Positions 1 to 64,000 of a DNA stretch of 64,000 nt are shown in pieces (within the stretch, counting starts at the first letter, position 1; each line of letters begins with the position of its first letter). Made by a program: the position numbers and the translations under genes. The notes under the pieces are model-generated. The model did not search any database. It was not told where the DNA came from and saw only the letters and a list, made by a program, of their open reading frames with translations. Source of the stretch: an uncultured Alphaproteobacteria bacterium (GTDB taxonomy: Bacteria > Pseudomonadota > Alphaproteobacteria > Pelagibacterales > Pelagibacteraceae); contig CAIQAD010000002.1 of NCBI GenBank assembly GCA_903869725.1, forward strand, positions 1-64,000, read 5' to 3'.

Positions 1-2
1 AT

Positions 3-320
3 TTTATAAATAAAAAATTTGAAAATTATTTATTATTTTCATTAATTCTAATTTCATGTATTAGTTTTTTACTTGCGCTTTATCATTCTGGATTAGAACT
101 TGGGTTCATAAAAGATTCAACTTTATGCAAAGCAAGTACCGCTGACTATCTTAACAAAGATACTATTTTAAAAAATTTAGAAAATAATACGTTACCTTCT
201 TGCAAAAATGTTAGTTTTAAATTTGTTGGATTATCTTTGGCTTCTTACAATATATTAAGCTCTTTGAGTTTTTTGATGTTATATTGTAAAGTATTTTTAT
301 GGATAAAAAAAAAAAGATAG
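3..320 (+). CDS. DsbB-family disulfide bond formation protein, C-terminal part (5' end outside window)
   Basis: Open frame from the window edge to TAG at 318-320: FINKKFENYLLFSLILISCISFLLALYHSGLELGFIKDSTLCKAS...LPSCKNVSFKFVGLSLASYN.... The periplasmic Cys pair and the FKF-GLSLA-YN motif resemble DsbB. Overlaps the coq7 start by 22 nt. Absent from the ORF track. Confidence 0.7.
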   Translation, partial: FINKKFENYLLFSLILISCISFLLALYHSGLELGFIKDSTLCKASTADYLNKDTILKNLENNTLPSCKNVSFKFVGLSLASYNILSSLSFLMLYCKVFLWIKKKR

Positions 321-835
321 CTGAAATGATCAGAGTAAACCACGCAGGCGAACGTGGAGCTATAAAAATATATGAAGGACAATTAAAAGCATTACAGTTA
401 TTTAATAAAGACATTGAACTTCAAAATACTATTAAAGACATGCGAGATCATGAATTTGAACATTTAAATTTTTTTGAAAACGAAATTGTTGAACGAAAAA
501 TTAGACCAACAGCTTTTTTACCATTATGGGATGTGTTGGGTACTGTACTTGGTTTTGGCACTGTCTTGCTTGGAAAAAAAGCTACAACACTCTGCACTTC
601 TGCCGTGGAAGAAGTTATTGGAGAACATTACGGTCAACAAATCGATATTTTATCTAAAGAAATAAAAGAAGAAAAAGTCTTAAAAGAAAAATTTGTCAAA
701 TTTAGAAATGATGAATTGGAACACAAAAATACTGCAGAAAATTTAGGAGCAAACAATGATGGTGTTTATTTTATTTTAGATTCTATAATAAAAAATTGCT
801 CTAAAATTGCTATTAATATTTCTAAGAAATACTAA
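299..835 (+). CDS. coq7: Demethoxyubiquinone hydroxylase, Coq7 family
   Basis: MIRVNHAGERGAIKIYEGQ, MRDHEFEHL and EEVIGEHYGQQ diiron carboxylate motifs. Confidence 0.9.
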   Translation: MDKKKKIAEMIRVNHAGERGAIKIYEGQLKALQLFNKDIELQNTIKDMRDHEFEHLNFFENEIVERKIRPTAFLPLWDVLGTVLGFGTVLLGKKATTLCTSAVEEVIGEHYGQQIDILSKEIKEEKVLKEKFVKFRNDELEHKNTAENLGANNDGVYFILDSIIKNCSKIAINISKKY

Positions 836-1401
836 CTTTCAAGTTTAACATCCCAATATAAATAATCTAACCAACTTTGATGTAAAAAATTTGGTGGAAA
901 AAATTTTCCATTATCATGTAATTCTTCAACGCTAGGTCTTATTGGCTTTATTTTGGGAATCATTCCACTAACATGAGGTAATTTTCCACCTTTTTTTACA
1001 TTACATGTACAACAAGCAGAAACAACATTTTCCCAACAAGTAATGCCTCCTCTTGATCTCGGTATTACATGATCAAAAGTTAAGTTTTTATTGTTTCCAC
1101 AGTATTGACAGGAAAATTTATCTCTTAAGAAAACGTTAAATCTAGTAAAATTAGGAAACTCTGAAGGCTTAATGTATTTTTTTAAAGAAATTACACTTGG
1201 TAATTTCATTGAAAAAGAAGGGCTTCTAATCTCCCTATCGTACTCAGAAACAATTGTAACTCTGTCTAAAAAAACGTCTCTAACAGCATCTTGCCAACAC
1301 CATAAAGATAAAGGGTAATAACTTAAAGGACGATAATCTGCGTTTAATACTAAAGCAGGACATTTTTCTAAAGGTACTAAATGTGCTTCGCTAATAATCA
1401 T
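832..1401 (-). CDS. HNH endonuclease family protein
   Basis: CQYCGNNKNLTFDHVIPRSRGGITCWENVVSACCTCNVKKG: HNH motif with zinc-binding CxxC pairs. Confidence 0.85.
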   Translation of the reverse strand: MIISEAHLVPLEKCPALVLNADYRPLSYYPLSLWCWQDAVRDVFLDRVTIVSEYDREIRSPSFSMKLPSVISLKKYIKPSEFPNFTRFNVFLRDKFSCQYCGNNKNLTFDHVIPRSRGGITCWENVVSACCTCNVKKGGKLPHVSGMIPKIKPIRPSVEELHDNGKFFPPNFLHQSWLDYLYWDVKLES

Positions 1402-1456
1402 TTGTTATACAATTGATATATGAAATTTGGCTGAAATGGTAATATTTAATTATTAA

Positions 1457-2119
1457 TTATTTAAGACTGTTAATAAATTCTAAACCTAAACTTAACCCCT
1501 GAGTCGGTATTGAATGAGCACAATTTTTAAAAATTTTTGTTTTTACGTTAATTTTTAATCTATTTAAAAAATCTTTTGCCTCGAGCATATCTTCGACTGG
1601 CACTATATTATCTTCATTACCATGCATTAAAAAAATAAAAGGACGAGATTTTAAATTATCTTCAATAAGTTTCTTATCATATATTTTACCTGAATAACCA
1701 ACCACACCTTTAATTTGATTAAAGTTTGTCAAAGCATAATGCAATGACATCATTGTACCTTGACTGAAACCTACAAGAAATAATTTTGAATAATCCAAAC
1801 TTAATTGTTCAAGTTTTTTATCTATAAAATCTTTTAATTTTAAAATCGAACTATTTAATTGGCGAGCAATATCTTTTTCATTGTTATTCATTAAATCAAA
1901 CCATTCAAATCCTAAGGAATTTATAGAACAATTATTTGGTGCATTAGGAGAAGTAAAATAAAATTCTGGTAAAAATCTCTGCCAATAACTACCTATACTA
2001 ATTAAATCTTTTCCATCTGATCCATACCCGTGACAAAATACTATAAGATTTTTAGCCTTCTCGCTTAGCTGTGTTAAAGAAGATGTTTTTAAATTAAGTG
2101 TTTCTTCTATTAATGGCAT
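1457..2119 (-). CDS. Phospholipase/carboxylesterase family alpha/beta hydrolase
   Basis: FCHGYGSDGKDL, GFSQGTMMSLHYAL (GxSxG), MHGNEDNIVP, CAHSIP. Confidence 0.8.
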   Translation of the reverse strand: MPLIEETLNLKTSSLTQLSEKAKNLIVFCHGYGSDGKDLISIGSYWQRFLPEFYFTSPNAPNNCSINSLGFEWFDLMNNNEKDIARQLNSSILKLKDFIDKKLEQLSLDYSKLFLVGFSQGTMMSLHYALTNFNQIKGVVGYSGKIYDKKLIEDNLKSRPFIFLMHGNEDNIVPVEDMLEAKDFLNRLKINVKTKIFKNCAHSIPTQGLSLGLEFINSLK

Positions 2120-2166
2120 AATTTTTTATTTATATAATTTTTATTAATTTGTGATAATGATTTTTA

Positions 2167-2370
2167 ATGTCTCAAAAATCAATGAGTATGATTGCACTTA
2201 TAGCTTTGGCCATTGTGGCTATAGTCCTTTTTAAAGGGATTAAATCTTTTCTTATTGGCGGAAATATTGAAGCCAAAAGACAAAGCAACAAACTTATGCA
2301 ATTAAGAATATTTGTTCAATTTTGTGCAATAATTATTTTAATGATTTTAGCTTGGGTTTACGGAAAATAA
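2167..2370 (+). CDS. HIG1-domain small membrane protein
   Basis: 67 aa with two TM segments and the NKLMQLRIFVQFCAIIILMILAW signature. Confidence 0.65.
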   Translation: MSQKSMSMIALIALAIVAIVLFKGIKSFLIGGNIEAKRQSNKLMQLRIFVQFCAIIILMILAWVYGK

Positions 2371-2371
2371 T

Positions 2372-2917
2372 TTAAAAATTTCTTAACCAATTTACAAATT
2401 CTTGATCCGAAAAATTAATTGCACCTATAATTCTGGCTATTTCTTTACCATCTTTATCTAATATTAAAGTAGTAGGTAGGCCTCTAAGTGCTATTTTATT
2501 AGCTAAAGTAAATTCTGGATCATAGTAAGTCCCAAAATTTTTAATCTTCAGCTCATTAAAAAAAATATCAGTATTTTTTTTATTAATTTTTTCAACATTA
2601 ATTGAATAGATTTTGATATTACTCTTACCAAAAATTTCTACTAACTTATCTAATGAGGGCATTTCTTCTTTGCATGGTAAACACCATGTTGCCCAAAAAT
2701 TTACTAAATTAATTTTATGATCAAAATTAGCTAATTTTAATTTATTGCCATTAAAATCTATGAATTCTTCGTCAGTTCTATCGATTGTTTTTTGGTTAAT
2801 AATTATATTTTTGAAAGGAGGATTTTTAAATTCTTGTGATAAAGACTGATTAGTAATAAATGTTGATAGACCTAAAATAAAGTAAAAAACTTTTAAAGTT
2901 TTTTTCATAATAAACAT
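2372..2917 (-). CDS. TlpA/ResA-like thioredoxin-fold protein
   Basis: Signal peptide, VNFWATWCLPCKEEMPSL, LRGLPTTLILDKDG. Confidence 0.85.
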   Translation of the reverse strand: MFIMKKTLKVFYFILGLSTFITNQSLSQEFKNPPFKNIIINQKTIDRTDEEFIDFNGNKLKLANFDHKINLVNFWATWCLPCKEEMPSLDKLVEIFGKSNIKIYSINVEKINKKNTDIFFNELKIKNFGTYYDPEFTLANKIALRGLPTTLILDKDGKEIARIIGAINFSDQEFVNWLRNF

Positions 2918-2944
2918 AGATTAAAATTATACATTATCTAATCG

Positions 2945-4333
2945 ATGGCTAAAGAAAAAAAAAATTCTGTCTGGGGAACAAGAGTAAAAAAACCAACCTC
3001 AAAGCTTTTACAATCTATTAACTCGTCTATTGATGTAGATAAAAGATTATATAATGAAGATATTGAAGCATCTATTGCACACTGCGAGATGCTATCTAAA
3101 CAAAAAATTATTAATCCTATATCTGCAAAAAAAATTATAACTGGACTAAAAAAAATTAAAATTGAAATTAAAAATAAAAAATTTGAATTTAAAAGAGAAC
3201 ATGAAGATATTCACCTTAATATTGAAAAAAGATTATATGAAATTATAGGTGCACACGCTGGCTATTTGCATGCAGCAAGATCAAGAAACGATCAAGTAAT
3301 TACAGATTTTAAATTATGGCTTAAAAAATCATCAAATATTTTAGATAAAAATTTAACTTTATTAATAAAAAGTTTTTTAAATAAAGCAAAAAAAAATATT
3401 AAAATCATAATGCCTGGCTTTACGCATCTCAAAAATGCTCAGCCTGTTCTTTTTTCACATTATTTACTGGCATATGTTGAGATGTTTAAAAGAGATAAAA
3501 TAAAAATTAAAAACTTTTTAAACAATATTGATGAAAATCCTTTGGGTTCTGCAGCGTTGGCGGGAACATCGCTTAATATTGATAGACATTACACTGCAAA
3601 AAAACTTGGGTTTAAAAAGCCAACTGACAATTCAATAGATTCTGTTGCTGATAGAGATTTTGTAATAGAATTTCTATTTATCTCATCTTTATGCTCTATG
3701 CATTTATCTAGACTTGCTGAAGAAATCATTATCTGGAATTCAGATTTAGTAAATCTCATTACTATAGACGACAATTTACTCACAGGATCTTCTATTATGC
3801 CTCAGAAAAAAAATCCTGATTCTGCAGAACTTATAAGAGGAAAAACTGGACAAGTATTTGGTAACTTAGTTTCTATGTTAACTACTATGAAAGGCCTACC
3901 TTTAGCATATTTTAAAGATATGCAAGAAGATAAGGCTTCTGTATTTGAAACTTACGATACCGTCTTACTAAATATTCAATTAGCAACAGAATTAGTAAAT
4001 GGAATTAACCCAAATAAAGATAAAATGTTTAAAGCTGCAAAATTAGGATTCACCACAGCTACAGATTTTGCAGATTATTTAGTAAAAAGAGGATTTTCAT
4101 TCAGAGATGCGCATAAAAAATCTGCTGAACTGGTTAATTTAGCTGAAAAAAACAACCAAACTTTAGATGAACTAAATCTTTCAACGATAAAAAATATTGA
4201 AAAAAGTGTAGATAAAGATGTCTTAAATATTTTTAATATTAGTAACTCTGTTCAGTCAAAAAAATCTTATGGCGGAACATCTGCATTTAATGTTATTAAA
4301 ATGATTAATAAATATCAAAAAGAATTTAAATGA
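2945..4333 (+). CDS. argH: Argininosuccinate lyase
   Basis: Full length; HAARSRNDQV and TGSSIMPQKKNPD signatures. Confidence 0.95.
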   Translation: MAKEKKNSVWGTRVKKPTSKLLQSINSSIDVDKRLYNEDIEASIAHCEMLSKQKIINPISAKKIITGLKKIKIEIKNKKFEFKREHEDIHLNIEKRLYEIIGAHAGYLHAARSRNDQVITDFKLWLKKSSNILDKNLTLLIKSFLNKAKKNIKIIMPGFTHLKNAQPVLFSHYLLAYVEMFKRDKIKIKNFLNNIDENPLGSAALAGTSLNIDRHYTAKKLGFKKPTDNSIDSVADRDFVIEFLFISSLCSMHLSRLAEEIIIWNSDLVNLITIDDNLLTGSSIMPQKKNPDSAELIRGKTGQVFGNLVSMLTTMKGLPLAYFKDMQEDKASVFETYDTVLLNIQLATELVNGINPNKDKMFKAAKLGFTTATDFADYLVKRGFSFRDAHKKSAELVNLAEKNNQTLDELNLSTIKNIEKSVDKDVLNIFNISNSVQSKKSYGGTSAFNVIKMINKYQKEFK

Positions 4334-4461
4334 AAAAAAATATTATATTTTTGTTATTAATACTTTTTATTTTTTCTTGTGGAGTAAAAAACACTCCAAA
4401 AAATATTGATACCACTTATTCTTCTTCATCAGCAAATAATGACTCATCAACAAAACAATAA
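4330..4461 (+). CDS. Small lipoprotein, LptM/YifL-like
   Basis: ATG overlaps the argH stop (ATGA). 43 aa: MKKNIIFLLLILFIFSCGVKNTPKNIDTTYSSSSANNDSSTKQ with lipobox FSC-G and a CGxK start typical of LptM. Position between argH and lysA fits. Absent from the ORF track (too short). Confidence 0.7.
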   Translation: MKKNIIFLLLILFIFSCGVKNTPKNIDTTYSSSSANNDSSTKQ

Positions 4462-4488
4462 AAATAAAAAATTTATTTAAATTACTTA

Positions 4489-5724
4489 ATGAATTTTTTA
4501 AAATTCAAAAATAAAAAACTTTTCTTTGAAAATCTCTCGATTGAAAATATTACTAAAAAAATTAATACTCCATTTTATCTTTACTCCTCCAAACAATTAA
4601 ATTTTAATTTTAATACATTTAAAAATGCATTTAAAAAAATTAAACCACTTATATGTTTTTCTGTTAAATCTAATTCAAATATAAAAATAATAAATGAATT
4701 AAAAAAGAATGGTTCTGGAGCAGACGTAGTATCTTTGGGAGAGTTAAAAATTGCGCTTAAAGCAGGAATTCACCCAAAAAAAATAGTTTTTTCTGGTGTT
4801 GGAAAATCTTATGAAGAATTATCTTATGCAATAAGTAAAAATATTCTTCTTATAAACGCTGAATCAGAAAGTGAAATTACAACAATTAATCATATTGCTA
4901 AAAAAAATAATAAAATTGTATCAGTTGGTATTAGAATTAATCCTAATATTTCTGCTAAAACTAACAAAAAAATATCTACCGGAAAAAAAGGAAATAAATT
5001 TGGTCTATCGTTAGATGCTTGCCAAAAAATTTTTATAGAACATTATAAATATGAAAATATAAGTTTTGAAGCAGTTAGTGTACACATTGGTTCTCAAATT
5101 TTTGAAATTTCCCCTTTTAAAAAAGTTTTAAATGTTTTAACAAAATTAAATCAGCAAATAAATCATACTGGTATTAATTTAAAATATATTGATCTTGGTG
5201 GAGGTCTTGGAACTCCTTATTCAAATCATGAAAAACCATTTAATATTAAAAAATATGCTCAAATAGTTGGCAAATTTAAAAAAATAAATAAAGTTAAAAT
5301 AATATTTGAACCCGGAAGGTTTATAGTAGGTAATGCAGGAGTTCTTATTTCTAAAATTATTTATATTAAAAAAACTCCAACAAAAAGATTTATTATTTTA
5401 GATGCGGCAATGAATGATCTTATGAGGCCAGCTCTTTATGATGCAAAACATCATATCCAGCCTGTAATTAAAAATAAATCAAATACTTTTAAAAATATTG
5501 AATTTGTAGGGCCTGTTTGCGAAAGTTCGGATAGTTTTATTTCTTATAAAAAATATCAAAATCTAAAAGAAGGAGAATTTATTTGCATTAATAACATTGG
5601 AGCGTATGGAAGGTCTTTAGCTTCAAATTATAACACAAGACCTTATGCCGCTGAGTTACTAATTAATGATAATAAATTTAAAGTTATAAGACCAAAACAA
5701 AGACTTGAAACATTAATTAATTAA
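4489..5724 (+). CDS. lysA: Diaminopimelate decarboxylase
   Basis: CFSVKSNSNIKII (PLP Lys), DLGGGLGTPY, EPGRFIVGNAGVL, GPVCESSD, GAYG. Confidence 0.95.
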   Translation: MNFLKFKNKKLFFENLSIENITKKINTPFYLYSSKQLNFNFNTFKNAFKKIKPLICFSVKSNSNIKIINELKKNGSGADVVSLGELKIALKAGIHPKKIVFSGVGKSYEELSYAISKNILLINAESESEITTINHIAKKNNKIVSVGIRINPNISAKTNKKISTGKKGNKFGLSLDACQKIFIEHYKYENISFEAVSVHIGSQIFEISPFKKVLNVLTKLNQQINHTGINLKYIDLGGGLGTPYSNHEKPFNIKKYAQIVGKFKKINKVKIIFEPGRFIVGNAGVLISKIIYIKKTPTKRFIILDAAMNDLMRPALYDAKHHIQPVIKNKSNTFKNIEFVGPVCESSDSFISYKKYQNLKEGEFICINNIGAYGRSLASNYNTRPYAAELLINDNKFKVIRPKQRLETLIN

Positions 5725-5728
5725 TTAA

Positions 5729-6418
5729 ATGCGTTTCTTAAGATCACTGATCTTTAATATTGCTACTTATTGTGGATCTTTTTTTTCTACATTAATAGCA
5801 TTACCTACATTGATAATGCCAAGAAAAGTAATGGCATGGATAGCAAAATGGTTAGGTTTATATATTATTTTATGTGTAAGATTTTTTTTAAATACAAAAA
5901 TAATATTTGAGGGACTAGAAAATATTCCAAAAGATAAAAAGTTTTTTGTTGCCTCTGCACATCAATCAATTTGTGAAACGTTTGTGTTTAATTATATTTT
6001 AAACTCTCCGATTTTTATCGTCAAAGAAGAGCTTTTTAAAATTCCATTTTATGGATGGTGTATAAAAAAAATGGGTTATATAGGTATTAATAGAAATAAA
6101 ATTAGCAAAAATAATATTAGTTTCTTAGAAAAAACCATTCAAAGAATTCATAAAGAAAAATATCCTATAGTTATATTTCCACAAGGAACTAGAATTAAAA
6201 ATAATGAGCGAGTTCCTCTTAAACGAGGAGTAGGAAGAATTTATGAAACTTCTAAAATTACCTGTATACCTGTTAAGTTAGATACAGGCGATGTATGGCC
6301 TAGAGATGATTTTTTAAGATATCCCGGAAAGATTCATATAGAATTTAAAAAACCAATAGAACCAGGTTTAAACTTAAATGATTTTATGGTTAAACTAGAA
6401 AAAGAAATATATGATTAA
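5729..6418 (+). CDS. 1-acyl-sn-glycerol-3-phosphate acyltransferase family
   Basis: PlsC-type motifs: AHQSICETF (HxxxxE-like), FPQGTRIKNNE. Confidence 0.8.
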   Translation: MRFLRSLIFNIATYCGSFFSTLIALPTLIMPRKVMAWIAKWLGLYIILCVRFFLNTKIIFEGLENIPKDKKFFVASAHQSICETFVFNYILNSPIFIVKEELFKIPFYGWCIKKMGYIGINRNKISKNNISFLEKTIQRIHKEKYPIVIFPQGTRIKNNERVPLKRGVGRIYETSKITCIPVKLDTGDVWPRDDFLRYPGKIHIEFKKPIEPGLNLNDFMVKLEKEIYD

Positions 6419-7323
6419 TTTTTTCTACCAAAATTAGGAAGGTTAATATCTTGTCCCGCTTTAATAATTTCTTTTCTAACTTTTCCAGTTTTAGAAAATA
6501 ATTTAAATAATTTATTCTTATCTTTATTAATTATTGTTTTCTTCAATTTATTAAGATCATAATTAAATTTATTAAGCATATTTAAAATTTGTTTACTATT
6601 ATTCATCACAATATCACGCCACATGGTTGGATCTGATGACGCTATTCTTGTAAAATCTCTAAAACCACTGGCACTATATTTAATAACTTCTGACTTAGTA
6701 TCATTTTCTAAATTAGCTGCAGTACCAACTATATTAAAAGCTATTAAATGAGGAATATGACTTGTGATTGCCATTACCTTATCATGATGTTCAGCTTTCA
6801 TACATTGAGTCCTGCTTCCAATCTTTTTCCAAAAATTAATTATTTTTTTTAAGGATTTTTGATTACTTTTATTTATAGGCGTGACAATGCACCACCTATT
6901 TTTAAATAACTCAGCAAAACCATGTTCTGGACCACTATTTTCAGTTCCTGCTATTGGATGGGCTGGTATCCAAATTATCTCTTTTTTATTAATTAATTTT
7001 TTTACAATCTGAGAAACTGCTACTTTGGCTGACCCAACGTCAGTAAGAATACATCCTTTTTTTAGGTTATTTCTAATATTTAAAATGATTTGTTTATATG
7101 AACTTAATGGCGTGCAAATTATTACCAAATCTGAATTAAAAACACTTTTTTTGATATTCAATTCAATTTCATTACAAATTTTTAATTTCTTTACTTTTTT
7201 TAAAACACTGCTTGATAGATCATGGGCAACTAAATTTTTACATAATTTTTTTTTTTTTATAGCTCTAGCTAGAGATGAGCCTATAAGACCCATTCCTATA
7301 ATTGTAATTTTTTTAAACATCAA
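6415..7323 (-). CDS. Prephenate/cyclohexadienyl dehydrogenase
   Basis: IIGMGLIGSSLARAIK NAD-binding motif, HPIAGTENSGPEHG, SHIPHLIAF. Confidence 0.88.
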   Translation of the reverse strand: MMFKKITIIGMGLIGSSLARAIKKKKLCKNLVAHDLSSSVLKKVKKLKICNEIELNIKKSVFNSDLVIICTPLSSYKQIILNIRNNLKKGCILTDVGSAKVAVSQIVKKLINKKEIIWIPAHPIAGTENSGPEHGFAELFKNRWCIVTPINKSNQKSLKKIINFWKKIGSRTQCMKAEHHDKVMAITSHIPHLIAFNIVGTAANLENDTKSEVIKYSASGFRDFTRIASSDPTMWRDIVMNNSKQILNMLNKFNYDLNKLKKTIINKDKNKLFKLFSKTGKVRKEIIKAGQDINLPNFGRKN

Positions 7324-8392
7324 AAATCCTATTCAAAGTTTTCAAAAAAAGAATATTTTCCTTATCAGTGCCTATAGTGACTCTTAAAGCATTGGGTAAA
7401 CTATAGCTTTTCATTTTTCTAAGAATAATATTGGATTTTATAAAACGATCATAAACTTTATCTGCAGATATGTTCTTATTATCAAAACGCATTAAAAAAA
7501 AGTTAGCAACCGGTATATTTGTTATAATTTTTAATCTCAAAAAATTTTTAAAAAATATTTGCGCCCATTTTTGGTTATGAACAATATTCTTGGATAACCA
7601 TTTTACATCTTTTATAGATTCTACAGCTACCATTTGCGCTACTCCATTTACGTTAAATGGTGGTTTAATTAACTTCATAGCTTCAATAATCTTACTGTTG
7701 CCATAACCCCATCCTAATCTAAGACTTGCCAGTCCATAAATTTTTGAAAAAGATCTAGTAATTAAAACATTATTATAATTTTTAAATAAATCTAAGCCTG
7801 AACTATAATCTTCTTTCATTACAAATTCAGAATAAGCATCATCCACTACTAACAATATATTTTTTCTAAGTTTCTTTCTAAGTAACAAAATTTCTTCTTT
7901 GTCTAAATAAGTTCCTGTTGGATTGTTTGGATTTGCTATAAAAACTATCTTAGTTTTGGAAGTAACTTTATTTAATATCGAGTAGATATCTGCTTTAAAA
8001 TTATCTTCTTTAGCTTCAACAACTTTTCCTCCAAAAATTTTCGCATAAATTCTATACATAAGAAAACTATACTCGGTGACAATGACCTCGTCTTTTGGAC
8101 TTAAAAGCAATTGACAAGCAAGACTAATAATCTCATCAGAACCATTTCCAATAATTATATTATTGGAATTTAGTTTAAATTTTTTAGATATAATTTCTGT
8201 TAGAATACCAGAATTAGAATCTGGATATCTTGATAGTTTATTAGAATATTTTGCATATATAGAGATTGCTTTTTTAGATGGACCTAAAGCAGATTCATTG
8301 GCTGATAATTTTATAGGATTTTCAATATTCTTAATTTTAGATACTCCGCCAATATATTTTAAATTATTAAAATTTTTAAACTTAATGTTCAT
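7313..8392 (-). CDS. hisC: Histidinol-phosphate aminotransferase
   Basis: KLSANESALGPS, NPNNPTGTY, TRSFSKIYGLASLRLGWGYG; paired with prephenate dehydrogenase as in alphaproteobacteria. Confidence 0.88.
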   Translation of the reverse strand: MNIKFKNFNNLKYIGGVSKIKNIENPIKLSANESALGPSKKAISIYAKYSNKLSRYPDSNSGILTEIISKKFKLNSNNIIIGNGSDEIISLACQLLLSPKDEVIVTEYSFLMYRIYAKIFGGKVVEAKEDNFKADIYSILNKVTSKTKIVFIANPNNPTGTYLDKEEILLLRKKLRKNILLVVDDAYSEFVMKEDYSSGLDLFKNYNNVLITRSFSKIYGLASLRLGWGYGNSKIIEAMKLIKPPFNVNGVAQMVAVESIKDVKWLSKNIVHNQKWAQIFFKNFLRLKIITNIPVANFFLMRFDNKNISADKVYDRFIKSNIILRKMKSYSLPNALRVTIGTDKENILFLKTLNRIFDV

Positions 8393-8497
8393 AAATGTTT
8401 TGAATGATGTTTAAATAACATAATGTAATTATCCTTCATACTAATTATAAACGTCATTTAAAAAAAATTATAAAAAAAGCAACAGCAGCAATATAAA

Positions 8498-8526
8498 TTG
8501 ACAAAAAATAATACCTAGGTTAAAAT
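8498..8526 (+). promoter_or_regulatory. Sigma70-like promoter upstream of the SAM-II element
   Basis: TTGACA 8498-8503, 17-nt spacer, TAAAAT 8521-8526. Predicted start near 8532-8534 coincides with the 5' edge of the aptamer. Confidence 0.6.
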
Positions 8527-8529
8527 TTT

Positions 8530-8581
8530 TTTGCGCTGATTTACCGAATTGCGAGCGCAAATAAACAGCTAAAAAGGTAAA
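8530..8581 (+). ncRNA. SAM-II riboswitch aptamer
   Basis: TTTGCGCTGATTTACCGAATTGCGAGCGCAAATAAACAGCTAAAAAGGTAAA closely matches the SAM-II consensus (CGCUGAUUUA-CC-GUAUUGC-AGCGCG..AUAAA..AGCUAAAAAGG). P1 TTTGCGC 8530-8536 / GCGCAAA 8555-8561; pseudoknot TTTACC 8540-8545 / GGTAAA 8576-8581. Confidence 0.92.
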
Positions 8582-8608
8582 AAAAATTATTAATTAATAA
8601 TTTTTTTT
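8581..8608 (+). promoter_or_regulatory. AU-only palindrome plus T-tract between riboswitch and metW; possible expression platform
   Basis: AAAAAATTATTAA (8581-8593) / TTAATAATTTTTT (8594-8606), perfect inverted repeat; T-run 8601-8608. Confidence 0.35.
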
Positions 8609-8615
8609 AAAATGC

Positions 8616-9218
8616 ATGAAATTAGAGTCCAGATTAGTATTAGATTTTATTGAACCTCTGTCTAAAGTTCTTGACGTTGGTTGTGGTGATGGAAACATCC
8701 TTCTACATCTCAAAAAAGAAAAAAAAATAGATGCTCGTGGAATTGAAATTGACCATGAAAAAGTAAAAACAAGCATTGCAAAAGGCTTGTCTGTTGTGGA
8801 AGGTAATGCTGAAAAAGATTTATCAAATTATCCTGACCAATCATTTGATTATGCTATATTAACTCAAACTTTGCAGGCTTTTTACAATCCTAGAAAAGTT
8901 TTGAATGAATTATTAAGAATTGGAAAAAATTCTATCGTATCAATACCAAATTTTGGTTACTGGAAAGTTAGACTAAGCTTATTATTTAATGGCAGAATGC
9001 CTGTTACTAAAACTTTACCTAATACATGGTACAATACGCCTAATCTACACATGTGTACTATAAAAGATTTTTTTGATCTCTGTGTAACGGATAAGATAAT
9101 AATAAAAAATTCAATTGCTGTCACAGGAGAAAAATTTTCAAAAATCACTAACTCTAATTTAGAATTTAAAAACTGGTCTTCAGAATATGGAATTTTTTTA
9201 ATTAGTAAAAATAATTAA
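8616..9218 (+). CDS. metW: Methionine biosynthesis protein MetW (class I methyltransferase fold)
   Basis: VLDVGCGDGNILLHL, RGIEID, QTLQAFYNPRKVLNELLRIGKNSIVSIPNFGYWKVR: MetW signature. Confidence 0.92.
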   Translation: MKLESRLVLDFIEPLSKVLDVGCGDGNILLHLKKEKKIDARGIEIDHEKVKTSIAKGLSVVEGNAEKDLSNYPDQSFDYAILTQTLQAFYNPRKVLNELLRIGKNSIVSIPNFGYWKVRLSLLFNGRMPVTKTLPNTWYNTPNLHMCTIKDFFDLCVTDKIIIKNSIAVTGEKFSKITNSNLEFKNWSSEYGIFLISKNN

Positions 9219-9922
9219 ATTCTAGATAATTCAGCTTTTCTTGAAAAGATTTTATTTTTTTGCTTACTTAATCTTGAATAAACTCTTTTTTTTGCAACTA
9301 TCATATAGAGCCCATTAAAATTTTTCCATAAAGTAGGGCCAAATTTATTAAATAATAAATTTTTTTTTTGCAAAAAATTAGAATTGGTAGGGGGAAAGTA
9401 AATTAATCTTTCAATAAATTGAATGTCAAAATTATTTAAATTTAAAAAATTTTCAATTGTCAATTTTGAAAAAGATAAACCATTTGAAAAGGGACTTATA
9501 TTTTTTATTGACCAAAAAGAAAATTTATTTGGCAACAAAAAATAAGCAGTTCCTTCTGGAGCAAGGACTCGCCACAATTCATTTAATGAAAGTCGAATAT
9601 TATTTGAATACTCAAGATAGTGAATAGCCAATATGTGATTTAACGCGGAATCTTCTATAGGAAGATATTCTTGATTAACTAAAATATTTTTGCTTTCTTT
9701 TTCTTCTATAATATTTTTTATAACACCATGTCTATTATCAAAAAAATTTAAAAACTTTATACCATTTCGACTTAAATCATTCTGAAAATAACCAAATGTA
9801 CTAAAGATTTGGTCGCTATAAACAGACGCATACTTTTTTAAAAAAAAATTAATCTCATTTTTTACTATTTTTCCTAAATTAGTTTTGTAAAAATTTTTAA
9901 AATCGCTAGCATGTAAATACAT
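9215..9922 (-). CDS. SAM-dependent methyltransferase (type 11-like)
   Basis: Late methyltransferase motifs LSLNELWRVLAPEGTAYFLLPNKFSFW; divergent from gloB as in many alphaproteobacteria. Confidence 0.7.
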   Translation of the reverse strand: MYLHASDFKNFYKTNLGKIVKNEINFFLKKYASVYSDQIFSTFGYFQNDLSRNGIKFLNFFDNRHGVIKNIIEEKESKNILVNQEYLPIEDSALNHILAIHYLEYSNNIRLSLNELWRVLAPEGTAYFLLPNKFSFWSIKNISPFSNGLSFSKLTIENFLNLNNFDIQFIERLIYFPPTNSNFLQKKNLLFNKFGPTLWKNFNGLYMIVAKKRVYSRLSKQKNKIFSRKAELSRI

Positions 9923-9954
9923 AAAAAGTTAATATAATATAAATCATCAAAGTA

Positions 9955-10717
9955 ATGAATATTGATATTATTCCATGCTTAAAAGATAACTACTCATATG
10001 TTGTTTCTGACAACAAAACTAGAAACGCTTGTGTTATTGATGCTCCAGACTCAATTCCTATTAAAAATTTTTTAAAAAAAAAAAAAACTTAATTTAAAAT
10101 ATATTCTTAACACTCATCATCATTCTGATCATGTTGGTGGTAATTTGGAATTAAAAAAAGAATTTAAATGTAAAATCTTAGGGTTTCGTTACGACAAAAA
10201 TAGAATACCAGGAATTGACATTCTTTTGAATGATAAACAGAATTTTAAATTTGAAGAAACGGAAATAATTACTGAACACACTCCTGGTCATACATCTGGT
10301 CATATAATATTTTTTTTTAAAAAAGAAAAATATTTATTTACTGGAGATACACTTTTTTCTTTTGGATGTGGCCGATTATTTGAAGGTTCATATTTAGATA
10401 TGGTTAATTCACTAAAAAAAATAAAGAAATTACCTACAGATACAAAAATATTTTTTGGACATGAGTACACAAGCAATAATTTAATTTTTAGTAAAAATTT
10501 AACACAAAATAACAAAGCATTAAAAACTAATTATGAAAAATTTTTAAAAGACTTAAATAAAAAAAAATTTAGCACTCCATCTACTTTAGAAGTAGAAAAT
10601 AAATTTAATATTTTTTTACAATTTGATAACGAAAAATTCAAAAAAGAAATAAATTTAAATCATTTAAATGAGTTAGATTTTTTTAAAAAAATTAGAGACC
10701 TCAAAGATAACGCTTAA
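9955..10717 (+). pseudogene. gloB: Hydroxyacylglutathione hydrolase (glyoxalase II), split by a 1-nt frameshift in a poly-A run; functional status unknown
   Basis: N-terminal frame from ATG 9955: MNIDIIPCLKDNYSYVVSDNKTRNACVIDAPDSIPIKNFLKKKKT* stops at 10090-10092. The +1 frame continues KLNLKYILNTHHHSDHVGGN...TEHTPGHTSGH...FTGDTLFSFGCGRLFEG. Shift lies in A14 at 10074-10087; A13 would restore one ORF. The track ORF 10145..10717 is only the 3' part. Confidence 0.85.
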
Positions 10718-10746
10718 AACCTAAGATACTTCAATAAAAAGCTAAC

Positions 10747-10774
10747 TTGACAACCTTTAGTGGGTATATATATT
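10747..10774 (+). promoter_or_regulatory. Sigma70-like promoter for rplU-rpmA
   Basis: TTGACA 10747-10752, 16-nt spacer, TATATT 10769-10774; rplU ATG at 10796. Confidence 0.6.
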
Positions 10775-10795
10775 CGCCGAACTTAAATTTATCCT

Positions 10796-11164
10796 ATGAC
10801 ATTTGCTGTAATAAAAACTGGAGGTAAACAATATAAAGTTTCAACAAACGAAACTTTACGAATTGAAAAATTAGAGCATGAGGCTGGCAAAAAATTAGAG
10901 TTCAAAGATGTTCTATTAACTGTAGATAAAACAGATACCGAGATTGGTTTACCAAATATTGATGGCGCTAAAGTAGAAGCGGAACTTATAAAACAGACAA
11001 GAAATGACAAAATCATAATATTTAAAAAAAGAAGACGACAGAATTCACGAAGAAGACGCGGTCATAGACAACATGTTTCAATAGTGAAAATATTAAAAAT
11101 TTATGGTAAAAACGGTAAACTACTTTCTGAAAGCAAAGTAAAAGAAGATAGTGAAAAAAAATAA
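10796..11164 (+). CDS. rplU: 50S ribosomal protein L21 (C-terminal extension)
   Basis: MTFAVIKTGGKQYKVS, KIIIFKKRRRQNSRRRRGHRQ. Confidence 0.95.
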   Translation: MTFAVIKTGGKQYKVSTNETLRIEKLEHEAGKKLEFKDVLLTVDKTDTEIGLPNIDGAKVEAELIKQTRNDKIIIFKKRRRQNSRRRRGHRQHVSIVKILKIYGKNGKLLSESKVKEDSEKK

Positions 11165-11186
11165 AAATAATAGTTAATATAAAATA

Positions 11187-11441
11187 ATGGCAACAAAAAA
11201 AGCTGGCGGCTCGACAAAAAATGGTCGTGATAGTGCAGGTCGACGACTTGGAGTAAAAAAATTCGGTGGGCAAACTGTAATAGCTGGAAATATCATTATG
11301 AGACAGAGAGGAACTAAAATGTTTCCAGGCAATAACGTTGGTATGGGCAAAGATCATACAATTTTTTCTAAAGTAAACGGAATTGTCAAATTCGAGACTA
11401 AGAAACTCGGTAGAACTTACATTTCAGTTATTCCTCTATAA
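11187..11441 (+). CDS. rpmA: 50S ribosomal protein L27
   Basis: [29 protein letters not shown]. Confidence 0.97.
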
Positions 11442-11442
11442 G

Positions 11443-11461
11443 TCAGTTTATTTTAAACTGA
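11443..11461 (+). terminator. Intercistronic hairpin between rpmA and obgE (weak terminator or RNA-processing site)
   Basis: TCAGTTTA-TTT-TAAACTGA perfect 8-bp stem directly after the rpmA stop; no clear T-tract follows. Confidence 0.3.
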
Positions 11462-11492
11462 TATTCCTATTAATAATCAATAAAGCAATATT

Positions 11493-12464
11493 ATGAAATT
11501 TTTAGATCAAGTTAAAATTTTTATTAAAGCAGGTAATGGAGGTAATGGATGTGTTGCTTTCAGAAGAGAAAAATTTATTGAATTTGGAGGACCTAATGGT
11601 GGAGATGGAGGGAGTGGAGGTTCAATAATTATTAAAGCTGTTAACGGATTGAATACACTTGTTGATTATCGTTATGCACAACATCATAAAGCTGCAAATG
11701 GGTCTAATGGTTCTGGAAATAATAAAACCGGTCATGCAGGTAAAGATTTAATTTTAAAAGTTCCAGTCGGAACTCAAGTTTACGAGGAAGATCAAAAAAC
11801 TTTATTATTTGATTTAATTAAAGAAAATCAAGAATATATAATTGCTAAAGGTGGTGGTGGCGGTTTAGGAAATAGTAAATTTAAAAGTTCAACGAACAGA
11901 TCACCAAGAAAATTTACTTATGGCAAAATTGGAGAAGAATTAATAGTTTGGTTAGAATTAAAACTAATAGCAGATGTTGGGATTATTGGTTTTCCAAATG
12001 CAGGCAAGTCTAGCTTATTGTCTATTTCGACTAGAGCAAGACCAAAAATTGCAAACTACCCTTTTACTACGCTTAATCCTAATCTTGGGGTAGTTAATAT
12101 TGATGATAGAGAAATAGTCCTTGCTGATATTCCTGGACTGATTGAAGGTGCACACAACGGCCTTGGATTAGGAGATAAGTTCTTAAAGCATATAGAAAGA
12201 TGCAAAAGTATTATTCATATGATTGATATAACCGAGGAAAATCTAACTGATAAATATAAAATTATTAGAAATGAATTAAAAAGCTTTAATCCAGAGTTAA
12301 TGAAAAAAAAAGAACTAATCGTTTTTAATAAGATTGACTTAATAAACGAAGAAGAAAAAAAAGAAAAAATTGCTAATTTTATTAAAAAAACCAAAAAAAA
12401 AGTTTATGATATTTCTGTTGAAAAAAAAATTAATGTTAAAAGTTTATTAAGAGCAATTAAATGA
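11493..12464 (+). CDS. obgE: GTPase Obg/CgtA
   Basis: Gly-rich Obg domain; GFPNAGKSSLLS, DIPGLIEGAHNGLGLG, NKID. Confidence 0.96.
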   Translation: MKFLDQVKIFIKAGNGGNGCVAFRREKFIEFGGPNGGDGGSGGSIIIKAVNGLNTLVDYRYAQHHKAANGSNGSGNNKTGHAGKDLILKVPVGTQVYEEDQKTLLFDLIKENQEYIIAKGGGGGLGNSKFKSSTNRSPRKFTYGKIGEELIVWLELKLIADVGIIGFPNAGKSSLLSISTRARPKIANYPFTTLNPNLGVVNIDDREIVLADIPGLIEGAHNGLGLGDKFLKHIERCKSIIHMIDITEENLTDKYKIIRNELKSFNPELMKKKELIVFNKIDLINEEEKKEKIANFIKKTKKKVYDISVEKKINVKSLLRAIK

Positions 12465-13572
12465 ATCTTTTGCAATATAAAACAATTGTTCTCAAAATAG
12501 GATCTAGTTTAATTGTAGATAGCAAAAATAAAATTAAGAAAAACTGGTTCACAAAATTAATTGAGGATATACTATTTTTACATAAGCATAAAAAAAAAGT
12601 TATCATCGTTTCTTCAGGGGCTATTGCATTAGGATGTGATCTTTTGAAAATAAATAAAAAAAATGTAAAATTAAGTCAATTCCAAGCTATCGCTGCCGTT
12701 GGTCAAATAGAACTTATCAATTTATTTAAAAAATTTTTTGAAAAAAAAAAAATAAAAATATCACAAATTTTGCTTACACTTGATGACACTGAAGAAAGAA
12801 GAAGATCTTTAAATGCAAAAGAAACAATTAATAATTTATTAAAAATGTCTGTTATGCCAATTGTAAATGAAAACGATACGGTTGGGACATCCGAAATAAG
12901 ATATGGTGATAATGACCGTCTAGCCGCGCGTGTTGCTCAAATCTGCAATGCTGATTGTTTAATTATGCTTTCAGACGTTAACGGATTATATTCTCAAGAT
13001 CCTAAAAAAAATCAGTTTGCAAAAATAATTAAAAAAGTTGAAAAAATAGATAAAAAGATTGAAAATTTGGCCACAAAAAGTATCAGTGCGTACGGCACTG
13101 GCGGAATGATCACGAAGATTAAAGCTGCAAAAATATGTATGCAGTCTGGCTGCGACATGATTCTTACAAATGGATCTATTAATAATCCTATTAAAAATAT
13201 TGCAAAAAATAAAAATTTTACATTGTTTAAAGCAAAATCATCTTCTCTAAATGCAAAAAAACAATGGATACTTAATTCTTTGTCTACTAAAGGTTCAATT
13301 TCTATAGACGATGGAGCTGAAAAAGCATTACTTAACGGAAAAAGTCTATTACCAATTGGAGTAACTGCGGTTGAAGGTACGTTCAAACGCGGAGATGCTA
13401 TTTATATAATTAACTCAAAAAAAAAAAAATTGCAACCGGAATTTCAGCGTACTCTAGTGAAGATGCTAAAAAAATTAAAGGATTTAAAACAGATAAAATT
13501 AAAGAAATATTAGGATATGTAAGCAGAGGAGAAATAGTGCATATTGACAATCTAGTGCGACAAGAAAATTAA
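12461..13572 (+). pseudogene. proB: Glutamate 5-kinase, C-terminal PUA domain frameshifted in a poly-A run; functional status unknown
   Basis: Kinase domain intact (IVSSGAIALG, NENDTVGTSEIRYGDNDRLAARVA, YGTGGMITKIKAA). After IYIINSKKKK the track ORF leaves frame (LQPEFQRTL...). The alternative frame reads KIATGISAYSSEDAKKIKGFKTDKIKEILGYVSRGEIVHIDNLVRQEN*, ending 13570-13572, 3 nt before proA. A13 at 13417-13429; A14 would restore the frame. Confidence 0.88.
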
Positions 13573-13575
13573 AAA

Positions 13576-14832
13576 ATGTTGAATAAACAATTAATCAAAA
13601 TTGGCGAAAATGCTGTAAAAGCTGCAAATTTATTATCTTTATTAAAAGAAAAAACAAAAAATAAAGTTCTTAAGGACTTTTTAATTTTTATAAAAAAAGA
13701 AAAAAATAAAATTATTAATGCTAATAAAGTAGATATTGAAAAAGCCAAAAAAAATAAAATTAGTGAAAATTTAATTAATAGATTATTAATAAATGAAAAA
13801 AAAATTAATAGTATAATTCACTCTGTACAAGAGGTCATAAAATTCAAAGATCCAACTCACAAAATAGTTTCAAAGTGGAAACGTCCTAATGGATTGATAA
13901 TTAATAAATATACAGTTCCAATTGGTGTTATTGGTGTAATCTATGAAGCGCGTCCGAATGTAACTGCAGATGTTGCTACTTTATGTTTTAAATCAGGTAA
14001 TGCTGTAATATTAAGAGGAGGCAGTGAAGCTCTGATGACTAATAAAGTAATTTCTGAACTATTTATAAAAGCACTTAAGAAAAATAAAATTGATGAGAAC
14101 TGTGTTCAATTAATTAAAAATACCGATAGAAAGTTAGTTGATTATTTGCTGTCTAAAATGGATAAATATATTAACGTAATTATTCCAAGAGGAGGAAAAA
14201 ATTTAGTTAAAAAAGTTTTAGAAATGTCAAGTGTACCAATCATAGGTCACCTTGAAGGTCTTTGTCATGTTTATATTGATAAATATGCAAATTTAGAAAT
14301 GGCAAAAAAAATAACTTTAAATGCAAAAATGAGAAACACTAGTATTTGTGGAGCAGCTGAAACTTTGCTTGTTCATAAATCTTGTATCAAGACTCATTTA
14401 AAACCAATATTACAATTATTAAGCATTAGTGGTTGCGAAATTATAGGTGATGCTATTGTGAAAAAAAATTTTAAAAACAGTATAATTGCAAAAGAGCAAG
14501 ACTGGAAAACAGAATATCTTGATTCAAAAATTTCTGTAAAGGTTGTTAATAACATAGAAGAAGCAATAAAACATATTAATAAATATGGAACAAAACACAC
14601 GGAAAGTATCATTACGGAAAACAAAAAAAATGCTAAATTATTTTTAACAAACGTGGATAGCTCAATAGTATTACATAACGCATCAACACAATTTGCAGAT
14701 GGTGGTGAATTTGGATTCGGAGCTGAAGTTGGAATATCAACAAATAAATTACATCCTCGTGGCCCTGTAGGACTGGAACAGTTAACTACTTATAAATATA
14801 TAATTGAGGGTAATGGACAAATTAGAGCTTAA
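13576..14832 (+). CDS. proA: Gamma-glutamyl phosphate reductase
   Basis: GVIGVIYEARPNVTADVATLCFKSGNAVILRGGSEA, HLEGLCHVYID, GAEVGISTNKLHPRGPVGLEQLTTYKY. Confidence 0.96.
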   Translation: MLNKQLIKIGENAVKAANLLSLLKEKTKNKVLKDFLIFIKKEKNKIINANKVDIEKAKKNKISENLINRLLINEKKINSIIHSVQEVIKFKDPTHKIVSKWKRPNGLIINKYTVPIGVIGVIYEARPNVTADVATLCFKSGNAVILRGGSEALMTNKVISELFIKALKKNKIDENCVQLIKNTDRKLVDYLLSKMDKYINVIIPRGGKNLVKKVLEMSSVPIIGHLEGLCHVYIDKYANLEMAKKITLNAKMRNTSICGAAETLLVHKSCIKTHLKPILQLLSISGCEIIGDAIVKKNFKNSIIAKEQDWKTEYLDSKISVKVVNNIEEAIKHINKYGTKHTESIITENKKNAKLFLTNVDSSIVLHNASTQFADGGEFGFGAEVGISTNKLHPRGPVGLEQLTTYKYIIEGNGQIRA

Positions 14833-14847
14833 TTATATTCTACTATA

Positions 14848-15402
14848 ATGAATATTGGCATTCTTGGAGGAACTTTTGATCCACCCCACAAAGGACATTT
14901 ACACATTTCTTTAGAAGCTTCTAAACGATTCAAATTACAAAAGATAATATGGCTATTAACAAATCAAAATCCTTTAAAAAAAAATCAACCGTCAAAAAAT
15001 ATTAAAGAGAGAATAGAAAATTGTAAAAAATTTACAAATAAGAATAAAAATTTAATAAAAATTTTAAATACAGAGAATATAACAAAATCTAACTATTTAT
15101 TTAACAATTTGAACTATATTATTAATAAATCTAAACATAATAATTATTACTTTATTATGGGGGCGGATAGCTTTATACAATTTAATAAATGGAAAAAAAA
15201 TAATACTATTTTGAAAAAATTATCACTAATCATCATCAACAGACCAAACTTTACCATTAAATCGTTAAATTCAATAAGTGCAAAAAAATTTGAAAAGCTA
15301 AAATCAAATAACCATAATTTAATCAATAATCGAACCAGATGGTATTTTGTAAATTCAAAAATTATTAAATTATCCTCGACGGAGTTAAGAAAAAATCAAT
15401 AA
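14848..15402 (+). CDS. nadD: Nicotinate-nucleotide adenylyltransferase
   Basis: MNIGILGGTFDPPHKGHLHIS; GADSFIQFNKW. Confidence 0.92.
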   Translation: MNIGILGGTFDPPHKGHLHISLEASKRFKLQKIIWLLTNQNPLKKNQPSKNIKERIENCKKFTNKNKNLIKILNTENITKSNYLFNNLNYIINKSKHNNYYFIMGADSFIQFNKWKKNNTILKKLSLIIINRPNFTIKSLNSISAKKFEKLKSNNHNLINNRTRWYFVNSKIIKLSSTELRKNQ

Positions 15403-15758
15403 TGAAAAATAAAAAAAAAGAAACGCTTTTAAAAACAATAATTAAAATTTTAGAAGATAATAAGGCGAAAGATATTGTAGCTATTGATTTATCAAATAAA
15501 AGTTCAATCGCAGATTATATGATTGTTGCAAGCGGAACATCTTCTAGACATATTCAGTCTGTTTCGGAAAATACACTGGATCAACTAAAAAAAATTGGAA
15601 TACTAGATTGTAAAATTGAAGGAAAAGAAAGTGAAAATTGGAAGTTAATCGACGCGATAGATATCATTATTCATATCTTTCATCACGAACAAAGAAAAAA
15701 TTATGATTTAGAAAAAATGTGGCAAGACGTTCTGCCTAATCATAAAATATTTGTTTAA
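15402..15758 (+). CDS. rsfS: Ribosome silencing factor RsfS
   Basis: DIVAIDL..KSSIADYMIVASGTSSRH, EGKESENWKLIDAIDIIIHIF. Confidence 0.92.
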   Translation: MKNKKKETLLKTIIKILEDNKAKDIVAIDLSNKSSIADYMIVASGTSSRHIQSVSENTLDQLKKIGILDCKIEGKESENWKLIDAIDIIIHIFHHEQRKNYDLEKMWQDVLPNHKIFV

Positions 15759-16204
15759 TGAAAATAAAAATACTTTGTTTAGGAAGACTAAATAAAGATG
15801 AAGAAAATAAATTATGCGAAAGATACGAAAAAAGACTTTCTGGTTTAAAAAAATCAGGAATTACAGATTTTTCAATTAAACATATATCTGCTTTAGAATT
15901 AAAAAATATCTTAAAAGCTCAAAAGGAAAAAGAGCATATAATTTTTCTTAGTGAAAATGGCAGTCAGATTGATACCATAAGTTTATGTAAAAAAATTAAA
16001 AAATTAATAGAAAGTTCATTTAAAACGACATTATTTATAATCGGCAGCCCACTAGGATTTGAAAAATCTCTAAATAAAAATTCTTTCGAAAAAATTTGTT
16101 TAAGCAAGTTAACTTTGACACACTCTTTTGCTAGAGTTCTATTAACTGAACAAATTTACAGATGTGCTACAATTATGATAAATCATCCGTATCATAAAAT
16201 ATAA
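15758..16204 (+). CDS. rlmH: 23S rRNA (pseudouridine1915-N3)-methyltransferase RlmH
   Basis: FIIGSPLGFE, LSKLTLTHSFARVLLTEQIYRCATIMINHPYHKI. Confidence 0.9.
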   Translation: MKIKILCLGRLNKDEENKLCERYEKRLSGLKKSGITDFSIKHISALELKNILKAQKEKEHIIFLSENGSQIDTISLCKKIKKLIESSFKTTLFIIGSPLGFEKSLNKNSFEKICLSKLTLTHSFARVLLTEQIYRCATIMINHPYHKI

Positions 16205-16205
16205 A

Positions 16206-17366
16206 ATGAAAAAAATTTATTCTCTTTTCTCTATTTCTATTTGTTTGTTATTTTTATTAACTCAAAACTCTTTTTCTCAAAAAAAAGAAACTATTTATGA
16301 AAAACTAGATTTATTTGCAGATATTTTTAATACTGCAGAAAAAGAATATTACAAACCAATAAATGAAAATGAAGCAATAGACGGAGCCATAAACGGCATG
16401 CTTCAATCTTTAGATCCTCATTCTTCCTATATGAATCCTCAATCATTTAAAAATCTAAATATTGAGACTAAAGGAGAGTTTGGTGGACTTGGAATAGAAG
16501 TTACTATGGAACAAGGCTTGATTAAAGTTATCTCCCCGATTGATGATACTCCGGCTTTTAAAGCTGGAATAAAATCTGGAGATTACATTGTTAAAATAGA
16601 TAATCATCAAGTAAAGGGATTAGCTATTGATGAAGCTGTAAATAAAATGCGTGGTAAGAGCGGAACTTCCGTAACCTTAACAATAAGAAGAATTGATGTT
16701 AGCGAACCTATAGTTATTAAATTAAATAGAGAAATAATTAAAAATAAGTCTGTTACTTATAATTTTATAGATAAAGAAAAAGTTGCATACATTAGACTAA
16801 AGGTATTTGATGAAAACTCTGGAAAAGAAATTCAAGACGCAATAAAAGACATTAAAAATCACAATTCTAATATTCGTGGATATATTTTTGATTTAAGAAA
16901 TAATCCTGGAGGTCTTTTAGTTGAAGCTATTAAAATTTCTGACGCTTTTTTAACAGATGGTGAAATTGTTTCTACAAAAGGAAGGGATCCTAAAGATATA
17001 AAAGTTTACAGTGCTAAATCTAAAAAAGTCGATATGATTGATGGCAAGCCAATAATTGTATTAATTAATGAAGGTTCAGCATCTGCTTCTGAAATAGTAA
17101 CTGGTGCGCTCAAAGATAATAAAAGGGCAATTATTATTGGAGAAAAATCTTATGGAAAAGGTTCTGTTCAATCAATTATGCCTCTATCAAACGGCGGAGG
17201 ATTAAGATTAACTACTGCTAAATACTATCTGCCTGGAGGTGAAACAATTGAAGATATTGGAGTAATGCCAGACATTATTGTTCAAAGAAAAAAAGATAAT
17301 TTTAAATTTAATGATCCGGCTAATGATAATCAGTTAATTTATGCTCTGAAACTTCTTGAATCATAA
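16206..17366 (+). CDS. ctpA: Carboxyl-terminal processing protease (S41 family)
   Basis: Signal peptide, PDZ domain, NPGGLLVEA, GSASASEIVTGALKDNKRAIIIGEKSYGKGSVQ. Confidence 0.92.
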   Translation: MKKIYSLFSISICLLFLLTQNSFSQKKETIYEKLDLFADIFNTAEKEYYKPINENEAIDGAINGMLQSLDPHSSYMNPQSFKNLNIETKGEFGGLGIEVTMEQGLIKVISPIDDTPAFKAGIKSGDYIVKIDNHQVKGLAIDEAVNKMRGKSGTSVTLTIRRIDVSEPIVIKLNREIIKNKSVTYNFIDKEKVAYIRLKVFDENSGKEIQDAIKDIKNHNSNIRGYIFDLRNNPGGLLVEAIKISDAFLTDGEIVSTKGRDPKDIKVYSAKSKKVDMIDGKPIIVLINEGSASASEIVTGALKDNKRAIIIGEKSYGKGSVQSIMPLSNGGGLRLTTAKYYLPGGETIEDIGVMPDIIVQRKKDNFKFNDPANDNQLIYALKLLES

Positions 17367-17833
17367 TGGCTAATCTTAATAATCTTCCTTATCGAACAGG
17401 GGTTGGGATTATATTAATAAATGATGAAAAAAAAGTATTTGTCGGAAAAAGAATAGATAGTACTAAAGCTTGGCAAATGCCACAGGGAGGGGTAGATAAA
17501 GATGAAGATTTATTTTCTGCAGCCACAAGAGAACTTCAAGAAGAAACTGGAATTACTTCTATAGAAATAATAAAAAAATCTAATAAAAAATTTTTTTATG
17601 ATTTACCCAAAGATCTTTTAGGAAAAATATGGAGAGGCAAATACAAAGGACAAAAGCAAACTTGGTTTTTGATGAAATTTATTGGAGAACAAAAAGAAAT
17701 TAATTTAAAGCAAAAAAAACCTGAATTTAATCAATGGAAATGGGTTACTCCTTCTGACTTACCTAAAATTATCGTTCCTTTTAAAAAAAACCTTTATCGA
17801 GAAGTTTTAAAAGAATTTAAGAAATATCTCTAA
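17366..17833 (+). CDS. rppH: RNA pyrophosphohydrolase (Nudix)
   Basis: YRTGVGIILIN, WQMPQGGVDKDEDLFSAATRELQEETG Nudix box. Confidence 0.92.
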   Translation: MANLNNLPYRTGVGIILINDEKKVFVGKRIDSTKAWQMPQGGVDKDEDLFSAATRELQEETGITSIEIIKKSNKKFFYDLPKDLLGKIWRGKYKGQKQTWFLMKFIGEQKEINLKQKKPEFNQWKWVTPSDLPKIIVPFKKNLYREVLKEFKKYL

Positions 17834-18221
17834 TTTTTAAGATTATTTATTTGATCAATTATTTGATTATTTAAATATACCTCTTCATCAGAAATATCTT
17901 TATTAGTTAATTTATTTTCAGCATTTTTTTTCAGATTAGATATTTCATCACTTTGAAATTGACTAGAATTAAAGAAATTATCTAAAAGAATACTTAGTTT
18001 ATTATTGTTAAACTCTACAGTTCCGCCTGTCGAAAAAAAGATCTCTGAATTATTTCCATCTTTAACTATAATTTTACCTGCTTTTAAAAAAGTAATTAAA
18101 GAAATATGATCTTTGAATATTTCCATTTCACCTTCAATTCCTGAAATAAATACGCTTTCAGCATTTTTTGCTAAAGCAACTTGTTTTGGTGTTATGATTT
18201 CTACCTGGATTTGCTCAGACA

Positions 18222-18222
<1 letters not shown>
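17830..18222 (-). CDS. atpC: F1Fo ATP synthase epsilon subunit
   Basis: Last gene of the atp cluster; VEIITPKQVALAKNAESVFISGIEGEMEIFKDH. Confidence 0.92.
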
Positions 18223-20540
<2,318 letters not shown>

Positions 20541-20541
<1 letters not shown>

Positions 20542-22076
20542 TATTTTTTAAATTCTTTTTTAAAATTACTAATAAAATTCTTTAATTTTTCTTCTGTAGC
20601 TTCATCAATTTTTCCAGATGACTGAATACTATTTAAAATTTCTTGTGCTTCATTTTTAAGTTTTGTTAAAAGTTTTTTTTCAAAAGATTTAATTTGTCCT
20701 AACTCAATATCATCCAAGAAACCTTTTACTCCACAAAAAATTGAAATAACTTGTTCTTCAACTTTCAAAGGTTGATATTGATCTTGTTTTAATAATTCAG
20801 TTAATTTTGAACCTCTATTTAATAATTTCTGAGTTGAAAGATCTAAATCTGAACCAAATTGCGCAAAGGCAGCCATTTCACGATATTGCGCTAACTCAAG
20901 TTTAATTGATCCGGAAACTTGTTTCATTGCTTTAATTTGCGCTGCAGATCCAACTCGTGATACTGACAAACCTACGTTTACTGCAGGTCTAACTCCTTTA
21001 TAGAATAATTCGGTTTCTAAAAAAATTTGTCCGTCAGTTATAGAAATAACGTTGGTCGGAATATATGCAGAAACGTCACTTGCTTGCGTTTCAATAATTG
21101 GTAACGCAGTTAAAGAACCGCCTCCGTTTTTTTCATTTAACTTAGCAGCTCTTTCTAACAATCGACTGTGAAGATAAAAAACATCTCCTGGGAAAGCTTC
21201 ACGCCCTGGTGGTCGACGTAAAAGTAGTGACATTTGTCTATAAGCAACTGCTTGTTTAGATAAATCATCGTATATAATTAAAGCATGCATTCCATTATCT
21301 CTAAAATATTCTCCCATTGTACAGCCAGTATAAGGCGCTAAAAATTGAAGTGGAGCGGGATCAGAAGCTGTAGCCGCGACCACTATAGTATATTCCATTG
21401 CACCTGCATCTTCTAATGTTTTAACAATTTGAGCTACGCTTGATCTTTTTTGGCCGATTGCAACGTAAATACAATATAACTTCTTTTTTTCATCATTAGA
21501 TTTATTAACTTCTTTTTGATTAATAATTGCATCAATTGCAATTGCTGTTTTGCCTGTTTGTCTATCACCAATAATTAGCTCTCTTTGTCCTCTTCCTACT
21601 GGAACTAAACTATCAATAGCTTTTAAACCTGTTTGCATAGGTTCATTAACAGATTGTCTTGGAATGATTCCTGGAGCTTTAATTTCCACTCTTTTTCTCT
21701 CTAAATTTTTATCTACAGATCCTTTTCCATCAATAGGGTTTCCTAATGCGTCAACTACTCTACCTAATAAAGATTTTCCTACTGGAACATCAACAATTGC
21801 TCCTGTTCTTTTTACAACGTCACCTTCTTTAATTTTTGAATCATCTCCAAAAATAACAACTCCAACATTTTCTGTTTCTAGATTCAACGCCATACCTTTT
21901 GTGCCATCTGGAAATTGAACCATTTCACCTGCCTGAACATTATCGAGACCATAAACCCTTGCTATACCGTCTCCGACTGTCAATACTTGACCAACTTCAG
22001 AAACTTCAGCATTTGTTCCAAAGTTTTCTATTTGATCTTTTAATATATTAGTGATTTCTGAAGGAGTAATTTTCAT
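20541..22076 (-). CDS. atpA: F1Fo ATP synthase alpha subunit
   Basis: [15 protein letters not shown]; full length. Confidence 0.97.
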
Positions 22077-22082
22077 AAAATT

Positions 22083-22613
22083 TTAATTATTTAATAATTT
22101 ATTTAATTTTGTTTTTGCAGATGTGTCAATCATTGTACTACCGATTTGCAAAACCGATCCGACCAATAATGAAGAATCTACCAAAAAAGAAATATTAATC
22201 TTTTTATTAAGAGTAGAGTTTAATTTCTCAGATATTTGTTTCTTTTCTAAATCTGTTATTTCGTGCGACAACCTTAATGCAGCTTGTATTTCTCCTCTTT
22301 TTTGAGAAGAAAGATTAAAGAAATTATTAATTATTTTTTCTATAAAAAAAAATCTTCTGTTTTTATTAACTACTTTTAAAAAACTTATAAATAAATTAGA
22401 AAAAGATAATTTTTTTGATAAAGCTTCTATAACCCCCTCTACAACATTAGATTTATAGGTTGGATTTTTAATAAAATTTTTAAGCTCTGTATTTTTTTCT
22501 AAAACTTCTTTTAAGGTAATGAAATCTTTCTCTAAAATACTTAGTTCTTTATTTTTATCTGCAATTTCATAAACTGCCTTAGCATAACGATTAATTTCGC
22601 CTAAAGATTGCAT
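22083..22613 (-). CDS. atpH: F1Fo ATP synthase delta subunit
   Basis: First gene of the atp F1 cluster; YAKAVYEIA, LLVGSVLQIGSTMIDTSAKTKLNKL. Confidence 0.92.
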   Translation of the reverse strand: MQSLGEINRYAKAVYEIADKNKELSILEKDFITLKEVLEKNTELKNFIKNPTYKSNVVEGVIEALSKKLSFSNLFISFLKVVNKNRRFFFIEKIINNFFNLSSQKRGEIQAALRLSHEITDLEKKQISEKLNSTLNKKINISFLVDSSLLVGSVLQIGSTMIDTSAKTKLNKLLNN

Positions 22614-22694
22614 AGATTTTAATTTTAAACTTTAAATCAAAAAATGTCTCGTAACATGCGAAATTGCTCTAATCAAGAGAGATAGTCTGAATTT

Positions 22695-24671
22695 TTATCT
22701 AAAATTAATTGGATCAACATCAATAGTTAACGAAATATTTTTTTTAATTACTATTGTTTTTAGCCAATCTTTTAAAATTTTTTGAGGAAAATCACTGTTA
22801 GGATATTTTAATAACAATCTTGAACGATATTTTCCCTTTATAAGCGAAATAGAAGCGCTCACGGGACCAAGTAACTTAGCATTTTTCATTAATGGAATTT
22901 TATTTTTAAGAATTCGGGCAAATTCATCAACGTCAAATTTATTTTTACCTGAAACAATAAATGCAATTAATTTTGTATAAGGTGGTAAATTCGCTTTTTC
23001 TCTAAAATTAATCTCTGCTTGGTAAAATGACAAAATATTTTTGTCACAAATTGATTTGAGAGTTTCGCTTTCTGGTTCAAAGCTCTGAAGATAAACAATT
23101 GATTTTTTAACTTCGCGACCCGCTCTACCACTTAACTGATTCATGAGCTGAAAAGTTTTTTCTGAACTTCTTATATCGCTACCTAAAAAATTCGTATCAG
23201 CATTAACAACAACAATACAATTTAACATTGGAAAATGAAAACCTTTTGAAATTAGTTGTGTTCCAACAATAATATCAATTTTTCCATTGTAGATGTTTTC
23301 AAATATTTTTTTTGTTTTTTCGTCTTCATGAATAAAATCACTAGAAAATAATTCTATTTTTTTGTCTGGAAAAATTTCTTTTACTTCCTCATAAATTTTT
23401 TCAACCCCTAATCCGTAAAAAGTTAATTGACAATCTCCATCTTCTTTACATTTTTTTTTTAATGATGAATGATAATCACAATAATGACATATTAATTGAT
23501 TGTTTTCTTTATGAAAAGTTAAAGCAACCGAGCAATTAGGACATTGAAATCTATGCCCACATTTTGAACATATAACGCATGTAGAGTAACCTCTGCGATT
23601 TAAAAAAAATAAAATTTGTTCTTTTTTTGAAATTTTATTTTTTAAATCATTAATAATACTTTCAGAAATAAATTTATTTTTTTTTGCAGGAAATTTTTTT
23701 AGATCTATAATTTTAATTTCCGGAAGCTCTGCATCGTTAAATCTTTTGATTAAACTAACATAAGAAAAATTCTTTTTTAAAGTATTGTAATATGTTTCTA
23801 TTGAAGGTGTTGCTGAAATTAAAATTATTGGTATTTTTTGAATTGAAGATAATAAAATAGCCATATCTCTTGCATTGTATGTAATTTGATCATCTTGTTT
23901 AAAAGATTGGTCATGTTCTTCATCAATAATAATTAACCCCAACTTTTTAAATGGCAAAAATAATGATGACCTAGCCCCCATTATTAAATTAATTTTTTGA
24001 TTTGATATTCCGTGAAAAATTTTTTTCTTATTTTTTTCTGATATTGATGAGTGCCAAATCGCAGGATAATTTCCAAAATATTCTTTAAATTTTTCTTTTA
24101 TTTGATTGGTTAAAGCAATTTCTGGGATTAACACCAAAACCTGATAACCTTTTTCTAAAAAATCTTTTATTTTTTTTAAATAAATTAATGTTTTTCCAGA
24201 ACCAGTAATTCCATGCAATAATGTTGTTGAAAAACTATCAGGAAGCACTTTCTCATCTAATATCTTAATTGCTTTTATTTGATTTTCATCAAAACTAATA
24301 TTTTTATCAAATTGATCATAATATTCTTCATATTCTTCATTCAATATTTTTTTTATACTGTTTTCGGTTAACGCTTGTTTATAAATAAATAACTTAAGAA
24401 CAATACCTATATCAACCAAGTTATATTTTGAAAACTTTTCAATAAAAATTATTTTTTCTTTAGTAAGCGAAGGAAAACTTATTTTTTTTTTTATATTCTT
24501 AATTTTAATTGTATTTTTTAATACCGATCCTTCTTTCCAAACCACACCAATTACATCTTTGTTACGAAAAGAGACTTGAACAAAATCTCCTATGGACAAA
24601 TTCATTTCTTTTGGAACAGAATATGTGAAAGGATGGTCAAATTTTAATGGCAATAATACATCTAATTTCAT
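22695..24671 (-). CDS. priA: Primosomal protein N' (replication restart helicase)
   Basis: HGITGSGKTLIYLK, IIDEEHDQSFKQ, zinc Cys pairs CSKCGHRFQCPNCSVALTFHKENNQLICHYC. Confidence 0.95.
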   Translation of the reverse strand: MKLDVLLPLKFDHPFTYSVPKEMNLSIGDFVQVSFRNKDVIGVVWKEGSVLKNTIKIKNIKKKISFPSLTKEKIIFIEKFSKYNLVDIGIVLKLFIYKQALTENSIKKILNEEYEEYYDQFDKNISFDENQIKAIKILDEKVLPDSFSTTLLHGITGSGKTLIYLKKIKDFLEKGYQVLVLIPEIALTNQIKEKFKEYFGNYPAIWHSSISEKNKKKIFHGISNQKINLIMGARSSLFLPFKKLGLIIIDEEHDQSFKQDDQITYNARDMAILLSSIQKIPIILISATPSIETYYNTLKKNFSYVSLIKRFNDAELPEIKIIDLKKFPAKKNKFISESIINDLKNKISKKEQILFFLNRRGYSTCVICSKCGHRFQCPNCSVALTFHKENNQLICHYCDYHSSLKKKCKEDGDCQLTFYGLGVEKIYEEVKEIFPDKKIELFSSDFIHEDEKTKKIFENIYNGKIDIIVGTQLISKGFHFPMLNCIVVVNADTNFLGSDIRSSEKTFQLMNQLSGRAGREVKKSIVYLQSFEPESETLKSICDKNILSFYQAEINFREKANLPPYTKLIAFIVSGKNKFDVDEFARILKNKIPLMKNAKLLGPVSASISLIKGKYRSRLLLKYPNSDFPQKILKDWLKTIVIKKNISLTIDVDPINFR

Positions 24672-24724
24672 TTAAAAAATTATTTTTTGTTTATTTCTTA
24701 TTATAAATTTTATATTCTATATTC

Positions 24725-25384
24725 ATGGAAATTTTTTTAGACTCATCTGATATTAAAGAAATTAGGCAATTAAACAAATCTAATTTGATTAATGGAATTA
24801 CTACTAACCCATCGCTTCTTGCAAGTGTAAAGACTGATTTTAAAATATTACTCAAAGAAATTTGCAAAGAAATTAAAGGTCCGGTAAGCGCTGAAGTTAC
24901 AGCTTCAAATTTTAATGATATGCTTAAAGAGGCAGAAATATTCAAAAAAATTGCAAAAAATATAGTTATTAAAATTCCTTTAACACAGGATGGACTACAA
25001 GCATGTCACGCTCTTTCTAAAAAAAAAATTAAAACTAATGTTACTCTTTGTTTTAGTCCTTCCCAGGCATTACTTGCTGCTAAAGCTGGAGCAACTTATA
25101 TATCTCCTTTTGTTGGAAGACTTGATGATATAGGAGAAAATGGAATTGAACTTATTTCTGATATAAGAAAAATATTTAATAATTATAAAAATCTCAAAAC
25201 CAAAATATTAGCTGCTTCTTTAAGAACTGTAGATCATGTTAATAAGGTTGCTGTAATTGGAGCAGACGTTGCAACTATACCTGCTAAAATTTTTAAAGAA
25301 CTATACAAACATCATCTAACAGATAAAGGAATTGAAATATTTAGTTCTGATTGGAAAAAATCAGGTATGAAAATTTTACCCTAA
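24725..25384 (+). CDS. Transaldolase / fructose-6-phosphate aldolase family
   Basis: MEIFLDSSDIKEIRQL, GITTNPSLLA, VKIPLTQDGLQA, TNVTLCFSPSQALLAAKAGATYISPFVGRLDD. Confidence 0.92.
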   Translation: MEIFLDSSDIKEIRQLNKSNLINGITTNPSLLASVKTDFKILLKEICKEIKGPVSAEVTASNFNDMLKEAEIFKKIAKNIVIKIPLTQDGLQACHALSKKKIKTNVTLCFSPSQALLAAKAGATYISPFVGRLDDIGENGIELISDIRKIFNNYKNLKTKILAASLRTVDHVNKVAVIGADVATIPAKIFKELYKHHLTDKGIEIFSSDWKKSGMKILP

Positions 25385-26778
25385 AAATGAATTGCTCGTT
25401 TATCAACTGCTAAAGCGGCTTCTTTTATAGCCTCAGCTAGAGTTGGATGTGCATGACACGTTCTTGCAATATCTTCAGAGCTTGCGCCAAACTCCATAGC
25501 TATAGCCATTTCAGCAATCATATTTCCAACGTCAGGACCGATCATATGAACACCTAAAACTTGATCAGTCTTTTCGTGCGCTAAAATTTTAACAAAACCA
25601 TCTGCCTCATCATTAATTTTAGCTCTTGAATTTGCCATAAAAGGAAATTTTCCAATCTTATAAGGAATTTTTTGTTCTTTTAATTGCTCTTCAGTTTTTC
25701 CAACGGACGCAACTTCTGGGGAAGTATAAACAACCCCTGGAATAACATCATAATTAACATGTCCATATTTTCCAGAAATAAACTCAGCAACTGCTATTCC
25801 TTCTTCTTCAGCTTTATGCGCGAGCATAGGTCCATTGATTACATCGCCTATGGCATATATATTATCTATATTTGTCCTATATTTATGATCGGTCTCGATT
25901 CTACCCTTTGAATCTATTTTTACTCCTATTTTATCTAGATTTAATCCTAAAGTGTTAGGTTTTCTTCCAACTGACATTAGAACAACATCACAACTCATTT
26001 CACTTTGATTACCATTCTTCTCGATTATAACTGTGGCACCTTTGTTATTTCTTTTAACGTTTACAACTTTTGTAGATAAATTAAATTTTATTCCCTGTTT
26101 TTGTAAAATTTTTAAAAAATTTTCTGAAATTTCTCTATCCATTCCAGGAGTTATATGATCTAAATATTCTACAACGTGAACTTCGGAACCAAGACGCAAC
26201 CATACAGAACCCATTTCTAGACCAATATAGCCAGCTCCAATAACAATCATTTTTTTTGGAACTTCAGACAAAGTTAATGCGCCTGTAGAAGATAAAATTA
26301 TTTTCTCATCAATTTCTATATTAGGTAAAGAGATAGGAACAGATCCAGTTGCAATAACAATATTTTTGAATTTATAATTTTTTTTATTATTTGAAAAATC
26401 CAAGACTGAAATTGTAGTTTTATCAACAAAAGATCCGAATCCTTTGAGATAAGTAACTTTATTTTTCTTAAATAAAAATTCTATACCTTTGGTAAGACCT
26501 TCGACTGATTTAGCCTTGTGACTCATCATTTTCTCAATATCTAATTTAGGTTCAGAAATATTGATTCCTATATTTTTAAATTCAGTTTTTGCTTTTTTAT
26601 ATAACTCTGATGAGTGCAATAACGCTTTTGAAGGAATGCATCCTACATTTAAGCAGGTTCCTCCTAGTGCGCCTCTAGATTCAATACAAGCTACGTTTAA
26701 TCCAAGTTGTGCTGCTCTAATAGCTGAAACATAACCTCCTGGACCACCGCCAATTATTATAAAATCAAACTCTTCCAT
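25381..26778 (-). CDS. lpdA: Dihydrolipoyl dehydrogenase
   Basis: IIGGGPGGYVSAIRAAQLG, GGTCLNVGCIPSKALLHSSE, HAHPTLAEAIKEA. Confidence 0.96.
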   Translation of the reverse strand: MEEFDFIIIGGGPGGYVSAIRAAQLGLNVACIESRGALGGTCLNVGCIPSKALLHSSELYKKAKTEFKNIGINISEPKLDIEKMMSHKAKSVEGLTKGIEFLFKKNKVTYLKGFGSFVDKTTISVLDFSNNKKNYKFKNIVIATGSVPISLPNIEIDEKIILSSTGALTLSEVPKKMIVIGAGYIGLEMGSVWLRLGSEVHVVEYLDHITPGMDREISENFLKILQKQGIKFNLSTKVVNVKRNNKGATVIIEKNGNQSEMSCDVVLMSVGRKPNTLGLNLDKIGVKIDSKGRIETDHKYRTNIDNIYAIGDVINGPMLAHKAEEEGIAVAEFISGKYGHVNYDVIPGVVYTSPEVASVGKTEEQLKEQKIPYKIGKFPFMANSRAKINDEADGFVKILAHEKTDQVLGVHMIGPDVGNMIAEMAIAMEFGASSEDIARTCHAHPTLAEAIKEAALAVDKRAIHF

Positions 26779-26781
26779 AAT

Positions 26782-27957
26782 TTAAATATTTAAAAATAAT
26801 CTTCTTGGATCTTCTAAATATTCTTTGACTCTTACTAAAAAAGAAACGGCATCTTTTCCATCTATAATTCTGTGATCATAAGACAAAGCTAAATACATAA
26901 TAGGTCTTACTTCAATCTTGCCATCAATAACAACTGCTCTTTGAACAATGTTATGCATACCAAGCACTCCTGATTGTGGTGGATTTAAAATTGGAGTTGA
27001 TAACATTGAGCCGTAAATTCCTCCATTTGTGATTGTAAATGTACCACCCTGCAATTCTTCTATTGTAAGTTGGCCAGTTTTTGCTTTTTCACCAAGAAGA
27101 ACAATTTTTTTTTCAATATCAGCAAATGATAATTGATCTGCTTCTCTAACTACAGGTACTATCAATCCCTTTTCAGTTCCAACTGCAACGCCAATATTAT
27201 AATAATTCTTATAAAGAATTTCATCATTCTGCACTTCTGCATTTAAAACTGGAAAAGACTTTAACGCGTTAACACAAGATTTAATAAAAAATGACATAAA
27301 ACCAAGTTTCACTCCATATCTTTTTTGAAAACCATCTTTATAATCAGCTCTCATTTCAATAATTCTTGTCATATCAATTTCATTAAAAGTCGTGAGCATG
27401 GCTGCATTATTTTGAGCTTCTTTTAATCTTTTTGCGATTGTTGCTCTAAGACGAGTCATTTTAACTCGTTCTTCATTTCCTTTGGTCGCACGAGCTTGTG
27501 TTGGAGCAAAATTTTGTCCCATTGCGTCTAGCAAATCTCCTTTTACAATTCTGCCATCCTTTCCTGAGCCAGATATTGTATTGATATCTATATTTTTTTC
27601 TTCAATAATTCTTTTAACAGAGGGAGATAAAAATTCTTTTTTACTAATTGGTATTTTTGGTTCTTCTATTATTTTTATTTGCTCAGAAATTTTTGTTTCT
27701 GCTTTCTTTGAAATATTTGAAACTCCAGATTCAATTGATCCTAATATTTCTCCAACACCGACTGTTAATCCTTCTTTAACTTTAATTTCCGCTAATACTC
27801 CGGATTGAGGAGATGGAACAGCAATACTTACTTTGTCAGTTTCAAGCTCAACTAATGGTTCGTCCGCCTGAACAGAATCGCCTACAGACTTCAACCATTT
27901 AGAAATGGTTGCTTCTTTTACTGATTCTCCTAAAACAGGAACTACTAAATTTACCAT
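26782..27957 (-). CDS. sucB: 2-oxoglutarate dehydrogenase E2 (dihydrolipoyl succinyltransferase)
   Basis: Lipoyl domain [12 protein letters not shown]; catalytic [18 protein letters not shown]. Confidence 0.96.
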
Positions 27958-27958
27958 A

Positions 27959-30901
27959 TTATAAAAGTACTTCGGTTATTATATCTTCTTGTTGCTGAAT
28001 ATGCTTCTTTAAATATCCAGTAGCTGTAGAAGCGGATCTTTCTCTGCCAACATATTTCACCTTTTTGCTTTTTGCACCGATTAAATCTAAAGTCCATTCA
28101 ATATATTTTTCAACACTATTCCAGGCTCCCATATTCTGAGGTTCTTCTTGGCACCAAATGAACTCTTCAGCATTTTTAAAGCGTTTAAGAAAATTGGCTA
28201 ATGTTCTAATTGGAAAAGGGTAAAGCTGTTCAATTCTAAGTAATTGAACGCTGTTATTTCTTATAGTCTCTCTTTTTTCTGAAATATCAAAATAAATTTT
28301 TCCAGAACAAAGAACTACTCTTTTTATATTTTCATCTTTTTCTAATTTAATAAGATTATATTCCGGATAATCAGCATGATCTTGTAATATTCTATGAAAA
28401 GAATTTTTCGGTAAAAAATCTTCTATCTCTGAAACGCATTTCTTATGTCTTAAAAGCGATTTAGGGGTAAAAACAATTAGTGGCTTTCTAAATTTTCTAT
28501 GAATCTGTCTTCTTAAAGCATGAAAATAATTTGCTGGAGTAGTACAATTTACAACCTGTAAATTTTCTTGAGCACAAGCTTGAAGATATCTTTCAATTCT
28601 AGCTGACGAATGTTCTGGACCTTGACCTTCGTATCCATGTGGCAAAAGCATCACTAATCCACTTGCTCTACTCCATTTTTTTTCTCCTGATGCAATAAAT
28701 TGATCAAAAATAATTTGCGCTCCATTTGCAAAATCTCCGAATTGAGCTTCCCACAAAACTAATGTTTCGGGAGATGATAATGAATAACCATATTCAAATC
28801 CTAAAACTCCAAACTCAGATAATAAACTATCAATGATTTCAAATTGGACTTGATTGCCAGAAATATTTTTTAGTGGATAATATTTTTCTCCTGTTTCTTG
28901 ATCAACAACAACGGCGTGCCTTTGGCTAAAAGTTCCTCTTGAAGAATCTTGTCCTACAAATCTTACGGGATAACCTTCCATTAATAGTGTTCCAAATGCC
29001 AAACTTTCTGCCATAGCCCAATCAAAACCTTTTCCAGTTTCAAACATTTTTCTCTTCGCTTCAAAAAGTCTTTTAATTGTAGGATGCGAATTTAAATTAT
29101 TTGGTAATTCACAAATTTTTTTTCCTACTTGGTTAATTAATTCCGCACTTACTCCCGTTACTCCTCTCCTATCTGATCCAAATTCTGTAGTAAATTTTGA
29201 CCATGAGCCTGTAAACCAATCAAAATCGTTAGGCTTATAATCTTTTGAAGACACGAACTCTTGATCTAAAAAACTTTTAAACTTATTTTTTTCTGATTGA
29301 ATGTCATTATTTGTAATTACACCCTCTTTAACAAGTTGATTTCCGTAAATACTAGCTGTTGAAGGATGGGTTTTTATTTTTTTATACATTAAAGGCTGTG
29401 TAAAAGAGGGTTCATCTCCTTCATTGTGACCAAATCTTCGATAACAAATAATATCGATAACTACGTCACGTTTAAATTTTTGCCTAAATTCTGTAGCTAT
29501 TCTAGCGCAATATACAACGGCTTCTGCATCATCTCCGTTAACATGAAATATTGGAGCCTGAACCATCTTTGCAACTTCTGAGGGGTATGGCGAAGATCTT
29601 GCATAAGCTGGACTTGTAGTAAAACCTATTTGATTATTTACTATAATATGAATTGTACCACCTGTGTTATGACCTTTTAGACCTGACATCGCAAAACATT
29701 CTGCAACAATTCCTTGCCCAGCAAAAGCAGCATCTCCATGCAATAATACAGGAATGACTTTTGTTCTTTCAGTATCTTTGTGAAAAAATTGTTTTGCTCT
29801 AGTTTGACCCAAAACTACTGGATTTACGGCCTCTAAATGAGAGGGATTTGCCGTTAGACTAACATGTACCACATTGCCTGAAAATTCTCTATCAGCTGAA
29901 GCTCCTAAGTGATATTTAACATCTCCTGAAACTCCCCCTACATCTGGCCCTGGGTCTCCACTAAATTCTTTAAATATTTTTTTAAATGGTTTTTGAATAA
30001 CATTAGCTAAAATATTTAATCTACCTCTATGAGGCATTCCAATCTTTATTTCTTTTACACCAGAGGATCCTCCTACTTTTATAATTTGTTCTAAAGCAGG
30101 TATTAATGATTCACATCCATCTAATCCGAATCTTTTAGTTCCGACATATTTTGTATGACAATAATTTTCAAATCCTTCAGTTGCTACTAATTTAGTAAAT
30201 ATTGCCTTTTTTCCTTCAATAGTAAAATTTTGCTCATTATTTTTTGATTCTATTCTTTCTTGTATCCATTGTTTTTCAGCAGGATCTCCCATGTGCATAA
30301 ATTCTATACCAATTTTTGAACAATAAGTTTTTAATAAAATTTCTAAAATTTCATTAACAGTTGCGTATTGAAGTCCAAGAACTTTATCTAAAAAAATTTT
30401 TCTATTTCTGTCTTCTTTTTTAAATCCATAAGTTTCTGGATTTAATTCTGGATGATAGTTTTTTTCTGTAAGCTCAAGTGGATCAAGGTCTGCTATAAGA
30501 TGACCTCTAATTCTATAAGCTCTAATCATCATTATCGCGCGTACTGAATCTATTGTTGATCTTTCTACATCTAAATTTTCATTAAAAACTATTTCTTTTG
30601 CGTGATTGACAATTTTTTCTTTTAAGGAATTCTGATTTAAATCTTTTGGCAAATATTTTTCATAAATGTCTAAATCTCCATTAGTAATAAATTTGATATT
30701 TTTTGGAGTCCAACTGGGCTCTTGATTGCTGGTTATGTTTTGTTTTGCATCTGAAAGTCCTTCAAAAAATTCTCTCCAGCTATCAGGTATACTAGATGGA
30801 TCTTCGGCATATTTAATATAAAGTTTTTCAATATAAGATGAGTTATTTCCTGATAAAAATGAAGTTTTTTCAAATATTAGATTATTTTGCTCTGACGACA
30901 T
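27959..30901 (-). CDS. sucA: 2-oxoglutarate dehydrogenase E1
   Basis: [49 protein letters not shown]. Confidence 0.97.
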
Positions 30902-30926
30902 TTAATTCTTTAGTCTTAATAAAATA

Positions 30927-31802
30927 TTATAACTTAATTTTGTCAAATAGTGTTTTGCCAATATCTGCTGGAGAATTTGCAACAGTTATTCCACAAGATT
31001 TCATTTTCTCTATTTTGTCTTTTGCCAATCCTTTTCCACCAGAAATAATTGCTCCGGCATGCCCCATCCTTCTTCCTGGTGGTGCTGTTACTCCTGCGAT
31101 GAAACCAACTACTGGTTTTTTTGTCTTTGAAGATTTTATAAATTCAGCGGCTTCTTCTTCTGCGCTACCACCTATCTCACCGATCATAATGATCGACTTT
31201 GTTTGATCATCTTTTATAAATAATTCTATGCAATCAATAAAATTAGTTCCGTTAATAGGGTCACCACCGATTCCAATGCAGGTTGATTGTCCTAAACCTA
31301 ATTCTGTAACCTGAGCTACTGCTTCATAAGTTAATGTTCCAGATCTAGAAACAATACCAACTGAACCTTTTTTATGAATATGTGCGGGCATAATTCCAAT
31401 TTTACATTCACCTGGAGTAATTATTCCAGGACAGTTTGGTCCAATTAAGCGACTTTTTGATTTAATTAATTTTTCTTTAACCTTAATCATGTCAAGAATT
31501 GGTATTCCTTCAGTAATGCAAACTATAAGCTTAATTTCATTTTCAATAGCTTCCAATATAGCTGCGGCAGCAAAGGGTGCTGGCACATAAATCATAGTCG
31601 CGTCTGGCTGGACTTTTTCAACTGCCTCAGCAACCGTATTAAATACTGGTTTTCCAAGATGCATTTGTCCGCCTTTTTTTGGAGTAATTCCTCCTACTAA
31701 ATTAGTTCCGTAAGCAATGGCTTGCTCAGAGTGAAAAGTTCCATGTGTTCCTGTAAAACCCTGACAAATAACTCTTGTATTTTTATTTACTAAGACTGAC
31801 AT
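30927..31802 (-). CDS. sucD: Succinyl-CoA ligase alpha subunit
   Basis: [43 protein letters not shown]. Confidence 0.97.
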
Positions 31803-32963
31803 TTATTTTGTTGCCTCAACAATTTTTTGTGCAGCTTCATTTAAATTGTTAGCTGAAATAATTTTTAATCCAGATTTTTTTAATATTTCTTTTCCTTCTT
31901 CAACATTAGTTCCAGCGAGTCTAACAACTAATGGAACTTTTAACTCTACCTCTTTAGCAGCATCAATTACTCCTTGAGCTATAATGTCACAACGCATAAT
32001 CCCGCCAAAAATATTAACAAGAATTCCTCTAACATTTTTATCAGATAAAATTATTTTAAAAGCTGCTGAAACTTTCTCTTTTGTAGCTCCGCCCCCAACA
32101 TCAAGGAAATTTGCAGGTTCTGAGCCATAAAATTTAATAATATCCATCGTTGCCATTGCAAGTCCAGCACCATTAACCATACAACCAATTTTTCCGTCTA
32201 ATTTAATATAAGCAAGTTCATATTTACTTGCTTCGATTTCCATAGGGTCTTCTTCGTTTAAATCTCTAAGAGCTTTTATTTCAGGATGTCTAAAAAGAGC
32301 ATTATCGTCAAAATTTATTTTTGCATCTAAACATTTGATTTGGTTTTGCTTGGTTAAAATTAACGGATTAATTTCAATAAGATTTGCATCTGTTTTAATT
32401 AGAGTCTCAAAAAGAGATATTGCAACTTTTTTTGCTTGTTCTTTTTGCTCTATATTTAAATTAAATGGCCTAACTATATTTTCTAAATCTTGATCGCTTA
32501 ACTTTTGTGACAAAAAAACTCGTGTTGTAATTATCTTATCTGGAGTTTTTAGTGCAACTTCTTCCACATCCATTCCTCCTTCTGCACTAGAGATGAAGGC
32601 AATTTTAGATGAAGCTCTATCCACTAAACATGATAGATAAAATTCTTTTTGAATATCGGAAGCCTCTTCTATGTATAATCTTTTTACTTCACGTCCTTGA
32701 GGTCCAGTTTGATTAGTTATAAGAATTTTTCCAAGCAAATTTTGGCTTATACTTTTAACTTCATCAATACTTTTTGCTAATTTAACTCCTCCAGCTTTTC
32801 CTCTCCCTCCAGCATGAATTTGTGCTTTTACAACATATAAATCTGATTTTAAATCCTTAATTTTTTGATCTATTTCATTAATTGAAAAAATAACTACTCC
32901 TTTAGATACAGGAGCTCCAAAACTTTTTATTAAATCTTTGGCTTGATGTTCATGAATATTCAT
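31803..32963 (-). CDS. sucC: Succinyl-CoA ligase beta subunit
   Basis: [48 protein letters not shown]. Confidence 0.97.
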
Positions 32964-32973
32964 TTTTTAAATA

Positions 32974-34008
<1,035 letters not shown>

Positions 34009-34036
34009 CTAATGAGTCAAATAAACTTACTAAGAA

Positions 34037-34831
34037 TTACAAATTTTTACTATATTGTGTTAACATCTTTTTGATTGAACCAATAGCTTTTGCTGGATTT
34101 AAACCTTTTGGGCAAGAATTAGTACAATTCATGATAGTATGACATCTAAAAAGTTTAAGTTCATCTGCAACTTTTTTAAGCCTTTTTTCTCTCTCTTCGT
34201 CTCTACTATCTATAATCCATCTATAGGCCTGCAATAAAACTGCTGGTCCTAAATATTTCTCTCCATTCCACCAATAACTCGGACAAGAAGTAGAACAGCA
34301 AGCACATAAAATACATTCATATAGTCCATCTAATTTTTCTCTGTCTTTTTTTGATTGATAAATTTCATGTTTATCAACCTTATCATTTTTAGCTTCAACT
34401 TGTAACCAAGGTTCTATGGATTGATATTGCTTGTAAAGTTTATTTAAATCTGGGACTAAATCTTTAACAACCTGCATATGAGGCAATGGATAAATTTTAA
34501 TCTCACCAACAATATCTTTGGCAGATTTCGTGCAAGCTAAAGTATTAGTGCCATCAATATTCATAGCGCATGATCCACATACTCCTTCTCTACACGATCT
34601 TCTAAAAGTAACAGTGCTGTCAATTTCATTTTTAATTTTAATTAAAACATCAAGTACCATTGGACCACATTCATCCATATTAACTTCATATGTATCTAAT
34701 CTTGGATTCTCATTTGATTCTGGACTCCAACGATAAATTTTAACTTTTTTTAAAGTTTTACCATTTGTCTTATCTTTAAAATATTTTCCTTCTACAACTT
34801 TTGAATTTTTTGGCAAAGAAAATTGAACCAT
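34037..34831 (-). CDS. sdhB: Succinate dehydrogenase iron-sulfur subunit
   Basis: [39 protein letters not shown]. Confidence 0.97.
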
Positions 34832-36612
34832 TAATAAACTCTCGCTTTTGGAGGAAAATATTGAACTTCGTTTGATAGAGTAAAATTATGTACATTCCTA
34901 TAATCGATTTTAACTTTTTCACCGTCTTGCCAAGCAAGAGTATGTTTCATCCATTTCTCATCATCTCTTTCCTTGAAATCTTCTCTTGAATGCGCTCCTC
35001 GGCTTTCTTTTCTGTTCTCAGCTGAAGCCATTGTAACCATTGCTTGTCTAATTAAATTATCGAATTCTAAAGTCTCAACTAAATCAGTATTAAAAATTAA
35101 AGATTTATCTTTAACAACAATATCTTCTATTCCTTGCCATGGTTTTTTAATATCTGCCAAACCTTGTTTTAATATTTTTTCATCTCTAAATACTGCACAT
35201 TTTGACTGCATAGTTCTTTGCATTTGATCTCTTAATTTTGCTGTAGATGTTGAGCCATTAGCATTTCTTAATTTATCAAATCTAGATAAAGATTTTTGTG
35301 TATCATTTTCAGATATTTTTTCATGTTTCGAATTTGGTTTAACTAACTCAGCGGCTCTCATTGCAGCTGCTCTTCCAAAAACAACTAGATCTATTAATGA
35401 ATTAGAGCCTAATCTGTTTGCTCCATGTACTGAAACGCAAGCTGCCTCCCCTACAGCCATTAATCCCGGAACAATTACATCTTTATTATTTTCTGATTTA
35501 GATATTACTTCACCATAATAATTAGTTGGTATTCCTCCCATATTGTAATGAACAGTTGGAACAACTGGTATGGGTTCCTTGGTAACGTCAACGCCAGCAA
35601 AAATTTTTGCTGATTCTGAAATTCCAGGCAATCTTTCATGTAATACTTTTGGATCTAAATGATTAAGATGAAGATAAATATGATCCTTTTGCTTACCAAC
35701 TCCTCTTCCTTGGTTAATTTCTATAGTCATCGATCTTGAAACAACATCTCTTGAAGCCAAATCTTTTGCATGAGGAGCGTATCTCTCCATAAATCTCTCT
35801 CCTTCAGAATTAACCAAAAAGCCTCCCTCTCCTCTTGAGCCTTCAGTAATTAAACATCCAGCACCATAAATTCCAGTTGGATGAAATTGAACAAATTCCA
35901 TATCTTGCAAAGGCAATCCTGCTCTTAAAACCATTGCATTGCCATCACCTGTGCAAGTGTGTGCAGAAGTTGCTGAAAAATATGCTCTGCCATAACCGCC
36001 TGTTGCTAAAATTGTAATATGAGATCTAAAACGATGAATAGTTCCGTCTTGCAAATTCCAAGCAGTTACACCGTAACATTTGCCGTTTTTCATTATTAGA
36101 TCTAATGCAAAATATTCTATGAAAAATTCGGTATTTCTTTTTAATGCCTGTCCATACAATGTGTGCAAAATCGCATGACCTGTTCTATCCGCAGCCGCAC
36201 AAGTTCTTTGTGCAATTCCATTACCATAATTAGCTGTCATACCACCAAATGGCCTTTGATAAATTTTTCCTTCTTCTGTTCTGCTAAAAGGAACTCCATA
36301 TTTTTCAAGTTCAATTACTGCTCGTGGTGCTTCTTTACATAAATACTCAATCGCATCTTGATCTCCTAACCAGTCGGCACCTTTGACTGTATCATACATG
36401 TGCCAACGCCAATCATCTTCAGACATATTTCCCAAAGCCGCTGAAATACCACCTTGTGCGGCAGCTGTATGACTTCTGGTTGGAAATACTTTTGAAATAC
36501 AAGCTGTTTTAAGTCCAGCTTCTGCTAACCCCACTGCTGCTCTCAACCCTGAGCCGCCCGCACCAACAACTATAACGTCATATTCATGTTCAATAATTGG
36601 ATAACTGCTCAT
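34831..36612 (-). CDS. sdhA: Succinate dehydrogenase flavoprotein subunit
   Basis: [51 protein letters not shown]. Confidence 0.97.
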
Positions 36613-36953
36613 AAAATAATTTTTAATAGTGATATAATGCCAATGATTGGAAATATAGCTGAATATATCATTATAATTTTATTAAGAATACTTTTTAAAT
36701 TTGGATTCTGAATATAATCTTCTACAATTTCATTAATACCTAGTTTTAAATGTAATCCTGCAAATATTAAGAATAAAACAAAAAAAATTATTGATAAATA
36801 ATTATCAAAAAAATTTAATGCTCCTGTATAATCTTTATTAACTAGATTAATTAGAGAATATAAAAAAAACAATAATATTGGGATTAAAATGACAGCACTT
36901 GCTCTTTGCATAAACCACTTATTTAAGGCACGGTTCTTCATCATATAATCCAA
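36609..36953 (-). CDS. sdhD: Succinate dehydrogenase membrane anchor subunit
   Basis: Three TM helices, [29 protein letters not shown]; position in sdh operon. Confidence 0.88.
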
Positions 36954-37312
36954 ATAATAAAAGTTACTAAAATAGAAATTAATAAAACAGCTATTCCCGA
37001 AAAATTAGCAGTCTTAATTTCGTAACCATAGCCAAGATCCCAAGCAAGATGTCTAACACCATTTAACATGTGATAAATAAATGACCATGTAAAACCTACT
37101 AAAATGAATTTGCCAAGAAAACTTCTTAAAAATTTTTGATAAAAGTTGTAATATTCAGGACCTAAAGCCAAAGATAATATCCATATCACAATTAAAAAAA
37201 ATCCTGAAGTATTTATTACGCCTGTTAATCTATGCGTGATTGATAATAAAGAAGAGAACTGCCATTTATAAATTTGAATATGAGGAGATAATGGTCTTAA
37301 ATTTTTTTCCAT
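36941..37312 (-). CDS. sdhC: Succinate dehydrogenase cytochrome b556 subunit
   Basis: RPLSPHIQIYKWQFSSLLSITHRLTGV, HMLNGVRHLAWD. Confidence 0.93.
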   Translation of the reverse strand: MEKNLRPLSPHIQIYKWQFSSLLSITHRLTGVINTSGFFLIVIWILSLALGPEYYNFYQKFLRSFLGKFILVGFTWSFIYHMLNGVRHLAWDLGYGYEIKTANFSGIAVLLISILVTFIIWII

Positions 37313-37320
37313 AAAAAATA

Positions 37321-38334
37321 CTAATTATTTTTTATATGCTTTTTAACTAAAACCTCCGCTATTTGCACTGCATTTAATGCAGCTCCTTTTAATAAATTAT
37401 CAGAAACGATCCACAAATTTACTGCATTTTTTGTAGGATCTTTTCTAATTCTAGAAATGTAAGTGAAAAAACTTCCTGCAGATTCCGCCGGAGTAGCATA
37501 TCCACCATTTTTTTGTTCATCTATTACTTTACAACTTGGCGCTTTTGCTAAAATTGACCGTATCTGTTGTATATTAAATTTCTTTTTAAATTCTACATTC
37601 GCTGTTTCTGAATGGGCAACAAGCACGGGTACACGCACACAAGTTGCTGTAAGTTTAATATTTTTGTCTAAAATTTTTTTTGTCTCATGTTCCATTTTCC
37701 ATTCTTCTTTTGTCGATCCATCCTTCATAAAAACATCAATATGGGGAATTACGTTAAAAGCTATTTGTTTAGTAAATTTTTTTGATCTAATTTTTTTCTT
37801 ATTAAGATAATCTTTAGTTTGCGAAACTAATTCATCCATAGCAGCTTTTCCTGCTCCTGATACAGACTGATATGTTGATGTAACAACTCTTTTTATTTTA
37901 AATTTGTCATGCAAAGGTTTTAGGGCAACAACTAATTGTGCAGTTGAACAATTTGGATTTGCTATGATATTTGTTTTTTTATAATCTTTAATTGCATGTT
38001 CGTTAACCTCAGGAACAATTAGCGGAATATTTTTAAATGCTCTAAAATAACTTGAATACTCAATAACAATCGAGTCTTTTGCAATTTTAGGAGCCCAAGT
38101 TTTTGCAAGTTTAGATCCTGCGCAAAAAAAAGTGATATCAGCTTTTCTAAAATCAAAATCTTCTAAACTTCTAACTTCAATATTTTTATTTTTAAATTTA
38201 ATAAATTTACCAACGCTTTTTTTGGAGGCTATTAAATAAATAGTATTTACTGGAAACTTTCTTCTTTCTAAAACTTCTATTGTTTTTCTTCCTGCGTTTC
38301 CTGTGCTTCCAACAATAGCTATATTTGTTCTCAT
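37321..38334 (-). CDS. asd: Aspartate-semialdehyde dehydrogenase
   Basis: IVGSTGNAGRKTIEVL, IANPNCSTAQLVVALKPLH, YQSVSGAGKAAMDEL. Confidence 0.95.
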   Translation of the reverse strand: MRTNIAIVGSTGNAGRKTIEVLERRKFPVNTIYLIASKKSVGKFIKFKNKNIEVRSLEDFDFRKADITFFCAGSKLAKTWAPKIAKDSIVIEYSSYFRAFKNIPLIVPEVNEHAIKDYKKTNIIANPNCSTAQLVVALKPLHDKFKIKRVVTSTYQSVSGAGKAAMDELVSQTKDYLNKKKIRSKKFTKQIAFNVIPHIDVFMKDGSTKEEWKMEHETKKILDKNIKLTATCVRVPVLVAHSETANVEFKKKFNIQQIRSILAKAPSCKVIDEQKNGGYATPAESAGSFFTYISRIRKDPTKNAVNLWIVSDNLLKGAALNAVQIAEVLVKKHIKNN

Positions 38335-38338
38335 TTTT

Positions 38339-39445
38339 TTATTTTAATTTAGATATAACCAAATCACCCATTTCAGACGTTGAAACTTTTTTCTGACCTT
38401 TTTCCATTATATCTTGAGTTCTATAACCTTCTTTAAGAACGTTCTTAACAGCCTGATCAAGCATATCTGCATCTTTATCCATGTCAAAAGAATAACGTAG
38501 CGCCATAGAAAAACTCAATATTGACGCAAGTGGGTTTGCGATATTTTTTCCTGCAATATCTGGAGCTGAACCATGACAAGGTTCGTACATTGATTTAAAT
38601 TTTCCGTCTTTATTTTTTCCACTTAACGATGCTGAGGGCAACATTCCAAGCGAACCTGTTAACATTCCAGCTTCATCTGAAAGCATATCGCCAAATAAAT
38701 TATCTGTGACAATAACGTCAAATTGTTTAGGATTTCTAACTAATTGCATTGCACAGTTGTCAGCTAGCATATGATTCAATTCCACATCTTTAAATTCTTG
38801 TTTATGAAGTTTTACTACTTCTTCTCTCCATAACAAACCAGCTTCCATAACATTTGACTTTTCACATGATGTAACTTTATTATTTCTTTTTCTAGCTAAT
38901 TCAAATGCAACTCTTGCCACTCTTTGTATTTCGCTTGATGTGTAAGTATGAGTATTAGTTCCTTTTTTTTCTCCATTAGGTAATTTTTCAACTCCTCTTG
39001 GTGTTCCAAAATAAATTCCTCCTGTAAGTTCACGAACAATCATAATATTTAGATCAGAAACAACTTCTGGCTTTAATGTAGATGCGTTTGCAAGCTCTTT
39101 AAAACAAATAGCTGGTCTTAAATTTGCAAATAATTCGAGATCTTTTCTCAATCTTAAAAGTGCTCTTTCTGGTCTTTTGGAGAAATCTAATTTATCCCAC
39201 TTTGGTCCGCCTACCGCTCCTAATAAAACTGCATCACTTGAAAGCGCAATTTCCATTACATTATCGGTAATAGGAGTACCGTATTTATCAAAAGAAACTC
39301 CACCCGCCAATTCTTCTGTAATCTCAAATTCTGCAGATTTATTTTTATTGAACCAAAGAATAATTTTTTTAACTTCATTCATTACTTCCGGCCCAATTCC
39401 ATCTCCAGCAAGTATAAGAAGTTTTTTTTTCACTAGTACAGCCAA
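38339..39445 (-). CDS. leuB: 3-isopropylmalate dehydrogenase
   Basis: [61 protein letters not shown]. Confidence 0.96.
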
Positions 39446-40035
39446 GGAGTAATGTTTTTTCTTTTTTGCTCAAAATTATTAATTTTGCTTTCTTTCTTTA
39501 GTGTTAAAGCAATATCATCATAACCATTTAGCAAACATTCTTTCTTGAAAGATTCAATCTCAAAATCAAAAGGTTGATTATCCTCTTTTAGTATTTTTTG
39601 ATCAACTAAATCGATTTCGATTTCTTTTTTTTGTTTTGCAATTTCACTTAACTCTTTGACTTTATTTTCATCTAAAATAATTGGTAAAATTCCATTTTTA
39701 AAACAATTATTATAAAAAATATCAGCGAAGCTAGGAGCAATAATACAGCGAATTCCAAAATCAAGTAACGCCCAAGGAGCATGTTCTCTTGAAGAACCGC
39801 AGCCAAAATTTTTTCCAGATATTAAAATTTTTGCTTTATTAAAAGGGTCATTATTTAAAACAAAATCTTTAATCAAATTTCCTTTTTGATCGTAACGCAT
39901 CTCGTAAAATAAAGCAGATCCTAGTCCTGTACGCTTAATAGTTTTTAAAAATTGTTTTGGAATAATCATATCAGTATCAACATTCATGATCTGCAAATCT
40001 GCAGCGATTGCCTTAATTTTCGAAAATTTTTCCAT
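39433..40035 (-). CDS. leuD: 3-isopropylmalate dehydratase small subunit
   Basis: [31 protein letters not shown]. Confidence 0.95.
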
Positions 40036-41435
40036 TAAATTATTTTTCTAATATCAACAAATTTCCCTTCAATGGCTGCGGCGGCGGCCATTACAGGACT
40101 GACTAAATGTGTTCTTCCGCCTCGCCCTTGTCTACCTTCAAAATTTCTATTAGATGTAGAAGCGCAACGTTCCTGGGGTTTTAATTGATCAGGATTCATT
40201 CCCAAACACATTGAACATCCAGGCTCTCTCCATTCAAAACCTGCTTCTTTTAAAATGATATCTATGCCTTCTTGTTCTGCCTGCAATTTTACTAAACCAG
40301 ATCCTGGTACAACTATTGCCTCAACATTTTTGTTTACTTTTTTTCCTTTAACTATTTTTACTACTTCTCTTAGATCTTCAATTCTTCCATTTGTACAAGA
40401 ACCTATAAATACTTTATCAATTTTTATATCTTTAATCGGGGTATTTGGTTCTAACCCCATGTAATTTAATGATCTAATAATTGATTTTTTTTTATCTTCG
40501 TTCTTTTCAACAGTTGGGTCTGGAACATTGCCATTAATTGAAGATATATCTTGCGGACTTGTTCCCCATGTTACAGTTGGTTCAATTTCATTAGCATTTA
40601 AATGAATTTCCCTATCAAATTTTGCATCTTTGTCTGTAAACAATGTTTTCCAATAATTAACTGCCTGTTCCCATTTATCTGCTTTGGGTGCCATTGGTCT
40701 TCCTTTTATATAGTCAAATGTTTTTTGATCTGGTGCTATCAAGCCAGCTCTAGCGCCCGCTTCAATACTCATGTTGCACACTGTCATTCTTTCTTCCATA
40801 CTAAAATTTCGAAAAACATCTCCTGCATATTCAATAACATAGCCTGTGCCGCCAGCAGTACCTATTTTACCTATGATGGTTAAAATTACATCTTTAGCTG
40901 TAACGCCTAGAGGTAATTTTCCATTAACATTTATTCTAAAATTTTTTGCTTTAGTTTGAATTAAAGTTTGTGTGGCAAGAACATGTTCAACTTCTGAAGT
41001 TCCAATTCCAAATGCTAAGGCTCCAAAAGCACCATGCGTTGATGTATGACTGTCCCCACAAACAATGGTCATGCCTGGCTGGGTAAAACCTTGCTCTGGT
41101 CCAATAACATGAACTATTCCTTGTCTCTTATCATTTAATCCAAAAAAATTTACCCCAAACTCTTTACAATTTTTTGATAATGTCTCTACTTGAATTGCCG
41201 ACTCTTTATCCGCTATACCTTTTGATCTATCTGTTGTTGGAACGTTATGATCAGCAACTGCTAATGTTGAAAGGGGAGATTTAACTTTTCTGTTAGTCAT
41301 TCGTAATCCCTCGAACGCTTGTGGACTTGTAACTTCATGAACTAAATGTCGGTCAATATATAATAGTATTGTTCCGTCACTTTGCTCTTCAACTAAATGG
41401 CTTTCTAAGATCTTGTCGTATATTGTCTTTGACAT
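40035..41435 (-). CDS. leuC: 3-isopropylmalate dehydratase large subunit
   Basis: [57 protein letters not shown]. Confidence 0.97.
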
Positions 41436-41452
41436 AAAATAAAAAATAATTT

Positions 41453-41965
41453 TTATTTTTTCTTATTTTCAACTTCAGATTTTGGTGCTGCTTTTTTGGC
41501 TGATTGAATTTCCACTGTTTCTGTTGGTGTTTGCACATCTAATCCTTCTACTACTTCTTTTTTAGGAAGAGGTTGAATTATATCAACTCCAATTTTTTTT
41601 TTAATTTTTTCAGTAATTCTTGCAGATTTACCTGTTCTGTCTCTTAAATAATATAATTTTGCTCTTCTTACTTTTCCACTTCTTATTACTTCAACTGACT
41701 CTACGTTCGGGCTATGGATTGGAAACAATCTTTCTACACCCTCGCCAAATGAAATTTTTCTAACAGTAAAAGTTGAATTAATTCCTTTATTTTTTTTTGC
41801 GATACATACTCCCTCATACGCTTGTATCCTTTGTCTTTTTCCCTCGATAATTCTAACATTAACTTTTAAAGTATCACCTGGTGAAAATTCAGGTATTTTC
41901 TTTTTTTCACCGATTTGCTTTATATGTAGTTTATCTATTTCATCTATTCTCATGGAAATTTGCAT
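41453..41965 (-). CDS. rplS: 50S ribosomal protein L19 (C-terminal extension)
   Basis: [77 protein letters not shown]. Confidence 0.95.
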
Positions 41966-41975
41966 TAAAAATTAT

Positions 41976-42662
41976 TTATTTGAGATATTTTTGCCATAAA
42001 TCTTGTCTTCGCCGACGTGTTATATCCTCAGACTGCGCCAAGCGCCAGTCCTTAATTTTAGCGTGATTTCCAGATAAAAGAACTTCCGGTACAGTTTTAC
42101 CCTTCCATTCTTGGGGCTTTGTATATTGAGGATATTCTAGCAAATTATTTTCAAAACTTTCTTCATTTAGTGAATTAGAATTGCCTATAACGCCCGGTAA
42201 TAATCTTATTATAGAGTCTAAAAAAACAAATGACGCCGTCTCTCCCCCTGATAGAATAAAATCTCCAATACTAATTTCTCTAATTTTTCTAATATCAATA
42301 ACTCTTTGATCAATACCTTCAAAATGTCCACATATAAGATCAACACCGTTTCTAGAGGATAATTCTTTAGCAATTTTTTGATTTAGTAATTCACCTTTTG
42401 GACTTAGATAAATTAAATCATTTTTAGAATCCTTAATATTATTTTCAAGACAATTATCTATTACATCAGCTCGCATGACCATTCCGCTGCCTCCACCAAA
42501 TGGTGTATCATCTACGCTACCATGCTTATCTAAAGCATAGTCTCTGATATTAATTATATCTAGAGACCATATTTTTTTTTCACGAGCTTTTTTATAAAGG
42601 CCAATATCTAAAATTCCTGGAAAAAATTCTGGATACAAAGTAAAAATTTTAGCTGACCACAT
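41976..42662 (-). CDS. trmD: tRNA (guanine37-N1)-methyltransferase
   Basis: FTLYPEFFPGILD, DDTPFGGGSGMVM, GHFEGIDQRV, SIGDFILSGGE. Confidence 0.95.
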   Translation of the reverse strand: MWSAKIFTLYPEFFPGILDIGLYKKAREKKIWSLDIINIRDYALDKHGSVDDTPFGGGSGMVMRADVIDNCLENNIKDSKNDLIYLSPKGELLNQKIAKELSSRNGVDLICGHFEGIDQRVIDIRKIREISIGDFILSGGETASFVFLDSIIRLLPGVIGNSNSLNEESFENNLLEYPQYTKPQEWKGKTVPEVLLSGNHAKIKDWRLAQSEDITRRRRQDLWQKYLK

Positions 42663-42671
42663 AAAATATGA

Positions 42672-43115
42672 TTATTTTTTCTCCTCAACTGTTACTGATG
42701 CTTCAACTTTTGGCTCTTCAGCTTTTATTGGTTCCGCAGCAACTTCTGGTTTAGGAGTATCTTTATTTTCGGCCTGTGTAGAAGCAGGCTGCTGTGCTGC
42801 TTTTAGTCTTTCTTGAGCTTTTTTCTTAGGCACAGCTTTAATTGGATTGTTTCTTTTTTCAGGAACAGGAGCAAGATTTGCGGCACCTAAAAATTTTGCA
42901 ACTCTTAATGTCGGTTGAGCTCCTATTTTAAGCCAGTGTTTTATTCTATCTATTTCAAGATTAATTCTTTCTGAATTATTTTTTGGCAACAGTGGATTAA
43001 AAAAACCTAATTTTTCAATAAACTTTCCATCTCTTGGATTTCTTGAGTCTGCAACAACGATTTTATAAAAGGGCCTTTTTTTTGTCCCTCCTCGCGCTAG
43101 TCTTATTTTTAACAT
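42672..43115 (-). CDS. rpsP: 30S ribosomal protein S16 (long Ala/Glu/Lys/Pro-rich C-terminal extension)
   Basis: [41 protein letters not shown]. Confidence 0.96.
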
Positions 43116-43125
43116 TTTTACCTTT

Positions 43126-44487
43126 CTATTTTAAGTTATTAAATAATTCTGGAGGAATGCCTTCCATTCCACCAAAGTTTCTTCCGCCACTTTGAGACAT
43201 TTTTTTCATCATTATAGTCATCATTTTATGCTGTTTTAGAAGTTTGTTTACTAAAGTAATGTCTGTGCCCGATCCTATTGCAATTCTTTTTTTTCTTGAA
43301 CCTTCAATAATTTTTGGATTGTCTCTTTCTTTTTTTGTCATTGATAAAATAATTGCTTCTTGTTTATTAAGTATACTTTCGTCAATATCAGCCTCGTCAA
43401 TTTGTTTTTTTATTTTAGAAATACCAGGAATCATCCCTATAATTTTACCCATTCCACCTATTTTTTTCATTTGACGAATTTGTTTTAAATAATCATTAAA
43501 TGTAAATTGTCCTTTTTTAAAATTTTCTTCAAGTTCTTCTACCTCTTCTCGTTTTAAATTTTGAGAAACCTTCTCAACTAAAGAAACAACATCTCCCATT
43601 CCTAAAATTCTATTTGCAATTCTTTGTGGATGAAAAATTTCTAAATCATCAACTTTTTCACCTGTTCCTAAAAATTTAATAGGACAACCAGTAACTGAAC
43701 GCATACTTAAAGCTGCACCACCTTTTCCATCACCATCAATTCTAGTTAAAATCACTCCAGTTAAATCAACCGTTTTTTTAAATTCATTTGCTATGTTTAC
43801 AGCATCTTGTCCTGTTAAAGAATCTGCCACTAAAAAAGTTTCTATAGGATTGATGATTTTCTTTAGATTATTTAATTCGGCCATCATCACACTATCAATT
43901 TGTGTTCTGCCGGCAGTATCAAAAATAATTACATCCGTACCGGACAAATTTGCAGTCGCTAATGTTCTTTGCGTTATTTCAATTGGTAACTGACCTTCAA
44001 TAATAGGGAGTGTTTGTATATTATTTTGATTACCTAAAAATTCTAATTGTTTTTGTGCAGCTGGTCGATAGACGTCTAAACTAGATAGTAAAATTTTTTT
44101 ATTAAAATTTTTTTCAATATACTTTGCTATTTTAACTGATGTAGTTGTTTTTCCAGAACCTTGCAAACCAACAAATAACATCTTTGCTGGAGGCACTGTA
44201 TTTAAGTTAATATTTGAATTTTCTCCCCCTAAAACTTTTATTAACTCATCATTAACAATTTTAATTAATAATTGAGCTGGAGTTAAAGATTTTAAAACTT
44301 CTTGTCCAATTGCTTTTGGTTTGACATTTGCAATAAACTCTTTTGCAACTGATAATGCTACATCAGACTCAAGTAACGCCTGTCTAATTTTTCTTAAACC
44401 CTCATCAACTTGTTCTTCATTTAAACGCGTTCCTTTTTTAAAAAAAGAAAATACATCTTCAATTTTACCGGTCAAATTTTCAAACAT
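43126..44487 (-). CDS. ffh: Signal recognition particle GTPase Ffh
   Basis: [36 protein letters not shown], Met-rich M domain. Confidence 0.97.
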
Positions 44488-44509
44488 TTTTTATCTCCAG
44501 CAGCAATCG

Positions 44510-44589
44510 CACTAGTGGGCGAATATCGCTGACTAGTGTTGATCTCCTTCATTAGAAGGACACCACAAAACTTGCTTATATTTTTGTGG
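44510..44589 (-). ncRNA. Structured 5' leader of ffh (three tandem hairpins)
   Basis: CCACAAAA 44563-44570 / TTTTGTGG 44582-44589; TCCTTC 44545-44550 / GAAGGA 44555-44560 (loop ATTA); CACTAGT 44510-44516 / ACTAGTG 44532-44538 enclosing GCGA-ATA-TCGC 44519-44529. SD GGAGAT at 44494-44499, ATG at 44487. Confidence 0.6.
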
Positions 44590-44667
44590 AAAATTTGATT
44601 AAAAGTATATTTTAGTATTTTAAAAGTCAACAATTGAGAATATTTCTAAACTAAAGAAATAAAACAA

Positions 44668-45492
44668 ATGACAGAGATTAAAGCTTACAAAATGGATGGG
44701 TTAGGTAACGATTTTGTGATCATTGATGGTAGAAACAACAAAATAAGTCTTAACAAAAAGCAAATATTAAATATCTCTGATAGAAAAAAAGGTCCTGGTT
44801 GTGATCAGGTAATTTTAGTTGAAAAAGATAAAGAGAAAAAAACAAACGCTAAAATAACTTTTTATAATTCTGATGGCGGTGAAATTTATGCATGTGGAAA
44901 CGGCAGTCGTTGTGTTTCTTATTTTTTAATGAATGAAAAAAAATTAATAAAATCTAAAATAAATACAAAAAGCGGGGTTCTTACTGCTAAATTAAAAGGT
45001 GCTTTTGAAATATCCGTAGATATGGGCAAACCTAATTTTGATTGGAAAAAAATTCCACTTTCTCATGAAATGAATCATAAAAAAATAATCATAAGTGTTA
45101 AAAATTTTAAAAATTTACATGGGTATGCTCTTAGCGTTGGCAATCCGCATATTATTTTTTTTAAAAATATAACAATAGAAAATTTAAAAAAAATTGGACC
45201 GCTTATAGAAAATTATCACTATTTTCCCGAAAGATGTAATGTAACTTTTGCTGAAAAAATTGGCAAAAATGATATCTCTGTTAAAGTTTGGGAAAGAGGG
45301 GCTGGCTTAACACAAGCTTGTGGCACAGCAGCTTGTGCAACAATGGTTGCTGCTAACAAATTAGGCCTTTGTAAAAAAAAAGTTAATATTCATTTTAAAA
45401 ACGGAACATTACAAATTGAATGGATGCCAAATAAAAATATTATAATGACTGGTTCTGTATCTCAAATAAGATCTATTAGTCTTAAAATATAA
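44668..45492 (+). CDS. dapF: Diaminopimelate epimerase
   Basis: MDGLGNDFVIID, YACGNGSRCVSYF, ERGAGLTQACGTAACATMVA. Confidence 0.96.
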   Translation: MTEIKAYKMDGLGNDFVIIDGRNNKISLNKKQILNISDRKKGPGCDQVILVEKDKEKKTNAKITFYNSDGGEIYACGNGSRCVSYFLMNEKKLIKSKINTKSGVLTAKLKGAFEISVDMGKPNFDWKKIPLSHEMNHKKIIISVKNFKNLHGYALSVGNPHIIFFKNITIENLKKIGPLIENYHYFPERCNVTFAEKIGKNDISVKVWERGAGLTQACGTAACATMVAANKLGLCKKKVNIHFKNGTLQIEWMPNKNIIMTGSVSQIRSISLKI

Positions 45493-45512
45493 TCATACTC
45501 TTTAATAAAAAT

Positions 45513-46427
45513 ATGAATTTCTTTAAAAAACTTAAAGATAGTTTAAAAAAAACATCTGAAAATTTCACAAAAGGAATCGGTCAAATTTTTGATAAATCCA
45601 AACCAAATGTAGAAACTTTAAAAGATTTAGAAGAATTTCTGATCAAATCTGACGTTGGTGTCAAATTCGTTAACGATTTTAGTAAAAAAATAGCAGAAAA
45701 AAAATATTTAAAACAAGAACTTACAAAAGAAAATTTTCTGAAAATTATATCAAATGAAATAAAAAATATTTTAAAACCTGTTGAAAAAAATTTTTTTTTT
45801 GAACCTATTACTAAGCCTTATGTAATTCTAATATGTGGAGTAAATGGAGTTGGTAAAACTACAACCATTGGAAAATTATGTAAAAAACTAAAGAAAAATA
45901 ATAAAAAAATTATAGTTGGAGCTGCTGATACTTTTAGAGCTGCAGCAATTGATCAACTAGAATTATGGTGCAAAAAAGTTGATGTTGAAATTATAAAGTC
46001 GCCGCTAGGCTCTGATCCAGCTTCAGTAGCTTATAAAACGTTTGAAACTGCAAAAAATAATCAGTTTGATTATTGCATTATTGATACTGCCGGAAGAATG
46101 CAAAATAAAAAAAATCTAATGGAAGAATTTTCAAAAATTATTCGCGTACTAAAAAAAATTGACATCAACACACCACACGAAACTATCTTAGTATTAGATG
46201 CAACGACTGGTCAAAACGCTATTAATCAAATTGATGAATTTAGAAAAATTACTCCTATAACTGGTATAATAATGACAAAATTAGATGGTACAGCCAAAGG
46301 TGGAATTCTTATAGCAATAGCTCATCAATTTAAAATTCCAATATATGCTATTGGTGTTGGCGAAAAGGAAGATGATTTAGATAATTTTGTTGCTGATGAA
46401 TTTCTAGAAGCTTTTATTAAAAATTAA
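45513..46427 (+). CDS. ftsY: SRP receptor GTPase FtsY
   Basis: ICGVNGVGKTTTIGKLCKKL, DTFRAAAIDQLELW, DTAGRMQNKKNLMEEF, TKLDGTAKGGI. Confidence 0.96.
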   Translation: MNFFKKLKDSLKKTSENFTKGIGQIFDKSKPNVETLKDLEEFLIKSDVGVKFVNDFSKKIAEKKYLKQELTKENFLKIISNEIKNILKPVEKNFFFEPITKPYVILICGVNGVGKTTTIGKLCKKLKKNNKKIIVGAADTFRAAAIDQLELWCKKVDVEIIKSPLGSDPASVAYKTFETAKNNQFDYCIIDTAGRMQNKKNLMEEFSKIIRVLKKIDINTPHETILVLDATTGQNAINQIDEFRKITPITGIIMTKLDGTAKGGILIAIAHQFKIPIYAIGVGEKEDDLDNFVADEFLEAFIKN

Positions 46428-47242
46428 TTCAAATTTTTTACAAATTTTTTAATCTCTAAAATTAATTCTTCATCATATCTCATAAAGTGGGTTTGTTTTT
46501 CAGGAAAGTATCCTTGCTTTTTGGTTGTTATTTTATCAAAGATAGCTTTACCCATAAAATTTGGCACTATACGATCTTTTTCTCCGTGCATTACTAATAC
46601 TGGAGAAGAAATATTTTTAATTTTATTTATAGAGTCATATTTATCTTTTAAAATTAAATTTACAGGTAAATAAGAATAATTAATTTTAGCAATATCAATT
46701 AATGAGGTGTAGGGAGATTCTAATATTATTCCTGCAAATTTTTTCTTTTGAGCAATTTCTATGGCAACTCCGGTACCTAGAGATTCTCCATAAATAATTA
46801 TTTTATTTTTAGGTATGTTATTTGCTTCAAGCCATTTAACAGCACTATTAGCATCATCATACAAACCTTGCTCACTAGGTTTTCCTTTGCTTCCTTCATA
46901 TCCTCTCCAGGAAATAATTAAATAATTTAAATTTAAATTTTTAAATGTATTTAATTTATAAATTCTAGCATCTTTTGTATCTCCATTGCCGTGAAGAAAA
47001 AGTACTGTATATTTATTTTTTTCATTTTTATAAAACCATGACTTTAATTGAATATTATCAGTGGATGGAATATCTATTTTTTGAATATCTGCGTTCAGTT
47101 TGTATACTGTGTTATAACTATGTACTTTATGCAGATATAAAAAATCTCTTTGAAAAAAATACATAAAAAAACATATAAAAAGATATAGAAAGCTTAAAAA
47201 AATAATTAGATAAATAAAATTTTCAAATAATTTATTTTTCAT
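46424..47242 (-). CDS. Alpha/beta hydrolase with N-terminal TM anchor (BEM46/YfhR-like)
   Basis: LFLHGNGDTKDAR, SWRGYEGSKGKPSEQGLYDDA, IYGESLGTGVAIEIA, MHGEKDRIVP. Confidence 0.82.
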   Translation of the reverse strand: MKNKLFENFIYLIIFLSFLYLFICFFMYFFQRDFLYLHKVHSYNTVYKLNADIQKIDIPSTDNIQLKSWFYKNEKNKYTVLFLHGNGDTKDARIYKLNTFKNLNLNYLIISWRGYEGSKGKPSEQGLYDDANSAVKWLEANNIPKNKIIIYGESLGTGVAIEIAQKKKFAGIILESPYTSLIDIAKINYSYLPVNLILKDKYDSINKIKNISSPVLVMHGEKDRIVPNFMGKAIFDKITTKKQGYFPEKQTHFMRYDEELILEIKKFVKNLN

Positions 47243-48522
47243 TAATTTATTTTATGTTTTTTAAATAGCCAATTAGCATTTTTTAATAGATTTTTATCAT
47301 CATATTTTCTGCCTACTAATTGAATTCCTAGTGGCAAACGTTCAGAATTTTGAATTAGTGGCAAATTAATTGTTGGCATTCCTAAATAAGTCCAAATACT
47401 ACAAAACTCTGGGCTTCCCGTGAAATCCAGGCCTTTAGGTGCAAATCCAGTAGTTGCCGGAGTTATAATAGAGTCAAAGTTTCCTAGAGTATCTGTAAGT
47501 TGGTTATAAATAAGATTCATGTTTTCAACTGCTATCGCATATTCCTTTGCTTTGTAATTTAATCCTCTATTAATTGCTTCTATTAATTTTTTTCCAATTT
47601 TTTCTTTATACTTTTCATAAAAATATGAAAAATTATGAGCCATATCAGTTTCTTGAATTATCTTTTGATAATCATAAGCTTTTTCTAAAAACTTTGGGTT
47701 TTCTATTTTAATAATATTTTTTGAAATTTTATTTATAAAATTTTCAAAAAGTTTTTTTGCTTCTTTTTCTATATTATCCCACTTTGAAGTTTTTAAAAAA
47801 ATAAATTTAGGTTCTTTAATTTTTAAATCATTATTAATATTATCTTTAGATAAAATAGACGAACACATTGAGAGATCCTCAATATTTCTGCTAAAAATTC
47901 CTATTTGATCTAATAAAAATGACTGCTGTAAACATCCTTTTCTAGAAATTATACCATAGGTCGGTTTTATAGCTGTAATTCCACAATAAGAGGCTGGTCT
48001 TATAACTGAACCTGCTGTTTGAGTTCCTATAGAAATTGGTACCATATATGCAGCAACAGCCGCCGCCGATCCACTTGATGATCCGCCTGGTGTTCTTAAA
48101 TAGTCATGTGGATTAGTTGTCTTTCCAGCATCAAAATAAGCTAATTCCGTTGTAACAGTTTTGCCCATAATAATAGCTCCAGCTTTTATTAATAGTTTAG
48201 TTACATCGGATTCCTCTTCTTCTAAATAATTTTCTCTTATTGAAGTACCAAAATAAGTAGGCATGTCTTTTGTTTTAAAAATATCTTTGATTGCCACCGG
48301 TAATCCATGTAAGGGCCCCAATGATTTTCCTGATAATCTCCAATCATCTGAGTCTTTTGCTTTTTTTAAAAAATATTCTTTATCAAAATATATAAAAGCT
48401 TTAACTTTTTTTTCTAATAAATTAATTCTTTGAATTAAACTTTTAGCGACTTGAACTGCTGAGATTTCATTTTTTTTTATTTTATCAACAATCTCTGATG
48501 CTGATAAAAAACAAAGGTCCAT
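47242..48522 (-). CDS. Amidase signature family enzyme
   Basis: GPLHGLPVAIKDIF, TPGGSSSGSAAAVAAYMVPISIGTQTAGSVIRPASYCG (Ser-cisSer-Lys family). Confidence 0.9.
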   Translation of the reverse strand: MDLCFLSASEIVDKIKKNEISAVQVAKSLIQRINLLEKKVKAFIYFDKEYFLKKAKDSDDWRLSGKSLGPLHGLPVAIKDIFKTKDMPTYFGTSIRENYLEEEESDVTKLLIKAGAIIMGKTVTTELAYFDAGKTTNPHDYLRTPGGSSSGSAAAVAAYMVPISIGTQTAGSVIRPASYCGITAIKPTYGIISRKGCLQQSFLLDQIGIFSRNIEDLSMCSSILSKDNINNDLKIKEPKFIFLKTSKWDNIEKEAKKLFENFINKISKNIIKIENPKFLEKAYDYQKIIQETDMAHNFSYFYEKYKEKIGKKLIEAINRGLNYKAKEYAIAVENMNLIYNQLTDTLGNFDSIITPATTGFAPKGLDFTGSPEFCSIWTYLGMPTINLPLIQNSERLPLGIQLVGRKYDDKNLLKNANWLFKKHKIN

Positions 48523-48552
48523 TTTTTAAAATAGAAATAAAAAATTTATTAG

Positions 48553-49272
48553 TTAATGCGCTCCTAAATAGGCAGCTTTGATTGCTGGATCATTTTTAAG
48601 TTTATCTGCAGTACCTTCGACAACGATTTTTCCATTTTCCATAACATAAGCGTAATCTGCAACGTTAAGTGCCGCAACAGCAAACTGTTCAACTAGAAGC
48701 ATTGTGATTCCGCTAGACTTCAATCTAGAGATAATTTTAAAAACCTCTTCAACTAATATTGGTGCCAATCCCATAGAAGGTTCATCTAATAAAATGATTT
48801 CTGGATTTAACATGATTGCACGAGCCATTGCTAACATCTGCTGTTCACCGCCGGACAATGTACCGGCTAATTGATTTCTTCTTTCTTTTAATCTTGGAAA
48901 TAATTCCATTGCTTTTTCTATATCCCCTTTAAAATCTCCTTTAGCTCTACTGCCAGTCAATCTTGGAAACGCGCCAAGTTGCAAATTGTCAAATACTGTT
49001 AATGATGAAAAAACTCTTCGACCTTCAGGTGAATGTGCCAACCCTAAACACGCAATTCTGTAAGATGGCATTTGACTGATGGGTTTTCCATTTAAAGTAA
49101 TGTGGCCAGAAGTACTTTTAATCATGCCAGTGATTGCTCTTAGCGTAGTAGTCTTTCCAGCGCCATTAGCTCCGATCAAAGTTACAATTTTATTTTTAGG
49201 AACTTCAATATTAATATTCTTTAAAACGTTAACTTTTCCGTACCCAGCTTGAAGATCCTTTATGGCTAACAT
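48553..49272 (-). CDS. Branched-chain amino acid/amide-type ABC transporter ATP-binding protein (LivF-like)
   Basis: LIGANGAGKTTTLRAITG, LSGGEQQMLAMARAIMLNPEIILLDEPSMGLAP. Confidence 0.92.
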   Translation of the reverse strand: MLAIKDLQAGYGKVNVLKNINIEVPKNKIVTLIGANGAGKTTTLRAITGMIKSTSGHITLNGKPISQMPSYRIACLGLAHSPEGRRVFSSLTVFDNLQLGAFPRLTGSRAKGDFKGDIEKAMELFPRLKERRNQLAGTLSGGEQQMLAMARAIMLNPEIILLDEPSMGLAPILVEEVFKIISRLKSSGITMLLVEQFAVAALNVADYAYVMENGKIVVEGTADKLKNDPAIKAAYLGAH

Positions 49273-49289
49273 ATTTCAATAAATCCTAT

Positions 49290-51224
49290 CTATGCGGTTT
49301 CTGCTCCTAAATAAGCTTCGATCACTTTTTTATTCGCTTGAACTTCTTTAGGTTTTCCTTCTGCAATTTTTTGACCAAAATCTAGAACAGATATCGTATC
49401 CGAAATTGCCATAACAACTTCCATATGATGTTCAATTAAAATTATAGTAATTCCGTGTTCTTTAATTCTAGAAATAATTTTCAAAAGTTCTTTAATATCT
49501 GGAGCGGTAAGTCCAGCTGCTGGTTCATCTAATAAAAGTAAATTTGAATCCAGTGCAAGCGCCCTTGCTATTTCTAATAATCTTTGTTTGCCGTAAGGAA
49601 GATTTCTTGCCTCTTCATTTGCAAGCTCATTTAGACCTACAAATTTTAGCAAACTATAAGCTCGTTGTTTTGCATTTACTTCTTCTTTTTTAAAACGAGG
49701 CAAATTTAAAGCAATCTCCAACAAGTTTGATTTATAAGTATGATTTAAAGCCACCATAATATTTTCGATAGCCGTCATTTCGCTAAATAATTGAACGTTT
49801 TGAAAAGTTCTAGCAATACCAGATAATGCAATTTTTGCAGATGTTTGTCCTACTATACTTTTGTCTGAAAATTCTACATTACCACTAGTTGGGACATAAA
49901 TTCCTGTCAGCACATTTATTAAAGTGCTTTTTCCAGAACCATTAGGTCCAATCAATCCATGGATCGTTCCTTTTTTTACTATCAAATCAACGTCGTTAAG
50001 CGCTTTTAACCCTCCGAACTGCATCAAAACTGACTTTAAATTAAGCAAAATTTTAGATGTTGATGAATTTTTTGCATAAAGAATCGCATCTTCATTTGAA
50101 AGTTTTGATAATTCAACGTCATCTCTCGACTTATTTTTTGAAGAAAATATCGATATGTAAAAATTTCTAGAAAACCCAACAATTCCATCTTGTAAATAAT
50201 AAACAACTAGAAGAATCATGCATCCAAAAATAGTTAAGCGCCAATCTCCTATACTTTTTATAATATATGAAAAAACTACTAAACTTATGACGCTAGCAAT
50301 TGGAACAAAAACTTTTTTAAAAGTTGAAAGCTTTTTTGAAACTAAAATTACAGCGCCAACAATAATTATTGCCGCAAGTACAGTTGCTACATTTCTAAAA
50401 AGATAAACATCGCTTAGTAGCTGAGGCAAAATTATAATAATTGCAGCACCAATAAAAGCTCCAAGTCTTGTTTTACGTCCACCCATTATAATCGCTAATA
50501 AAAATAAAACTGTAAGTTCAAAACTATAAGTGTTTGGAGAAATATATTGTTCTGAAAAAGCATATAAACATCCAGATAAGCCTGCAAAGCCAGCACTAAT
50601 AACAAAAGCGTAAACTTTATATTTATAAACTGAAACTCCCATGCAATCACAAGCGACTGGACTATCTCTTAGCGCTTCAAAAGCTCTTCCTAATCTTGAT
50701 TTTAATATTCTATTTACAACTATCAAACTTAAAATAGAAAGAGATAATACAATCCAAAAATAATGAATGGTTTGAGTTTGAAATCCAAAAATAACTGGTT
50801 TTAATAATTTGATACCAAGAGGGCCTTCGGTTAAAAAAGTCATTTCATTAATCAAAATTTGTATAATAGTTCCAAATGCCAATGTAACCATAGCCATATA
50901 AGGACCAAGCACTTTAAGTGCTGGCAATGCTAAAATTAAACCGAAAATACAAGCAATAATAATCGCTAATGGAACTATAACAATAAAAGGAGCTCCCAAT
51001 TTAAAATACAGAATTCCAGCGACATAAGCACCTATACCAAATAAACCTGCATGCCCTAAAGAGACTTGACCCGTATATCCTACAACAATATCTAAGCCAA
51101 AAAGAAGAATAGAATAAATAAGTATTCTTTCTACCATATGAACATAATATTCATTGTGAATAAAAATTGGAAAAATAGATAATAAGATTATTCCTATAGT
51201 TATAAATAAATATTTTGACTTCAT
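49290..51224 (-). CDS. Fused LivM-like permease and LivG-like ATP-binding protein
   Basis: N-terminal multi-TM LivM domain (LDIVVGYTGQVSLGHAGLFGIGAY) joined in one 644-aa ORF to a LivG ATPase (GLIGPNGSGKSTLINVLTGIY, LPYGKQRLLEIARALALDSNLLLLDEPAAGL). Confidence 0.92.
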   Translation of the reverse strand: MKSKYLFITIGIILLSIFPIFIHNEYYVHMVERILIYSILLFGLDIVVGYTGQVSLGHAGLFGIGAYVAGILYFKLGAPFIVIVPLAIIIACIFGLILALPALKVLGPYMAMVTLAFGTIIQILINEMTFLTEGPLGIKLLKPVIFGFQTQTIHYFWIVLSLSILSLIVVNRILKSRLGRAFEALRDSPVACDCMGVSVYKYKVYAFVISAGFAGLSGCLYAFSEQYISPNTYSFELTVLFLLAIIMGGRKTRLGAFIGAAIIIILPQLLSDVYLFRNVATVLAAIIIVGAVILVSKKLSTFKKVFVPIASVISLVVFSYIIKSIGDWRLTIFGCMILLVVYYLQDGIVGFSRNFYISIFSSKNKSRDDVELSKLSNEDAILYAKNSSTSKILLNLKSVLMQFGGLKALNDVDLIVKKGTIHGLIGPNGSGKSTLINVLTGIYVPTSGNVEFSDKSIVGQTSAKIALSGIARTFQNVQLFSEMTAIENIMVALNHTYKSNLLEIALNLPRFKKEEVNAKQRAYSLLKFVGLNELANEEARNLPYGKQRLLEIARALALDSNLLLLDEPAAGLTAPDIKELLKIISRIKEHGITIILIEHHMEVVMAISDTISVLDFGQKIAEGKPKEVQANKKVIEAYLGAETA

Positions 51225-51226
51225 GT

Positions 51227-52102
51227 CTAAACTTTTTTTATAGTTGTTTTGCCAAATAAACCTGATGGTTTAATCGAAAGAACAATCAATAATATAATTA
51301 GACTTGGAACATCTTTATAACCTGTTGAGATATAAAACCCTGTCAAAGTTTCACTTATACCTAATATAATTCCACCTACAATAATTCCAAAACCACTCGA
51401 TAATCCTCCAACAATTGCCACTGCAAAAGCTTTTAAGCCTAAAGAGCCGCCAGCACTTGCTCCTGCTAAAGTTAAAGGTGCAATTAACACACCAGCAAAG
51501 CAAGCTGTTAGAGAAGATAGCGCATATGAAAAAGTAATTACCAAAGAAGTATTAATTCCCATTAATCCTGAAGCGTCTCTATCATTGGCAGTAGCAATAA
51601 CAGCTTTTCCATAAATTGATTTCCGATTAAAAATTTCAACCATCAACATCATGGCAACTGCGCCGATCACAACTAAGATTTCCATTGGTAAAATATTTGC
51701 TCCAAATATTTTTAAAGGTTCATCTGCTACAGGTCCTTGAAATCTATACGTTCCTCTTCCCCAAATATTTTCAGCAAGATTTCTAAAAATGACACCCAGT
51801 GCAATTGTTGACATGATCCAACCAAACTCAGATTTTATTTTAATAGCTGGGCGAACTCCAAAATATTCAACTACTGAACCTTGTACTAAGCCAAAAATAC
51901 AAACAATTGGAATAATTAACCAATAATTAACGCCTAAATTAGAAAGAGTTAAACCAACCATTGCTCCAAGCATTAAAGCTTCGCCTTGACCAAAATTTAA
52001 GGTAGAGGATGTAGCAAAAGTTAACTGATATCCAAAAGCAATAACTCCATAGATCATTCCTAAAGCAATTCCGCTATAAATAAGCTGAATAAAAATGTCC
52101 AT
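51227..52102 (-). CDS. LivH-like ABC transporter permease
   Basis: IQLIYSGIALGMIYGVIAFGYQLTFATSSTLNFGQGEALMLGAM; adjacent to other liv genes. Confidence 0.92.
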   Translation of the reverse strand: MDIFIQLIYSGIALGMIYGVIAFGYQLTFATSSTLNFGQGEALMLGAMVGLTLSNLGVNYWLIIPIVCIFGLVQGSVVEYFGVRPAIKIKSEFGWIMSTIALGVIFRNLAENIWGRGTYRFQGPVADEPLKIFGANILPMEILVVIGAVAMMLMVEIFNRKSIYGKAVIATANDRDASGLMGINTSLVITFSYALSSLTACFAGVLIAPLTLAGASAGGSLGLKAFAVAIVGGLSSGFGIIVGGIILGISETLTGFYISTGYKDVPSLIILLIVLSIKPSGLFGKTTIKKV

Positions 52103-52174
52103 GGACTTCCTTAATTCCCGTTAAATTAAAAATAACATAAACAAGTTAACAATTTTTATAATTAACTCAAACAA

Positions 52175-52205
52175 AAAACGCCACGTCTTTTGGACATGGC
52201 GTTTT
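52175..52205 (-). terminator. Intrinsic terminator/attenuator between the SBP gene and livH
   Basis: AAAACGCCA 52175-52183 / TGGCGTTTT 52197-52205 with inner GTC/GAC; on the minus-strand transcript the stem ends in GGCGTTTTTTG. Confidence 0.8.
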
Positions 52206-52238
52206 AAGAAAATAAAAAATAAATATTTTTATTTTAGA

Positions 52239-53417
52239 TTATTTTTCACCAACAGCTACAACTTTTGCATCCTTTACAATGCCCATAGTAACATCTTTTA
52301 CTGTGATAGCATCATGGTCAGTGCTTGAAAAAGGTTTGTTGTAAGTTTTAACTACACCAACAACTGGTGTTTTTAAATCTTCCAATGCAAGACGTATTTT
52401 GTCACCATCTGTGCTTCCTGCCTGCTTAATAGCAGCAGCTAACAAATAAACAGAATCATACCCTTGAGCAGCAGAAACTGGTGAGTCTATTCTACCATTC
52501 TTAGGATTAAATTCTTTTAAGTAAGCAGCAACAAATGTTTTGCGTTTAGCTGTATTTTGTTGAGATTGAATAAATGTTTCTGGCATTATTGCACCTTCTC
52601 CATTTTTTCCAGCTGAGTCTATGTAGTTAGCCATTGATAATGTCCAACTGCCAATCATAGGAACTTTCCAACCTACTTTAGCCATAGAGTTTGCAATTTG
52701 TGCAAGTTCAGGTCCAATTGCATATGTTAAAATAACATCTGCACCAGCGCTTTTAGCTTTTAAAACTTGAGCTGTCATATCAACATCACCGACATTGAAT
52801 TTTTCTTCAGCTACGGGCGTAATACCTTTTGCAGCTAAAGCTTTTTTCAAATCAGCAAGTCCTAATTGTCCATAATTTGTAGAGTCTGCTAAGATCGCAG
52901 GTTTTTTAAATCCTTTAACGCCGATTGCATAATTTGCAATCATCGGAGCTTGAATTTCATCTCTAGCAGAAGTTCTAAAAATAAACTTATCTTTAGCATC
53001 TGCAAATTGAACTTTAGTAATCGCTGTTGCTGTTGATACGTTGTTTATTACAGGAATCTTTGCCTCTTGAAAAAAACGATGAGATGCAAGTGATACGCCA
53101 CTATTAATGTATCCAACCATTGCTACTATTTTTTCTCTATTGATTAACTCTTGAGCAATTTCGACTCCACGTTCATTCTTTGCTTCATCGTCCCTCTCAA
53201 CTAGTTCAATTTTTTTTCCAAGAACACCACCAGCTGCATTAATTTCTTTTGCTGCTAGTCGAACTCCATCGCGCATACTCACACCCATTGAAGATGATCC
53301 ACCCGTAAATGGTCCATCAACTCCAATTTTTATAGTTTGAGCAAACGCAGTACCTGCAATCATGGTTCCAAAAAGAACGCACAATGCAAATGATAGTTTG
53401 TTTATATTTTTTAACAT
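52239..53417 (-). CDS. Branched-chain amino acid/amide-type ABC transporter substrate-binding protein (LivJ-like)
   Basis: Signal peptide ending TAFA; IKIGVDGPFTGGSSSMGVSMRDGVRLAAKEINAAGGVLGKKIELVERDD. Confidence 0.92.
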   Translation of the reverse strand: MLKNINKLSFALCVLFGTMIAGTAFAQTIKIGVDGPFTGGSSSMGVSMRDGVRLAAKEINAAGGVLGKKIELVERDDEAKNERGVEIAQELINREKIVAMVGYINSGVSLASHRFFQEAKIPVINNVSTATAITKVQFADAKDKFIFRTSARDEIQAPMIANYAIGVKGFKKPAILADSTNYGQLGLADLKKALAAKGITPVAEEKFNVGDVDMTAQVLKAKSAGADVILTYAIGPELAQIANSMAKVGWKVPMIGSWTLSMANYIDSAGKNGEGAIMPETFIQSQQNTAKRKTFVAAYLKEFNPKNGRIDSPVSAAQGYDSVYLLAAAIKQAGSTDGDKIRLALEDLKTPVVGVVKTYNKPFSSTDHDAITVKDVTMGIVKDAKVVAVGEK

Positions 53418-53583
53418 TTAGTTTTCCCTTATTTAGTTAATTAACTGGAAGTGATTAAAACAAAAAAATACATTAGAGTCTCGCAAAAAAACGCTTGTAG
53501 TAAAATGAAAATATTTAAATTACTACTTAAAGTTGTATAATAATTTCACAATTTTGTTTTTTTACCTTATAGGTCTCCGCCTC

Positions 53584-54180
53584 ATGGATTTTTTTTCAAA
53601 AGACCTAATAAGTTTTACACAAATTATTTTTGTAAATATTGTGTTATCAGCGGATAATATAATTCTCATATCAGTAACAGCTTCAAAATTTTCAGAAAAA
53701 ATTAAAAAAAAAATTTTATTTTACGGCGCTTTTTTTGCAGTCTTTTTAAGAATTATTTTTACTAGTAGTGTAACATTTGTCTTTCAGTTTAAAGGTATAA
53801 AAACAATTGGCGGAATTTTGTTAATTTGGGTTTGCTATCAAGCATATCAAGATATTGTAAATAAAAAAAATAATCAAAATTTAAATAAAAATTTACTTAA
53901 CATACCTATTAAATCTAGAATTTTTAAAGCAATTATTACAATTGCTATAACAGATATTTTTTTAGGGCTTGATAATATTATTGCTGTGGCGGGTGTAGCT
54001 CAGGATAATTATTTTATATTAATTTCTGGACTAATAATTTCCATCGCAGCTATTACTATATTTTCAAATTTTATTGCTAAATATATAAAACGCTATAAGT
54101 GGATTGCTGTTATTGGATTGTTTGTAATTATTTCAGTTGCTGTAAAAATGATTTACAACGATTTTGAGTTTTTAATTTAA
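53584..54180 (+). CDS. TerC-family integral membrane protein
   Basis: QIIFVNIVLSADNIILI, ITDIFLGLDNIIAVAGVA. Start refined from 53533 because TATAAT (53536-53541) lies inside the extended ORF. Confidence 0.85.
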   Translation: MDFFSKDLISFTQIIFVNIVLSADNIILISVTASKFSEKIKKKILFYGAFFAVFLRIIFTSSVTFVFQFKGIKTIGGILLIWVCYQAYQDIVNKKNNQNLNKNLLNIPIKSRIFKAIITIAITDIFLGLDNIIAVAGVAQDNYFILISGLIISIAAITIFSNFIAKYIKRYKWIAVIGLFVIISVAVKMIYNDFEFLI

Positions 54181-55125
54181 TCGATCTTTCGGTTTTTTGT
54201 TATTAAAAAAATTTTCTAAATTATCAATAGATCTATTTCCCATTGCTACACGAGTTTTTAAAGTTGCGCTTCCAAGATGAGGTAGTACAAAAACATTATT
54301 AAGTTTTAGATATTCTGGATGAATTTTTGGTTCTCCGTTATATACATCTAAGCCTAATGCAAAAATTTTTTCACTTTTTAAAGCTTTAATCATTGCAAGG
54401 TCATCAATAATGTCACCTCTTGCTGTATTGCTTACAACAGCTTCATTTGGGAGATATTTTATGGAATTTTCGTTTATTAGATGTGTTGTCTCTTTAGTTG
54501 CCGGACAATTTATAGATAAAAATTCACTATTATTAAAAAGTGACTTAATATTGTCATGATAAATTGCCCCCTCTTCCATTGCGGTGCTTAATTTTGTTCT
54601 GTTATGATAATGTATCTCCATTCCAAAAGCTTTGGCTCTTTTAGCAATAGCTCTTCCAATTCTTCCCATACCTAAAATTCCAAGCTTTGCATTAGACATT
54701 TCTTTTCCTAACAAAAAATTACATGCCCAAGTCCATTTTTGACTTTCTGCCATTTGTCTACCTTCATATGCTCTTCTTGCAGCTCCAAGTAATGTTAAAA
54801 TTGCAATTTCAGCAGTTGAATCAGTTAAAACTTCTGGAGTGTTAGTCACGATAATTCCATTTTTAGTAGCCAAATTAATATCAATATTATTATAGCCAAC
54901 AGAATAACTTGCAATAATTTTTACTGATTTAGAAAGCTTTTCAAAAACATACGAGTCAAATTTGTTTCCTCCAATGCAAAGTATACCATCACAGTCTTTT
55001 GAAAGTTCTATTAGTTCATCAGAGGAATAAACTTTATCTTGTTCATTTAATTTAACATCAAATAATTTCTTTATTCGATCTTCATTTTCCTTTAATAATT
55101 TTCTTGTAACCAATATTTTTTTCAT
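54172..55125 (-). CDS. D-2-hydroxyacid dehydrogenase (glyoxylate/hydroxypyruvate reductase-like)
   Basis: YSVGYNNIDINLATKNGIIVTNTPEVLTDSTAEIAI, LGILGMGRIGRAIAKRAKAFGM, ALGLDVYNGEP. Confidence 0.9.
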   Translation of the reverse strand: MKKILVTRKLLKENEDRIKKLFDVKLNEQDKVYSSDELIELSKDCDGILCIGGNKFDSYVFEKLSKSVKIIASYSVGYNNIDINLATKNGIIVTNTPEVLTDSTAEIAILTLLGAARRAYEGRQMAESQKWTWACNFLLGKEMSNAKLGILGMGRIGRAIAKRAKAFGMEIHYHNRTKLSTAMEEGAIYHDNIKSLFNNSEFLSINCPATKETTHLINENSIKYLPNEAVVSNTARGDIIDDLAMIKALKSEKIFALGLDVYNGEPKIHPEYLKLNNVFVLPHLGSATLKTRVAMGNRSIDNLENFFNNKKPKDRLN

Positions 55126-56420
55126 AAAGAACTAATTGCTAAAGGTCTTTTACCACCTGTATACCAATCTAAAATTTCAATAGTGTGCACAATTGGAATT
55201 GCAGTTGCAGTTCCAATTTGAGTTATACATCCAATATTTCCTGTTGATATAAAGTCTGGTTTTACTTTGTTAATATTCTCAATTTTTCTTTTAAGTAGCT
55301 CTTCTGCCATTGCATCTTGCAGCAAATTGTAAGTTCCAGCAGAACCGCAGCATAAATGACCATCTGGAATTTCAACAATTTCATTACCGGTTTTTTTTAA
55401 TAAATCAAAAGGTTTTGTGTGTAACTTTTGTCCATGCTGCATTGAACAAGCAGAATGATAAGCAATCTTAAATTTTCGATCTAGTTGTATATAATTTAAT
55501 TTAATATTTTTACCCAAATATTCAGAAACATCTTTTGCTAACTCAGAAATTATTTTTGCTTTTTTTCTTAATTCTTTATCTGGGTGATCTCTAAAAATAT
55601 ATCCATAATCTTTTAAAGTCGTTCCGCATCCAGAAGTAGTGACTAATATTGCATCTATCTTTTTTTCTTCATAACATCTGTACCAATATTCAATGTTATT
55701 AATAAAAGACTTGTGTGCTAAAGTTTCTTTTCCCAAATGATGATTAAGTGAACCACAACAATCAATTTCTTTTATAACGATAACCTCTACACCGTGTCTA
55801 TTCAAAATATTAATTGTAGAATCGTTTATTTGTGGTGAAATAACTCGTTGTACACAACCAGTTAGCAACGCAACTTTTGCATATACTTTTCCTTTAGCAT
55901 TATAGATTTGTTTATTCTCGATATTAGATTTTGGAAAAGAACTTGGCATATAATATATCATTTTTCTAATTCTTTTCGGTAATAAAAATCTAAAGGGGTA
56001 AACAACTCTAGAAAGGTATCCTATAATTTTAAACAATCTTGGATTTGGAAGTATTTTGGATAATAAAGATCTTAAAAATCTTTCGAATATTGGCCTTTTA
56101 AAAGTTTTTTCAATATGATTGCGAGCATGATCTATAAGATGCATATAATTCACTCCTGAAGGACAAGTTGTCATGCACGCATAGCAAGATAAACAGCGAT
56201 CAATATGCTTTGCTATTTTTTCATTAGCTGGCTTATCTTTTTCCAGCATATCTTTAATTAAATATATGCGACCTCGCGGACCATCTAACTCATCTCCTAA
56301 AACTTGATAAGTTGGGCATGTCGCATTACAAAATCCGCAATGTACGCATTTTCTTATAATTTTTTCAGAAGCATTTACATCTCTATTTTGTAATTGTTTT
56401 TTATTAAAGTCTGTTTGCAT
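55122..56420 (-). CDS. glcF: Glycolate oxidase iron-sulfur subunit
   Basis: CVHCGFCNATCPTY, CLSCYACMTTCPSGVNY, CCG motifs. Confidence 0.92.
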   Translation of the reverse strand: MQTDFNKKQLQNRDVNASEKIIRKCVHCGFCNATCPTYQVLGDELDGPRGRIYLIKDMLEKDKPANEKIAKHIDRCLSCYACMTTCPSGVNYMHLIDHARNHIEKTFKRPIFERFLRSLLSKILPNPRLFKIIGYLSRVVYPFRFLLPKRIRKMIYYMPSSFPKSNIENKQIYNAKGKVYAKVALLTGCVQRVISPQINDSTINILNRHGVEVIVIKEIDCCGSLNHHLGKETLAHKSFINNIEYWYRCYEEKKIDAILVTTSGCGTTLKDYGYIFRDHPDKELRKKAKIISELAKDVSEYLGKNIKLNYIQLDRKFKIAYHSACSMQHGQKLHTKPFDLLKKTGNEIVEIPDGHLCCGSAGTYNLLQDAMAEELLKRKIENINKVKPDFISTGNIGCITQIGTATAIPIVHTIEILDWYTGGKRPLAISSL

Positions 56421-57634
56421 TATATTTCTAAATACATCTTTCCTGGGCTTAATATTTTTTTTGGATCAAAACTTTCTTTAACTTTTAAAGATAACATCTT
56501 AATATTTTCATCTACAGTAGTTAAGAACTCTTCTCTGATACGAACGTGATTTGGAGCTTTAATAATTGTCATATGTCCATTAAAGATAATTATTTGTTTT
56601 CTTAATTGTCTTAATAAAACCGAATCTCCTTTAGGAACTTCGCACCAAATAAGATTACCAGCCCAATCGACAACATATTTTAAATCTTCGTTTTCAAATT
56701 TATTAATAAATTTATTAACATAAGTTGGTGGCAACACAATTTTAACAATTATATTTTCGCTATTATTAAAAAATTGTAAATCACTTGTATCACGCCAAAA
56801 AATTCTCGACTGGTAATTTTCAAGAATAGAAATATTTTTTTTGTATTCATCAAATACATTTTTTAAAGAATTAATTCTTTCTGTTACTGAAATTTTTGGA
56901 CCTTCAATTCTTAATGCCGTAATTGACGTGCTTGTGTCTAAGTCGTTAAGTTTAAAAAATTTAGACATATTTTGAGGATAAAAACATGCTCCTGAAATTT
57001 CAAAAGAAGTTTGCATCGATTTTAAAAAAAAACTTAAAGCTTTTTCAAGATTTATATTATTAATTAATAATGTCTGACATTCTTCGTTTTTGGGATGAAC
57101 TTTTAGGACAATTTCTGTCAAAGCAAGTAATGTTCCATATGAGCCCGCAATAAGCTTACTTAAATCATACCCGGTAACATTTTTAACTACTGTTCCGCCA
57201 GATTTTATAACTTCTCCTTTGCCATTAACTCCTTGAATTCCCAAAATATGATCTCTTAATGCCCCAACCTTAAATCTTCTTGATCCAGACAAATTACAAG
57301 CGACGGCGCCTCCAACAGAGCCTGGGTTACTCTTGCCAGAATATAAATGACCAAGATCAGCTGGTTCAAATACTAATTCTTGATTTTTTTTATCTAATTC
57401 AGACTCAACAAGTTTTAAAGATGTACCGGCTTTAACTTTGATATAAAGTTCTTCAGGAAAGTATTCAATAATACCATCTAATTTTTTTAATTGTAAAATT
57501 TTTGAGGTTTCAATAAATCTACCTATGGGTTTAGTTGAATGACCAGTAATTTCAATTGAAGTTTGGTCAGCAAAACATTGTTTTACAAAATCTGATAATT
57601 CGTTTTCGCTAACTGGCGAATATATTTCTGACAT
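56420..57634 (-). CDS. glcE: Glycolate oxidase FAD-binding subunit
   Basis: FAD-binding GSVGGAVACNLSGSRRFKVGALRDHILGIQGVNGKG; position between glcD and glcF. Confidence 0.92.
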   Translation of the reverse strand: MSEIYSPVSENELSDFVKQCFADQTSIEITGHSTKPIGRFIETSKILQLKKLDGIIEYFPEELYIKVKAGTSLKLVESELDKKNQELVFEPADLGHLYSGKSNPGSVGGAVACNLSGSRRFKVGALRDHILGIQGVNGKGEVIKSGGTVVKNVTGYDLSKLIAGSYGTLLALTEIVLKVHPKNEECQTLLINNINLEKALSFFLKSMQTSFEISGACFYPQNMSKFFKLNDLDTSTSITALRIEGPKISVTERINSLKNVFDEYKKNISILENYQSRIFWRDTSDLQFFNNSENIIVKIVLPPTYVNKFINKFENEDLKYVVDWAGNLIWCEVPKGDSVLLRQLRKQIIIFNGHMTIIKAPNHVRIREEFLTTVDENIKMLSLKVKESFDPKKILSPGKMYLEI

Positions 57635-59130
57635 CAGAATCTTGGAATATCTTTAAATTTATTTTCCCCTTTATGTACGTGCATTTTTCCACTTTCCGCA
57701 CAACGATGCAAAATTGGATAGACTTTTCCTGGATTTAATAGTGAGTTTTTATCAAAAGCTATTTTAATGTTTAATTGTTGCTGAATATCGTCATCATTAA
57801 ACATTTCACACATTAATTCTCTTTTTTCTATTCCAACACCATGTTCGCCTGTTAGTACTCCACCAGATTTTACACAGTACTTTAAAATATCAGCTCCGAA
57901 TTGCTCTGCTTTTTTTAATTCACTTTTTATATTAGAATCAAACATTATTAACGGGTGAAGATTTCCATCACCAGCATGGAAACAATTAGCAACTCTTAGT
58001 CCATATTTTTTTGAAAGCTTAGTAATTTCTTTTAAAACTTCTGGTAATTTTTTTCTCGGAATGGTTCCGTCCATACAAATATAATCAGGTGACATCTCTC
58101 CAATTGCTGGAAATGCAGCTTTTCTTCCAAGCCAAAATCTCATTCTTTCAGCGTCATTTTTACTAATTCTTATGTATGTCGCATCATTTTTTTTTGCAAC
58201 ATCATCAACCTTTTCGATTAAAACGTTGACTTCACTTTCAGTTCCATCAAGTTCAACGATTAATATAGCTTCAACATTTAATGGGTACCCTGCTTTTGAA
58301 TAATCATTAGTCGCTTTAATTAAAGGCTTATCCATTACCTCCATCCCCGCTGGAATTATTCCTGCAGAAATAATATCTGACACAGTTTGTCCTGCCGCTT
58401 CAACACTTTGAAATCCTAACAGCAAAGCCTTAATTGATTGAGGTTTTTTTAAAATCTTAACTGTAACTTCAGTAACAACACCCAATAACCCTTCTGAACC
58501 TGTAATTAATCCTAACAAGTCATAACCTTCCGATTCAATTTTTTTACCTCCTAGACGCATAATTGTTCCATCCATCAACACAATTTCAACACCAAGAACA
58601 TTATTGGTTGTGGTGCCATATTTTAAAGAATGAACGCCGCCAGAATTTTCTGCAATATTTCCACCAATCGAACATGCTATTTGACTAGATGGATCTGGAG
58701 CATAATAAAACTCATTATTCTCTACAGCCTTTGTAATTGATAAATTTGTAACTCCAGGCTGAGTCACAACACATCTATTATCAAAATCAATTTCTAAAAT
58801 TTTATTAAATTTACTAAGTCCTAAAAGAACGCAATCCTTTAAAGGCAATGCCCCACCTGATAATCCTGTTCCTGCTCCTCGAGGAACAACTTTAATATTA
58901 TTTTGATTACAATATTTTAAAATATTGCTAACCTCTTCGGTATTTTCAGGAAGAACAACAACCATAGGTTTTTGTTTATAAGCACTTAATGCATCTGTTT
59001 CATACGGGGTAACTTCATCAAAATCAAAAATAACATTATTTAAATTTGTAAATTTTTTTAAATCACGGACAATTTTATCCTTAAGATTTAAAATCACTTC
59101 ATCAACTACTGGCATCGCAAGTGCACACAT
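57634..59130 (-). CDS. glcD: Glycolate oxidase FAD-linked subunit
   Basis: VPRGAGTGLSGGALPL, CSIGGNIAENSGGVHSLKYGTTTNNVLGVE, NCFHAGDGNLHPLI, TGEHGVGIEKRELM. Confidence 0.94.
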   Translation of the reverse strand: MCALAMPVVDEVILNLKDKIVRDLKKFTNLNNVIFDFDEVTPYETDALSAYKQKPMVVVLPENTEEVSNILKYCNQNNIKVVPRGAGTGLSGGALPLKDCVLLGLSKFNKILEIDFDNRCVVTQPGVTNLSITKAVENNEFYYAPDPSSQIACSIGGNIAENSGGVHSLKYGTTTNNVLGVEIVLMDGTIMRLGGKKIESEGYDLLGLITGSEGLLGVVTEVTVKILKKPQSIKALLLGFQSVEAAGQTVSDIISAGIIPAGMEVMDKPLIKATNDYSKAGYPLNVEAILIVELDGTESEVNVLIEKVDDVAKKNDATYIRISKNDAERMRFWLGRKAAFPAIGEMSPDYICMDGTIPRKKLPEVLKEITKLSKKYGLRVANCFHAGDGNLHPLIMFDSNIKSELKKAEQFGADILKYCVKSGGVLTGEHGVGIEKRELMCEMFNDDDIQQQLNIKIAFDKNSLLNPGKVYPILHRCAESGKMHVHKGENKFKDIPRF

Positions 59131-59187
59131 ATAGAAAATTTATATTATTTTAACTGATTTATATAGACTTTTAGAGCTGATAAAACT

Positions 59188-60354
59188 CTATTTAATTACT
59201 GTTTTATTAATTTTTTCTAAGGCTTTTTCTATATTTTCATAAGAGTTTGCAAAACTAAATCTAACAAAATTTTTTGCTGATTTACCAAAACTAGTTCCAG
59301 GAATAATTGCAACACCAGCTTGATTTAAACATTTATCCGCAAATTCATTTCCGTCCATTCCAGTACCACTAATATTTGGAAAGACATAAAAAGCTCCTCC
59401 AGGGTTATTACATTTAATTCCTTTAATACTATTTAGTCCCTGAACAATTAGTTTTCTTCTTCTTGAAAATTCTTGCATCATTTTATCCAAGAAATGATGT
59501 GGGCCATCAAGTGCTGCTAGACCAGATATTTGAATTGCAGCTGAAGGGCAAGAATGATCATTCACGCATAATCTTATGGCATCTTCTACTATTTTTTCTG
59601 GCCACACACTCCAACCTAATCTCCACCCAGTCATTGCATAAGTTTTGCTCCATCCATCTAATACTATTAATCGATCAAAAATTTCTGGATAATTAAATAA
59701 TGTTGGCATTTTTTTATTATCGTAAATTTGTCTACTATAAATCTCATCGCTTAAAATCGCTACGTCTGGAAATTTTTTTAACCCTAAAACTAATTTATCA
59801 ATTTCTTCTTTTAGAATTAATCCACCTGTTGGATTTTGAGGATTATTTATAATTAGTAATCTAGTTTTACTATTAATTAACTTCAACACTTCCTCTGCTT
59901 TAAAGGAAAAATTATTTTCCTGAGATAAATACATCGGTATGGCTTTAGCTCCTGCATAATTGATCATTGATTCATAAATTGGAAATCCAGGTTCAGGATA
60001 AATAATTTCTGTTCCTTGTTGTGCAAATAATAAAATTGCAAAAAACATCGTAGGTTTTCCACCTGGCATGATAACAACTCGCGAAGCATCTACATTAGCT
60101 CCGTACATTTTTTTAATATGCCTTGATACTCCTTGTCTTAATTCTAAAAGACCATTCGCAGGTGTATAACCATGAAAACCATCATCGAGTGCTTTTTTAG
60201 CCGCATCAACGATATGTTGAGGTGTCTTAAAATCTGGCTGCCCGATTCCAAGATTAATTATTTCTTTTCCCTGCGCTTCTAAAGCTTTGGCTTTTGCAAG
60301 AACTACAAAAGCATTTTCTGTGCCTAGTTTTAAAATATTGTCGGCTAATTTCAC
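59188..60354 (-). CDS. Class I/II PLP-dependent aminotransferase
   Basis: INLGIGQPDFKTPQHI, NNPQNPTGG, VLDGWSKTYAMTGWRLGW. Confidence 0.92.
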   Translation of the reverse strand: MKLADNILKLGTENAFVVLAKAKALEAQGKEIINLGIGQPDFKTPQHIVDAAKKALDDGFHGYTPANGLLELRQGVSRHIKKMYGANVDASRVVIMPGGKPTMFFAILLFAQQGTEIIYPEPGFPIYESMINYAGAKAIPMYLSQENNFSFKAEEVLKLINSKTRLLIINNPQNPTGGLILKEEIDKLVLGLKKFPDVAILSDEIYSRQIYDNKKMPTLFNYPEIFDRLIVLDGWSKTYAMTGWRLGWSVWPEKIVEDAIRLCVNDHSCPSAAIQISGLAALDGPHHFLDKMMQEFSRRRKLIVQGLNSIKGIKCNNPGGAFYVFPNISGTGMDGNEFADKCLNQAGVAIIPGTSFGKSAKNFVRFSFANSYENIEKALEKINKTVIK

Positions 60355-61502
60355 TTTTTAAATATTAATTTATCTCGTGTAAGTTCTTTGACATTTCTAC
60401 ATCCCATCAAAGTCATTCCTCTTTTAATTTCTGATTGCATAATATTTAACATCGCTTCTACAGCTGGCTGTCCGCCTGCACCGAGAGCATACAAATATCC
60501 TTTACCAAAAGAACAAGCTTTTGCACCAAGAGCGAGCGCTTTTAAAACATGTGTACCTCTTCTGACTCCGCCATCTAAAATAACCTCTATTTTATCGCCA
60601 ACCGCATCAACAATTCTTGCAAGTTGGTCAAATGGGGAAATGGATGTATCTAATTGTCTACCTCCATGATTTGAAATCATAATTGCTGTAGCGCCAATAT
60701 CTACGGCTTTTTTTGCATCCTCAACTGATGCAATTCCTTTAAGTGCAAATGGACCTTTCCATTTTTTAATAACGTATTCAGCTTCTTTCCAATCCATAGC
60801 AGGATCATACTGAGTATTAATATAATCAATAACAGAACTGTGAACAGACTCACCTCCTTTTCCACTTTGTGGAAGGTTAGGTAACTTAAATTTTTCATGC
60901 AAAAAATAATTTAAACTCCACTGGGGATGAAATGCAAAACTTAAAAGGCTTGCTAAAGTTAATTTAGGGGGAGTTGTAAAACCAGTTCTGTAATCTCTTT
61001 CTCTATTTCCGGCAACAATTGTATCTACGGTTAAGCACATTGCATTAAAGCCTGCTCTTTGACAACGTTCAACTAATAAATCGGTTAAGCCTTTATCTTT
61101 ATGAATATACAATTGAAATATTTTTGGGCCACTTGTGTAATTTCCAATCTCCTCAATACTAGTTGTTGCAATAGTTGACATGCTAAAAAAAGTTCCAAAT
61201 TTCTCAGCAGCTCTTGATGTCGCTCTTTCTCCGTCGTGATGGTAAAGTCGATGCATTGCAGCAGGCGACAAAAATAATGGCATACTAATTTTTTGTCCAA
61301 GCACAGTTGTTGTCGTGTCTACATTACTGACATCTTTCAAAACACTAGGAACTAAAACGCAATCATCAAATGCTGAGGTGTTTCTTTTAAGTGTAAATTC
61401 ATCATCTGCTCCACCATCGATATAATTAAAAATAGGAGAAGGTAATCTCTTTTTTGCTAACTTTCTAAAGTCATCAACATTAAAGCACTTAGCTAATGAC
61501 AT
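60351..61502 (-). CDS. FMN-dependent alpha-hydroxyacid dehydrogenase (LldD/glycolate oxidase family)
   Basis: FNYIDGGADDEFTLKRN, LSPAAMHRLYHHDGE, ISNHGGRQLDTSISPFDQLARIVDAVGD, DGGVRRGTHVLKALALGAKACSFG. Confidence 0.9.
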   Translation of the reverse strand: MSLAKCFNVDDFRKLAKKRLPSPIFNYIDGGADDEFTLKRNTSAFDDCVLVPSVLKDVSNVDTTTTVLGQKISMPLFLSPAAMHRLYHHDGERATSRAAEKFGTFFSMSTIATTSIEEIGNYTSGPKIFQLYIHKDKGLTDLLVERCQRAGFNAMCLTVDTIVAGNRERDYRTGFTTPPKLTLASLLSFAFHPQWSLNYFLHEKFKLPNLPQSGKGGESVHSSVIDYINTQYDPAMDWKEAEYVIKKWKGPFALKGIASVEDAKKAVDIGATAIMISNHGGRQLDTSISPFDQLARIVDAVGDKIEVILDGGVRRGTHVLKALALGAKACSFGKGYLYALGAGGQPAVEAMLNIMQSEIKRGMTLMGCRNVKELTRDKLIFKK

Positions 61503-61507
61503 TTAAC

Positions 61508-62023
61508 TTAAAAAATCTTCTCAATATTTATGCTAAAATTATTTGCACCTGGATTTTTGCTTCCTAAGCCAGCATTTGAAATATGATTAATAGATGCGCC
61601 TATATCAAAAGTAGGAGTAACGTAAACAGCTGCTCTTAGTTGAGATTTAAATTCTAACGAATAACCTAAACGCTTTCCATCTCCAGGAGCATAATAACCT
61701 GGTGTAAAACTTGGAGAAATTAAAAGTGTATTATTAAAAAATTTCCAATCTAATCTTACTCCGGCATAAGCCATTGTTTCTAATTTATCTGTTGTAAGAA
61801 AGCCAGTTTGAGGTTTAAAATCTCCTATTGGTGAGCTCCATAAAACTTGGCTATAATTATAATCCGCCTGAAACATAGAGTGGCTTCTATTGTTTGGATT
61901 CTTTTGCATAAAGTTAAAATCACCACCTGATAAAACTAAACCGCCATCTGCTTTTGCAGAATGGCTTATTGTAAAAATAGCTAATAAGCTAAAAAGGATT
62001 GTTTTTAAAAATTTAATTCTCAT
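61508..62023 (-). CDS. Acyloxyacyl hydrolase / PagL-like outer-membrane lipid A deacylase
   Basis: Signal peptide (SAKA-DGG), beta-barrel-like strands, C-terminal IGASINHISNAGLGSKNPGANNFSINIEKIF resembling the PagL HxSNAG...NPGxN active-site region. Confidence 0.75.
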   Translation of the reverse strand: MRIKFLKTILFSLLAIFTISHSAKADGGLVLSGGDFNFMQKNPNNRSHSMFQADYNYSQVLWSSPIGDFKPQTGFLTTDKLETMAYAGVRLDWKFFNNTLLISPSFTPGYYAPGDGKRLGYSLEFKSQLRAAVYVTPTFDIGASINHISNAGLGSKNPGANNFSINIEKIF

Positions 62024-62071
62024 TTAAAAGCTTTATTTAGTGAATTTTGAATAAAAGCAACAAAGATTTAA

Positions 62072-62437
62072 CTATTTATTAACTTTATTAAATCTAAATA
62101 CTAATATTCCTCCACAAATTAATATAAAAATAGGAAAAATCCAAAGAATTAGAGTATGCCAACTCCACATTGGGGTGAAAATAATCCACTCGCCATATCT
62201 ACTAATTAAAAATTCGTAAACTTGTATTTCGCTTTCTCCGTTGGACAGTTTTTTGGAAATAATGTTCTTTAGATCTATAGCAAAATCAGAGTTAGATTCG
62301 TAAATTGACTGTCCCTGACATACTAAACATCTAACATTTTTAAATATTTTTATTTTTAACTCCTCATCAGCAAAAACTTGCTTGGTTATAAATAATAAAA
62401 ATAGAAATAAAAAAATTCTTTTAAGAAACATAATCAC
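62072..62437 (-). CDS. ccmH: Cytochrome c-type biogenesis protein CcmH/CycL
   Basis: VRCLVCQGQSIYESNSDFAIDLKNIISKKLSNGESEIQVYEFLISRYGEWIIFTP. Confidence 0.93.
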   Translation of the reverse strand: MIMFLKRIFLFLFLLFITKQVFADEELKIKIFKNVRCLVCQGQSIYESNSDFAIDLKNIISKKLSNGESEIQVYEFLISRYGEWIIFTPMWSWHTLILWIFPIFILICGGILVFRFNKVNK

Positions 62438-62952
62438 TTACTTAGATTAAGTATTGTATCTGTTATCTCTTCGTTAATAGGGCCTAAAAATTTAGCAACG
62501 ATAATCCCATTTTTTACAACAAAAGTTTCTGGCACTCCATATGCTCCGAGTTGAATACTTGCTTCTCCCAAGGTATCCGAAGCAATCAAATTAAATGGAT
62601 TTCCAAAATCTTTTAAAAATTTAAGGGCATTAGTATGTTGATCTTTATAATTAATACCTAAAATATTTATTTTGCTATTTTTTTTTATTTTTAACAAAAA
62701 ATAATTTTCTTCTTTACACGGAATACACCATGAAGACCATATATTTATGACGACAAAATTATTATTTGTTAAATTAACTAAAGAAATTTTTTTATTTTTA
62801 TTATTAAAATCATTTAAAATAATGTTAGGCACTTTTTTACCAACCATCTCTGTTGGTTGGTAAGTTTTGTCCTTTAATAATGCTCTTCCAAAAGCTAAAA
62901 ATAGTAAAACTAAAATTACAAATAAAATTACAATCTTATATTGTATTTTCAT
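62434..62952 (-). CDS. ccmG: Cytochrome c biogenesis thioredoxin CcmG/DsbE
   Basis: VINIWSSWCIPCKEENYFL, YGVPETFVV. Start refined to MKIQYK. Confidence 0.92.
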   Translation of the reverse strand: MKIQYKIVILFVILVLLFLAFGRALLKDKTYQPTEMVGKKVPNIILNDFNNKNKKISLVNLTNNNFVVINIWSSWCIPCKEENYFLLKIKKNSKINILGINYKDQHTNALKFLKDFGNPFNLIASDTLGEASIQLGAYGVPETFVVKNGIIVAKFLGPINEEITDTILNLSK

Positions 62953-64000
62953 ATTTTTTTTTGAATAAACCAAAAATTCCTCCGCATGCGATCAAAATGA
63001 CGCCTAGCCATAAGCACTGCATTAAAGGCTTATAATAAAATCTTAGAGAAATTTTATTATCATTAAATTGCGATAAGTTTATTGCGAAATAATAATCATT
63101 TATAAAATTTGATTTGATACTAGTTTCGGAAGTAAATTGAGCAGGTTGATTATATTTCCTAATAGATGGTGTTAACTCTACTTTTTTATTGCCGTCAGTA
63201 ACTAAAAAATTTGCTGTTATTTGATCATAATTTGGTCCTTTAATACTTTTTGTATTTTTAAACTCTATTAAAAAATTCTCTAATTGTTTTTTATCGCCAA
63301 CTTTCATTGATAAATTTATCTCTTTTGCAAAATATCCATTGATAAATATTGCAAATATGACTGTGGCAAAACCTAAATGAGCGAGTATTCTAGATAAATT
63401 GATGCTTAATTTTTTTTCTCTAAATGCATCGTAAATTACTGTTAAAAACAAATAAAAAGAAAATAATATTCCAAGAGTTAAGCTAATATTTTTATTATTT
63501 AATAAAAATAAAAAAATTAACGAAAAAATTAAACTAATAATAAATAAAATTAATAAATTCTTAATAAAGCTATTATTACTATTTTTATTCCATTCTAAAA
63601 ATGGACCGTAAGCCATTATAAATATGAAGACAAAAAGAAATGGTTTAATAATAGAATTGTAATAAATGGGACCAATAGAAATACTTTCTCCATTAATTGC
63701 ATTTAAAATTATTGGATACACCGTCCCAACAAGGACAACTGAAAGAAAAAAAATCAAAAAACAATTATTGATCAAAATAAAATTATCTTTCTGAAAAAAA
63801 AATGAGTTATTTTTTCTTTGATAACTTGGATTTTTTAATAAAAAGATAGTTAAAGATCCAAATATAATAAGAAAAATTGTAATTAAAATATAAAGACCTC
63901 TAAAAGGATCGTTTGCAAAAGCATGAACAGAGTTGAGAACGCCCGATCTTACTAAAAAAGTTCCAAGTAAACTTAAAATAAAAGTAAATATTGATAATAA
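62936..64000 (-). CDS. ccmF: Cytochrome c-type biogenesis protein CcmF, C-terminal part (runs off the window)
   Basis: The track ORF starts at an internal TTG (63775). The frame stays open to 64000 and reads ...LLSIFTFILSLLGTFLVRSGVLNSVHAFANDPFRGLYIL..., the CcmF GTFLVRSGVLxSVHAFA motif. Confidence 0.93.
   Translation of the reverse strand, partial: LLSIFTFILSLLGTFLVRSGVLNSVHAFANDPFRGLYILITIFLIIFGSLTIFLLKNPSYQRKNNSFFFQKDNFILINNCFLIFFLSVVLVGTVYPIILNAINGESISIGPIYYNSIIKPFLFVFIFIMAYGPFLEWNKNSNNSFIKNLLILFIISLIFSLIFLFLLNNKNISLTLGILFSFYLFLTVIYDAFREKKLSINLSRILAHLGFATVIFAIFINGYFAKEINLSMKVGDKKQLENFLIEFKNTKSIKGPNYDQITANFLVTDGNKKVELTPSIRKYNQPAQFTSETSIKSNFINDYYFAINLSQFNDNKISLRFYYKPLMQCLWLGVILIACGGIFGLFKKKYENTI

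Follow-up and report, generated by a model that had tools for sequence, protein, structure and literature searches.

The ffh leader and its operon

The window, a 64-kb stretch of DNA (64,000 nucleotides) from an uncultured member of the Pelagibacteraceae, carries on its minus strand a compact gene cluster headed by ffh and, in the gap between dapF and ffh, a leader with three hairpins. The nearest named locus, judged by the high identity of both Ffh and TrmD, is that of Ca. Fonsibacter (L194), and the window probably belongs to a SAR11 bacterium related to that genus. The genes of the cluster are tightly spaced, with 10 nt between ffh and rpsP, 9 nt between rpsP and trmD and 10 nt between trmD and rplS. 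The SAR11 operon contains no rimM, and here trmD accordingly follows rpsP without it (42662-42672), an arrangement that differs from that of most other Alphaproteobacteria examined. The locus comprises the following features:

41453-41965, minus strand: rplS (ribosomal protein L19), which closes the compact cluster, from the ORF list and comparison with relatives
41976-42662, minus strand: trmD, directly 3' of rpsP, from the ORF list and comparison with relatives
42672-43115, minus strand: rpsP (ribosomal protein S16), the proposed ligand gene, of the family of PF00886 matches in relatives
43126-44487, minus strand: ffh, first gene of the operon, its translation aligned to TIGR00959-positive loci
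44497-44501, minus strand: conserved GYUGG tail, alignment columns 56-60, just 3' of the end of the Rfam model
44502-44553, minus strand: match to Rfam RF01793 (ffh), 53.7 bits against a gathering cut-off of 35, full model (1-52)
44510-44538, minus strand: hairpin P3, with an invariant C.C mismatch, core of RF01793
44543-44564, minus strand: hairpin P2, GGUGUCCUUC-UAAU-GAAGGAGAUC, found class-wide, its 5' arm outside the Rfam model
44563-44589, minus strand: hairpin P1 (8 bp), in Pelagibacterales only, from covariation and sequence reading
44604-44630, minus strand: putative promoter, TTGACT (44630-44625) and TATACT (44609-44604), read by eye

The hairpins lie where a preliminary description of the locus had placed them, and its three perfect stems of 8, 6 and 7 bp, with a nested GCGA/TCGC, are all present on the minus strand. 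P1 pairs CCACAAAA (44589-44582) with UUUUGUGG (44570-44563) over 8 bp. The core of P2 is formed by UCCUUC (44560-44555) and GAAGGA (44550-44545), 6 bp that can be extended to a longer form, GGUGUCCUUC/GAAGGAGAUC, if one G.G mismatch is included. The outer stem of P3 joins CACUAGU (44538-44532) to ACUAGUG (44516-44510) over 7 bp and encloses a nested stem of GCGA (44529-44526) and UCGC (44522-44519), and the CA/CC internal loop of this hairpin holds the invariant C.C mismatch. At its 3' end the leader runs into the ffh Shine-Dalgarno sequence GGAG (44498-44495), which bears out the earlier placement of the leader beside it; the GYUGG tail overlaps this sequence in this genome, and the ffh ATG stands at 44487. 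Of 200 dinucleotide shuffles of the 109-nt leader, 199 fold less well than the leader itself (z = -4.16); for a 131-nt version z is -3.81. Together with the covariation of its helices in relatives, described below, this upholds the idea of a structured leader.

A TTGAC box is similarly placed in SAR11 and PS1 relatives, and a strict consensus scan of the leader region gave no promoter site. If the boxes read by eye serve as the promoter, transcription would begin shortly before P1. A 25-codon open reading frame within the leader, which starts from the ATG at 44552 and overlaps the start of ffh, was rejected: it is open in the genus and closed in relatives, and it is also countered by the variation of 1-2 nt in motif length.

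Identity of the element

The RF01793 match spans P3, the 16 bases before it and bases after it, and is the sole gathering-level Rfam match within the whole window; weak matches to snoRNA and microRNA families fall below their own cut-offs and were put down to chance. Since the match is full-length and lies in the same ffh/dapF gap, the element is a member of a known family. The preliminary description had mentioned candidate structured RNAs near ffh in Pelagibacter and pointed to an Rfam covariance-model search as the way to check for one; this was correct, and the RNA is the published "ffh motif".

In 2009 Meyer et al. (PMC2704228) described the motif from Ca. Pelagibacter ubique, where it lies between ffh and dapF, as one bulged hairpin with no known function that might regulate ffh. 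The element in the window shares this genomic position, the bulged hairpin with its covarying stem and the two conserved cytosines in the bulge. It departs from the published family in that a second hairpin, class-wide in distribution, lies directly 5' and partly beyond the model, and in that the GYUGG tail runs beyond the 3' end of the model. The motif is also found before rpsP where there is no ffh, so that a position preceding ffh, which holds in the window, is not universal across the family. The RF01793 model itself starts mid-way through conserved hairpin P2, which makes the family extendable at its 5' end.

Covariation and conserved letters

Across 77 diverse sequences P3 has 93.6% standard pairs and double changes at 10 of its 12 pairs, with 146 double-change cells against 39 in shuffles. 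One of its pairs is non-standard, being A.C in most sequences and C-G, G-U or U-A elsewhere. The facing cytosines of the C.C mismatch are kept in 76/77 and 77/77 sequences, and the pairs C17-G47 and C27-G37 are invariant. Within Pelagibacterales (33 sequences) P1, P2 and P3 all keep their pairing by means of double changes; a lack of compensatory changes had been named in advance as the observation that would speak against a structured leader, and all three helices display them. In P1 the double changes affect 3 of 8 pairs (32 distinct Pelagibacterales sequences), and this hairpin is absent from the PS1 sequences compared. The 3' arm of P2 is the conserved GGGAUC, within the Rfam model, and its 5' arm (GGUC, GGUGUC) lies outside. 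The mean stem score of P2 is 5.5, compared with 3.3 (sd 0.16) for a control in which the sequences exchange arms, a margin that is indicative because the swap preserves composition and not relatedness.

Two alternative pairings put forward in the preliminary description, CAGC:GCUG and TCGC:GCGA, can form in this sequence, but they fare hardly differently from shuffles: 60.6% of cells are paired for the former against 58.8%, and 74.7% for the latter against 73.6%, with no excess of double changes over shuffles for either. Pairing of the ffh Shine-Dalgarno sequence with UUUCC at the foot of P1, an idea that came from the minimum-energy fold of the leader, is likewise not supported (78.6% against 79.7%, no covariation). 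A competition distinct from these alternatives may exist between P1 and the foot of P2. In the Pelagibacterales alignment A2 (columns 20, 42 and 68), column 42 shows covariation with two positions, its P1 partner and a base of the P2 foot, which suggests that the two helices may compete for three bases, although the double covariation comes from a single division of the sequences, 7 against 26, and may reflect just one event.

Distribution and gene neighbourhood

Within the order, 348 of the 397 genomes searched carry the motif. At the level of the class it turned up in 112 of 387, with 86 of these scoring above the family cut-off. The class count is a lower bound, as scoring was limited to the best candidates from each genome, and the 275 of 387 class genomes with no match are partly false negatives of the fast filters used. 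Wherever it is listed, the motif occurs in one copy per genome. A weak, well-placed form stands before ffh in Gluconobacter and Neokomagataea; the 2009 paper reported no motif in Rhodospirillales (PMC2704228).

Natural rearrangements allow the genes that remain in cis with the motif to be intersected. The order motif-ffh-rpsP on one strand is found in 70 of 78 genomes with a match, and rpsP is in cis with the motif in 75 of the 78. The other three comprise a motif at a contig edge (G539), an assembly in which ffh is a fragment and rpsP was not found (G587), and a sub-threshold match of 34.5 bits (G402) on a contig other than that of ffh/rpsP in a contaminated assembly, which was taken to be a false positive. 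The trmD-rplS pair is separated from rpsP in Hyphomicrobium-like genomes, Filomicrobium, Lentibacter and one other MAG; the motif is found at ffh-rpsP (contig L280 ends inside ffh), and no motif was found near the detached trmD-rplS loci. In G632 rplS is alone, 2 Mb away. The sole gene in cis with the motif in every checkable locus is rpsP. The distance from motif to gene ranges from 13 to 288 nt; in SAR11 at most about 15 nt separate the motif from the start codon, and it lacks a terminator.

The signal recognition particle (SRP) is normally regarded as near-universal. A PS1-clade-like marine family (f41) appears, from its genome sequences, to be without the whole SRP pathway. In all five of its drafts (G435, G540, G620, G687 and G748, with loci such as L064 and L083; 93-97% complete), which represent essentially one lineage, no match was found with the Ffh model, with the SRP54 domain PF00448, by which FtsY is detected as well, or with the model for 4.5S RNA, while three control genomes were positive for Ffh, the SRP54 domain and 4.5S RNA in the same searches. 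The nearest named relatives of the family are PS1-clade single-cell genomes, a link that rests on TrmD similarity. In 5/5 of these genomes the motif stands directly before rpsP, 51-58 nt upstream of the start of the S16 domain match, with no ffh match anywhere, and the motif-rpsP layout recurs on two named PS1-clade single-cell contigs (L175, L177). P3 is 100% paired in the seven distinct sequences of the PS1-like group, and two of its pairs have changed in both partners, indicating that the hairpin is not decaying.

A proposed S16 leader

These comparisons establish a conserved, covarying two-hairpin RNA that is single-copy, in cis with rpsP wherever this could be checked, and retained where Ffh is not found. 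The element is very likely a cis-acting 5' leader of the ffh-rpsP-trmD-rplS cluster, that is, of the rpsP operon. Most ribosomal-protein operons are controlled by one of the proteins they encode, which binds a 5' leader. A 2024 review gave no information on the regulation of the trmD operon (PMC10931766), and the only S16 leader predicted to date is that of Flavobacteria (PMC7247131). We therefore propose a ribosomal-protein leader with S16 as its ligand, to which we assign a probability of roughly 0.55. The flavobacterial element (Eckert and Weinberg 2020, PMC7247131) is likewise a predicted S16 leader before rpsP(-rimM), but it belongs to another phylum, ffh goes unmentioned in its description, and the likeness drawn here is one of gene position. 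Relative to the 2009 catalogue, what is new is that the evidence suggests rpsP (S16), and not ffh, as the target. More tentatively, RF01793 would then be misnamed and, together with the second hairpin, would constitute the alphaproteobacterial S16 autoregulatory leader of the rpsP-trmD operon, kept in PS1-clade bacteria after the loss of the whole SRP. No earlier reassignment of RF01793 was found in the open-licence literature, to which the search was confined, so that one may have been overlooked.

Could Ffh itself be the ligand? Under such autoregulation, suggested in the preliminary description as control of SRP levels and also raised as a possibility in the 2009 paper (PMC2704228), free Ffh would bind the leader and repress its own translation, and it is ffh that comes first after the motif in the 70 collinear genomes and in SAR11. 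However, the motif persists, still covarying, before rpsP in the five genomes where Ffh, FtsY and 4.5S RNA were not found, and the leader has no match to SRP RNA (RF00169) even at E up to 1, which makes this reading improbable. The 4.5S RNA does work together with the protein that the operon's first gene encodes, but it is encoded at a separate locus elsewhere in the genome, and the motif is unlike its Ffh-bound part (PMC2704228). Mimicry of SRP RNA by the leader was rejected on the same two grounds, the missing RF00169 match and the five motif-bearing genomes in which Ffh was not found. The prospects of L19, TrmD or RimM as ligand are similarly poor. All three are usually encoded in the same operon, and the ligands of ribosomal-protein leaders are often not the product of the first gene (PMC7247131), but rimM drops out of the cis set in SAR11, rplS in G632, and trmD together with rplS in the Hyphomicrobium-like genomes; as a ligand could act in trans, these are arguments and not proofs.

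The leader might also act in cis with no operon protein as its ligand, for example as a transcription attenuator, a site of RNase processing or a 5' hairpin that stabilises the RNA. In 21 of 77 sequences a run of at least four T comes after P3 and resembles an intrinsic terminator (L064, L077 and L080 are examples), so attenuation may act in some lineages, and the very variable spacing to the gene would suit an element of this kind. The leader described here shows no such resemblance, with no terminator-like site in 44480-44700, and the unpaired C.C and the C-G closing pairs, all invariant, point together with the GYUGG tail to letter-specific recognition, leaving a non-binding element as a minority prospect that deserves some weight. 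Rfam types the family as "sRNA", small-RNA detection in a metatranscriptome is cited in the 2009 paper (PMC2704228), and an RNA-seq transcript annotated RF01793 is known from Mesorhizobium (PMC5596092). A small RNA acting in trans is nonetheless highly implausible for a motif that occurs once per genome directly before an operon and that in SAR11 sits so close to the start codon, with no terminator of its own found.

If S16 is the ligand, free S16 would bind the hairpins, namely P3 with its C.C mismatch and probably P2 as well. Bound beside the first ribosome-binding site, it would lower translation of the first gene, and the tight spacing would carry repression onward to rpsP and the genes behind it. 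The hairpin touches the ffh Shine-Dalgarno sequence in SAR11, so protein binding could block initiation there; the range of motif-to-gene distances across the family is not well explained by a single steric-block mechanism. The foot of P2 (GGUC/GAUC) presumably resembles 16S helix 12 in Alphaproteobacteria, which we take as a lead. In 16S rRNA, S16 touches h12 at its base and has its binding site at h15/h17 (PMC5591316).

Should the reassignment hold, it would supply both ligand and target for a widespread alphaproteobacterial RNA and provide the trmD operon with a control mechanism that can be tested. Where ffh heads the operon, synthesis of the SRP protein would also be linked to ribosome synthesis. 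The intersection of cis genes across natural rearrangements is applicable to other leaders.

The S16 protein of the PS1-like family has a long alanine/proline-rich C-terminal tail (L083 3922-4437, L064 1613-1918; clear in L083), and contigs of this family often break at it.
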